DNA from: Rhizobium sp. Q54 | GTDB lineage: Bacteria; Pseudomonadota; Alphaproteobacteria; ATCC43930; CGMCC-115725 | Length of the DNA: 41,076 bases | Assembly (NCBI GenBank): GCA_945861155.1 | Contig: CAMATN010000033.1 | Coordinates: 1-41,076 of the forward strand | Direction of reading: 5' to 3' | Shown here: piece after piece, positions 1 to 41,076 of the stretch | Layout of the letters: every line of letters begins with the position of its first letter | How positions within the stretch are numbered: the first letter of the stretch is position 1 | The notes under the pieces: generated by a model | Databases searched by the model: none | What the model saw: only the letters and a program-made list of their open reading frames with translations | Told to the model about the DNA's origin: nothing | Made by a program: the position numbers and the translations under genes

Positions 1-251
1 CGAAGCGGGCGGCGAGCGATGCCCCAGCACGCTCGCCGGCAAGCTGAAGTCGGCACCGTCCCACAGACGGATGCCGAAATTTGCTCGGGAGTCGGGCGGG
101 TAGCCCGACGCGCGCGACTTGCTGCAAAGCCATATTCTCGATCTCTTCCTAGGTCAATCTCGAGAACCGTGCCGGCGCGCACGCTGGGTTCAAACCACAC
201 CTCGGGATCCTGCTACTGATTGCGGAGCTACCTTAATTTCGTTTTTTGATC
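1..251. other. window edge, no supportable gene
   Basis: No gene can be supported in this stretch. On the minus strand an open frame runs off the window edge; it encodes a segment containing FEPSVRAGTVLEIDLG and has an in-frame TAG just upstream of any possible start. This could be the remnant or the start of a gene whose body lies outside the window. The short plus-strand open frame here is arginine/serine-rich and looks like an antisense artefact. I recognise no family in either. Confidence 0.3.
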
Positions 252-1319
252 TTATCTAAATTCACCTTCATGATCTCTCCACCAAGCCAGAAGATCATCC
301 GTGCGCCAAAATTCAAACTCCTGTTTCGTCAAGGCATTGAAGCGCTGCACCGACTTGTACGTCACTGATATGCTCTTATCTGTTTTTATCATCTCGACCA
401 AAATGGGTAATATTGTTTTGTCGTTTTCTGGATAATTGTCTAAAGCTGCCTGACGTTCGATAGGGTTCTTGCTCCTCAGGGATTGCCGCATTGCATCTGG
501 CGCTTGCGGTATTTTGAATTGTAATTGAAGCTGAACTCCCACCTTCTTATCATATATAATCGCCGTCGCAGTAGACTCGGCAAGCTTACGTACATCCGCG
601 TTTTGTGATTCGGGTCTATTGCCAGCCACGACTTGCAATAAATATTCAAAGGCAGGACGATCATCGCCGCGCGCTAGGGTAGCCAGATTTCCCAGTTGAA
701 TAAGTAGATCGTATGAACCCATTTGAGCCCGTATCGGCTCGACCGTTACGTGAACCTGCTGTTGCGTAGCTTTATCGACGGCCGACCTAATAGTTGGCTC
801 CAGTGCTATTACTGCGTCTTTCGTTTGGCCCTCGATTATTTGGCGGATTTCTGGAGCTTGGTCCTCCAATCCCTTTGCGACCTGGCCGGAAACCTCAGCG
901 CGAATGATGTTTTGTAGCTCGTTTGCGGTGCGCTCCTTGGCCGCCTTAATTACCAGCGAGGTTATGTTTTCACCACGAAATTCATTATCAACTCGCTTGG
1001 CCACTTCCGCGCGGACATTCGAGAGTTCCTGGGCAATCTTCGTGTTAGCCTCCACAATTGTTGCATTAACCGACGACGCCATGTCTGCGCGCATTTGCGC
1101 GATCGATGAATATTGGAGAACACCCGCCCCAGCCACAAGGAGGAGGAGAAATGCAGCCGCAATCTTATAAAGAGACCCAAAGAAAATCCGATCCTTTTCG
1201 ATTTGTGTTTGGGCAAACTGAAGGTAACTGTTATTGCGATCAATCTCCTCGCGAATCAGGCGTGAAACAACGGCAGGGTCGATAGGTACAGCCGCGGACG
1301 GTTCAGACAAATCGGTCAT
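252..1319 (-). CDS. membrane-anchored coiled-coil protein, unknown function
   Basis: I do not recognise a named family. The protein of about 355 residues has a short acidic N-terminus, a single hydrophobic segment near residues 50-70 (AAAFLLLLVAGAGVLQYSS), and then a long Ala/Glu/Lys-rich stretch (roughly 70-200) with repeated VRAEV, IIRAEV and IEGQTKDAV patterns typical of a coiled coil. The C-terminal part (NPIERQAALDNYPEND, LPILVEMIKTD) resembles a short HEAT-like helical repeat. This suggests an inner-membrane anchor with a rod-like soluble domain. The DNA is visibly richer in A and T than the flanking genes, which hints at horizontal acquisition. The ATG at 1317-1319 was chosen; an in-frame GTG three codons upstream (1328) is possible, and neither has a clear ribosome-binding site. 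It lies just downstream of dnaB on the same strand, and co-transcription is possible. Confidence 0.7.
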   Translation of the reverse strand: MTDLSEPSAAVPIDPAVVSRLIREEIDRNNSYLQFAQTQIEKDRIFFGSLYKIAAAFLLLLVAGAGVLQYSSIAQMRADMASSVNATIVEANTKIAQELSNVRAEVAKRVDNEFRGENITSLVIKAAKERTANELQNIIRAEVSGQVAKGLEDQAPEIRQIIEGQTKDAVIALEPTIRSAVDKATQQQVHVTVEPIRAQMGSYDLLIQLGNLATLARGDDRPAFEYLLQVVAGNRPESQNADVRKLAESTATAIIYDKKVGVQLQLQFKIPQAPDAMRQSLRSKNPIERQAALDNYPENDKTILPILVEMIKTDKSISVTYKSVQRFNALTKQEFEFWRTDDLLAWWRDHEGEFR

Positions 1320-1345
1320 ATTGTTCACTGCTATGTTCGTATGCG

Positions 1346-2884
<1,539 letters not shown>

Positions 2885-2973
2885 GGGCGACGATAGCACC
2901 GCCGGATGCGCCGACCGCCGGCCCATTCATCCCCAGCCTGTGGAACGCGGGGATGAAGTCCGAGCGGTGCGAA

Positions 2974-4239
2974 TTAGGCGACGCGGCCGGTGGTTTCCAC
3001 CCCGGCGTTTTGGACCACGGCGCTTTGGACCATGGGGTTGTGCGCCCGTTCCCAATCGACGATGTAGTCGCGAGTCAGCGGCACCGTGTCGCCGCTCTTC
3101 GCGAGCTGCATCTGAAAGACGAAATGGCCGTCGCGGCGAAAAGCCAATTCGGCGCCGACCAGGTACATTTCCCACATCCGGCAAAACCGCTCGTCGTAGA
3201 GCCCACGAATGCGATCACGGTTCTGCTCGAAGCGATGGCGCCAGGCGCGCAGCGTCTCGGCGTAGTGGCGGCGGAGGATCTCGACATCGGTGATCCACAG
3301 CTGTGCCCGCTCGGCCTCGGGAACGACCTCGGACAGCGCCGGCGAATAGCCGCCGGGAAAGATGTACTTGCGCAGCCACGGATTGGTCGTGCCCGGCCCG
3401 CTCATGCGGCCGATCGAGTGCAAGAGGGCCACGCCCTCGGGGGCGAGCAGCTCGCTCAGCTTGCGGAAGAAGGCGGGGTACTGGTTGATGCCGACATGCT
3501 CGAACATGCCGACCGAGACGACGCGGTCGTAACGGCCGGTTTCCTCGCGATAATCGCGCAGGTGAAAGCGCACCCGGTCGGCCAGACCAGCTTCCGCCGC
3601 TCGCCGGTTGGCCACCTTGTGCTGCTCTTGCGACAGGGTGAGCCCGGTGACGTCGGCGCCGGATTGGGCTGCGATATAGAGCGCCAGACCGCCCCACCCC
3701 GAGCCGATGTCGAGCACCTTCTGGCCCGGGCCGAGCAAGAGCTTTGATGCGATGTGCCGCTTCTTGTTCTGCTGCGCGGTGTCGAGGTCGTCCTCCGGCA
3801 AGCGGAAATAGGCGCAGGAATATTGCCGGTCGCGGTCGAGAAACAGCTCGTAAAGCTGGTCGGACAGATCGTAGTGATGGGCGACGTTGCGCCGGGCGCG
3901 CGGCGCGCGATTGTATTGGTGCAGACGGCGGACGAGACGGCCGGCGGCCTGGCCCAGCCACAGCAGCAGCGCATTGGGCTGGGACGCGTCGTTCGCCACC
4001 AGGATGTCGATGAAATCGTAGAGACTGCCGTCCTCGATGGTTAGCGTTCCGTCCATGTAGGCCTCCGGCACGAACAGCCGCGGCTTCAGCAACAGCTTCC
4101 AGTGGAGCGCCCGGTCGTGCAGGCGCACGGTCGCGGCCGAGCCGGGCGAGCCCTCGAACACATGAACCTTGCCGGCGGCGTCGATGACGCTGAGGCGGCC
4201 AATTCGGATGAACCGGGAAAGCAACGACGCGAACAGCAT
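2974..4239 (-). CDS. cfa: cyclopropane-fatty-acyl-phospholipid synthase
   Basis: The enzyme transfers a methylene group from S-adenosylmethionine to the cis double bond of membrane phospholipid acyl chains, a common stationary-phase or acid-stress modification. The 421-residue product has the family layout: an N-terminal lipid-binding region (SVIDAAGKVHVFEGSPG, LFVPEAYMDGTLTIEDGSLYDFI), the NVAHHYDLSDQLYELFLD segment, the SAM-binding motif VLDIGSGWGGLALYIA near residue 170, LTLSQEQ, MFEHVG, and FPGGYSPALSEV toward the end. The ATG at 4237-4239 (MLFASLLSRF) was chosen because upstream sequence on this strand is antisense to the next genes and shows no homology. It is transcribed divergently from the gene starting at 4459. 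The neighbouring Ldh and MFS genes do not suggest a shared pathway. Confidence 0.95.
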   Translation of the reverse strand: MLFASLLSRFIRIGRLSVIDAAGKVHVFEGSPGSAATVRLHDRALHWKLLLKPRLFVPEAYMDGTLTIEDGSLYDFIDILVANDASQPNALLLWLGQAAGRLVRRLHQYNRAPRARRNVAHHYDLSDQLYELFLDRDRQYSCAYFRLPEDDLDTAQQNKKRHIASKLLLGPGQKVLDIGSGWGGLALYIAAQSGADVTGLTLSQEQHKVANRRAAEAGLADRVRFHLRDYREETGRYDRVVSVGMFEHVGINQYPAFFRKLSELLAPEGVALLHSIGRMSGPGTTNPWLRKYIFPGGYSPALSEVVPEAERAQLWITDVEILRRHYAETLRAWRHRFEQNRDRIRGLYDERFCRMWEMYLVGAELAFRRDGHFVFQMQLAKSGDTVPLTRDYIVDWERAHNPMVQSAVVQNAGVETTGRVA

Positions 4240-4458
4240 GGCGTCAGAATATCGGGCAACTGAGCAGGATAGTAACCCCCAAAGCCGCTTGCCGGTCGCG
4301 GCATGGCGGCCAACCCGCGCTCCACCCTGGTTGCCTCGCTCCCCGCCTTGACAGAGCCGTGCGAGGGCTCGCGTAATCATTGGGCGAAAGCAAGGCGGGC
4401 GAGGAGGGGCGGCCGATTGCGGGCGCCGCTGGCGTCGCGCCGAGCTGAAAGGAAGCCG

Positions 4459-4803
4459 ATGCCGGACGATAATTTTGCCGACGATACCGAAATCATTCGC
4501 GCCGCCTACGCCGAAAAGGTCAAGGAAGCCTTCAAGGTCTTCGCCGAGAACCTTGGCATGGGCCAGAACGAAAAGAGCTCCAAGGACCGCTTTTCGCGTT
4601 CGCTGGAACTGGTGCGCAAGGCTCGGGACATGGCGCTGGAGGTGAGTTCCGGGGTGGTTGTCGTGGAGCCGACGGCGGCCGCCGCCAAAATCTTGGCCGA
4701 CAGCGAGCCGAATGCTGCCGACAGCCTTTCGCTGGAAGACCAGGCGATGATCCAGCAGGCGCTGGCCGGAACGACCGGGCTGAAGCCGGTCACCCGCAGA
4801 TAG
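4459..4803 (+). CDS. conserved small hypothetical protein
   Basis: A 114-residue soluble protein with no signal peptide or membrane segment. The N-terminal half is helical and charged (EIIRAAYAEKVKEAFKVFAENL), followed by SRSLELVRKARDMAL; the C-terminal half has VVVVEPTAAAAKILAD. I do not recognise the family. The ATG at 4459 has a purine-rich GAAAGGAAG just upstream, whereas an in-frame start near 4303 would add an Arg-rich leader that looks non-coding. It is followed after 12 nt by the Ldh-family dehydrogenase gene on the same strand, so the two are probably co-transcribed. It is divergent from cfa. Confidence 0.8.
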   Translation: MPDDNFADDTEIIRAAYAEKVKEAFKVFAENLGMGQNEKSSKDRFSRSLELVRKARDMALEVSSGVVVVEPTAAAAKILADSEPNAADSLSLEDQAMIQQALAGTTGLKPVTRR

Positions 4804-4815
4804 GGCCGCGAAGAG

Positions 4816-5889
4816 ATGGCCGATAACCCCACCCGCGACACGCCTCGCATCGCCGCGTCCGGCCTGACCCAATGCATCGCCGCCGCCTACCGCGCCGCCG
4901 GCATCGCCGCGGCGGAGGCGCAGCGCGCCGCGGAATTGATGGCCGCCTCCGATCTGTCCGGCGCCGACGGGCACGGCGTCTTCCGCCTGCCGCAATATAT
5001 CCGCCGGATCAAGGCGGGCGGCCTCAATACCGCACCCGACATCCGGGTGATCCGCGGCGCAAAGGCGAGCGCGCTGGTCGATGGCGATAACGGGCTCGGC
5101 AGTCTGGTCGTCTCCCGCGCCGTCGAGGAGGCGATCGTACTGGCCCGCGAATATGGGGTCGGTTGGGTCGGCGTGCGGCGCGGCAATCATGCCGGGGCGG
5201 CCGCGGTCTACGCCGCGATGCCGCTGATGCATGACATGATCGGGCTCTATTTCGCGGTCGGCAACGCCAACCACCTGCCGCCCTGGGGCGGCATCGACAT
5301 GCTGCTGTCGACCAATCCGATCGCGATCGCGGTGCCGGCGCTCGATGAGCCGCCGCTCATTCTCGACATGGCGACGACGGTCGCCGCTTACGGCAAGGTC
5401 AAGGTCGCGGCGCAGCAGGGCAAGGCGATGCCGGAAGGCTGGATGATCGACCGCGAGGGAAGGCCATTGACCGACCCCAACCGCGCCGATGACGGGTTCC
5501 TGTTGCCGATCGGCGGTTACAAGGGCGCGGCACTGGCGCTGATGTTCGGGCTCTTGGCCGGCACGCTGAACGGCGCGGCCAACGGCGCCGACGTCGTCGA
5601 TTTCAACAACGACGACACCACCCCGACCAATACCGGCCAGGCGATCTGCGTCATCGACATCGAGGCGTTCGGCGAACCCGTTGCCTTCAAGCGCCAGGTC
5701 GACGCGGTGATCCGGCAATTGCACGGCTCGGCCCTGCTGCCGGGGTTCGACCAAATCCGCCTCCCCGGAGAGGACCGCCACCGCCGCATCGCCGAGCGCG
5801 AGGCCAACGGCGTCCCGATCCCGCCGGCATTGCTTGCCGCGCTCGACCGGCTCGCCGCCGAGCTGGCGATACCGAAGCTGTTCGGCTGA
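4816..5889 (+). CDS. Ldh-family NAD(P)-dependent oxidoreductase (malate/L-lactate dehydrogenase type)
   Basis: A member of the LDH2/MDH2 family, whose members oxidise 2-hydroxyacids such as malate, L-lactate, ureidoglycolate or 2,3-diketo-gulonate with NAD(P). Visible family features are the catalytic-His region GADGHGVFRLPQYI near residue 55, GDNGLGSLVVSRAV, VRRGNHAGAAAVYA, LSTNPIAIAVP, the metal/cofactor loop LDMATTVAAYGKVKVAA, and the C-terminal LPIGGYKGAALALM. The length of 357 residues is normal for the family. The substrate cannot be read from sequence. It sits 12 nt after the small hypothetical gene and 28 nt before an MFS exporter gene, so a three-gene transcript moving or oxidising a small acid is plausible but inferred. 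Confidence 0.9.
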   Translation: MADNPTRDTPRIAASGLTQCIAAAYRAAGIAAAEAQRAAELMAASDLSGADGHGVFRLPQYIRRIKAGGLNTAPDIRVIRGAKASALVDGDNGLGSLVVSRAVEEAIVLAREYGVGWVGVRRGNHAGAAAVYAAMPLMHDMIGLYFAVGNANHLPPWGGIDMLLSTNPIAIAVPALDEPPLILDMATTVAAYGKVKVAAQQGKAMPEGWMIDREGRPLTDPNRADDGFLLPIGGYKGAALALMFGLLAGTLNGAANGADVVDFNNDDTTPTNTGQAICVIDIEAFGEPVAFKRQVDAVIRQLHGSALLPGFDQIRLPGEDRHRRIAEREANGVPIPPALLAALDRLAAELAIPKLFG

Positions 5890-5917
5890 ACGGCTGCCGG
5901 CGAAAAATGCAGAGGTG

Positions 5918-7342
5918 ATGCAAACGCGGATGCAGCCGCGCACGCGGCAGCTGGTCATTTCGCTGATCGTCGCCTGCGCGATGTTCATGCAGAACCTCGA
6001 TTCGACGATCATCGCGACGGCGCTGCCGGCGATCGCGCTGTCGCTTGGCGAGAACCCGCTGCGCCTCAACGTCGCGATCACCTGCTATCTGTTGAGCTTG
6101 GCGGTGTTCATCCCGATCAGCGGCTGGACCGCCGACCGCTTTGGCGCCCGGCGCGTGTTCACCGCCGCGATTATCGTGTTCACGATCGGCTCGATCGGCT
6201 GCGGCCTGTCCCAATCGCTGTGGATGCTGGTCGTCGCCCGCATCGTGCAGGGCATCGGCGGCGCGATGATGGTGCCGGTCGGCCGGCTCGTGCTGCTGAA
6301 GACGGTGCCCAAATCCGAGCTGGTGCGAGCGATGTCGTATGTCAGCGTGCCGGCGCTGATCGGCCCGATAATGGGGCCGCCGCTCGGCGGTCTGATCGTG
6401 ACCTACGGTTCGTGGCCGTGGATTTTTTTCATCAACATCCCGGTCGGCGTGCTGGGGGTGATGCTGGTCAATCTGTTCGTCGACAATTTACGCGAGGAAC
6501 GGGTCCGGCCGTTCGATCTGCGCGGCTTCGTGCTGACCGGCATCGGGCTGGCGAGCCTCGCTCTCGGCTTCGAGACGATCGGCCGCGGCGAATTGCCGAT
6601 GGTCACGGTGGCGGGCCTCCTGGCGGGCGGCGTGCTGTGCCTCGTTCTCTACGGGCGGCATGCAAAGCGGGTCGATCATCCGATCATCGACCTCGCGCTG
6701 ATGCGGATCCCGACCTATGCGATGACAACGATCGGCGGCTTTGTGTTCCGCATGGGGATGGGGGCGCTGCCGTTTCTGATGCCCTTGATGTTGCAGATCG
6801 GGTTCGGCCTCGACGCGCTGTCGTCGGGTCTGCTGACCCTGGCCAGCGCCGCCGGCGCGATGACGATGAAGGTCACCGTGAGCCCGATCATCCGCGTCTT
6901 CGGCTTCCGTCGGGTGCTGCTCGTCAATACGTTGTTGTGCAGCGCCTTTCTGTTCGCCTACTCGTTTTTCGAGCCGGCGACGCCGCATGTCGTGATCTTT
7001 CTGGCGCTGCTCGCGGGCGGGTTTTTCCGCTCCTTGCAGATGACCAGCCTCAACAGTTTGAGCTATGCCGACGTGCCGCCCGGCATGCTGAGCCGCGCCA
7101 CCAGCCTGACCAGCATGACCCAGCAACTGTCGCAAAGCATGGGCGTCGGCACCGGCGCGGTGCTGCTTTACGTGTTGCTGGACTTGCATGGAGGAACGGT
7201 GCCGGGACCCGCCGATTTTTCGTTCGCGCTCGCCGCGGTCGGCTTTATCTCGATGCTGTCGGTCCCGTTTTTCCTCCGGATGTCGCCCGATGCGGGCGCC
7301 GAAGTCAGCGGCCGTGCCGTGGCGAAGCCCACGGTCCCCTGA
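5918..7342 (+). CDS. DHA2-family MFS drug/metabolite exporter
   Basis: A proton-driven major facilitator of the EmrB/QacA type with about 14 predicted hydrophobic segments over 474 residues. The N-terminal LDSTIIATALPAIALSL is the conserved TM1 motif of the DHA2 family. The loop GWTADRFGARRVF is MFS motif A, and GPIMGPPLGGLIVTYGSW followed by PWIFFINIPVGV is antiporter motif C. No EmrA-like adaptor gene is present, so it probably exports into the periplasm on its own. The ATG at 5918 has AGAGG close upstream; a second ATG four codons later (5930) is equally possible. The gene follows the Ldh-family gene by 28 nt. The substrate is unknown. Confidence 0.93.
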   Translation: MQTRMQPRTRQLVISLIVACAMFMQNLDSTIIATALPAIALSLGENPLRLNVAITCYLLSLAVFIPISGWTADRFGARRVFTAAIIVFTIGSIGCGLSQSLWMLVVARIVQGIGGAMMVPVGRLVLLKTVPKSELVRAMSYVSVPALIGPIMGPPLGGLIVTYGSWPWIFFINIPVGVLGVMLVNLFVDNLREERVRPFDLRGFVLTGIGLASLALGFETIGRGELPMVTVAGLLAGGVLCLVLYGRHAKRVDHPIIDLALMRIPTYAMTTIGGFVFRMGMGALPFLMPLMLQIGFGLDALSSGLLTLASAAGAMTMKVTVSPIIRVFGFRRVLLVNTLLCSAFLFAYSFFEPATPHVVIFLALLAGGFFRSLQMTSLNSLSYADVPPGMLSRATSLTSMTQQLSQSMGVGTGAVLLYVLLDLHGGTVPGPADFSFALAAVGFISMLSVPFFLRMSPDAGAEVSGRAVAKPTVP

Positions 7343-7380
7343 CATGCCAGGGACGGCGGCTCGCGGCGATCACCGAGGCG

Positions 7381-7536
7381 CTGACGGATCCCGGCTTTCG
7401 CCGGGATGACCGCGCGGTTTGATACCAAGCGCCGTAATTAACGATTCGTCATGCCCGGCCTTGTGCCGGGCATCCACGTCTTGAATTCGTCGCAAACTCA
7501 AAGGCATGGATGGCCGGGCCAAGCCCGGCCATGACG
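7381..7536. repeat. cluster of three REP-like palindromes
   Basis: Three GC-rich palindromic units follow the MFS gene: one around 7386-7410 built on ATCCCGGC and GCCGGGAT, one at 7448-7475 built on ATGCCCGGC and GCCGGGCAT, and one at 7505-7536 built on GGCCGGGC and GCCCGGCC. Elements of this ATGCCCGGC type are abundant intergenic repeats in alphaproteobacteria. They lie at the end of convergent transcription (MFS rightward, the 7580 gene leftward), where they may act as transcript-end structures. Confidence 0.7.
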
Positions 7537-7579
7537 GTGAGGGGGTGGAAATCTTACCCGGTTGGTTTGAGAGGTTGCC

Positions 7580-7822
7580 CTACTCGCGCAGTAGCTTTTC
7601 GACGATGTCCTTGGGGATGTCGTCTTTCCAGTTGCGCCCGGTGTTCCAGCCCCACGGGCGGATCGCGTCGCGCTCCTGGATCAGCGCCTGGATTTCGATT
7701 TCGATCACGGCGCCCTCCCGGTTGCCGTTGGCCTGTTCCAGGTAAAGCTCTAAAAGGCGGTCCCAGATCTTGGTCAACCGGGCGTTCTCTTCGGGCGTAA
7801 ACTTAGGTATTGCGGTGGTCAT
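7580..7822 (-). CDS. small hypothetical protein
   Basis: An 80-residue soluble, charged and mostly helical protein: FTPEENARLTKIWDRLLELY, then IEIEIQALIQERDAIRPWG, and the C-terminal WKDDIPKDIVEKLLRE. I recognise no family. There is no signal peptide, membrane segment or Cys motif. Coding is supported by balanced amino-acid composition and by the absence of the Arg/Ala bias seen in the antisense frames. It sits alone between REP palindromes and the large ABC exporter gene, on the same strand as the exporter and about 100 nt downstream of it. Confidence 0.65.
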   Translation of the reverse strand: MTTAIPKFTPEENARLTKIWDRLLELYLEQANGNREGAVIEIEIQALIQERDAIRPWGWNTGRNWKDDIPKDIVEKLLRE

Positions 7823-7927
7823 GGCCCGCTCTTGTCAGCCGTCTCGCAAAAATCGACAAGCAAGCCTAGCACAGCTTTCTTGGGCGATGGGCTAAAATCG
7901 TCAGGAAAACGGCGCGCTTTCTAGCTT

Positions 7928-10900
7928 TCAATCGCCAACCGCCCGCACCTTCTCGCGCGCGCCGCCAAGCTGGCGCCGAATCAGCCTGGCATAAAGACCG
8001 TTGCGCGCAACAAGCTCGGCATGACTGCCGAATTCGACCAGCCGGCCGCCGTCGAGCACGACAAGCAAATCGGCGTGGCGCACCGTCGACAGCCGGTGTG
8101 CGATCACAACAGTCGTCCGGTCGCGCATCAGCGCGTCGAGCGCGCCGCGCACCTGCGCCTCGCTGACCGCGTCGAGGTGCGACGTCGCCTCGTCGAGGAT
8201 CAGGGTCGGCGCGTTTTTCAGAAAGGCGCGGGCGATCGCGACGCGCTGGCGCTGCCCGCCCGATAATTGCACGCCGCGCTCGCCGACCCTGGTGTCGAGC
8301 CCCTCGGGCAGGCTGGCGACAAAATCGGCGAGCGCGGCCTGATCGAGCGCGCGCCGGATCGCCGCCTCGTCGGCATCGGGCCGGGCGAGCAGGACATTGG
8401 CGCGCAGCGTGTCGTTGAACAGATAGGTGTCCTGCGACACCAGCGAGATGCGCCGGCGCAGATGGTCGAGTTCGAAATCCCTCAGATCGACCCCGTCGAT
8501 CATGATCCGCCCGGAGGCCGGGTCCCAGAAGCGGAGCAGCAGGTTGGCGAGCGTCGTCTTGCCGGCGCCGCTGGGGCCGACGATCGCCGCCGTCGCGCCG
8601 GCCGGGATGTCGAGGCTGATACCTTCGAGCGCCGGCCGGCGCGTCCCCGGATAGGCGAAGCCGACCGAAGCGAAGCGGATTGACGAGCCTCCGACCGGGG
8701 CGGGCGGACGGGCCGGCCCGTCGCGGACCGCGGGTTCCTCGCGGTGCACGGCATAGAGCCGGCGGGTCGAGGCGATCGTGTCGGCGAGCTGCCGGCTGAC
8801 ATTGGCGATTTCCGAGATCGGCAGAAACGAGGCCAGCGCCAACAGGATCAACAGCGGCAGCATGGTCGCGGCAAGCTGCTGCTCGGCGACCAGCGAGGCG
8901 CCGACGATCGCGACGGCGAGGCCGCCGAGCCCGGTCGCGATCTCGAGCTGCGCGGTCTGCGACGACAAATCCGAAAGCAGCGTCAGGCGGGTTTTCTGGT
9001 AGGCGCGCACCGCCCGCATGAACCCGTCGCGCCGGCGCCCGACCGCCTGGAACGCGACCAGATCCGAGAGGCCCTGGATCGTTTCGGTGACGTAGGCGCT
9101 GAGGAGGCCGAGACCCTCGCGCGCCTCGGCCCCCTGCCGGTCGATGCGCGCCCGCATCAGCACCGGCGCGAGCCCGGCGTACAGCACGAACGGCAGCAAC
9201 GCGAGCGCGATCGGCCAGGAAATAATCGCCAGGGTCACGAGCACCGCCGACGGCACCAGGATCGCGACCAGGGCCGGCGCCACGGTATGCGCGAAGAAAT
9301 ACTCGACCGTCTCGATGTCCTGGGCCGCCAGCGCGATCAGATCGCCCGACCGGCGCCGCACGAGATAGGCCGGGGCCAGCGAATCGAGCTTTTTGTAGAG
9401 GTCGATCCGCATCTCGGCGAGCAGCCGGTAGGCGATGTCGTGCGCCAGCCAGCTTTCGATCCAGTGCAGCAGCCCGGCTACCGGCGCCAACAAGCCGAGC
9501 AGGATCAACAGATCGGCGAACGGCGCGCCCATCTTGACCGCGGCGACTGCCAGCGCGCCTAAAATGCCGACCCCGATAAAGGCGGCGACCCGACCGATCC
9601 CCGAGGCCACCACGACCGCGAAACGCCGCCGCCACGGCGCGATGATTGCGATCAGGCTCCGCAATGTCGCCGCCGCGCCGATCTGTGCCGCCGCGTCCGC
9701 CGTGGCGGCAGGCGCCGACGCGCCGTAATCGGTCGCGTCCGCCGCGCCCGCTTGTCCCGCCAGCTCGTTGGGCAACAGATCGATGTCGTCGCCGCGCTCC
9801 TCGGCCTGCGCCCCCATCAGCCGGCGATAGGCGCCTTCGCGGCGGATCAGTTCGGCGTGGCGGCCGCTCTCGACGACCCGTCCGTGATCGAGGACGAGAA
9901 TGCGGTCGGCGCCGATCACGCTCGACAGGCGGTGCGCCAGCACCAAGGTCGTGCGGCCGTGGGCGAGCCGGTCGAGCCCCTGCTGGATGATGGCCTCGTT
10001 CTCGGCATCGACCGAGGACAGCGCCTCGTCGAGGATCAAAATGGGCGAATCGCGCAGCAGGGCGCGGGCGATCGCGAGGCGCTGGCGCTGGCCGCCCGAC
10101 AGATTGACCCCGCGCTCCCCGAGCACGGTCTGGTAGCCGTGCGGCAATTGCCGGATGAAATCGTGCGCGTTGGCGTCGCGCGCCGCTTCTTCGAGTTCGG
10201 CCTCGGTCGCGTCCGGCTTGCCGAGCCGCAGATTCTCCTCGACCGTGCCGTGGAACAGGTAGGTGTCCTGATGCACCACGGCGATCTCGCGGCGCAGCGC
10301 CTCGGGATCGAGCGTGCGCACATCCTGGCCGCCGACGCGCACGACCCCGGATTGCGGGTCGAACAGCCGCAGCAGCAGGCGCGCGACCGAGGATTTGCCC
10401 GAACCGCTCGGGCCGACGATGCCGATCTTCTCGCCGGCGGCGACGCTGAACGACAGGCCGTCATGCGCCGCCCGCCGCCCGCCGGGATAGGCGAAACGCA
10501 CATCCTCGAAGGCGATGGTCGGCTGCAACGCGGTTCCCGGCAGCGACCGGGCGGCTCGTGTCGCTTTGGGCGCCGGCGCCACCAGCGGCTCGGCCGCGAA
10601 CAGCGCGTGGATGCCGGCGGCGGCGGCCTGCCCGACCATGCCCTGATGCAACACCGAGCGCAGATCGCGCAGCGGCCGGAACACCTCGGTCCCGGCCATC
10701 AAGACGATCAGCAAAGCCTCCAAGGTCATCGCCCCGTTGGCGACTCGCCAGACGCCGAGCGACAGCGCCGCGGCGGCCCCGATCGCGATCCCGGCATCGG
10801 TGATGCCGCGGGTCATCACGCTGGTCGACAGGACGCGCATCGTCGTCTCCGACAAGATGCGCGCGCGCTCGGCGAGGCGCCTTCCATAGGTCGTGCTCTG

Positions 10901-11536
10901 GCCGAACGCCTTTAATGTCGGCAATCCCTGGACCGTGTCGAGGAACTCCGAGCCGAATCCCTTCATCGCCTGCTGGCGCACGGTGCCGGTGCGGCTTTCG
11001 AGGCGATGGAACACGGTCGGCGCGACCAGGGTCAGCAATGCCGCGACCAGCATCACTGCCGCGACCGGCAAATCCCACCACACGATAAAGGCGAAGATCG
11101 CCAGCGGCGTCAGCGCCGCGACGCAAAGCTGCGGCAGATACTGACCGAAGAAAGTCTGCAATTGCTCGACCCCGTCGACCACCGACAGCATGACCCCGCC
11201 GGTGCGCTCGCCGGCGAACCAGGCCGGCCCGAGTTCGGCGATCTTGTCGTAAAGCCGGCCGCGCAGATCTTCCTGCACGCGCATCGCGTTCTGGTGAGCG
11301 ATGATCGTGCGGGCATGGTCGAGGAGGGCGCGCAGCAACACCGCGGCGGCGATTCCGATCGCGCACAGCGCGAGGTGGCGGGAGCCGGCGCCGGTGAAAA
11401 CGCCGGCGAGCAGCACGCCCAACAGCGCAAAGCGGGCGATGCCGAAGGCGGACGCGAACAACCCGAGCAGGATCGCCAACCCGATCCGGCCGCGCAATCC
11501 GCGCGTCAGCTCCCACAAGCGTCGATCGAAATACAT
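7928..11536 (-). CDS. fused two-unit ABC exporter, CydDC-like
   Basis: A single 1202-residue chain contains two full exporter half-transporters in the order TMD-NBD-TMD-NBD. NBD1 has Walker A GPSGSGKSS near residue 377, signature NLSGGQRQRLAIARALL and Walker B ILILDEALSSVDAE. NBD2 has GPSGAGKTT near residue 990, QLSGGQRQRVAIARAFL and LILDEATSHLDA. The first TMD resembles CydD and the second CydC, the heterodimer that exports cysteine or glutathione and is needed to assemble cytochrome bd in the periplasm. No cydAB genes are present in the window, so a role as thiol exporter is inferred and a general multidrug or lipid exporter remains possible. The ATG at 11534-11536 follows a GAGGAG; an upstream in-frame TTG (11566) is less likely. 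Both ATPase sites look intact. Confidence 0.9.
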   Translation of the reverse strand: MYFDRRLWELTRGLRGRIGLAILLGLFASAFGIARFALLGVLLAGVFTGAGSRHLALCAIGIAAAVLLRALLDHARTIIAHQNAMRVQEDLRGRLYDKIAELGPAWFAGERTGGVMLSVVDGVEQLQTFFGQYLPQLCVAALTPLAIFAFIVWWDLPVAAVMLVAALLTLVAPTVFHRLESRTGTVRQQAMKGFGSEFLDTVQGLPTLKAFGQSTTYGRRLAERARILSETTMRVLSTSVMTRGITDAGIAIGAAAALSLGVWRVANGAMTLEALLIVLMAGTEVFRPLRDLRSVLHQGMVGQAAAAGIHALFAAEPLVAPAPKATRAARSLPGTALQPTIAFEDVRFAYPGGRRAAHDGLSFSVAAGEKIGIVGPSGSGKSSVARLLLRLFDPQSGVVRVGGQDVRTLDPEALRREIAVVHQDTYLFHGTVEENLRLGKPDATEAELEEAARDANAHDFIRQLPHGYQTVLGERGVNLSGGQRQRLAIARALLRDSPILILDEALSSVDAENEAIIQQGLDRLAHGRTTLVLAHRLSSVIGADRILVLDHGRVVESGRHAELIRREGAYRRLMGAQAEERGDDIDLLPNELAGQAGAADATDYGASAPAATADAAAQIGAAATLRSLIAIIAPWRRRFAVVVASGIGRVAAFIGVGILGALAVAAVKMGAPFADLLILLGLLAPVAGLLHWIESWLAHDIAYRLLAEMRIDLYKKLDSLAPAYLVRRRSGDLIALAAQDIETVEYFFAHTVAPALVAILVPSAVLVTLAIISWPIALALLPFVLYAGLAPVLMRARIDRQGAEAREGLGLLSAYVTETIQGLSDLVAFQAVGRRRDGFMRAVRAYQKTRLTLLSDLSSQTAQLEIATGLGGLAVAIVGASLVAEQQLAATMLPLLILLALASFLPISEIANVSRQLADTIASTRRLYAVHREEPAVRDGPARPPAPVGGSSIRFASVGFAYPGTRRPALEGISLDIPAGATAAIVGPSGAGKTTLANLLLRFWDPASGRIMIDGVDLRDFELDHLRRRISLVSQDTYLFNDTLRANVLLARPDADEAAIRRALDQAALADFVASLPEGLDTRVGERGVQLSGGQRQRVAIARAFLKNAPTLILDEATSHLDAVSEAQVRGALDALMRDRTTVVIAHRLSTVRHADLLVVLDGGRLVEFGSHAELVARNGLYARLIRRQLGGAREKVRAVGD

Positions 11537-11632
11537 TGGCGGCGGCTCCTCATCGCGATGATACAAGAAGAGGGCGCCTCGGCGAGCGGCGTTCTGCGCC
11601 TAGAAAGGTTGCGTTTTCAGCTTGGCCATTCG

Positions 11633-11929
11633 TCAGCCTCCAGCCTTCCGATTTTTGGAGGCTCGGGTGCTATTGCGCACTAGGCAAAGCCACGCCAACG
11701 CGGTCGCCAGCACAAGTGAGGCCAAAATGTCGGCGCCAACAGCCCAGGGGGGCGGTAGCTGTGCAATCGCCGTCACAACCGACGCAAGCAATGCGACCGC
11801 GATCAATGGTACCCAGAAAATGACAAAAGCACGTCGCAATCGCGCGGAAAAGTCGGTCCGAGCATAGAGCCGATTCATGCCGGTGAGGAGGTCGGCATTG
11901 GCAGGAACTGAGTTCGCGGCACGGCTCAT
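11633..11929 (-). CDS. small two-TM membrane protein, unknown
   Basis: A 98-residue protein with two hydrophobic helices, around residues 34-55 (VIFWVPLIAVALLASVVTAI) and 63-84 (VGADILASLVLATALAWLCL), and a basic C-terminal tail. I do not recognise a family. Its ATG (11927-11929) overlaps the TGA of the upstream gene in an ATGA arrangement, so translation is likely coupled. It lies about 100 nt upstream of the fused ABC exporter on the same strand; participation in the same transcript is possible but nothing else links them. Confidence 0.65.
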   Translation of the reverse strand: MSRAANSVPANADLLTGMNRLYARTDFSARLRRAFVIFWVPLIAVALLASVVTAIAQLPPPWAVGADILASLVLATALAWLCLVRNSTRASKNRKAGG

Positions 11930-12204
11930 GACTTCACCAACGCAACCACTGCCTTGATGATGCCTACCACGATAATGAGGCTGGCTGCGGCCACTTCGAG
12001 GAAAAGCATCAATTCGTCCAACCTGACGCCGGTTCGGGGGATCTCCTTGCCGCTCAAGCCAACGATCCACAACATCAGCTCGACGGCCGCTATGCTCCCC
12101 ACCGAGGCAAGCGTCACGATCAAATGTACAATAATCTCCGCGGCCGGCAATTCAAGCCGGGGGCCGACCTTTGTCGCGAGCAGATTCCGTAACCAAGCTA
12201 ACAT
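11926..12204 (-). CDS. small two-TM membrane protein, unknown
   Basis: A 92-residue protein with two hydrophobic segments (IIVHLIVTLASVGSIAAVEL and LFLEVAAASLIIVVGIIKAV) separated by a short polar loop, GKEIPRTGVRLDE. The loop followed by LMLFLEV resembles small phosphate-starvation PsiE-like membrane proteins, but the match is too weak to name. The start MLAWLRNLLATKVGPR at 12202-12204 was chosen because sequence upstream reads as Arg/Pro-rich non-coding. It overlaps the next gene by 4 nt. It is divergent from the uronate-dehydrogenase-like gene, with 163 nt between the two starts. Confidence 0.65.
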   Translation of the reverse strand: MLAWLRNLLATKVGPRLELPAAEIIVHLIVTLASVGSIAAVELMLWIVGLSGKEIPRTGVRLDELMLFLEVAAASLIIVVGIIKAVVALVKS

Positions 12205-12367
12205 GAAATTCCATGTCTGAGCGCTTCGCATCGGCTGCGCCGGGGAGGGCGCGCAACCAAAGCGCGCAAAGAGAACGCTACGAGAGCGCATTCGCAAGGT
12301 CCAGGTTGCCAATCGGCGCGCGTTTTCGTCATGGTGCCGCAACGCATTAATGGTGAGGAGGCGTCTC

Positions 12368-13186
12368 ATGCAGCGGGTGTTGATCACGGGAGCGGGCGGC
12401 GGCATCGGCCGTTCGTTGCGCGAAACCTTGCGCGGGGTCTACCCCGTGCTGCGGGTGTCGGACCGGGTCCCGCTCGCCCCGGCGCGCTCGGGTAACGAGG
12501 GCATCGAGGAGGTCGACCACACCGACATCGCCGACATGGCCCAGGTCGAGCGCATGGTCGAGGGCGTCGACGGCATCATCCATCTCGGCGGCATTTCCGG
12601 GGAAAACACCTGGGAGAAGATCCTCGAAGGCAACATCGTCGGCCTTTACAACGTGTTCGAGGCGGCACGGCGGGCCGGGGTCAAGCGCATCGTGATGGCG
12701 ACCTCGAACCACGCGGTCGGCTTCTACCCGCGCAGCCAAACAATAGATCACCGCGTCGTGCCGCGCCCCGACAGCCGCTACGGCGTCTCGAAAGCGTTTT
12801 CCGAGGCGCTCGCCAGCCTCTATGCCGACAAGCACGGCATCGGCTTTCTGTGCACCCGGATCGGCAATTTCGGGACGCGGCCGATCGACAGCCGCCGCCT
12901 CTCGATCTGGATCAGCCCGCGCGACTACACCCAGCTCGCCCGCATCGGGCTCGAACACCCCGACATACGCTACGAGATCGTCTACGGCGTCTCGGACAAC
13001 CGCCGCTCATGGTACGACAATTCGAATGCGGTGCGGCTGGGCTATCGCCCGCAGGACGATTCGGAGCCGCAGGCCGCCGAAATTCTCGCGGCCGAAGCCG
13101 GCAAGCCCCGAGACCCGATCGCCGAGCGCTACCAGGGCGGCACCTTCTGCGCCGACGACTACGACGCCGAGACGCTACCGGAATAA
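12368..13186 (+). CDS. udh: NAD-dependent epimerase/dehydratase, uronate dehydrogenase-like
   Basis: An extended short-chain dehydrogenase of 272 residues. The Rossmann motif VLITGAGGGIGR starts at residue 4, DGIIHLGGISGE and LEGNIVGLYNVFEAARRAG follow, the catalytic Ser region is MATSNHAVGFYPR, and the Tyr/Lys pair is in SRYGVSKAFSE. The SNHAVGFYP motif, LGGIS and the C-terminal YQGGTF match uronate dehydrogenase, which oxidises galacturonate or glucuronate to the aldarolactone with NAD. ATG 12368 has an AGGAGG seven bases upstream; an earlier in-frame ATG at 12350 overlaps that ribosome-binding site and is rejected. No other uronate or aldarate genes are adjacent, so the substrate could be another hexose derivative. 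Confidence 0.85.
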   Translation: MQRVLITGAGGGIGRSLRETLRGVYPVLRVSDRVPLAPARSGNEGIEEVDHTDIADMAQVERMVEGVDGIIHLGGISGENTWEKILEGNIVGLYNVFEAARRAGVKRIVMATSNHAVGFYPRSQTIDHRVVPRPDSRYGVSKAFSEALASLYADKHGIGFLCTRIGNFGTRPIDSRRLSIWISPRDYTQLARIGLEHPDIRYEIVYGVSDNRRSWYDNSNAVRLGYRPQDDSEPQAAEILAAEAGKPRDPIAERYQGGTFCADDYDAETLPE

Positions 13187-13570
13187 GTGGCCACCCGGCT
13201 CGGGGGTCGCGATGCGCGCGCATTCGGTTTTTCGGTCACTCAGCCAGACTTGCCCGAAGGCAAACCCGCCACGGCGTCTTTATTCGTTTTGGGACACCGC
13301 CTCGGCCGCGCGACACCGTGAGATTGGCGCGCGGATGCGTCGTCACTCCGCTGCACTCGTCATGCCCAGCGCCCCTTAGCGTTTGACCAGTGGTTATGTT
13401 TTCCATCAATCGCCAAGCCACCGGGTTGTCGGACGCGCGGTTCCATTTATCCTGATCTTACGAACCTTCCATTGAGGTTGGGAATTTCCCAGGCTTGTTC
13501 GCGTTGACGGGAAGAGCGGGACATACCGTGGGCGGGATGCCTCGGGCTTTAACAACTCAGGTGCAGGCAA
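13187..13570. other. 384-bp intergenic stretch
   Basis: I see no convincing gene, RNA or repeat here. Short open frames on both strands have biased, low-complexity translations. The region presumably holds the promoter of the XRE regulator gene, whose start at 13571 lacks a strong ribosome-binding site, but I could not pick out a convincing -35/-10 pair. Confidence 0.5.
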
Positions 13571-13942
13571 ATGGCAAAGCCGAAACGAGGGCGGTCGACC
13601 GCGGCGATCGACGATCATGTCGGGGCGCGCATTCGCGAACGTCGCATCATGCTTGGGCTGACCCAGCAACAGCTCGCCGAGATGATCGGCGTCACCTACC
13701 AGCAGGCGCATAAATACGAGCGCGGCATCAATCGCGTGTCCGCCGGCCGGCTGTTCGAGATCGCGCGCGTGCTGAACGCTTCGGTCGGTTATTTCTACGA
13801 AGGCCTGGGCGACGAGACGCCGCGCCCGGCCACGACGCACCAGCGGATGCTTCTCGAAATCGCCCGCAATTTCGGCGAGATCCAGAACGAGAAGCACCAG
13901 GAAGCCGTCAGCCAGCTCGCCCGCGCGCTGGCGAGCCGCTGA
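13571..13942 (+). CDS. XRE-family helix-turn-helix regulator
   Basis: A 123-residue Cro/CI-type DNA-binding protein. The HTH covers roughly residues 17-70: VGARIRERRIMLGLTQQQLA forms the first helices, then MIGVTYQQAHKYERGINRVS is the recognition-helix region, and LFEIARVLNASVGYFYEGL closes the domain. This arrangement matches the short XRE regulators widespread in Rhizobiales and Rhodospirillales (for example the y4wC/y4dJ type). The C-terminal part (HQRMLLEIARNFGEIQ) is helical and has no ligand-binding domain. Targets are unknown. It sits alone between the udh-like gene and the convergent class II aldolase gene. The stop codon lies inside a short tandem duplication. Confidence 0.9.
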   Translation: MAKPKRGRSTAAIDDHVGARIRERRIMLGLTQQQLAEMIGVTYQQAHKYERGINRVSAGRLFEIARVLNASVGYFYEGLGDETPRPATTHQRMLLEIARNFGEIQNEKHQEAVSQLARALASR

Positions 13943-13957
13943 CCCTGGCGAGCCGCT
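13926..13957 (+). repeat. 15-bp tandem duplication over the XRE stop codon
   Basis: The 15-mer CTGGCGAGCCGCTGA, which encodes the last residues and stop of the XRE regulator, is repeated at 13943-13957 with a 17-bp period. The second copy is outside the reading frame of the gene. It looks like a replication-slippage duplication with no obvious function. Confidence 0.8.
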
Positions 13958-14053
13958 GACGAGGTCGCGAGCGTAGGGCGGAAGCGGAGCGTCTTCCGCC
14001 GTCTCGCGCTTGGTCGGCGGAATGCGCCGCGCTTTTCCGCGCGTCGTGCGGAT

Positions 14054-14839
14054 TTAGGTCCGGTAGCTCGGGTCGAGGCGATCGCAGAGCCGCAGCAATG
14101 CCGGCCATTCGCGCTGACCCTGGAGCCGCGGCATGTTGCCGGAGAACTGGGCCGACTGGCGCTCGCAGGTCTCGGGAGAGGGGACCACCATCTTGGCGCC
14201 GCTGGCGACCGCGGCCTGGATCTTGAGCTGGGATTCGGCAGAGCGCTCGAAATGGTAGGTCAGCGAGAACGCCTCGGCGACATTGCGGCCGGTCGCCAGG
14301 AGGCCATGGTTGCGCAACACCAGCACCGGATGATGGGCGATGTCGTGCTGTAGCCGCTCGCGCTCGTCCATGTCGAGCGAGACGCCCTCGTAATCGTGGT
14401 AGCCGAGCCGGTTATAGAAGCGCATCGCCCATTGGCTGAGCGGCAAGAGGCCCTCTTCGAGCGCGCCGACCGCTATGTCGGCCTCGGTATGCGTATGGAC
14501 GACGCATTGCACGTCGGGCCGGCCAAGATAGATCGCGCCGTGAATGACAACGCCGGCATTGATCGGCTCGTATTCCGAGGGCTCGATCAGGTGGCCGTCC
14601 GTAATATCGACCTTGAGCAGGTTCGACGCGGTGATCTCGTCGAACATCAACCCGGATGGGTTGATCAGCATCTGGTCGGTGGTGCCGGGCACCCGCGCCG
14701 TGTTGTGCGTCAGCACCAGATCGTCCCAGCCGAAATGCGCGAGCAGCCGGTAGCAGGCGGCCAGATCGACCCGAACCGCCCATTCCTCGGGGCTGATGTG
14801 GCCCGGCCGCGCCGACAATTGGGTTTCCAGTGCGTCCAT
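14054..14839 (-). CDS. class II aldolase/adducin family protein
   Basis: A 261-residue soluble member of the zinc-dependent class II aldolase/adducin family (relatives: L-fuculose-1-phosphate aldolase, ribulose-phosphate 4-epimerase). The core reads LAACYRLLAHFGWDDLVLTH, then INPSGLMFDEITASNLLKVD. The zinc ligands are in VVHTHTEADIAV and, further on, VLRNHGLLATG. The family usually acts on sugar phosphates, but many such adducin-head homologues have unknown substrates. The ATG at 14837-14839 has AGGAG six bases upstream; an extended start 23 codons further up would run into a repeat element. It is convergent with the XRE gene and has no sugar-kinase neighbour. Confidence 0.88.
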   Translation of the reverse strand: MDALETQLSARPGHISPEEWAVRVDLAACYRLLAHFGWDDLVLTHNTARVPGTTDQMLINPSGLMFDEITASNLLKVDITDGHLIEPSEYEPINAGVVIHGAIYLGRPDVQCVVHTHTEADIAVGALEEGLLPLSQWAMRFYNRLGYHDYEGVSLDMDERERLQHDIAHHPVLVLRNHGLLATGRNVAEAFSLTYHFERSAESQLKIQAAVASGAKMVVPSPETCERQSAQFSGNMPRLQGQREWPALLRLCDRLDPSYRT

Positions 14840-14862
14840 GGTGCTCTCCTGTCGAATCTCGT

Positions 14863-14942
14863 AGGATGGGTTGAGCATAGCGAACATATCGGCCGGCGGG
14901 ACATGCAATTAACGATGGGTTTCGCTGCGCTCAACCCATCCT
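14863..14942. repeat. inverted repeat with 22-bp arms
   Basis: Arms at 14863-14884 and 14921-14942 are inverted copies differing at two positions, with a 36-bp spacer. The right arm together with the bases before it (14913-14942) is itself a hairpin (GATGGGTT and AACCCATC) and recurs in the same orientation at 15594-15623. It is of the widespread AGGATGGGTTGAGCG intergenic type. Confidence 0.85.
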
Positions 14943-14956
14943 CCGCTGCTGCCAAA

Positions 14957-15322
14957 TCAGGGGGCGCGCCGAATGCGAACGCCCCGATCAGTCACCACGA
15001 CAACAGCTCCGGCGGCATCATCAAAGTCGATGCAATCGGCAGCCGTCGTTGCCAGCGAAAGATAATCGTCCAGGCCTTCCTCCCGCGATCTGAGCAACAG
15101 CACCCCGGCATGACTCCCGGGAGAATAACGGCGGACGTCACCGAATTCCTTGTCGGCTGTAACAATCCACCGATCCTCCTGTTGGATGCGGTGCCACAGG
15201 AGATCGTCCGGCAATCCGCTCCATGCCTGATCGGCCACGGTTACAGCGTCGAAGCCGCGGCCATCCAGTAACTCCGCAATTTCGTTGGGAAGGTTCTCGT
15301 CGACTTTGAACCGAGCGGGCAT
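14957..15322 (-). CDS. DUF5615 PIN-like toxin candidate
   Basis: A 121-residue protein matching the DUF5615 group of PIN-like (Mut7-C-like) nucleases. The family signature is the N-terminal FKVDENLPNEIAELL with an Asp at residue 8, then GFDAVTVADQAWSGLPDD, and the internal WIVTADKEFGDV that supplies further acidic residues. PIN-fold proteins cleave RNA, and this group is commonly the toxin of a two-gene system with a DUF433 partner. The start codon directly follows the TGA of the upstream DUF433 gene, so translation is likely coupled. Toxicity is inferred from the pairing and has not been shown. Confidence 0.88.
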   Translation of the reverse strand: MPARFKVDENLPNEIAELLDGRGFDAVTVADQAWSGLPDDLLWHRIQQEDRWIVTADKEFGDVRRYSPGSHAGVLLLRSREEGLDDYLSLATTAADCIDFDDAAGAVVVVTDRGVRIRRAP

Positions 15323-15562
15323 TCACTCAGCATCGACTTCGACCGGCATGGTCACAGCGTAGGCGGCAACGCGTGCCGCAAATTTGAGCGCCGCCCGAAT
15401 ATCATCGAGGTCCAATTGCGGCCACGATTCGATGATGCGTTCCCACGCATGGCCCTCGGCGACGCTGCCGACAATGACACTGACGGGTACTCTCGTTCCC
15501 TTGATGCACGGCTTGCCATGGTGAATTCGCGGATCGATGCTAATTCGCTCGCGCCAATTCAT
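15323..15562 (-). CDS. DUF433 antitoxin candidate
   Basis: A 79-residue DUF433 protein. The family core is visible as RISIDPRIHHGKPCIKGTR, then VPVSVIVGSVAEGHAWERII and LDLDDIRAALKFAARVA, a compact helix-turn-helix-like fold. DUF433 proteins typically precede DUF5615 or PIN toxins, neutralise them and repress their own promoter. Its stop codon directly abuts the start of the DUF5615 gene. The C-terminus (YAVTMPVEVDAE) is acidic, as expected for a toxin-binding tail. Function is inferred from family and neighbourhood. Confidence 0.88.
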   Translation of the reverse strand: MNWRERISIDPRIHHGKPCIKGTRVPVSVIVGSVAEGHAWERIIESWPQLDLDDIRAALKFAARVAAYAVTMPVEVDAE

Positions 15563-15593
15563 CTTAGTGCATCCTCGCGCCGATGGGGATTAT

Positions 15594-15623
15594 CGATGGG
15601 TTCGCTGCGCTCAACCCATCCTA
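15594..15623. repeat. hairpin repeat, second copy
   Basis: This is the second copy of the unit at 14913-14942, in the same orientation. It differs only by one base in the T run after GATGGG. GATGGGTT and AACCCATC form the stem. Together the two copies bracket the DUF433/DUF5615 pair as direct repeats about 680 bp apart. Confidence 0.85.
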
Positions 15624-15738
15624 CATGCTACATGCTACTCGTTTAACGGGAATACGCTGTGATTGTCTTGGTTCCGTCTGCTTGAGCCATACGACCTGCC
15701 CCCACTGCCTCTGGCCCTCCGTGTCTCTGTGGTAACGC

Positions 15739-16134
15739 TTACACCGGCGCGAACATCGGCACCGGGGGGCCGCCTTCGCTGGGGCGGAAGACGAGGCGGA
15801 CGGCCTGGCCGATCTTGATGGCGTCGAGGTCGCAATCGACGATGTTGGTCATGATGGTCGGGCCCTCGGCGAGCGTCACATAAGCGATCGCATAGGGCAC
15901 CGGCGCCCGCCGCATGACGCTGTAGGTATAGATTGTGGCGTTGCCCGAGGCTTCGACCCATTCGGTCTTGTCGCTGAAGCAGAACGGGCAAAGATTGCGC
16001 GGATAGAAATGCGGTTCGCCGCAGGCGGTGCATTTCTTGATCATCAGCTTACCTTGCACCGTCGCATCCCAGAAAGCCTGGGTCTCGACGTTGACGGCGG
16101 GAGCGGGGATCTTGCGGTCTTTCGCTTCGGCCAT
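15739..16134 (-). CDS. DUF35 Zn-ribbon/OB-fold acyl-CoA-binding protein
   Basis: A 131-residue protein with an N-terminal rubredoxin-like zinc ribbon (KKCTACGEPHFYPRNLCPFC, four Cys) followed by an OB fold (GNATIYTYSVMRRAPVPYAI, then FRPSEGGPPVPMF). Proteins of this kind (DUF35, ChsH2 C-terminal type) pair with SCP-x/Ltp2-like thiolase-fold enzymes and are needed for their stability and acyl-CoA binding. The gene starts 5 nt after the stop of the thiolase-like gene upstream, which fits one transcript and one complex. The specific substrate is unknown; steroid or other side-chain acyl-CoA is an inference from the family. Confidence 0.92.
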   Translation of the reverse strand: MAEAKDRKIPAPAVNVETQAFWDATVQGKLMIKKCTACGEPHFYPRNLCPFCFSDKTEWVEASGNATIYTYSVMRRAPVPYAIAYVTLAEGPTIMTNIVDCDLDAIKIGQAVRLVFRPSEGGPPVPMFAPV

Positions 16135-16139
16135 CGCCC

Positions 16140-17312
16140 TCACTCCCTCTCCATGATCACGGTGGCGGCATTGTGCCTGGTGCCGAGCGAGCCGCCGGTG
16201 CCGTGCGCCAGCGCGAGGTCGCAATTCTTGACTTGCACCGCCGGGTGCGCCTCGCCGCGCAGCTGCCGCACCGCTTCCAGCACCTTGGTCAGCCCGCCGC
16301 GGTTTGACGGGTGGTTGTTGCACAGACCGCCGCCATCGGTGTTGAACGGCAGCTTGCCGGTGCCGGAGATCAGATTGCCGTCGCTGACGAAGCGGCCGCC
16401 CTGGCCTTTTTCGCAGAAGCCGAGATCCTCGAGCTGCATGATCACGGTGATCGTGAAGCTGTCGTAGATCGAGGCGTATTTCATGTCGCCCGGCTTGACC
16501 CCGGCCTCGGCGAAGGCGGGCGGACCCGACCACACCGCCCCGGAATAGGTCAGGTCGATCTTGCCGCCCATCTGGTGCTTGGGCGCTTCCCCGGCGCCGA
16601 TCAGCTTGACCAGCGGCCGCTTCAGGCTCCGGGCGATCTCCGGCGTGGTCATGATCATCGCCCCGCCGCCATCGCTGATCACGCAGCAATCGAGCCGGTG
16701 CAGCGGGTCGGCGATCATCGGCGAATTGACGACCTCCTCGACCGTCACAATTTCGCGCAGCATCGCATGCGGGTTGTACTGCGCGTGGTGCGACGCGGCG
16801 ACCTTGACCCAGGCCATCTGCTCGCTGGTCGTGCCGTACTGGTGCATGTGCCGCATCGCGCACATCGCGTACATGTTGGCGGTGGCCGGCGCGTACGGGA
16901 ACTCGAAGCCGCTCTCCGGCATCGGTACGGCGGGGGCGCGCGGCGCCGTGCCGGTCGCCATGCCCTCGGCGCGCGGCCGACCCGCCAAGGTGATCAGCGC
17001 GACCGAACATTTGCCCGCCGCGATCGCCTCGGCGACATGCCCAACCTGCAGCAGGTAGGACGACCCGCCGGTGTCGGTCGAATCGAGATGCCGCAGCTTG
17101 AGGCCCATGTAATCGACCATCGACAGGCCGCCGAGCCCCGGCGTGTCGCCGGCGGCGCAGAAATAGCCGTCGATGTCGTTCTTGGTCAGCCCGGCATCGG
17201 CGAGCGCGCCGGCCGCGCACTCGGCATGCAGCATCGGCACGGTCTTATCGGTGGCCAGCCGCGTCGGGTGCTCATAGATCCCGACGACATACGCCTTCCC
17301 TTTAATGCTCAT
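16140..17312 (-). CDS. thiolase-fold acetyl-CoA acetyltransferase/lipid-transfer (SCP-x/Ltp2-like)
   Basis: A 390-residue thiolase-superfamily protein. Recognisable segments are the N-terminal YVVGIYEHPTRLA, IDGYFCAAGDTPG, TGGSSYLLQVGHVAEAI near residue 85, GLCNNHPSNRGGLTK, and the C-terminal LAHGTGGSLGTRHNAATVI. The position of the usual nucleophilic Cys is occupied by Ser (GGSSYL), and the classical CxG motif near the C-terminus is replaced by HGTGG. Both traits are typical of the SCP2/lipid-transfer branch, including Ltp2-type aldolases that shorten acyl-CoA side chains with a DUF35 partner. That partner is the next gene. I therefore favour a retro-aldol or non-classical thiolytic role over true thiolysis. 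The start has GGGAGGGTG upstream. Confidence 0.9.
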   Translation of the reverse strand: MSIKGKAYVVGIYEHPTRLATDKTVPMLHAECAAGALADAGLTKNDIDGYFCAAGDTPGLGGLSMVDYMGLKLRHLDSTDTGGSSYLLQVGHVAEAIAAGKCSVALITLAGRPRAEGMATGTAPRAPAVPMPESGFEFPYAPATANMYAMCAMRHMHQYGTTSEQMAWVKVAASHHAQYNPHAMLREIVTVEEVVNSPMIADPLHRLDCCVISDGGGAMIMTTPEIARSLKRPLVKLIGAGEAPKHQMGGKIDLTYSGAVWSGPPAFAEAGVKPGDMKYASIYDSFTITVIMQLEDLGFCEKGQGGRFVSDGNLISGTGKLPFNTDGGGLCNNHPSNRGGLTKVLEAVRQLRGEAHPAVQVKNCDLALAHGTGGSLGTRHNAATVIMERE

Positions 17313-17522
17313 CGCGGGCGCACCCTCCCAACCGGCCGATCTGGCGAAGTCCGATGGGATACCGTTCGCCCGCCGCGGTCAATCCCGGATTGCGCGGGCG
17401 CGCCATTCCCGGTTGGGACAGGGTTGGGCGCCGGGCGGACGCCGGCGGCTTTGACCAAAAGGTGGGGGCTCTCTTATCATTCCGGCGATCCGCGCCGTCG
17501 CGGACAACCGGAAGGGGACCCC

Positions 17523-17813
17523 ATGCGTTTCGCCATCGCGCTCGCGGCCGCGGCAATGTTGCTCGCCGGCCCCGCCACGGCCGAAGTTCTCGACCTCTCG
17601 ACCATCAAATGTCAGGATTTCGTCAAGTCCAGCAAGGAAAACATTGGTGTGATCGCCATGTGGCTGGATGGCTATTACGCCGGAAAGGCGGATGGGCCAG
17701 CGCTCATCGACTTCGCCAAATTTACCAAGGACGCAGAGAAGATCGGCAAATATTGCGGCGAAAATCCCAGCCACGGGCTGATCACCGCCGCCGACAAGGT
17801 TCTGGACGATTGA
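17523..17813 (+). CDS. HdeA/HdeB-like periplasmic protein
   Basis: A 96-residue exported protein with an N-terminal signal peptide (MRFAIALAAAAMLLAGPATA, likely cleaved before EVLDL). The mature part has the two cysteines and spacing of the HdeA/HdeB family: STIKCQDFVKSSKENIGVI, the central WLDGYYAGKADG, and IGKYCGENPSH. HdeA proteins are small acid-activated chaperones that prevent aggregation of periplasmic proteins at low pH. The start at 17523 has GGAAGGGG just upstream. It stands alone, divergent from the thiolase-like gene and convergent with the CoA-transferase gene. Confidence 0.88.
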   Translation: MRFAIALAAAAMLLAGPATAEVLDLSTIKCQDFVKSSKENIGVIAMWLDGYYAGKADGPALIDFAKFTKDAEKIGKYCGENPSHGLITAADKVLDD

Positions 17814-17832
17814 GGCGCGAACAGCGGGCCGG

Positions 17833-19038
17833 TCACCGTCGCGGTACGATTCCACCGGCGATCTCGGCGATCTCCGCCGCGCTGTAGCCGAGTTCGGCGA
17901 GCAACGCTTCGCTGTGCTCGCCCAAACGCGGCGGCGGCAGGCGCAGCGAGCCGGGCGAATCCGAGAAGCTGACCGGGATCGCGGTCGTCATCGTCGGCCC
18001 CTCGGTGGGGTGCTCGACCCGCTGAAAAAACCCGGTGTCGCGCAGATAGGGGTCGGCGAGGAGGCCGGGCAGGTCGTTGACAACGCCGTTCGGCACGTCG
18101 AACGCGTCGAGCCGGCCCCGCCACTCGGCCGTCGCGCGCTCGCGCATCCGCTCGGCCAGCAGCGTGTAAAGCGCGTCGATATTGGCGGTGCGGCCGGCGA
18201 TCGTCGAAAAGCGCGGGTCGTCGGCCATTTCGGAGCAATCGATCGCGGCGAACAGGTTGCGCCATTGCCGGTCGGTCGTCGCCAACAGGCAGACATGCCC
18301 GTCTTTGGTCGCATAGGGCCGGCGATAGGGCGTCAGCATGCGCGGATAGCCGAGCCCCTTTTCCGGCTCGGCCAGGACGCCATGCCACAGATGGTCGACC
18401 AGATTAAAGGCCGCCATCGTCTCCATCATCGGGACGTGCACCTCCTGACCGCGGCCCGTCCGCTCGCGCGCATAAAGGGCCATGCCGACCGCGCCGGCCA
18501 GCACATGCCCCGACAGCTTGTCGCACACCACCATCGGCACATAGCGCGGCTCGCCACCATTGGGTCCATTTGGCACGCCGCCATTGAGCGCGGCGAGGCC
18601 GCTCTCGCCCTGGATCACATCGTCGAACGCGGCGCGGTCGCGATAGGGGGTGTCCGGGCGGTAACCGCTCGCCCAGGCATAGACGATGCGCGGGTTGGCG
18701 GCGGCGATCGCTTTGTAATCGATCCCGAGCCGCGTCGCGGCGCCGGGCCGCATGTTGTGGACGAAGACATCCGATGTCGCGGCGAGGCGCAACATCGCCG
18801 CCTGCGCCGCCGGCCGTTTCAGGTCGAGCACCAGGCTTTTCTTGTTGCGGTTGAGGTTGAGGAAATAGGCCGCCATGCCGGGATGGCGTTCCGGGCCGAT
18901 CTGGCGCATCGGGTCGCCGTCGGGGGTCTCGACCTTGATCACCTCGGCGCCCATGTCGCCGAGGATCTGGGTCGCCACCGGCCCCAGCACCGCGATCGTC
19001 ACATCGATCACGCGGATCCCCGCAAGCGGTCCCGACAT
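17833..19038 (-). CDS. CaiB/BaiF family (family III) CoA-transferase
   Basis: A 401-residue formyl-CoA-transferase-like enzyme that moves CoA between acyl thioesters and free acids. The N-terminal GIRVIDVTIAVLGPVATQIL, then LGDMGAEVIKVETPDGDPMR, YFLNLNRNKKSLVLDLK and FVHNMRPGAATRLGIDY are characteristic. The catalytic Asp is expected in AFDDVIQGESGLAALNGG near residue 145, and VCDKLSGHVLAGAVGMALYA follows. The ATG at 19036-19038 (MSGPLAG) has a GGGAG just upstream; a longer frame further up looks untranslated. It lies with other acyl-CoA genes, so a role in activating a carboxylic acid for degradation is likely but the substrate is unknown. Confidence 0.93.
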   Translation of the reverse strand: MSGPLAGIRVIDVTIAVLGPVATQILGDMGAEVIKVETPDGDPMRQIGPERHPGMAAYFLNLNRNKKSLVLDLKRPAAQAAMLRLAATSDVFVHNMRPGAATRLGIDYKAIAAANPRIVYAWASGYRPDTPYRDRAAFDDVIQGESGLAALNGGVPNGPNGGEPRYVPMVVCDKLSGHVLAGAVGMALYARERTGRGQEVHVPMMETMAAFNLVDHLWHGVLAEPEKGLGYPRMLTPYRRPYATKDGHVCLLATTDRQWRNLFAAIDCSEMADDPRFSTIAGRTANIDALYTLLAERMRERATAEWRGRLDAFDVPNGVVNDLPGLLADPYLRDTGFFQRVEHPTEGPTMTTAIPVSFSDSPGSLRLPPPRLGEHSEALLAELGYSAAEIAEIAGGIVPRR

Positions 19039-19141
19039 TATTTTCTCCCGCTGATGATTGGGCCGATCATGGTCGAGGCGACCGCGCGGCGCCACCCGGG
19101 ACCTGGTCGGCCTTGCCAGTCGCTCTCTCGCTGCATTTCCA

Positions 19142-19262
19142 CCGTGCGTCCTTCGAGACGCACCCTACGGGCGCTCCTCAGGATGAGGTAAATCTGTGAT
19201 GGCATTAAAGACAGACCTCATCCTGAGGAGCCTGCGAAGCGGGCGTCTCGAAGGACGCACGG
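19142..19262. repeat. long hairpin repeat (121 bp)
   Basis: Perfect inverted 20-bp outer arms (19142-19161 and 19243-19262) contain GTCCTTCGAGACGC and its complement. An inner pair of inverted segments contains GCTCCTCAGGATGAGG and its complement. The unit lies in the 320-bp gap between the divergent CoA-transferase and HMG-CoA-lyase-like genes. The motif CGTCCTTCGAGACGC is a familiar alphaproteobacterial intergenic repeat. The rest of the gap shows no gene. Confidence 0.88.
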
Positions 19263-19358
19263 ACTTCATCCAGTATTGAGCCTGAACATGCCTTGGCCGT
19301 TGCCGCGGGGCGGCGCAGCGCCTAGCTTCTGCGATCAGTGCGTGCGGGAGGTTTAGAC

Positions 19359-20294
<936 letters not shown>

Positions 20295-20308
20295 CCGCGG
20301 CGGAGGCG

Positions 20309-21031
20309 TCAATACATGTGCTGGCCGCCGTTGACCGAGAGGGTCGAGCCGGTGATGAAATCGGCGTCGTCGGCGACCAGGAACAAGACCGTGCGGGCGA
20401 TGTCCTCGGCCTTGCCGAGGCGGCCGACCGGGATGCGGGCGACGATCTTTTCCAGGACGTCCTTTGGCACGGCGCGCACCATCTCGGTATCGACATAGCC
20501 GGGCGCGACCGCGTTGACCGTGATGCCGCGGCCCGCGCCTTCCTGGGCCAGCGCCTTGGTAAAGCCGTGGATGCCGGATTTCGCCGCCGCATAATTGACT
20601 TGGCCGTATTGCCCGGCCTGGCCGTTGATCGAGCCGATATTGACGATGCGCCCAAAGCGCCGGTCGCGCATGCCCTCGATGACCGCCCTCGACATGTTGA
20701 AGCATGACGAGAGGTTGGTCTGAATGACCGCGTTCCAGTGCTCGAAGCTCATCCGGTGCATCGTCGCGTCGCGCGTGATGCCGGCATTGTTGACCAGCAC
20801 CTCGACCGGCCCCAGTGCCGCCTCGATCGCCTTGACACCCTCGGCGCTGGCGGCGAAATCGGAGACGTCGAACTTGAAGACCAGGATGCCGGTCTCGGTC
20901 GAAAATTGCGTTGCCGCCTTGTCGTCATGGCCGTAATTCGCCGCGACGACGTACCCGGCATCCTTCAGCGCGACGGAAATCGCCCGGCCAATGCCGCGCG
21001 TCCCGCCCGTCACCACCGCGACTCTGGCCAT
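20309..21031 (-). CDS. phaB: acetoacetyl-CoA reductase PhaB
   Basis: An NADPH-dependent short-chain reductase of 240 residues that converts acetoacetyl-CoA to (R)-3-hydroxybutyryl-CoA, the second step of PHB synthesis. Visible motifs are VVTGGTRGIGRAIS at residue 6, LVNNAGITRDATMHRMS, the catalytic Ser/Tyr/Lys in NIGSINGQAGQYGQVNYAAAKSG, and VNAVAPGYVDTEMV. It ends in LSVNGGQHMY, the PhaB-type C-terminus. The gene is the last of the leftward PHA group (phaE-like, phaC, phaA, phaB); a palindromic element lies between phaA and phaB. The ATG at 21031 has GGGAGGT upstream. Confidence 0.96.
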   Translation of the reverse strand: MARVAVVTGGTRGIGRAISVALKDAGYVVAANYGHDDKAATQFSTETGILVFKFDVSDFAASAEGVKAIEAALGPVEVLVNNAGITRDATMHRMSFEHWNAVIQTNLSSCFNMSRAVIEGMRDRRFGRIVNIGSINGQAGQYGQVNYAAAKSGIHGFTKALAQEGAGRGITVNAVAPGYVDTEMVRAVPKDVLEKIVARIPVGRLGKAEDIARTVLFLVADDADFITGSTLSVNGGQHMY

Positions 21032-21054
21032 GCGTACCTCCCGTATCGATTAAC

Positions 21055-21149
21055 CCCCACCCCAACCCTCCCCCGCTTGCGGGGGAGGGAGTTTACGCCC
21101 GGTGCCAGTTACCTCCCTCCCCCGCAAGCGGGGGAGGGTTGGGGTGGGG
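21055..21149. repeat. perfect 37-bp inverted repeat
   Basis: The arms at 21055-21091 and 21113-21149 are exact inverted copies separated by 21 bp. Each arm contains its own palindrome, CCTCCCCCGCTTGCGGGGGAGG-like (CTCCCCCGC and GCGGGGGAG). It fills the 131-bp gap between phaA and phaB. This type of Pro/Gly-rich-looking hairpin is a common intergenic element in alphaproteobacteria and could modulate the relative expression of the two genes. Confidence 0.9.
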
Positions 21150-21162
21150 CTGCCTATCGCTG

Positions 21163-22338
21163 TCAGTCCCGCGCGAGGCACATCGCAATCCCCATGCCGC
21201 CGCCGATGCACAAGGTGGCGAGCGCCTTCTTTGCGTCGCGGCGCTGCATCTCGTAGAGGAGGGTCACCAGCACCCGCGCGCCTGACGCGCCGATCGGATG
21301 GCCGAGCGCGATCGCCCCGCCGTTGACGTTGAGCTTCTCCGGGTCGAAGCCGAGATCCTTGCCGACCGCACAAGCCTGCGCGGCAAACGCCTCGTTGGCC
21401 TCGATCAGATCAAGCTCGTCGACCGACCAGCCGGCCTTTTTGAGCGCCATGCGGCTGGCCGGGATCGGCCCCGTGCCCATGATCGCCGGATCGACCCCGG
21501 CCGTCGCCCACGACACGATGCGGGCGAGCGGCTTGAGGCCGCGCCGCGCCGCCGCCTCGGCCGTCATCAGCACGACCGCGGCGGCGCCGTCGTTAATGCC
21601 CGACGCGTTGCCGGCGGTGACCGTGCCGTTCTTGTCGAAAGCCGGGCGCAGCTTCGAGAGCACCTCGACGGTCGTGCCGTGCTTGGGGTGCTCGTCGGTG
21701 TCGACGGTCGTGTCGCCGCGCCGCGATTTGACGATGACGGGCACGATCTCGTCGGTGAACCGGCCGGCTTTCTGCGCCGCCTCGGCCTTGGCCTGCGAAT
21801 GCGCCGCGAATGTATCTTGTTGCTCGCGGGTGATCTGCCAGCGCGTCGCGACGTTCTCGGCGGTGTTGCCCATGTGATAGCCGTTGAATGCGTCCCACAG
21901 CCCGTCCTTGATTATCGTGTCGACGAGTTGGCCGTCGCCCATCTTGACGCCGTTGCGCAGATGCATGCAGTGCGGCGCCTGGCTCATGCTTTCCTGGCCG
22001 CCGGCGACGACGATGTCGCTGTCGCCGTTGCGGATCGCCTGGTAGCCGAGCGCCACGGTGCGCAGCCCGGAACCGCACAGCTGGTTGACCCCGTAGGCCG
22101 TCGCCTCGTAGGGAATGCCGGCCGCGACCGCCGCCTGGCGCGCCGGGTTCTGGCCCTCGCCGGCGGAAAGGATCTGGCCGAGGATGACCTCCGACACCTC
22201 CTTGGGGTCGACCCCGCCGCGGCGCAGCGCCTCGACGATCGCGACCTCGCCGAGCTGGTGCGCCGGCAGGCCGGCGAGCCCGCCATTGAACGCGCCGACC
22301 GGGGTGCGGGCCGCGCTGGCGATGACGATGTCGGTCAT
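21163..22338 (-). CDS. phaA: acetyl-CoA acetyltransferase (beta-ketothiolase) PhaA
   Basis: A biosynthetic thiolase of 391 residues that condenses two acetyl-CoA into acetoacetyl-CoA, the first step of PHB synthesis. The nucleophilic Cys is in [15 protein letters not shown] near residue 89, the active-site His in [19 protein letters not shown], and the second catalytic Cys in [30 protein letters not shown] is the thiolase signature. Both catalytic Cys residues are present, in contrast to the SCP-x-like protein at 16140. It is preceded by AGGAG. It sits between phaC and phaB in the leftward cluster. Confidence 0.97.
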
Positions 22339-22455
22339 GAATGAGGACTCCTGGCAAGGTTCGGCGGCGTTACCGCCTGATATGGGCAGGCCGACAAAAT
22401 CTGAAAGCCATCTAAGAGCGCGGTTTGCAGCGGAGTCCAGTCGGGGCAGGCCGCG

Positions 22456-23673
22456 TCAGTCGAATTGGGCGCGCAGCCATTGCCCGATCGGGCGCCATAC
22501 CGCTTTCGGCGCCTCGGTCGAGGCCATCATCCCGATATGGCCGAAGGGCGGCCGCATCACCGCAGCGCCGGGGATTGCCGCGGCGAGCGCCGCGGCCGAA
22601 CGCGGCGGCACGATCCGGTCGCGGCTCGGCAGCACGAGGAGCGTCGGCGCGGCGATTTTCTCCGGCAGCACCGGCTCGCCGGCGACCCGCCACCGGCCGA
22701 GCGCGGGTTCGTTGTCGCGATACCATGACCGCGCACACTCGGTCGCGACGCGGCGGGCGAGCGGCACGCCGTCGTTGATCCAGTCTTCGAGCGCGACAAA
22801 GCCTCGCGCGGCCTCGCCGGCCGGATCCAATCCGGAAAAACGGATGAATTTGCGCTCGGCCAAGAACGGGTCGAGCGCCACAAACAGGCTCTGGACCAGC
22901 GACACCGGCGCGGTCCGGGAATCGCCGATCAGCACAGGCAGCAATTCCACGAGGTCGCCGAGGAGCCGCGCCTGGGCCTGCCGCTCGGCGTGAAAATCCC
23001 ACGGCGTCGCCAGCAGCGCGAGTGCGGCCACATCGGCCGGCTGACGCAGGGCCAGGGCCACGGCGAGGAGCCCGCCCATGCAATAGCCGCACAGCGCGAC
23101 CGGCCCGCCGGCAATTTCGACGGCGGCCGAGAGTGCCGCGGCAAGCGGGCCCGAGATGTAGTCGTCGAGCGTGAAATCGCCCTCGGCCTCGCCGGGCTCG
23201 CCCCAATCGAGCACCAGGGGGCGCAGTCCCGCCGTCGCGAGGTCGCGCGCAAAGCTGCGCTCGCGCAGCAGATCGAGGATGTAATAGCGGTTGATCAGCG
23301 ACGGCACGATCAATGCCGTGGGCGCCACCGCGGGTCCGTTGCCGGCAATGCCGTAATCGAGCAGCCGGGCGGCGCCGGCCTGCCACGACACCGCCACGTG
23401 CGGCGGCGGGCGGCGGAATGGGTGACCGCGATAGGCTTCGATGCCCGTCAGAAATGCCTCGGCGCGGCGGCGCAACAGGCGATCGAGGGCCGCCCCGACT
23501 CCTTCAGGACCGCGCCGCGCGATTTCGGCGGCCAGTTCGGACAGGCGCCGGCCCACCGCGTCGTCCGGGGTTTTCGAGGGCGGCCACCCGCTCGGTAAGC
23601 TCGTCAACGCGGCGCGCGAGCTCAGCCAGAGCGACATCGCGCTCGCCAGATGGGCCGGCAGCGGCCGCGGCAT
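22456..23673 (-). CDS. phaC: PHA synthase catalytic subunit PhaC-like
   Basis: A polyester synthase of about 405 residues (alpha/beta-hydrolase fold) that polymerises (R)-3-hydroxyacyl-CoA. The lipase-like box is GYCMGGLLAVAL with Cys as nucleophile. LPSRDRIVPPRSA supplies the Asp and PFGHIGMMAST the His; the PHA-synthase-typical LIVPSLINRYYILDLL and LDWGEPGEAEGDFTLDDYI are also present. The length resembles class III enzymes, which need a PhaE partner; a candidate is the overlapping upstream gene. The start is unsettled: ATG 23673, ATG 23637, GTG 23715 and GTG 23559 are all in frame, and all lie inside the upstream gene. phaA follows after about 117 nt. Confidence 0.9.
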   Translation of the reverse strand: MPRPLPAHLASAMSLWLSSRAALTSLPSGWPPSKTPDDAVGRRLSELAAEIARRGPEGVGAALDRLLRRRAEAFLTGIEAYRGHPFRRPPPHVAVSWQAGAARLLDYGIAGNGPAVAPTALIVPSLINRYYILDLLRERSFARDLATAGLRPLVLDWGEPGEAEGDFTLDDYISGPLAAALSAAVEIAGGPVALCGYCMGGLLAVALALRQPADVAALALLATPWDFHAERQAQARLLGDLVELLPVLIGDSRTAPVSLVQSLFVALDPFLAERKFIRFSGLDPAGEAARGFVALEDWINDGVPLARRVATECARSWYRDNEPALGRWRVAGEPVLPEKIAAPTLLVLPSRDRIVPPRSAAALAAAIPGAAVMRPPFGHIGMMASTEAPKAVWRPIGQWLRAQFD

Positions 23674-23863
23674 CAGCGCTCGATCGGGCGGGGTCGCCGG
23701 CCCGGTGGCTTTCACCGTCAGCCGGCGGGCGGTGCGCCGCCGCTGCCGCGACGGCGAGCCAGCGGCGCACCGGCTCGGCCAGGTTGGGATCGGACAGCAC
23801 CGCCGTCAGATACTCGCTCCACAGCGCGAAGAAGCGCCGCGCCAGATCGTCGTCCTCGCTCAT
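23504..23863 (-). CDS. small PHA synthase subunit (PhaE-like) candidate
   Basis: A 119-residue protein, first in the leftward PHA cluster. It starts with MSEDDDLARRFFALWSEYLT, has an amphipathic helix EPVRRWLAVAA, a flexible Ala/Gly/Asp linker, and then a C-terminal coiled coil ALAELARRVDELTERVAALE. Short helical N-terminus plus a C-terminal leucine-zipper is the layout of the non-catalytic subunits of class III/IV synthases (PhaE or the Bacillus PhaR), though these are usually longer. The assignment rests on position and layout; no conserved PhaE motif was confirmed. Its end overlaps the phaC reading frame by 56 to more than 200 nt depending on the phaC start. Confidence 0.55.
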   Translation of the reverse strand: MSEDDDLARRFFALWSEYLTAVLSDPNLAEPVRRWLAVAAAAAHRPPADGESHRAGDPARSSADAAAAAGPSGERDVALAELARRVDELTERVAALENPGRRGGPAPVRTGRRNRAARS

Positions 23864-23978
23864 CGGCGCCAGTATACGGCAGGGCGCCGCGGCTCGCAGC
23901 ACGGCCGGTGACGGCCCGGAGGGCGACACCGGGGTACATTCCTCTTTGATGAGGCGGATCGGGCGAATCGCTGTATTG

Positions 23979-23989
23979 TTGCATAGCAG
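23979..23989. promoter_or_regulatory. candidate PhaR operator
   Basis: TTGC-ATA-GCAG is one mismatch from the PhaR box CTGC-N3-GCAG described for alphaproteobacterial PhaR repressors. It lies in the 155-bp divergent gap between the phaE-like gene and phaR, next to an AT-rich stretch suitable for a promoter (TTGTAT at 23994-23999). It would allow phaR autorepression and control of the phaECAB transcript. Confidence 0.5.
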
Positions 23990-24018
23990 CACATTGTATT
24001 TTGCGGGATTGCGGGCGC

Positions 24019-24684
24019 ATGACCAACCCATCGAGCGAGCAACCCAAGGGCGGCGGCAAACCGGTCGTCGTCAAGAAATACGCCAATCGCCGGCTCTACA
24101 ACACGGCGACCAGCAGCTATGTGACGCTCGACGATCTCGCCACGATGATCAAGGGCGGCGGCGACTTCGTCGTCTACGACGCCAAATCAGGCGAAGACAT
24201 CACCCGCTCCGTCATGACCCAGATCATCGTCGAGCAGGAACAAAAGGGGCAGAACCTGTTGCCGATCGGCTTTCTGCGCCAGTTGATCGGATTTTACGGC
24301 GACAGCATGCAGTTTCTGGTGCCGGGCTATCTGGAGCAGGCGATGAGCGCCTTCTCGAGCAACCAGGATCAGATGCGCAACTCCCTGCGCACGACCTTCG
24401 GCATTTTTCCGTTCGGTCAGTTCGAGGAGATGGGCAAGCAGAACATCGCGCTGTTCGAACGCGCGCTGAAAATGCTGTCCCCCTATGCGCGCGAGCGACC
24501 GGGAATGGGAGAGGCGCCGTCGGGTACGGGGCAGGCGTCACAGGCCCCAGGGGGCCGGCCGCCGCAGACGGCAGCGGGGCAGGGGGGCGAACCCGAAGAC
24601 CCACGTCTTCGCCGGCTGGAGGCGCAGATCGAGGCCATGCGCCAGCAGCTCGAGGCGCTCGGGAAAGACCGGAAACAGGGCTGA
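24019..24684 (+). CDS. phaR: PHB synthesis repressor PhaR
   Basis: A 221-residue regulator of PHA accumulation. The PHB/PHA accumulation regulator DNA-binding domain starts at VVVKKYANRRLYNTATSSYV near residue 16 and continues with LDDLATMIKGGGDFVVYDAK and DITRSVMTQIIVEQEQKG. A second domain follows (LPIGFLRQLIGFYGDSMQFL). The C-terminus is Gly/Pro-rich and ends in a helix, RLRRLEAQIEAMRQQLEAL. PhaR binds nascent PHB granules and derepresses phasin and pha genes. It is divergent from the PHA operon, with a TTGC-N3-GCAG site between them. ATG 24019 was chosen over the in-frame TTG at 24001. Confidence 0.95.
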   Translation: MTNPSSEQPKGGGKPVVVKKYANRRLYNTATSSYVTLDDLATMIKGGGDFVVYDAKSGEDITRSVMTQIIVEQEQKGQNLLPIGFLRQLIGFYGDSMQFLVPGYLEQAMSAFSSNQDQMRNSLRTTFGIFPFGQFEEMGKQNIALFERALKMLSPYARERPGMGEAPSGTGQASQAPGGRPPQTAAGQGGEPEDPRLRRLEAQIEAMRQQLEALGKDRKQG

Positions 24685-24710
24685 CCGAGGCTGACCGGAG
24701 GCCGGCCGTC

Positions 24711-26480
24711 TCAGTTGCCGCTTGCGGCCAGCTTTGCCGCGGCGCGGCGGTCATCGTCCGGATCGAACGATTCCGGCGACGTGTGGACCAGCCGGGGATT
24801 GGGCCCGTGATTGTACCCCGGACTGAGCCAGGGGCGGTCGAGCGAAGGCCGGCCAAAGTAATAGCCCTGCAGAAACCCGACGCCTTCGCGCTGCAATATC
24901 GCCGCGTCTTCGGCTGTCGCGACGCCCTCGGCGACGGTCATAAAGCCAAACCCCTTGGCCAGACCGAGCAGGTGCCGCAGGAAGACCTGGCTGTCCGGGC
25001 TGCCGGCGAGATTGCGGATGAACGAACCGTCGATCTTGACGGTATCGACCGCGAGGCTCTGCAGGTGACGGAGCGACGTATGCCCGGCGCCGAAATCGTC
25101 GAGCGCGACATGGCAGCCGGCATGGCGCAGCGCGCTGACGAAGCGGGCGGATTCCTCGATGTCGTAGAGCGCCGCGGTCTCGGTAATCTCGACGACCAGC
25201 CGGCCGGCGAGGTCGGGCCGGTTGCGCACCTGCGCGATCAGCGAGCGCAGCCAGGGCCGATCGGCCGCCGTCAGGCCTGAGATGTTGAAGCCAAGCCTGA
25301 CCGTCGGATGCGCCGCCAGCTCGGCCAGCGTCATGTCCAGCACGAAGCGGTCGATCAGCCGGATGAAGCCGAGCTGTTCGACGATCGGGACGAATTCGGC
25401 CGCGGAGACCAAGCGCCCGTCCGGCATGCGCATACGCAGCAGGCACTCGTAATGATCGACTTGTTCGGTTACGGCCGACACCACCGGCTGGAACGCGAAC
25501 AGGATGCGATCTTCCCGCAGCGCCGTTCGGACATCCTCGCTGATCGACAGACTGCGGCGCTGGCGCTCGCGCTGCTCGTCGGTCATGCGGTAATGGGTAT
25601 GGCAGTCGCGCCCGGCGCGCTTGGCGTCGGCCAGTGCGCTCTCCGCCCGGGTGATCACGTCGTAGGAGGTGAGGCCCTGATCGGGGAATGATGCGCTGCC
25701 GATCGACACCGTCGCATAGATCGGCCCGCGGGCGGTGGTCACCGGGGTCGAGTTGACGGCCGCCAGGATCTTCTCGGCGGCGGAACCGATGCTGTCGGCC
25801 GGGCAATGCGACAGGACGATGCCGAACCGATCACCGCCGAGGCGGCCGATCAGATCGCTGACCCGCAGGCAATTGTCGAGGCGGCGGCCGAGCTCGACCA
25901 GCACGGTATCGGCCGCCTCATAGCCGAACACCTCGTTGATCGTCGTCATGTTGTCGATGCCGACCGACAGAAGCGCGGCCGGGCTGTGGCGGCGCTGGTT
26001 CGCGGCGATCAGCTGGTCGACCGCCTCGCGCAGGCGGCTCTTATTGAAGTGGCCGGTCAGCTCATCGTAATTGGCGAGGCGTTCGAGGCGCGTCTGTTGC
26101 GCCCGGCGCTCGCCGATGGCGCGGATTACGCCGAGCACGACCTGCGGCCGACCCGCGCCGTCGCGTTTGGCCCGGCCGCGCTCGTGCACCCAGACAAAGC
26201 CGCCATCGGCGTCGCGCAAGCGGTACTCGCAGTCAAAAGCCGCGTCGGCATCGAAATGGGCGGCGAGGGCGAGCTGGCGATGCACCAGATCGTCCGGATG
26301 GATACGGCCGACAAAGCTGCGCCCGCTGGTCAGCTCGACGGCAAACTCGATCCCGGCCGGGGCGAGCCGGCCGAGCCAATCGAGCCCGTCGCCATCGAGC
26401 TCCCAGGAATAGGCAATATCGCCTGCTGCTTCGAGAGCAGCCGACAACCGGCTTAACAGCGCATCGTCGCTAGCGGCCAT
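24711..26480 (-). CDS. PAS-GGDEF-EAL protein with degenerate GGDEF (c-di-GMP phosphodiesterase likely)
   Basis: A 589-residue cytoplasmic signalling protein without TM segments. An N-terminal PAS-like domain (FVGRIHPDDLVHRQLAL, CEYRLRDADGGFVWV) is followed by a GGDEF domain (LERLANYDELTGHFNKSRL) whose active-site motif is GGDRF near residue 216, so the second acidic residue is lost and cyclase activity is unlikely. The EAL domain reads ECLLRM near residue 344, FNISG, VVEITETA, DDFGAGHTSLRHL, VKIDGSFI, VAEGV and QGYYFGRP, so most catalytic acids of a c-di-GMP phosphodiesterase are present. The ATG at 26480 has GAGG upstream; a GTG 14 codons earlier is possible. It converges on phaR. Confidence 0.93.
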   Translation of the reverse strand: MAASDDALLSRLSAALEAAGDIAYSWELDGDGLDWLGRLAPAGIEFAVELTSGRSFVGRIHPDDLVHRQLALAAHFDADAAFDCEYRLRDADGGFVWVHERGRAKRDGAGRPQVVLGVIRAIGERRAQQTRLERLANYDELTGHFNKSRLREAVDQLIAANQRRHSPAALLSVGIDNMTTINEVFGYEAADTVLVELGRRLDNCLRVSDLIGRLGGDRFGIVLSHCPADSIGSAAEKILAAVNSTPVTTARGPIYATVSIGSASFPDQGLTSYDVITRAESALADAKRAGRDCHTHYRMTDEQRERQRRSLSISEDVRTALREDRILFAFQPVVSAVTEQVDHYECLLRMRMPDGRLVSAAEFVPIVEQLGFIRLIDRFVLDMTLAELAAHPTVRLGFNISGLTAADRPWLRSLIAQVRNRPDLAGRLVVEITETAALYDIEESARFVSALRHAGCHVALDDFGAGHTSLRHLQSLAVDTVKIDGSFIRNLAGSPDSQVFLRHLLGLAKGFGFMTVAEGVATAEDAAILQREGVGFLQGYYFGRPSLDRPWLSPGYNHGPNPRLVHTSPESFDPDDDRRAAAKLAASGN

Positions 26481-26617
26481 CGGCCTCTGACCTCGATCGG
26501 ATGTGCGGCTCGGAGAGCCCACTCCCCAGGGGAAGCTGCCACAGCTTTAAGTTTGACATATTGAGGAAGCCTTAAGCGCCGACAAGACCCCAATACGCGG
26601 GGCGCGGCGATTTCCGT

Positions 26618-27430
26618 TCAGCCGGGGGTGTGCGAGGCCAGAAACGGCAACACGGCCTGGTTGAACTCGCGCGCCCGCACTTGGGTGAACGCATGTCCGC
26701 CGCGCGGGAAGATCTTGATCTCGGCTCCCGGTATCAGCCGCGCCAACTCCTCGGAGAAATAGGCCGGCGTGACGATGTCGTCCTCGGCGCCGACGACGAG
26801 GGTCGGGGTCTTGATCCGCGACAGCTGCTCGGTGCGGTCGAACGCGAGGATCGCGTCGATGCGGCTGGCGGCGATCTCGGTCGGCGGAAACACGGCGAGG
26901 TTTTGGGCTTCCAGCTGCCGCAAGCGCTCGTTGTTGCGGGCGACGAACCAGCTCGGGTACAGCAACAACGAATTCGCCTGGACATAGGCGCTCGGGCCGA
27001 GGCGCAGCAGGATGTCCTTGCGCAGCCCGAAGAGGCGCCGGAAATAGGCATCGGGCTTGGTCCAGCTCGCCGACAGGACCACGCTGGCAAGCCGCTTGGG
27101 ATGCTCGACCGCGAGGATCTGCGCGATCGCGCCGCCGGTCGAATGGCCGACGATATGGGCCCGCTCGATTTCGAGCGCGTCCATCAACCCGATTACATCG
27201 GCGGCCATCCGGTCGACGGTGAACCCGCTGCGCGTCAGATCGCTCTGCCCGATCCCGCGATGGTCGTGGGTGACGACGTCGAAGGTTTTCGCAAACGCGG
27301 CGACCTGATCGTGCCAGAACGAGGCGAATCCGCCGAGCCCGGTTACGAAGAGGACCGGGAAGCCAATACCTTGGCGCTCATAATAGAGCGCGCCGTCGCC
27401 GATTACGATCCGCGGCATCGATCCGCTCAT
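26618..27430 (-). CDS. alpha/beta-hydrolase
   Basis: A 270-residue alpha/beta hydrolase with an intact triad. The nucleophile elbow is VGHSTGG (Ser near residue 90), the acid is expected in VGAEDDIVTP, and the His in RGGHAFTQV. The oxyanion loop is VTGLGGFASFWH. Overall it resembles the 3-oxoadipate enol-lactonase/esterase group, but the substrate is unknown. The ATG at 27428-27430 was chosen; a GTG 8 codons upstream and a further ATG at 27418 are possible. It is divergent from rpmE. Confidence 0.88.
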   Translation of the reverse strand: MSGSMPRIVIGDGALYYERQGIGFPVLFVTGLGGFASFWHDQVAAFAKTFDVVTHDHRGIGQSDLTRSGFTVDRMAADVIGLMDALEIERAHIVGHSTGGAIAQILAVEHPKRLASVVLSASWTKPDAYFRRLFGLRKDILLRLGPSAYVQANSLLLYPSWFVARNNERLRQLEAQNLAVFPPTEIAASRIDAILAFDRTEQLSRIKTPTLVVGAEDDIVTPAYFSEELARLIPGAEIKIFPRGGHAFTQVRAREFNQAVLPFLASHTPG

Positions 27431-27574
27431 GATAAAGACATGCGTCGGTATCACTGCGACCGGCGGCCTGTCAAACGGGAACGCCCCCGGTTTTCGGGAC
27501 GGCTGGATTGCAGAATCGCAAGCGTACCGCTATATACCGGCCGCGCCGGCGACGGCAAGCCCAGAGGTTGAGCG

Positions 27575-27820
27575 ATGAAACAAGGCATTCACCCGGATTA
27601 TCATGACATCACGGTGGTCATGACCGACGGCACCACCTATGCGACGCGCTCGACCTACGGCAAGGCCGGCGACACGCTGCGCCTCGACATCGACCCGAAA
27701 TCGCACCCGGCCTGGACCGGCGGCCAGCAGCGCCTGCTCGACACCGGCGGCCAGCTCGCGCGGTTCAACCGGCGCTTCGGGAGTTTCGGCGTGAAGCCGC
27801 AGGACGGCCCGGCGCAATAG
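27575..27820 (+). CDS. rpmE: 50S ribosomal protein L31
   Basis: An 81-residue ribosomal protein. [20 protein letters not shown], then [24 protein letters not shown] and [11 protein letters not shown] are the L31 signature. It lacks the Cys residues that coordinate zinc in the C+ form, so it is the zinc-independent type. The start has AGAGG upstream. A good intrinsic terminator follows directly, so the gene is probably monocistronic. Confidence 0.95.
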
Positions 27821-27840
27821 TCGGCGATAGGCCAACTCTG

Positions 27841-27867
27841 GCACTCCTCTCAGGGAGTGCTGATTTT
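27841..27867 (+). terminator. intrinsic terminator of rpmE
   Basis: GCACTCC at 27841-27847 and GGAGTGC at 27854-27860 form a perfect 7-bp stem with a 6-nt loop, followed by TGATTTT. It lies 20 nt after the rpmE stop and just before the hsp20 promoter. Confidence 0.8.
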
Positions 27868-27868
27868 C

Positions 27869-27896
27869 CTTGAACCAGTCTTCCGAGCAACTATCT
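27869..27896 (+). promoter_or_regulatory. RpoH (sigma-32)-type promoter for hsp20
   Basis: CTTGAA at 27869-27874 and CTATCT at 27891-27896 resemble the alphaproteobacterial RpoH consensus (CTTG, 17-18 nt, CYTATNT), here with 18 nt between CTTG and CTATCT. Transcription would start near 27903 and give a leader of about 90 nt before the hsp20 start. Confidence 0.65.
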
Positions 27897-27902
27897 AAAT
27901 AT

Positions 27903-27994
27903 CCGCGCGGTCGCCAATACCGGGGCTGCGCAAGACTGGCCCCCGGCCCACGGGCGGGCGCCGCAATCCATGTTGCTCACTGGAGGATATGGTT
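27903..27994 (+). promoter_or_regulatory. ROSE-type RNA thermometer in the hsp20 leader
   Basis: The end of the leader (27968-27992) folds into a hairpin masking the ribosome-binding site. CCAT (27968-27971) pairs with ATGG (27989-27992), and the conserved TTGCT (27973-27977) faces GGAGGA with a single bulged G at 27975. This is the hallmark of ROSE elements: melting at high temperature frees the GGAGG. The upstream GC-rich leader (27905-27967) can form one or two further hairpins. The 5' boundary at 27903 is estimated from the promoter. Confidence 0.75.
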
Positions 27995-28462
27995 ATGGAA
28001 CGCTTTGATTTCGCTCCGCTGTTCCGGTCGACGATCGGCTTCGATCGGCTGGCGCGCATGGTCGACACCGCGACCCGGGTCGACAACTCGGCCCTGTCCT
28101 ACCCGCCCTATAACATCGAGAAGACCGCCGAGGATTCCTATCGCCTGACGATGGCGGTGGCCGGGTTCGCGCGCGACGAACTCGACATCACCGTGCACGA
28201 GAACACGCTGATCGTGACCGGCAAGGCGCAGCAGGAGGATGAGAGCGGCCGCTACCTGCACCGCGGCATTGCCCGGCGCGCGTTCGAGCGGCGCTTCAGC
28301 CTCGCCGATCACCTCAAGGTGACCGGCGCCAGCCTCGATAACGGGCTGCTGCATGTGGACCTGGTGCGCGAGGTGCCCGAGGCGATGAAGCCCCGCACGG
28401 TGGCGATCGCGAGCACCGAGCAGGCCCAGCCGCAGGTCGCCGAGCACCGCCAGGCGGCTTAA
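27995..28462 (+). CDS. small heat-shock protein, Hsp20/IbpA type
   Basis: A 155-residue small heat-shock chaperone that holds unfolding proteins until Hsp70 refolds them. The alpha-crystallin domain begins at YPPYNIEKTAEDSYRLTMAV, with FARDELDITVHENTLIVTGK and GLLHVDLVREVPEAMKPRTV at its end. The N-terminus RFDFAPLFRSTIGFDRL is typical of the rhizobial class A group. The start was set to ATG 27995: the GGAGG at 27982-27986 is 8 nt upstream of it, while the in-frame ATG at 27989 is only 2 nt away. It has an RpoH-type promoter and a ROSE leader, so expression is heat-induced at both the transcript and translation level. A strong terminator follows. Confidence 0.93.
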   Translation: MERFDFAPLFRSTIGFDRLARMVDTATRVDNSALSYPPYNIEKTAEDSYRLTMAVAGFARDELDITVHENTLIVTGKAQQEDESGRYLHRGIARRAFERRFSLADHLKVTGASLDNGLLHVDLVREVPEAMKPRTVAIASTEQAQPQVAEHRQAA

Positions 28463-28515
28463 TCCTAACGCTGCCGCGGTTGCTTTCGAGCAGCTTCACG
28501 GCGGCAAGCGAGTTG

Positions 28516-28547
28516 AAACGCCCCCGGGTCCCCTCGGGGGCGTTTCT
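28516..28547 (+). terminator. intrinsic terminator of hsp20
   Basis: AAACGCCCCC (28516-28525) and GGGGGCGTTT (28536-28545) form a perfect 10-bp GC-rich stem with flanking A and T runs, about 54 nt after the hsp20 stop. The A/T symmetry lets it act in both directions. Confidence 0.85.
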
Positions 28548-28605
28548 GTGCTTGCCTCGATCGACCGGGAGCGCGAGCATCGGCGGATACGCGCGAGGAG
28601 CCGCC

Positions 28606-28947
28606 ATGATCAAATCGATCGGATTGCTGACCCGCCGGCCCGAGCTGTCGCACGACGAGTTCGTCCGCCATTGGATCGAGATTCACGCGCCGCTGGCGCA
28701 CGCCGTTCCGGGCGTGCGCCGCTACGTACAGAACCACATCATCGAGGAGCGCCACCGCGCCGACATTCGGACGACCGATGTCGACATAGACGGTATCGCG
28801 GAATTGTGGTTCGACGACCGCGCCGCGATGGACCTGGCCAACGCCTCGGCCGAGGCCAAGCGGCTGCATGATGACGGCGCGCTGTTCATCGGCCGGATCA
28901 AATCCTTTGTCATCGACGAAAAAATCATCATCCCCATATCCCGGTGA
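28606..28947 (+). CDS. EthD-domain protein
   Basis: A 113-residue member of the EthD family (dimeric alpha-beta ferredoxin-like fold). The family core is visible: IKSIGLLTRRPELSHDEFV, then HWIEIHAPLAHAVPGVRRY, and AELWFDDRAAMDLANAS. EthD proteins act in ether or other small-organic degradation and in polyketide-like chemistry; no specific substrate can be read here. The ATG at 28606 has GAGGAG upstream. It is followed by an alpha/beta-hydrolase-like gene in the same direction after 73 nt; a shared degradation role is possible but not shown. Confidence 0.88.
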   Translation: MIKSIGLLTRRPELSHDEFVRHWIEIHAPLAHAVPGVRRYVQNHIIEERHRADIRTTDVDIDGIAELWFDDRAAMDLANASAEAKRLHDDGALFIGRIKSFVIDEKIIIPISR

Positions 28948-29020
28948 CGTGACGCGAGGAGGCTACAGCGAAAACGCCGTGAGTTCGAACGCCGCGCGAA
29001 CTGCCTTAGGGAGAGACGTC

Positions 29021-29833
29021 ATGCCCGATTTCCGCCCGTCGACCGATCTCGACATGCATTACGCGGTCGATGATTTCACCGATCCGTGGCGCCGGCCGGA
29101 GACGGTTTTAATGCTGCACGGCAATGCCGAAAGCGGCTTGGCCTGGTACGCGTGGGTCCCGGCGCTGGCGCGGCAATACCGGGTGGTGCGGCCCGATATG
29201 CGCGGTTTCGGCCGATCGAGCGCGATGCCGCGCGACTACAAATGGACGCTCGACCGGCTGATCGAGGATTTCTGCCTGCTGATGGACCATCTCGGCATCG
29301 ACCGCTTTCATCTGGTCGGCGCCAAGATCGGCGGCACGGTGGCTCGCGCCTTCGCCGCGCGCCGTCCCGAGCGGGTCAAGACCCTGACCGTGGTCGGCAC
29401 GCCGCCGCCGTTGCGCGCCGGCGCCGCCGAGGCGGTCCCCCAAATCGTCGAGATGTTCGAGACGCACGGAGTCGAGCACTGGGCGCGGCAGAACATGGCC
29501 AACCGGCTCGGCGGCGCGTTTCCGCCGGAGGGCTTCGAGTGGTGGTGCAAGTTCATGGGGCGCACCGCCGCGTCGACCCAGCTCGGCTTCATGGGGACGA
29601 TCGCCTGCGCCGATATTCGCGCCGACCTGCCCAGAATCGCCTGCCCGACCCTCGTCATCACGACCGAGGAGAGCGGCCTCGCCAGCGTCGCCGAAACCCG
29701 CGCGTGGCAGCAGCAGATCGCCGGATCGGAGCTGATCGTGTTGCCGGGCAATTCCTATCACGTCGCGGCAACCCATGCCGAGCCGAGCGTCGCGGCGACG
29801 CTCGACTTTATCGGGCGCAATGGCGGGCAATAA
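29021..29833 (+). CDS. alpha/beta-hydrolase fold protein lacking the nucleophile
   Basis: A 270-residue protein with a clear alpha/beta-hydrolase fold: oxyanion loop LMLHGNAESGLAWYAWVP near residue 33, VRPDMRGFGRSS, then the elbow HLVGAKIGGTVARAFAARRP. At the elbow, residue 102, the usual Ser/Asp/Cys is Lys (AAG codon), so the normal acyl-enzyme mechanism is not available. The late His is present (GNSYHVAATHAE), and the acid position reads TTEESG. It may be a non-hydrolytic member or a lyase/dehalogenase relative; alternatively it may be inactive. The start has AGGGAGAG upstream. It lies 73 nt after the EthD gene. Confidence 0.88.
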   Translation: MPDFRPSTDLDMHYAVDDFTDPWRRPETVLMLHGNAESGLAWYAWVPALARQYRVVRPDMRGFGRSSAMPRDYKWTLDRLIEDFCLLMDHLGIDRFHLVGAKIGGTVARAFAARRPERVKTLTVVGTPPPLRAGAAEAVPQIVEMFETHGVEHWARQNMANRLGGAFPPEGFEWWCKFMGRTAASTQLGFMGTIACADIRADLPRIACPTLVITTEESGLASVAETRAWQQQIAGSELIVLPGNSYHVAATHAEPSVAATLDFIGRNGGQ

Positions 29834-29840
29834 AAACCTC

Positions 29841-29960
29841 CCTCTCCCCCATCGGGGGAGAGGGCTGGGGTGAGGGGGCGATAATCGGACTCGTTGTCGG
29901 CACCCTCACCCGGCTCGCCTTTCGGGCGAGCCACCCTCTCCCGCATTGCGGGAGAGGGAT
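29841..29960. repeat. cluster of REP-like palindromes
   Basis: Three hairpin units fill the gap: CTCTCCCCC with GGGGGAGAG (29842-29862), GGCTCGCC with GGCGAGCC (29913-29932), and CCCTCTCCCGC with GCGGGAGAGGG (29934-29958). They separate the convergent hydrolase and DUF2852 genes. Such units are common intergenic repeats in this group; nothing else is seen here. Confidence 0.75.
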
Positions 29961-29969
29961 TCATGGGCA

Positions 29970-30422
29970 TTAACTCTGTGTTTGCGGCGCGGGCGCATCG
30001 GGACGGCGGCGCATTTCGGTCATGAACTGATCGAATTCGGCCTTGTCCTTGGCTTGGCGCAGCCGGTCGAGAAACTCCTTGAACTCGCGTTCTTCCTGTT
30101 CGAGCCGTCGCAGCGTCTCGACCCGGTACTCATCGAAGGCCCGGTTGCCGCTCGTGGGGCCACCTCCCGGTCCGCCCCCTGATCCAGACGACGGGCCAGC
30201 CGCCGTCGCCTGACCCCACCATTGCGCCGCGCGTTCCTGCATGCGGTCCATGCGCGGCTGCCAAGCCTCGCCGCGCCGATTTGTCCAGCATCCCATTCGT
30301 CCGCTCCCGATCAGATATCCGAGCACCACCAGGCCAAGCGGCCAAGCCAATACAAAACTGACGATCACCACGGCGATCCAGGCCGGCTTGCCGATGTCGT
30401 CGAGCCATGCGACGGGGTTCAT
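29970..30422 (-). CDS. DUF2852 family membrane protein
   Basis: A 150-residue protein that matches the DUF2852 family, restricted mainly to alphaproteobacteria. One hydrophobic segment lies at about residues 14-40 (AWIAVVIVSFVLAWPLGLVV). After a Gly/Ser/Pro-rich linker comes the conserved helical C-terminus: FDEYRVETLRRLEQEEREFK and FLDRLRQAKDKAEFDQFM. Function is unknown. It is on the same strand as the TetR gene upstream, 84 nt away. Confidence 0.92.
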   Translation of the reverse strand: MNPVAWLDDIGKPAWIAVVIVSFVLAWPLGLVVLGYLIGSGRMGCWTNRRGEAWQPRMDRMQERAAQWWGQATAAGPSSGSGGGPGGGPTSGNRAFDEYRVETLRRLEQEEREFKEFLDRLRQAKDKAEFDQFMTEMRRRPDAPAPQTQS

Positions 30423-30506
30423 CGCGTTCCCTCATGTGAATGTATAGCACATTAACATAGGCGCGCGCCTCGCGCTGTCAAGCGGGAGTGCGGATTGGAA
30501 GATGCA

Positions 30507-31166
30507 TCAATTTTCCGGTTTATGCGGCTCAGCGATCAGACCGAGGCCGCGCAGATAAATCAGCACGCCGGCTTCGAGCAGCTCCTCGGGGGCCATCGGC
30601 AAGGGGCGCCGCCCGGAATCGCCCCGCGCGAACAGCGACGCGACGCCATGGGACAATGCCCAGATGTGCAGGCTCATCATCAGCGCCGGCGGCCGCTTGT
30701 CGGGCGGCACGCGGGTGCACAGCGTCTCCGAGGCGTGGCGCAGCACCTCGAAGGCGCGACCCGCCGCGTCGCGCAGACCGGCATCGGCATCCAGCGGGAT
30801 GCCGGCCTCGAACATCGCGGAGTAATAGGCCGGCTCGCCGCGCGCGAAGGCGAGATAGGCCCGGCCGACACTCTCGAACGCCCGGTACGGGTCGGGCCGG
30901 CCATCGTCCCAGGCCCGGCTCAGCGCCGCCTCGAACAATTCGAAGCCGCGGCGGGCGACATCGGCCAGCAATGCCTCGCGATCGCGGAAATGGCGATAGG
31001 GCGCCGCCGAGCTGACCCCGGCCCAGCGCGCCGCGTCGGCAAAGGTGAACCCGGCCGGCCCCTTCTGCGCGATCAGGTCGAGCGCCGCGCGGATCAGCGC
31101 CTCGCGCAGATTGCCGTGGTGGTAGGCGCGCCTGCCATCGCGATCGCCCGGCTTCGACCAGCTCAT
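30507..31166 (-). CDS. TetR/AcrR family regulator
   Basis: A 219-residue one-component regulator. The N-terminal HTH spans about residues 15-65: HGNLREALIRAALDLIAQKG, then FTFADAARWAGVSSAAPYRH followed by FRDREALLADVARRG. The C-terminal ligand domain (ESVGRAYLAFARGEPAYYSA, ALMMSLHIWALSHGVASLFA) resembles the WHG-domain group of TetR proteins. The ligand is unknown. A palindromic operator candidate lies directly upstream (31178-31204), which would fit autorepression. The nearest gene it could control besides itself is DUF2852 on the same strand. Confidence 0.93.
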   Translation of the reverse strand: MSWSKPGDRDGRRAYHHGNLREALIRAALDLIAQKGPAGFTFADAARWAGVSSAAPYRHFRDREALLADVARRGFELFEAALSRAWDDGRPDPYRAFESVGRAYLAFARGEPAYYSAMFEAGIPLDADAGLRDAAGRAFEVLRHASETLCTRVPPDKRPPALMMSLHIWALSHGVASLFARGDSGRRPLPMAPEELLEAGVLIYLRGLGLIAEPHKPEN

Positions 31167-31177
31167 GTTCTCGACCA

Positions 31178-31204
31178 GCTCATGTTAACGGCTTTTACAT
31201 GAGC
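31178..31204. promoter_or_regulatory. candidate TetR operator
   Basis: GCTCATGT (31178-31185) and ACATGAGC (31197-31204) are perfect inverted 8-bp half-sites separated by 11 bp, starting 12 bp before the tetR start codon. In addition, the 15-mer CGACCAGCTCATGTT occurs twice (31155-31169 and 31172-31186), the first copy covering the start codon, so one operator half is duplicated into the gene. Confidence 0.55.
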
Positions 31205-31245
31205 GGGCGAGCGGGTGGAAGGGCGGCAAGGCCGCCGTGCGGCGC

Positions 31246-34200
31246 CTACTCGATCTGCCAGTCGTTCCCCACAGAACCCGGCGAGCCTTGGCTGCTGAGG
31301 ATGGTTCCGTCAATCAGCCATTCGTAGACCAGGCCCGAGGTGTGGCGCCAGAGGATGTCGGACTTGCCGTCGCCATTGAAATCGCCGATTCCGGCAATCT
31401 GCCAGTCGCTCTCCGCAGAACCCGGCGAGCCCTCGCTGCTGATCGTGGTTCCGTTCAACAGCCATTCGTAGACCAGGCCGGAGGTGTGGCGCCACAGGAT
31501 GTCGGACCTGCCATCGCCGTTAAAATCGTCGATTCCGGCAACATGCCAATCGTTCCCCGCAGAACCCGGCGAGCCTTGGCTGCTGATGGTGGTTCCATCT
31601 ATCAACCATTCGTAGACCAAGCCGGAGGCGTGGCGCCACAGGATGTCGGACCTGCCATCGCCGTTGAAATCGCCGATCCCGGCAATCTGCCAATCGTTGG
31701 TCGCCGTACCGGGCGAGCCCGCCGAAAGAATGGCGGTCCCGTTCAACAGCCATTCGTAGACCAAGCCGGAGGTATGGTGCCACAGAATGTCGGATTTGCC
31801 GTCGCCGTTGAAATCGCCGATTCCGGCGACCTGCCAATCGTTGGTCACCACACCGAGCGAGCTCTCCGACAGAATGGCGGTCCCATTCAACAGCCACAGG
31901 TACACCTCGCCCGAATTGTGGCGCCAGAGGATGTCGGCCTTGCCATCGCCGTTGAAATCACCGATCCCGACGACGGCCCAATCGGCGCCCACGACGCCGG
32001 GCGAGCCGCCGCCGATCTCGGATGTCCCGCTCAGCCACCACTCGTAGAGGGTGCCGTCACTGTTGCGCCACAGAATATCGTCTTTGTTGTCCCCGTTGAA
32101 ATCGCCGCAGCACAGGACCCGCTGTTTCAGGGCCAATTTGGTCACAAAGACGTCAACTACGCCCGCATAGGTCGTCTGAAAGGCCCCGTCGGTGGTCGGG
32201 AAGTTCGTCGACGGCGTCTCTCCGGTCACATAGGCGTTGCCGGCGGCGTCGATCGCGATACCACTGCTAACTTCGCCGACGCTGCCCCCGAGATAGGTCG
32301 AGTAGAGGAGGCCGGAGCCGGCGGGATTGAACTTGGTCACAAAGGCGTCACCGAGATACCCATCGCCCCCCGCAAAGGTCGTCTGGGAGGCCCCGGCGGT
32401 GGTCGGGAAATCCGTCGCACTAGTGGGTCCGGTCACATAAGCGTTGCCGGCGGCATCGACCGCGATCCCTCGGGCGCCGTCGTCTCTGCTGCCGCCGAGG
32501 TAGGTCGAGTAGAGGAGGCCAGAGCCGGCGGGATTGAGCTTGGTGACAAACGCGTCACGCGGACCACCGTGGTTGGTCGCCTGAAAAGCCCCCGCGGTGA
32601 TAGGGAAATCCGTCGAGTGCGTGGTTCCGGTCACATAAGCGTTGCCGGCGGCGTCGACCGCGATCCCTGAGGCGCTGTCGGCACCGCTGCCGCCGAGGTA
32701 GGTCGAGTAGAGGAGGCCCGAGCCGGCCGGATTGAGCTTGGTCACAAAGGCGTCACCGAGATACCCATCGCCCCCCGCAAAGGTCGTCTGGAAGGCCCCG
32801 GCGGTGGTCGGGAAGTTCGTCGACACCGTGTATCCGGTCACATAAGCGTTGCCGGCGGCGCCAAGCGCGATTCCGTTTCCTGATTGGGTGAGTCCTGATT
32901 GGGTGCTGCTGCCCCCGAGATAGGTCGAGTAGAGGAGGCCGGAGCCGGCGGGATTGAGCTTGGTCACAAAGGCGCTAACTCCGCTAACTCCGCCAGGATT
33001 GACCGTCTGGAAGGCCCCCGCGGTGGTCGGGAAATCCGTCGACAACGTGAATCCGGTAACATAAGCGTTGCCGGCGGCGTCGACCGCGATCCCTGAGGCG
33101 CTGTCGTCTCCGCTGCCGCCGAGATAGGTAGAATAGAGGAGGCCGGAGCCGGCGGGATTGAGCTTGGTTACAAAGGCGGTGATGCCCGCATTGGTCGTCT
33201 GGAAGGCCCCCGCGGTGGTCGGGAAATCCGTCGAGTCCGTCCTTCCGGCCACATAAGCGTTGCCGGCGGCGTCGACCGTGATCGCATCGGCAGTGCCGCC
33301 TCCGAGGTAGGTCGAGTAGACGAGGCCCGAGCCGGCGGGATTGAGCTTGGTTACAAAGGCGATGACGCCCGGATTGGTCGTCTGGAAGGCCCCCGCGGTG
33401 GTCGGGAAATCCGTCGAGCGCGTGAATCCGGTCACATAAGCGTTGCCGGCGGCGTCGACCGCGATTCCAAAGGCATTGTCGTAGCCGCTGCCCCCTAGAT
33501 AGGTCGAATACACCACGGTCGGATCGATCACCAGGGCGACCGCGGGATCGTAAGCGCCCAGGCGAAACGCGACCGTGTTCCCGCTGTCGATCACGTAACT
33601 CGCGGACACGATCGATTTGACGCCGTCGATTTCTTGATACGCGACCGGCTTGCGGTTGCGCAGTTCGCCGCCGGATAGCTGCAACACGAGATCGCCATTG
33701 CCATCGACGCGCATCTCCCGTGTGCCTTGGAAGCTCAGCCGGATGGGCTCGGGGTCGGCGTGCGGGGCGACGATGAAATCGTATTCGAGTTGCCGCTGAC
33801 TGCCGTGATAGACGAGGTCGATGCCCGGCCATACATCGCCGTATTTTACCCTGGCAAAACTGGGTACCCCGGTATGCCATTGGGCCGGATCGTTGCCGAT
33901 GAAGTAATTGGACCTTCCGGAACGCGGCTCCTGTCCTTCGACCGACGGCCTGGGATTGCCGCCGACCAGCTCCATGCGCAGGACGGAGGAATCGCCGGAG
34001 GTTCCATTGCGCAATACGGCGACCGCCTCGGTCGATGTCAGAAAGAGGCTGTAATTGCTGCCGCGCGACAGAAAGTCCACGCGCGAATCGGTTTGGCCGC
34101 GATTGGCCTCGAAGCTTATCGGCAGCTTCCCGTAAGCCGCGTTGACCCGAGCCCGGGCCGCCTCGTCAGGCGCGGAAGGACCTGGGCGAGGCGGTTTTGA

Positions 34201-34356
34201 AACACCCGCTACACGATCCGGGTTTGGCGTCGCCGCGCTGCCCTCGGCGTAAGCCGGAAAAGCCGCCAGGCAGGCGACCGCCAGCAAGGCCATGGAAGCA
34301 AGCGACCACCGCCTAAGGCGGCCTGGCCGAGGGTAGGCCGATGACCAAAGGTTCAT
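31246..34356 (-). CDS. exported SBBP-repeat/VCBS (FG-GAP) beta-propeller protein
   Basis: A 1036-residue extracytoplasmic protein. An N-terminal signal peptide (MALLAVACLAAFPAYAEG after a basic stretch) is followed by a DUF7948-like domain (residues about 70-270; ISFEANRGQTDSRVDFLSRG, MELVGGNPRPS). Then come seven SBBP repeats starting with YSTYLGGSG and containing GIAVDAAGNAYVTG (about 280-745). The C-terminal quarter has six FG-GAP/VCBS units of the type DFNGDGKSDILWRHTSG, whose Asp/Asn-rich loops usually bind calcium. The chain stops in the middle of a repeat unit (GNDWQIE). Likely role: secreted or surface adhesive/scaffold protein; no catalytic domain is visible. The repeats are near-identical at DNA level, which favours recombination. 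Confidence 0.9.
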   Translation of the reverse strand: MNLWSSAYPRPGRLRRWSLASMALLAVACLAAFPAYAEGSAATPNPDRVAGVSKPPRPGPSAPDEAARARVNAAYGKLPISFEANRGQTDSRVDFLSRGSNYSLFLTSTEAVAVLRNGTSGDSSVLRMELVGGNPRPSVEGQEPRSGRSNYFIGNDPAQWHTGVPSFARVKYGDVWPGIDLVYHGSQRQLEYDFIVAPHADPEPIRLSFQGTREMRVDGNGDLVLQLSGGELRNRKPVAYQEIDGVKSIVSASYVIDSGNTVAFRLGAYDPAVALVIDPTVVYSTYLGGSGYDNAFGIAVDAAGNAYVTGFTRSTDFPTTAGAFQTTNPGVIAFVTKLNPAGSGLVYSTYLGGGTADAITVDAAGNAYVAGRTDSTDFPTTAGAFQTTNAGITAFVTKLNPAGSGLLYSTYLGGSGDDSASGIAVDAAGNAYVTGFTLSTDFPTTAGAFQTVNPGGVSGVSAFVTKLNPAGSGLLYSTYLGGSSTQSGLTQSGNGIALGAAGNAYVTGYTVSTNFPTTAGAFQTTFAGGDGYLGDAFVTKLNPAGSGLLYSTYLGGSGADSASGIAVDAAGNAYVTGTTHSTDFPITAGAFQATNHGGPRDAFVTKLNPAGSGLLYSTYLGGSRDDGARGIAVDAAGNAYVTGPTSATDFPTTAGASQTTFAGGDGYLGDAFVTKFNPAGSGLLYSTYLGGSVGEVSSGIAIDAAGNAYVTGETPSTNFPTTDGAFQTTYAGVVDVFVTKLALKQRVLCCGDFNGDNKDDILWRNSDGTLYEWWLSGTSEIGGGSPGVVGADWAVVGIGDFNGDGKADILWRHNSGEVYLWLLNGTAILSESSLGVVTNDWQVAGIGDFNGDGKSDILWHHTSGLVYEWLLNGTAILSAGSPGTATNDWQIAGIGDFNGDGRSDILWRHASGLVYEWLIDGTTISSQGSPGSAGNDWHVAGIDDFNGDGRSDILWRHTSGLVYEWLLNGTTISSEGSPGSAESDWQIAGIGDFNGDGKSDILWRHTSGLVYEWLIDGTILSSQGSPGSVGNDWQIE

Positions 34357-34401
34357 TGTATCCCCCGCACTTCAATGACGCGGCGACGTCCGGTCGATTT
34401 T

Positions 34402-36048
34402 CTACGCGGCGCCGCGGCGGTGGGAGAAGGCGGTTTCGGCTGACGTGATGAATTCGAGGAGCGCGGCGCGGCCGCTCTCGTTGACCCGGCGGGCGCGCAG
34501 GATGGCGCCGCCGACTTCGCCCGGATCGGTGACCCGCTCGCTCCAGCCGCCCAGATCCTGCGCCAGATTGGCGTAATTGCCGCCGAGGTCGCGGGTGCGG
34601 AGCTTTTCGTGCGAATACGCCATCGCGTGGGTCTCGATCGCCATCGTCGAATTGTTGAGGACGATCGTCGTAATCGGGATGCCGCAGCGCGCCGCGGTCT
34701 CGAAATCGAGCCCGGTCATGCCGAACGCCGCGTCGCCCATGAAATTGACGCACATCTTGTCGGGCATGCCGATTTTGGCCCCGATCGCGAGCCCCAGGCC
34801 GGTGCCGAGCTGGTGCGACTTGCCCCAGCCCATATAGCCGCGCGGTTTGACCGCCTGGTAGAACGGCAGCAACTGGTCGCGCGGGCTGCCCGAATCGTGG
34901 GTCACGATCGCGTCCGCCGACGGGATCACCCGCATGAATTCCGACATCACGAAATAGGGGTTGATCGGCCGCTCGGTCGACCGGAGCTTGCTCTCCCAGC
35001 GCGCCAGCCACTCCGCCTTGAGGCTGGCGATGCGCGGGCGCGCGCCGGTCGCCGCCGGATTGCCGCCGGACCGGTCTTTCACCGCCTCGATCAGCTGCTG
35101 CAACACCAGCTTGGCGTCGCCGAGTATCCCCAATTCGGTGTCGTTGGCTTTGTGCAGATCGCGCGTGTCGTTGGTGGCGTGGATGATGCGCTTGCCGTCC
35201 GGGATGATCGGGGTCGAGATGTTGTGGCGCGTCAGACTGGTGCCGATCGCGAAGATCACATCGCAATCGAGCAGGAACTGGCGGCCGTGCCCGGTATAGA
35301 CGACGCCGCCCGAGCCCAACGCCAGCGCGTGGTCCTCGGGGAAAGCGCTCTTGCCGTCGGTCGTCGTCATCACCGGGATGCCCAGCAGATCGGCGAACGC
35401 GACGAGTTCGTCGCTCGCTTCGGCATAGAGCACGCCCTGCCCGGCGATCACGATCGGCGACTTCGCCGCCAGCAGCATCTTGGCCGCGTCGTCGATGTCG
35501 CGCGGGTCGCCGGCCGAGCGGCTGGCGCGGATCGCGGTGTAATCGACCTCGTTGCCGGCGAATTCGGCGGTCATCACATCGGCCGGCACCTCGACCATGA
35601 CGGGGCCGGGCCGGCCGTTCTTCAGCGCGTTGAAGGCGCGCCGCATCGCCGGGACGGTGTGCTCGGGCAGCAGCACCGGCTCGACGTGCTTCGTAACGCT
35701 GGCATAGGTGCGGGTCGAGTTGAACAGCGGAAACATCTGCGCGGTCTCGCGCGGATGGCCGAGCGGCAACAGCAGGATCGGGGTCGAATCGGAATAGGCC
35801 GAGGCGATGCCGGCGAACGCGTTCTCGGCGCCCGGACCGTATTGCATCGCGAAAACGCCGGCCGGCTTCCCGTTGGTGACGCGGGCGCAGCCATCGGCCA
35901 TGTGCACCCCGACCCGCTCCTGGCGGCAGATCACCGGGCGCATGCCGCCCGCCACCGCCGCCTCGATGATCGGCGTCGTCGGAAAACAGAACATCGTCCC
36001 GATGCCCTCGCGCTTCAGGATCTCGGTGATCGCGTCCATGACCAGCAT
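34402..36048 (-). CDS. thiamine-diphosphate-dependent enzyme (acetolactate synthase-like)
   Basis: A 548-residue ThDP enzyme of the acetolactate synthase/benzoylformate decarboxylase superfamily. The PYR domain has the activating Glu in PVICRQERVGVHMADGCAR (near residue 44) and GPGAENAFAGIASAYSDSTP. A central domain follows (SPIVIAGQGVLYAEASDELV). The PP domain carries the ThDP/Mg motif MGDAAFGMTGLDFETAARCG ending in VLNNSTMAIE. No ilvN-type small subunit is adjacent, so anabolic acetolactate synthase is unlikely; a decarboxylase or lyase on a 2-oxo acid is more probable. The start is preceded by AGGGGAG. It lies at the edge of the phage-like block and is transcribed away from it. Confidence 0.9.
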   Translation of the reverse strand: MLVMDAITEILKREGIGTMFCFPTTPIIEAAVAGGMRPVICRQERVGVHMADGCARVTNGKPAGVFAMQYGPGAENAFAGIASAYSDSTPILLLPLGHPRETAQMFPLFNSTRTYASVTKHVEPVLLPEHTVPAMRRAFNALKNGRPGPVMVEVPADVMTAEFAGNEVDYTAIRASRSAGDPRDIDDAAKMLLAAKSPIVIAGQGVLYAEASDELVAFADLLGIPVMTTTDGKSAFPEDHALALGSGGVVYTGHGRQFLLDCDVIFAIGTSLTRHNISTPIIPDGKRIIHATNDTRDLHKANDTELGILGDAKLVLQQLIEAVKDRSGGNPAATGARPRIASLKAEWLARWESKLRSTERPINPYFVMSEFMRVIPSADAIVTHDSGSPRDQLLPFYQAVKPRGYMGWGKSHQLGTGLGLAIGAKIGMPDKMCVNFMGDAAFGMTGLDFETAARCGIPITTIVLNNSTMAIETHAMAYSHEKLRTRDLGGNYANLAQDLGGWSERVTDPGEVGGAILRARRVNESGRAALLEFITSAETAFSHRRGAA

Positions 36049-36105
36049 CGTCGTGCTCCCCTTATGTATCCGTCCTTATGTACCCGGCGGCGGGCTTGGT
36101 CGGTG

Positions 36106-36130
36106 GAGGCCGGACCCGGGCCTCTCTTTT
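36106..36130 (+). terminator. hairpin plus T run at the left edge of the phage-like block
   Basis: GAGGCC (36106-36111) and GGCCTC (36119-36124) form a stem with a short GC loop, followed by TCTTTT. It reads as an intrinsic terminator for rightward transcription, yet no rightward gene lies directly upstream. It may insulate the phage-like operon or attenuate a leader transcript. Confidence 0.45.
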
Positions 36131-36157
36131 ATAGGCGAATCAAAGCTTCGCGTCATC

Positions 36158-36215
36158 CGGTGGGACAAAGCAATCTCACCTTATACCGCGGCTTTTCGGC
36201 GGGAGTGTCCCACCG
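36158..36215. promoter_or_regulatory. 10-bp inverted repeat before the phage-like operon
   Basis: CGGTGGGACA (36158-36167) and TGTCCCACCG (36206-36215) are perfect inverted copies 38 bp apart, ending 16 bp before the first gene of the block. Placement fits a two-site operator around a promoter, but an attachment or structural role cannot be excluded. Confidence 0.45.
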
Positions 36216-36231
36216 ATTGCGGAGGCGCCTG

Positions 36232-36441
36232 ATGGACGCCGCCGCCTACGCTCTGCAATCCGATCCGATCCGCAATCCACAATTCCGGCGCGGCTGGGAG
36301 CACCCGCCGCCGAAACGAAAACGACCCGCCGGGCAAGGGCGGGCCGCTGACTTCGAAAGCAGGCTGGACGGACCAACATTATCGCAAACTCACCGCACCG
36401 CGCAACGGGCTGCTGAGGCGCTGTTCGAGGTGCGGCCATGA
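36232..36441 (+). CDS. small phage-type protein, unknown
   Basis: A 69-residue basic protein, first of the block. It reads AAYALQSDPIRNPQFRRGWE, then a Pro/Lys/Arg stretch (PPPKRKRPAGQGRAADF). I recognise no family. The ATG has a GGAGG six bases upstream (36221-36225), and the stop overlaps the next start (ATGA at 36438-36441), which supports real translation. An upstream in-frame extension is antisense to the ThDP enzyme gene and is rejected. Basic and short, it could be a nucleic-acid-binding or regulatory protein. Confidence 0.65.
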   Translation: MDAAAYALQSDPIRNPQFRRGWEHPPPKRKRPAGQGRAADFESRLDGPTLSQTHRTAQRAAEALFEVRP

Positions 36442-36794
36442 GCGGCGCCCGAGAGAAGCCCGAGTCGCGCCGGGAGCGCGTGGAGCGGCTTTGCCGCGAG
36501 GTGATCCGCATTGGGTCACCGCGGCAGTGGCGGCAGGCTAACAAGATCCTCGATCAGCTGCAGGATGCCCACCGCGTCACGCCGACGACGGCCGGTCTCG
36601 CCGAAGCACTCTCGGTCGAAGCGCTCAACCACGGCGCCGCGGTGCAGCAGCTTGGCGAGCGCCCGCCGGTTGGCGTCGTGCGCGCCGCATTCTGGAAACA
36701 CGGTTTCCTCTTTATCGACGACTGGCCGGTCCGCGAGCTGCACCCGAAGCACCCGGTCGCGAGGCTGCTCACCGTTGACGGGTGGGAAGCATGA
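36438..36794 (+). CDS. phage-type protein, unknown
   Basis: A 118-residue soluble protein, mostly helical in the first half (ESRRERVERLCREVIRIGSP, then QWRQANKILDQLQDAHRV) and more mixed later (PVGVVRAAFWKHGFLFIDDW). No family recognised, no membrane or Cys motif. Both ends overlap neighbours by ATGA, so it is translated with the Topo VI-A-like gene. Its position directly before that gene makes it a candidate partner or loader, but there is no sequence evidence for this. Confidence 0.75.
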   Translation: MSGAREKPESRRERVERLCREVIRIGSPRQWRQANKILDQLQDAHRVTPTTAGLAEALSVEALNHGAAVQQLGERPPVGVVRAAFWKHGFLFIDDWPVRELHPKHPVARLLTVDGWEA

Positions 36795-37666
36795 CGGCCG
36801 CCGCCGAGGTTTATCCGGCCTGCCACATAAAACGACGCCGGGCCACCAAGTCCGAGGTCGAGCAGCGCCGAGCTCAGCTGATCGAGATCGTCTCGGCGAT
36901 GAAACCGATGACGGTGAGGCAGGCCTTTTACCAGGCGACGGTCCACAACATCGTCGAGAAGTCCGAAGCCGGCTACTCGATGGTGCAGACCGATCTGGTG
37001 CAGATGCGCCGGTCGGGGGCGCTCCCCTATGCCTGGCTCGCCGACAACACCCGGTGGCAGCGCAAGCCGAACACCTTCGGCAGCATCCAGGAAGCCCTCG
37101 ACGAGACGGCGCGCCTCTACCGTAAAGCCCTGTGGACCGACGCCGGCACCTATGTCGAGGTATGGCTCGAAAAGGACGCACTGGCCGGCGTCGTGCTGCC
37201 GGTCACCGCCTTGTACGACGTGCCGTTGATGGTGGCGCGGGGCTACGCCTCCCTGTCCTTCCTGCACGGCGCGGCCGAGTACATCACCGCTCTAGGCCTG
37301 CCCACCTACGTCTATCACCTCGGCGACTTCGACCCGTCCGGGGTGAACGCCGGCGAGAAGATCGAGCAGACGTTGCGGGAGCTGGCGCCCGACGCGGACA
37401 TCATCTTTGAGCGCATCGCGGTAACCCTCGATCAGATCCATGCATGGAGGTTGCCGACCCGGCCGACCAAAACGAGCGACAGCCGGGCCAAGGGGTTCGG
37501 GGACATCTCGGTCGAGCTTGATGCGATCGAGCCAGGTCGGCTCCGGGACTTGGTGCAGCAGGCGATCGAGCAGCATCTCCCACCCGACCAATTCGAGATC
37601 CTGAAGACGGCAGAAGACAGCGAGCGAACGCTGATCCGACATCTCGTCAGCGGGCTCGCGCCATGA
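36791..37666 (+). CDS. Spo11/Topo VI-A-like protein (topo mini-A type)
   Basis: A 291-residue protein with the two core parts of type IIB topoisomerase A subunits. The 5Y-CAP-like helix-turn-helix region holds MTVRQAFYQATVHN, with Arg43 and Tyr47 in the position of the DNA-cleaving Tyr (the family's R-x-x-x-Y pattern). The Toprim part has Glu127 in WLEKDAL and the acidic pair Asp179/Asp181 in YHLGDFDPSGVNAG. The 52-residue Glu-to-Asp spacing fits the family as I recall it. No B-subunit (GHKL ATPase) gene is adjacent, matching the stand-alone mini-A group known from mobile elements. Whether it cuts, nicks or relaxes DNA is unknown. ATG 36791 overlaps the previous stop; a GTG 3 codons upstream is less likely. 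Confidence 0.75.
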   Translation: MTAAAEVYPACHIKRRRATKSEVEQRRAQLIEIVSAMKPMTVRQAFYQATVHNIVEKSEAGYSMVQTDLVQMRRSGALPYAWLADNTRWQRKPNTFGSIQEALDETARLYRKALWTDAGTYVEVWLEKDALAGVVLPVTALYDVPLMVARGYASLSFLHGAAEYITALGLPTYVYHLGDFDPSGVNAGEKIEQTLRELAPDADIIFERIAVTLDQIHAWRLPTRPTKTSDSRAKGFGDISVELDAIEPGRLRDLVQQAIEQHLPPDQFEILKTAEDSERTLIRHLVSGLAP

Positions 37667-38001
37667 GCATCCACGCACTCGTTACCGGCTCGCTGATCGC
37701 CGACCCGACCCGCCGCAGTGGTGCCCAGGGCGACTTCGCCACCGCGACGATCCGCGTCGCGACCGATGACGGGGCGATCCTCGTATCAGTGATCGCGTTC
37801 GGCGATCAGGTAGAACAGATCCTCGCGCACCGCCAGGGCGGCGCCGTCGCCATCGCCGGCCGGGCAACGCTCCGCTCATGGGTTGGCAAGGACGGCGAGA
37901 CGAAGTGTGGGCTGGCGCTGGTCGCCGAGCAGATCGCCAGCGCATCGGCCGCGCGCCGCGCAGATGCCGAGCGCCGGCGCGGCAACAGGGATGCGGCATG
38001 A
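37663..38001 (+). CDS. single-stranded DNA-binding protein
   Basis: A 112-residue OB-fold SSB. The core runs VTGSLIADPTRRSGAQGDFA, then TATIRVATDDGAILVSVIAF, and AVAIAGRATLRSWVGKDG, with the usual strand pattern. It lacks the acidic DDDIPF-type tail; the C-terminus is basic and Arg-rich (ARRADAERRRGNRDAA), which suggests it does not recruit host repair proteins in the standard way. ATGA overlaps link it to the Topo VI-A-like gene and the primase gene, placing it in a replication module. Confidence 0.85.
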   Translation: MSIHALVTGSLIADPTRRSGAQGDFATATIRVATDDGAILVSVIAFGDQVEQILAHRQGGAVAIAGRATLRSWVGKDGETKCGLALVAEQIASASAARRADAERRRGNRDAA

Positions 38002-38837
38002 GCATGATCCCGCCGGGATGGCCGCGCTTCCCTTGCAATCCCGAGCCGGGCCCCGCACACAAGCGACCGCTCACCGAGCACGGTTTTCACGACGCGTCGA
38101 CAGACCCGGCCATTATCGCGGCCTGGCAGAGGCGATGGCCTGGCGCGCTGATTGGCGTGCCGACAGGCGCGGCGATCGGTGCCGTGGTGCTTGACATCGA
38201 CGTGAAGCGACCCGAGGCCAACGGGTACGACACGCTCGACGATCTCGGCTTCGCGATCCTGCCCGATACGCCGATGGTGCACACCGCGAGCGGCGGACTG
38301 CACCTGTATTTCCGGCGCCCCGCGGCCGGTCTGCGCAACACCGGCGGCGCCCGAGGTCGCGGGATCGGGCCCGGGCTCGATTGGCGCGGCGATGGCGGCT
38401 ATGTGATCGTGCCGTCGCCGGGCAGCGGGTATTCCTGGGACCCCCATTGGAATCTTGACACGGTGCCGCTCACCGAGGTCCCGGCGGCGCTGCTGCCGCG
38501 CGAGGTGGAACGGGAAGCGGCCGCGGAACCGGTCAAGCCGGAAACCGGCCTGTCACGCTACGCCGAGGCCGCACTTGACAGCGCATGCCGGAAAATCATC
38601 ACCGCACCGGCCGGCGAGCAAGAGGCGACGATCAACGGCGAGGCCTTCGCGATTGGCACGCTCGCCGGCGCCGACGCTATTCCGGCCAGCTTCGCGCGCC
38701 GCGCGCTCGAATGGGCTGCTCGTCAGATCCCGAACCATGATCCGCGGCGCCCGTGGCTCGGCCGGGAGATCGAGGCAAAAGTCGCGCGCGCTTTCGCCGA
38801 AGGCCAGAGGCAACCGCGCGAGGCGCGCCGTGCCTGA
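37998..38837 (+). CDS. bifunctional DNA primase/polymerase (prim-pol)
   Basis: A 279-residue archaeo-eukaryotic-type primase (prim-pol, as in plasmid ORF904 and many phages). The catalytic acids are Asp66/Asp68 in VVLDIDVKRPEANGYDTLDD, the motif II His102 in HTASGGLHLYFRRP, and Asp128 in GPGLDWRGDGGYVIVPSP. After the catalytic domain a helical C-terminal part follows (AEAALDSACRKIITAPAGEQ). It should make primers and possibly extend them. The helicase gene starts inside its last codons (8-nt overlap), as expected for a primase-helicase pair. The ATG overlaps the SSB stop. Confidence 0.92.
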   Translation: MSMIPPGWPRFPCNPEPGPAHKRPLTEHGFHDASTDPAIIAAWQRRWPGALIGVPTGAAIGAVVLDIDVKRPEANGYDTLDDLGFAILPDTPMVHTASGGLHLYFRRPAAGLRNTGGARGRGIGPGLDWRGDGGYVIVPSPGSGYSWDPHWNLDTVPLTEVPAALLPREVEREAAAEPVKPETGLSRYAEAALDSACRKIITAPAGEQEATINGEAFAIGTLAGADAIPASFARRALEWAARQIPNHDPRRPWLGREIEAKVARAFAEGQRQPREARRA

Positions 38838-40074
38838 CGCGATTTACGAGAGCGACCCTGACCTGCGCGCCGAAGCTGAGGACGAACGGAAACGCCACCG
38901 CGAGGCGAAATCGAACGGGCACGACACGAGCCGACGGGTGATTGCGGCTACCCCGTTCAGGTGGGTTGACCCGCGCACGATACCGCGCCGGCAGTTCCTA
39001 TACGGTCGCCACCTGATCCGGCGCTTCGTGTCGGGGAAGATTGCGCCCGGCGGCTACGGCAAGAGCTCGCTCACGGTCGCTGAGGCGTTGGCCATGGTCA
39101 CCAGCCGCCCGCTGCTCGGGGATGAGCCCGCCGGCAAACTGCGGGTCTGGCAGATCAATCTCGAAGATCCGGAAGACGAGCTGCAACGTCGCTTTGCCGC
39201 TGCCGCCCTGCACTACGGGATAACTGCCGACGACATCGGCGATCGCCTGTTCGTCGACTCGGGTCGCAAGGTCGACATCGTCATTGCAACCGAAAGCCGC
39301 GACGGTATCGAGATCGCGGTGCCGGTGGTCGAAGCTATCAAAGCCGAGATCCTCGCCAAGGCGCTCGACGTGCTGCAAATCGACCCGTTCGTCGCCTGCC
39401 ATGCCGTTGCCGAGAACGACAATACGAAGATCGCCGCAGTGGCGCGGCAGTGGGCAGCGATTGCCGAGACCACCGGCTGCGCCATCGAACTTGTGCACCA
39501 CGCGCGAAAGGCCGCACCGGGGCAAGTCCTGACGGCCGAGGATGCACGCGGCGCCAGCGCATTACTCGCCGCGGTCCGCTCGGCGCAAGTGCTCAACGGC
39601 ATGACCAAAGAGGAGGCCGAGCGCGCCAACATCGAGAACCCGGCGAGCTATTTCAGCATAACCAATGGCAAGTCGAACCTCGCGCCGCGCAGCGACAAGG
39701 TGACGTGGCGACATATCGTCGGGGTGCCGCTCGGCAATGGCGATGCGACGTACGATCCGAAGGGCGACTACGTCGGTGTCGTCGAACCCTGGTCATGGCC
39801 CGATCCGTTCGCCGAGGTCGGCCCCGAGGACGCCAAGGAGGTGCAGCGGCGCATCGGCCATGGCGAGTGGCGGGAGGACCAGCGAAGCACAACGTGGGCG
39901 GGAATAGTTGTCGCCGATGTTCTCGGATTAGATGCATCCGACAAGGCCGCGAAGGCGCAAATCCGTGCCTTAGTCGCTGGCTGGCTTGCGACTGGTGCAC
40001 TTCGGGTCGTCACCCGCAAGGATGACAGGCGCATGAACAAGAAGTTTATCGAGGTAGGACAATGGCTTGTGTAG
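38830..40074 (+). CDS. RepA-like AAA replicative helicase
   Basis: A 414-residue P-loop ATPase of the RepA/DnaB-like phage helicase type. After a charged N-terminus (about 1-55) comes the modified Walker A IAPGGYGKSSLTVAEAL (residues 71-80), then LRVWQINLEDPEDELQRR, Walker B region AKALDVLQIDPFVA, and AIELVHHARKAA. The C-terminal part has a winged-helix-like DNA-binding segment (AKAQIRALVAGWLATGALRV). The start is GTG 38830, overlapping the primase stop by 8 nt; no ATG is closer. It probably acts at the array of decamer repeats that follows its stop by 14 nt. Confidence 0.9.
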   Translation: MPDAIYESDPDLRAEAEDERKRHREAKSNGHDTSRRVIAATPFRWVDPRTIPRRQFLYGRHLIRRFVSGKIAPGGYGKSSLTVAEALAMVTSRPLLGDEPAGKLRVWQINLEDPEDELQRRFAAAALHYGITADDIGDRLFVDSGRKVDIVIATESRDGIEIAVPVVEAIKAEILAKALDVLQIDPFVACHAVAENDNTKIAAVARQWAAIAETTGCAIELVHHARKAAPGQVLTAEDARGASALLAAVRSAQVLNGMTKEEAERANIENPASYFSITNGKSNLAPRSDKVTWRHIVGVPLGNGDATYDPKGDYVGVVEPWSWPDPFAEVGPEDAKEVQRRIGHGEWREDQRSTTWAGIVVADVLGLDASDKAAKAQIRALVAGWLATGALRVVTRKDDRRMNKKFIEVGQWLV

Positions 40075-40087
40075 CGGCGAGTAGGCT

Positions 40088-40207
40088 TGCCGCAGTCAGA
40101 AAATCACGACTGCGGCAGACTGCGGCAAACCGAGGCACCTGCCGCAGTCTGCCGCAGTCTGCCGCAGTCCCCCCCTTTAGGGGGGCTGCTGCTACATGAC
40201 TGCGGCA
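40088..40207. repeat. seven-copy decamer array (candidate iterons/origin)
   Basis: Seven exact copies of TGCCGCAGTC lie here in two orientations: forward at 40088; reverse at 40108 and 40118; forward at 40140, 40150 and 40160; reverse at 40198. Neighbouring copies are spaced exactly 10 bp, one helical turn. Copies 2-3 and 4-5 form a perfect 20-bp inverted repeat with a 12-bp loop. A further hairpin of six C and six G (40170-40185, TTTA loop) follows. The array sits between helicase and HNH genes. Candidate replication origin or operator. Confidence 0.85.
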
Positions 40208-40225
40208 ACGGGGATGGGTGGGCGA

Positions 40226-40675
40226 ATGAAACCCCGACGCCTCGCCGCCGGCACCGGTCTGCGCCGTGTCGACCTGTCCGCCCGCGTGGCGCCGTTGCCC
40301 TCCCCCATGGAGCGCGGCAACCAGCAGCGGGCGGTGCTGTACGCGGCGCCGCGGTGGCGAGCATCGCGACGTCGGTTCCTGACGCTGCACCCCGTCTGCA
40401 TCACACCCGGCTGCGGCAAGCCGGCAACGGTGGTTGATCACCGCGACGGGCACCAGACCGAGGGGTGGCTCGCCCGGTTCTGGGACGAGAGCCGATGGCA
40501 GCCGATGTGCCCGACATGTCACGCCGTCAAGTCGCGGGCCGAGCTTGCCTCGTGGCGGCAGACCGGCGAGGGGGGACCGGGGGGGCAAATGTTTGGGGGA
40601 TCTGGGGCCAATAACCGCCGGGGGCCTTCGCGTGAGAGCGGCCCGACACCCCGACCTTTTTGGGGCCGAGAATGA
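40226..40675 (+). CDS. HNH endonuclease
   Basis: A 149-residue phage HNH nuclease. The metal-binding knuckle has Cys58 and Cys63 (CITPGCGKPATVVDHRDGHQ with the catalytic Asp71-His72) and Cys95/Cys98-His99 (RWQPMCPTCHAVKSRAEL). Proteins of this kind are typically encoded next to terminase genes and assist DNA packaging. The C-terminal 40 residues are Gly/Arg-rich and disordered. The start is uncertain: ATG 40226 (MKPRRL) is favoured; ATGs at 40214 and 40196 are in frame, the latter inside a decamer. The stop overlaps the terminase start (ATGA). Confidence 0.88.
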   Translation: MKPRRLAAGTGLRRVDLSARVAPLPSPMERGNQQRAVLYAAPRWRASRRRFLTLHPVCITPGCGKPATVVDHRDGHQTEGWLARFWDESRWQPMCPTCHAVKSRAELASWRQTGEGGPGGQMFGGSGANNRRGPSRESGPTPRPFWGRE

Positions 40676-41043
40676 AGTCCCGCCGACCCGTCGCGCCGGC
40701 TCATTTGTCGCCTGTTGCGCGCGATGAATGGGCTCGATTGGCACCCGAGGCGGCCGGTTTGACGCCAGCGACGGCGCGCGGTTTCGCTTTGCTGGTCGAG
40801 TTGCTCGCAAACGAGCGGGCGGCCGCAGAGATCGTCGCGAAAGAGGGCGTGACGGTGCGCTCGGCCGCCGGAACGTCGAAACCGAACCCGGCGATGCGCT
40901 CGCTCGAAATCGCGCGCGCCCAGGCGACGCCGCTTCTGCGGCTATTCGGGCTGCTGCCGGCCGGGCCGCCGCGACGGGCCGACAAAGACGCTGCGAAGCA
41001 ACCAGTGAACGGGAAATCAACATGGCACGGCGTGCTGAAGTGA
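40672..41043 (+). CDS. phage terminase small subunit, P27 family
   Basis: A 123-residue protein of the P27-type terminase small subunit family, which recognises the phage DNA for packaging. The pattern LSPVARDEWARLAPEAAGL, then FALLVELLANERAAAEIVAK, TSKPNPAMRSLEIARAQATP and LLRLFGLLP is characteristic. The ATG at 40672 overlaps the HNH stop, and a GAG is just upstream. Its 3' end overlaps the start of another gene (41022). Confidence 0.88.
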   Translation: MKSRRPVAPAHLSPVARDEWARLAPEAAGLTPATARGFALLVELLANERAAAEIVAKEGVTVRSAAGTSKPNPAMRSLEIARAQATPLLRLFGLLPAGPPRRADKDAAKQPVNGKSTWHGVLK

Positions 41044-41076
41044 AACCGAATTATCCGGCGCCGAGGCCGCTGTTTC
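41022..41076 (+). CDS. start of next phage gene (partial)
   Basis: An ATG at 41022 opens a frame reading MARRAEVKPNYPAPRPLF that runs off the window. It overlaps the end of the small terminase gene by 22 nt in another frame. Position after a P27 small terminase suggests the large terminase or a portal-associated gene, but nothing diagnostic is visible yet. Confidence 0.45.
   Translation, partial: MARRAEVKPNYPAPRPLF

Follow-up and report, generated by a model that had tools for sequence, protein, structure and literature searches.

A decamer array behind a RepA-type helicase gene of a Rhizobium prophage: candidate origin iterons whose word covaries with three residues of the helicase

Work on the Rep protein of SaPI elements and its iterons reportedly goes back to Ubeda in 2007, as relayed by a citing paper. 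SaPI Rep and Cch2 of SCCmec are described as helicases that use their C-terminal domains to bind iterons located just downstream of their own genes (PMC7581432, cited here, like PMC4234260 and PMC4488673, for the part of its text available). The IncQ plasmid RSF1010 uses a RepA helicase, a RepB' primase and a separate iteron binder, RepC, with priming at ssi hairpins, and for pRN1 ORF904 and phage BIP-1 a stem-loop is placed 3' of the gene for the Prim-Pol/SF3/winged-helix protein (PMC4234260, available part). How an initiator and all of its iterons shift their specificity together is a long-standing puzzle, for which close relatives with the same layout and different words are now available, including one with a mixed array (L136, see below). 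Here we describe a candidate for such a system, starting from one contig (C33) of Rhizobium sp. Q54, referred to as the window, i.e., the whole stretch of 41,076 bp that was analysed.

From 36.4 kb onwards the window carries a phage replication module. It comprises an ORF at 36438, a DNA topoisomerase-like protein (36782-37666, + strand; phrog_6247 “DNA topoisomerase,” E 1.9e-53), a single-strand DNA-binding protein (SSB; 37663-38001, +; Pfam SSB, E 4e-6), a protein with a Prim-Pol primase/polymerase domain (37998-38837, +; Pfam PF09250, E 4.4e-29), an RSF1010-RepA-like hexameric helicase of 414 aa, our proposed initiator (38830-40074, +; Pfam AAA_25, E 2.4e-32), an HNH endonuclease (40226-40675, +; phrog_2323, E 4.4e-17 for the frame from 40196) and a terminase small subunit (Terminase_4; 40660-41043, +; Pfam E 2e-10), after which the contig ends. 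The helicase likely starts with a GTG that overlaps the Prim-Pol stop, and the HNH start at 40226 was taken from the homologue on a second contig (C146, see below), an in-frame ATG being present also at 40196. The profile of the helicase family matches RepA of RSF1010 (1g8y, E 1.1e-21), the AlphaFold model (mean pLDDT 92.4) has its best Foldseek matches in 1nlf, 1olo and 1g8y, and the Pfam result for the window helicase was AAA_25 alone, not DUF927 or D5/Primase_Cterm. About 95 C-terminal residues extend beyond the RepA-family core, and here the AlphaFold model shows a domain (39823-40056, +) with the order a1-b1-a2-a3-b2-wing-b3, a predicted winged helix (pLDDT 82.6 when modelled alone). No Pfam family reaches the cut-off over this domain and Foldseek gave no match for it below E 0.001; its best structural match was the RQC region of BLM (Z 7.5), with FtsK gamma at Z 5.9 to 6.2, middling values that support the fold class and nothing finer. 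Among the families matched by the module genes on the contig there was no RepC-type initiator, the 36438 protein being without a match and the remainder of the prophage lying off the contig. Elsewhere in the window, at 27907-28000, Rfam places a ROSE RNA thermometer (RF00435, 45.4 bits at a gathering score of 45) which continues into the beginning of a 157-aa ORF (27989) that by eye resembles a small heat-shock protein.

The helicase stop (40074) and the likely HNH start (40226) are separated by 151 bp, which contain the array. All seven exact copies of the decamer TGCCGCAGTC reported by the first-pass annotation were relocated in the order and orientation given there, namely on the + strand at 40088-40097 (iteron 1), on the - strand at 40108-40117 and 40118-40127 (iterons 2 and 3), on the + strand at 40140-40149, 40150-40159 and 40160-40169 (iterons 4 to 6) and on the - strand at 40198-40207 (iteron 7). 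The coordinates bear out that tandem copies are exactly 10 bp apart, and copies 2-3 pair with copies 4-5 in a perfect 20-bp stem with a 12-bp loop, as had been claimed; the deduction that all sites face one side of the helix holds for the tandem copies with their 10-bp spacing but does not follow for the others. The array does lie beside replication genes, directly after the helicase gene, with the Prim-Pol gene upstream of the latter. An element absent from the earlier description is the palindrome CCCCCCTTTAGGGGGG (C6-TTTA-G6; 40170-40185, without strand), recognised from sequence and fold within the array. By eye, 40075-40225 contains no exact IHF site and no long AT-rich stretch; blastn of 40040-40260 against phages gave no match, and Rfam no family at the array at its gathering threshold. 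Equal density of the decamer along the chromosome had been named as an observation that would count against a special role; instead, 7 of its 15 occurrences in the 4.88-Mb genome are in the array and the other 8 are singles on eight other contigs, while the pattern read backwards occurs 20 times in the same genome. Throughout the genome the tandem 20-mer (at most 2 mismatches) is confined to the array. Two further copies with one mismatch are found in the window, at 25550 and 40409, and in 700-bp stretches the array reaches a cluster score of 8, the best value elsewhere in the window being 5.4, at 25551.

Relatives of the helicase were drawn from IMG/VR (among the matches listed), GTDB genomes, phages and plasmids. 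The first set consisted of 133 loci after five duplicate contigs (L006-L010) had been dropped; for 86 of these a unit was assigned manually, starting from the automatic call and ahead of any sorting of the proteins by unit, and it agreed with the automatic consensus in 83 cases. The remaining 47 received none, being truncated, without a clear array or ambiguous. Downstream of the same RSF1010-RepA-like helicase gene, many relatives have an array of mixed orientation and of the format T(G/T)C-NN-CA(GT/CC). An array is common at this position, but TGCCGCAGTC itself was found in 2 of 98 loci, the window included, so that the lack of the decamer, which the first-pass annotation had listed as counter-evidence, is literally what most relatives present, because their unit differs. 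In a location test on the 94 loci with 700 bp on both sides (the divergent and phage loci L015-L020 left out), a unit-cluster score of at least 5 was reached within the first 700 bp after the helicase stop in 49 loci, as compared to none before the gene, 3 in the 3' end of the gene and none in dinucleotide shuffles; many of the loci below this threshold have, by eye, weaker arrays, in which a CCC(TATA/TTTA)GGG-like palindrome is often present. Over 98 independent loci the array starts less than 200 bp from the helicase stop in 84, at 200-700 bp in 9 and further away (up to 1.4 kb) in 5. These loci contain 37 distinct 9-mers with T1 in 98/98, C3 in 98/98 and A7 in 96/98, bases 2, 4, 5, 8 and 9 being variable, a count that is partly conditioned on the format, to which units were aligned and which the score used as held-out filter favours. 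Exact 10-bp phasing is no fixed rule, the most common same-strand spacings among relatives being 8 to 11 bp, and an IHF consensus is present in 10/92 arrays vs. 1/92 neighbouring stretches.

When the C-terminal sequences of the helicases were sorted by unit, a pattern was visible by eye, before any mutual information (MI) scan. The scan covered 373 helicase alignment columns in 60 representatives, obtained by clustering at 80% identity with the same unit from 82 aligned loci (L015, L017, L019 and L020 were left out as too divergent). Residue 399 came out on top for base 2 (MI z 15.2, next column 5.0), residue 400 for bases 4-5 (z 10.6, next 5.2) and residue 350 for both base 8 (z 17.3, next 7.5) and base 9 (z 20.0, next 7.2). 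In the window, with numbering from 38836, these are an arginine at 350 (codon 39883-39885, +), an arginine at 399 in the wing (40030-40032, +) and a methionine at 400, also in the wing (40033-40035, +); in the model, 399 and 400 are found at the tip of the wing, and 350 immediately precedes helix 2. The scan itself ignores phylogeny, kinship being handled by the clustering and in part by sister pairs: among 44 nearest-neighbour pairs (core identity of at least 50%) columns 399, 400 and 350 were again first, with phi values of 0.84, 0.71 and 0.81 (runners-up 0.49, 0.49 and 0.59). Taking training and held-out loci together, Q350 is found with CC (52/54) and R350 with GT (33/35), while R399 goes with G2 in all 76 cases and S, G or A at this position with T2 (12/13), T (T2 in only 1/4) and N (0/1) being the exceptions. 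At position 400, H pairs with GA or GT (9/9), E or D with CG (6/7), Q with AC (4/5), N with CC (4/6), R with TC (17/24) and K with GC (13/22) or TC (6/22). The word of the array thus covaries with three residues of the C-terminal domain, the predicted winged helix, which strongly supports a determining role of this domain in origin recognition. Columns of Prim-Pol, available for 8 loci only, gave z 6.2 (bases 4-5) and 3.5 (bases 8-9), with helicase columns at 2.7 and 2.7; this control, for which only 8 of the 60 representatives had a recognisable Prim-Pol, did not favour the helicase, and covariation of the word with primases is conceivable as well. The other 370 helicase columns served as the working control for the code. 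Where at least 1.5 kb of upstream sequence was present, Prim-Pol was found in 7, TOPRIM in 8 and neither in 36 of 51 loci, and the strict pairing of residue 350 (Q/CC, R/GT) held in 5 of the 8 TOPRIM loci.

The residue-to-base rules were fixed in writing before new loci were analysed. From 236 held-out loci, 229 were called and 100 passed the array-quality filter, which favours the common unit format; removal of 45 near to training loci, 16 near to each other and one with gaps left 38 that are independent at 90% C-terminal identity. The rule for residue 350 was right in 35/35 (shuffle mean 19.9, maximum 30) and that for residue 399 in 35/36 (shuffle mean 31.4; 20 of 5000 shuffles reach 35), the latter a weak test because few held-out loci have T2. 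For residue 400 it was right in 19/36 (shuffle mean 5.0, maximum 13), and 11 of the 17 failures concern M400: the preset assignment of M400 to AT was wrong, since M goes mostly with C4 (16/19, training and held-out loci together). Units were also predicted from the protein alone in the same new loci, without array-quality filter. Deduplication left 88 of them, of which 63 have residues that the rules cover, a set that overlaps the held-out loci and is no further independent one. At least three copies of the own predicted unit were present in 19/63; units that had been predicted for other loci reached this number in 0.8% of cells. No copy was found in 35/63, 15 of these from the M rule. Much of the unit word can be guessed from three helicase residues.

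Of 14 phage records matched, three were analysed (L016, L017, L018), and no array was detected in Rhizobium phage RHph_X2_26 (L016). Microcystis phage Mae-Yong1326-1 (L017) has an iteron-like array after its helicase and, in addition, 15 copies of GCCCTCGC within 224 bp (6333-6556), all on the same strand, and in Wolbachia phage WO (L018) a GCCATCTT/GCCAACTT-like array at 4169-4376 straddles the end of the RepA-like helicase gene and may represent the phage WO origin. In a distant subfamily of the helicase (many of L146-L225) either no array was detected within 1.9 kb or the repeats misfit the code. TGCACGGTT repeats are seen 0.1 to 1.9 kb downstream in L148, L154, L157, L164, L165, L172, L192 and L195, whose helicases belong to a more distant subfamily with a longer wing and Lys, Arg and Glu at positions 350, 399 and 400, so that the code differs in that subfamily. 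Weak TGCGTAAGT clusters lie 0.5 to 1.8 kb downstream of the helicase in L204, L206, L207, L210, L211, L214, L215, L217-L219, L221 and L223-L225.

Pairs of close relatives provide the strongest evidence for a joint change of helicase and array. The near-identical phages L118 and L120 have ten units in the same places and orientations, and all ten change from TGCTCCAGT to TGCGCCAGT, together with R400K, while the spacers differ in 24 of 172 columns and the helicases at 19 positions, 3 of them in the core. L136 differs from L118 by only ten helicase residues, one in the core, among them R400H, and TC has become GT in most of its units; its ten aligned units are TGCGTCAGT (7, new), TGCGTAAGT (2, a variant) and TGCGCCAGT (1, as in L120). 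Between L117 and L368, TGC is replaced by TTC along with R399S in 8 of 10 units exactly, the other 2 being disturbed in the alignment, and L093 and L076, with 99% identical helicase cores, have K400 and GC vs. M400 and AT, respectively.

We consider it highly probable that the array represents the iterons of a prophage replication origin that are bound by the helicase encoded just upstream, inferring both helicase binding and origin activity from sequence comparison. Of the three readings left side by side by the first-pass annotation (iterons of an origin, bound by an initiator that the element encodes; an operator; a strong hairpin), the first is well supported by the covariation and by the module swap described below, and the binder is likely to be the helicase rather than the 36232 or 36438 proteins also put forward there. 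It is known that crr of phage P4 and handcuffing iterons are control or incompatibility loci, and the array could likewise be bound by the helicase for such a purpose with replication starting elsewhere, which we regard as improbable. Covariation by itself proves neither initiation nor its position. The pair of helicase and array is also present on four circular plasmid records (L382, L383, L384, L385; a fifth match, from Azospirillum, was 62% covered and left out), from Methylobacterium (L382), Microvirga (L383) and, in the case of L385, Rhodoplanes, the last being a phage-plasmid as judged from its capsid, portal and tail genes. Q350 is accompanied by CACC in all four, and residues 399 and 400 fit in L383, L384 and L385, while the mixed array of L382 misfits its E400. 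No minimum of the detrended cumulative GC skew coincides with the array in the four circular records (one of them covered for 50.0/53.8 kb), a point against an origin at the array and for a control locus, but the skew is on the whole uninformative. On the other hand, no second equally strong array was seen within the examined flanks except in L017 (the detector reports one cluster or none per locus, and two in this case), and the arrays at the same place in SaPI and Cch2 elements are described as (putative) origins (PMC7581432, available part). For L382 and L383, the incomplete gene tables of PLSDB name no other replication initiator.

Less probable still is that a folded structure, be it single-stranded DNA, a cruciform or an RNA hairpin, is what is recognised and that the repeats merely build its stem. 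As single-stranded DNA, 40085-40210 folds into a three-way junction of -53.5 kcal/mol, as compared to -23.8 kcal/mol (sd 2.8) for shuffles (z -10.65), in which copy 1 pairs with copy 7, copies 2-3 pair with 4-5 and the C6-TTTA-G6 palindrome forms the third arm. A palindrome of the type C3+ A/T3-5 G3+ is found inside 36/92 arrays vs. 1/92 neighbouring stretches, and a stem-loop at the same place was proposed for pRN1 and phage BIP-1 (PMC4234260, available part). However, all or nearly all units of L015, L019, L020 and L058 have the same orientation, so that stems between units can hardly form there, and single bases of the unit track single residues of the helicase. Because of such arrays we rank the stem-loop model of 2014 (PMC4234260, available part) below that of helicase-bound iterons.

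A second prophage in the same genome, on contig C146 (L015), bears on the remaining explanations. Its HNH and small-terminase DNA is 95% identical to 40248-41076 of the window, up to the shared contig end, whereas its helicase is only 24% identical and is followed by a different array with the unit TGCGGCGGTT. With nearly the same late genes next to another helicase and another array, the array has travelled with the helicase and not with the terminase. This evidence comes from one case, and a scan for further helicase relatives of the L015 type returned only two loci, both already in the set. That the decamers, which are short and abutting and are located between replication and packaging genes, serve as operators at which a separate regulator acts between early and late genes is rendered very unlikely by this swap, in which the array stays with the helicase next to 95% identical downstream genes, and by the unit sequence tracking helicase residues. 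A pac or cos site for the adjoining terminase small subunit, whose gene begins 452 bp past the last decamer, is largely refuted by the same swap, the two small terminases being 98% identical and the arrays different. On C146 an integrase-like ORF (by eye; 4443-5615) adjoins a tRNA (4283-4369), possibly an attachment site, and both contigs stop at matching positions within late genes that are almost identical, which probably reflects an assembly break at a repeat.

If the array is indeed a set of origin iterons, helicase monomers would bind them through the C-terminal winged-helix domain, and binding would assemble one or two helicase hexamers on the DNA, the helicase thus acting as a self-loading initiator. 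The ring might then open the duplex, in some relatives possibly aided by IHF or AT-rich DNA. Priming on the exposed strand could fall to the companion primase (Prim-Pol here, TOPRIM in some others), perhaps at the C6-TTTA-G6 hairpin. Such a helicase family would merge the known plans by giving a RepA-type motor an iteron reader of its own. Extra copies of the lambda origin arrest the proliferation of lambda (PMC4488673, available part), from which one may suppose that different words would be of advantage to elements in the same cell; diverged words might keep co-resident related elements off each other's origins. We lean towards the broader view that RepA-type phage helicases possess an evolvable origin-recognition module with a readable code, in which whole arrays are re-coded with the layout kept and the origins of related prophages become mutually blind in one cell. 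Two wing residues and one before helix 2 would then set the 9-bp word T(G/T)C-NN-CA(GT/CC), and mutually blind origins of this kind would be the phage counterpart of plasmid incompatibility groups. Should binding confirm the code, it would become possible to find and type origins of phages and phage-plasmids by their sequence and to predict replication compatibility groups, and naturally orthogonal pairs of origin and helicase would become available for laboratory use.

Several known systems share parts of this plan. FtsK gamma is a winged helix at the C terminus of a hexameric RecA-fold motor and reads a short word, KOPS, to load it, and the resemblance of the helicase domain to it (2ve9, Z 5.9, among tied winged-helix rows) is at the level of the fold only. 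For the iteron-related domain of begomovirus Rep, residues of the initiator have been matched to iteron bases by comparison, but this is a rolling-circle Rep of a plant ssDNA virus. Lambda O is not known to be a helicase. It is a phage initiator acting on iterons, and extra copies of its origin serve as decoys, but its iterons lie inside the O gene (PMC4488673, available part). The alpha protein of phage P4, likened here by description, is a helicase that binds repeats through a winged-helix origin-binding domain, but it carries a TOPRIM primase in one chain; pRN1 ORF904 and Bordetella phage BIP-1 share Prim-Pol, a C-terminal winged helix and an origin element just 3', but have an SF3 helicase and a stem-loop described without iterons (both PMC4234260, available part). 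RSF1010 has the RepA-family hexameric helicase and iterons, and its ssi hairpins may be compared to the short hairpin in our array; its iterons are bound by RepC, whereas here a C-terminal domain beyond the part aligned with RepA (279 aa) covaries with the iterons. Closest are the SaPI and SCCmec Cch2 systems, with a helicase of a mobile element, short iterons directly downstream and a companion primase, but their helicases are of the DUF927 or D5/Primase_Cterm type, as opposed to the RecA-fold motor of RSF1010-RepA type found here, and no residue-to-base code or coordinated switching of arrays is described for them in the available part of PMC7581432. The literature searched, with most subscription journals outside our reach, contained no report of an iteron code for the RepA-type helicase family. 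The overall plan is known from SaPI and SCC elements, and what appears to be new is its realisation with a RepA-type helicase, the apparent recognition code and the coordinated switching of whole arrays.
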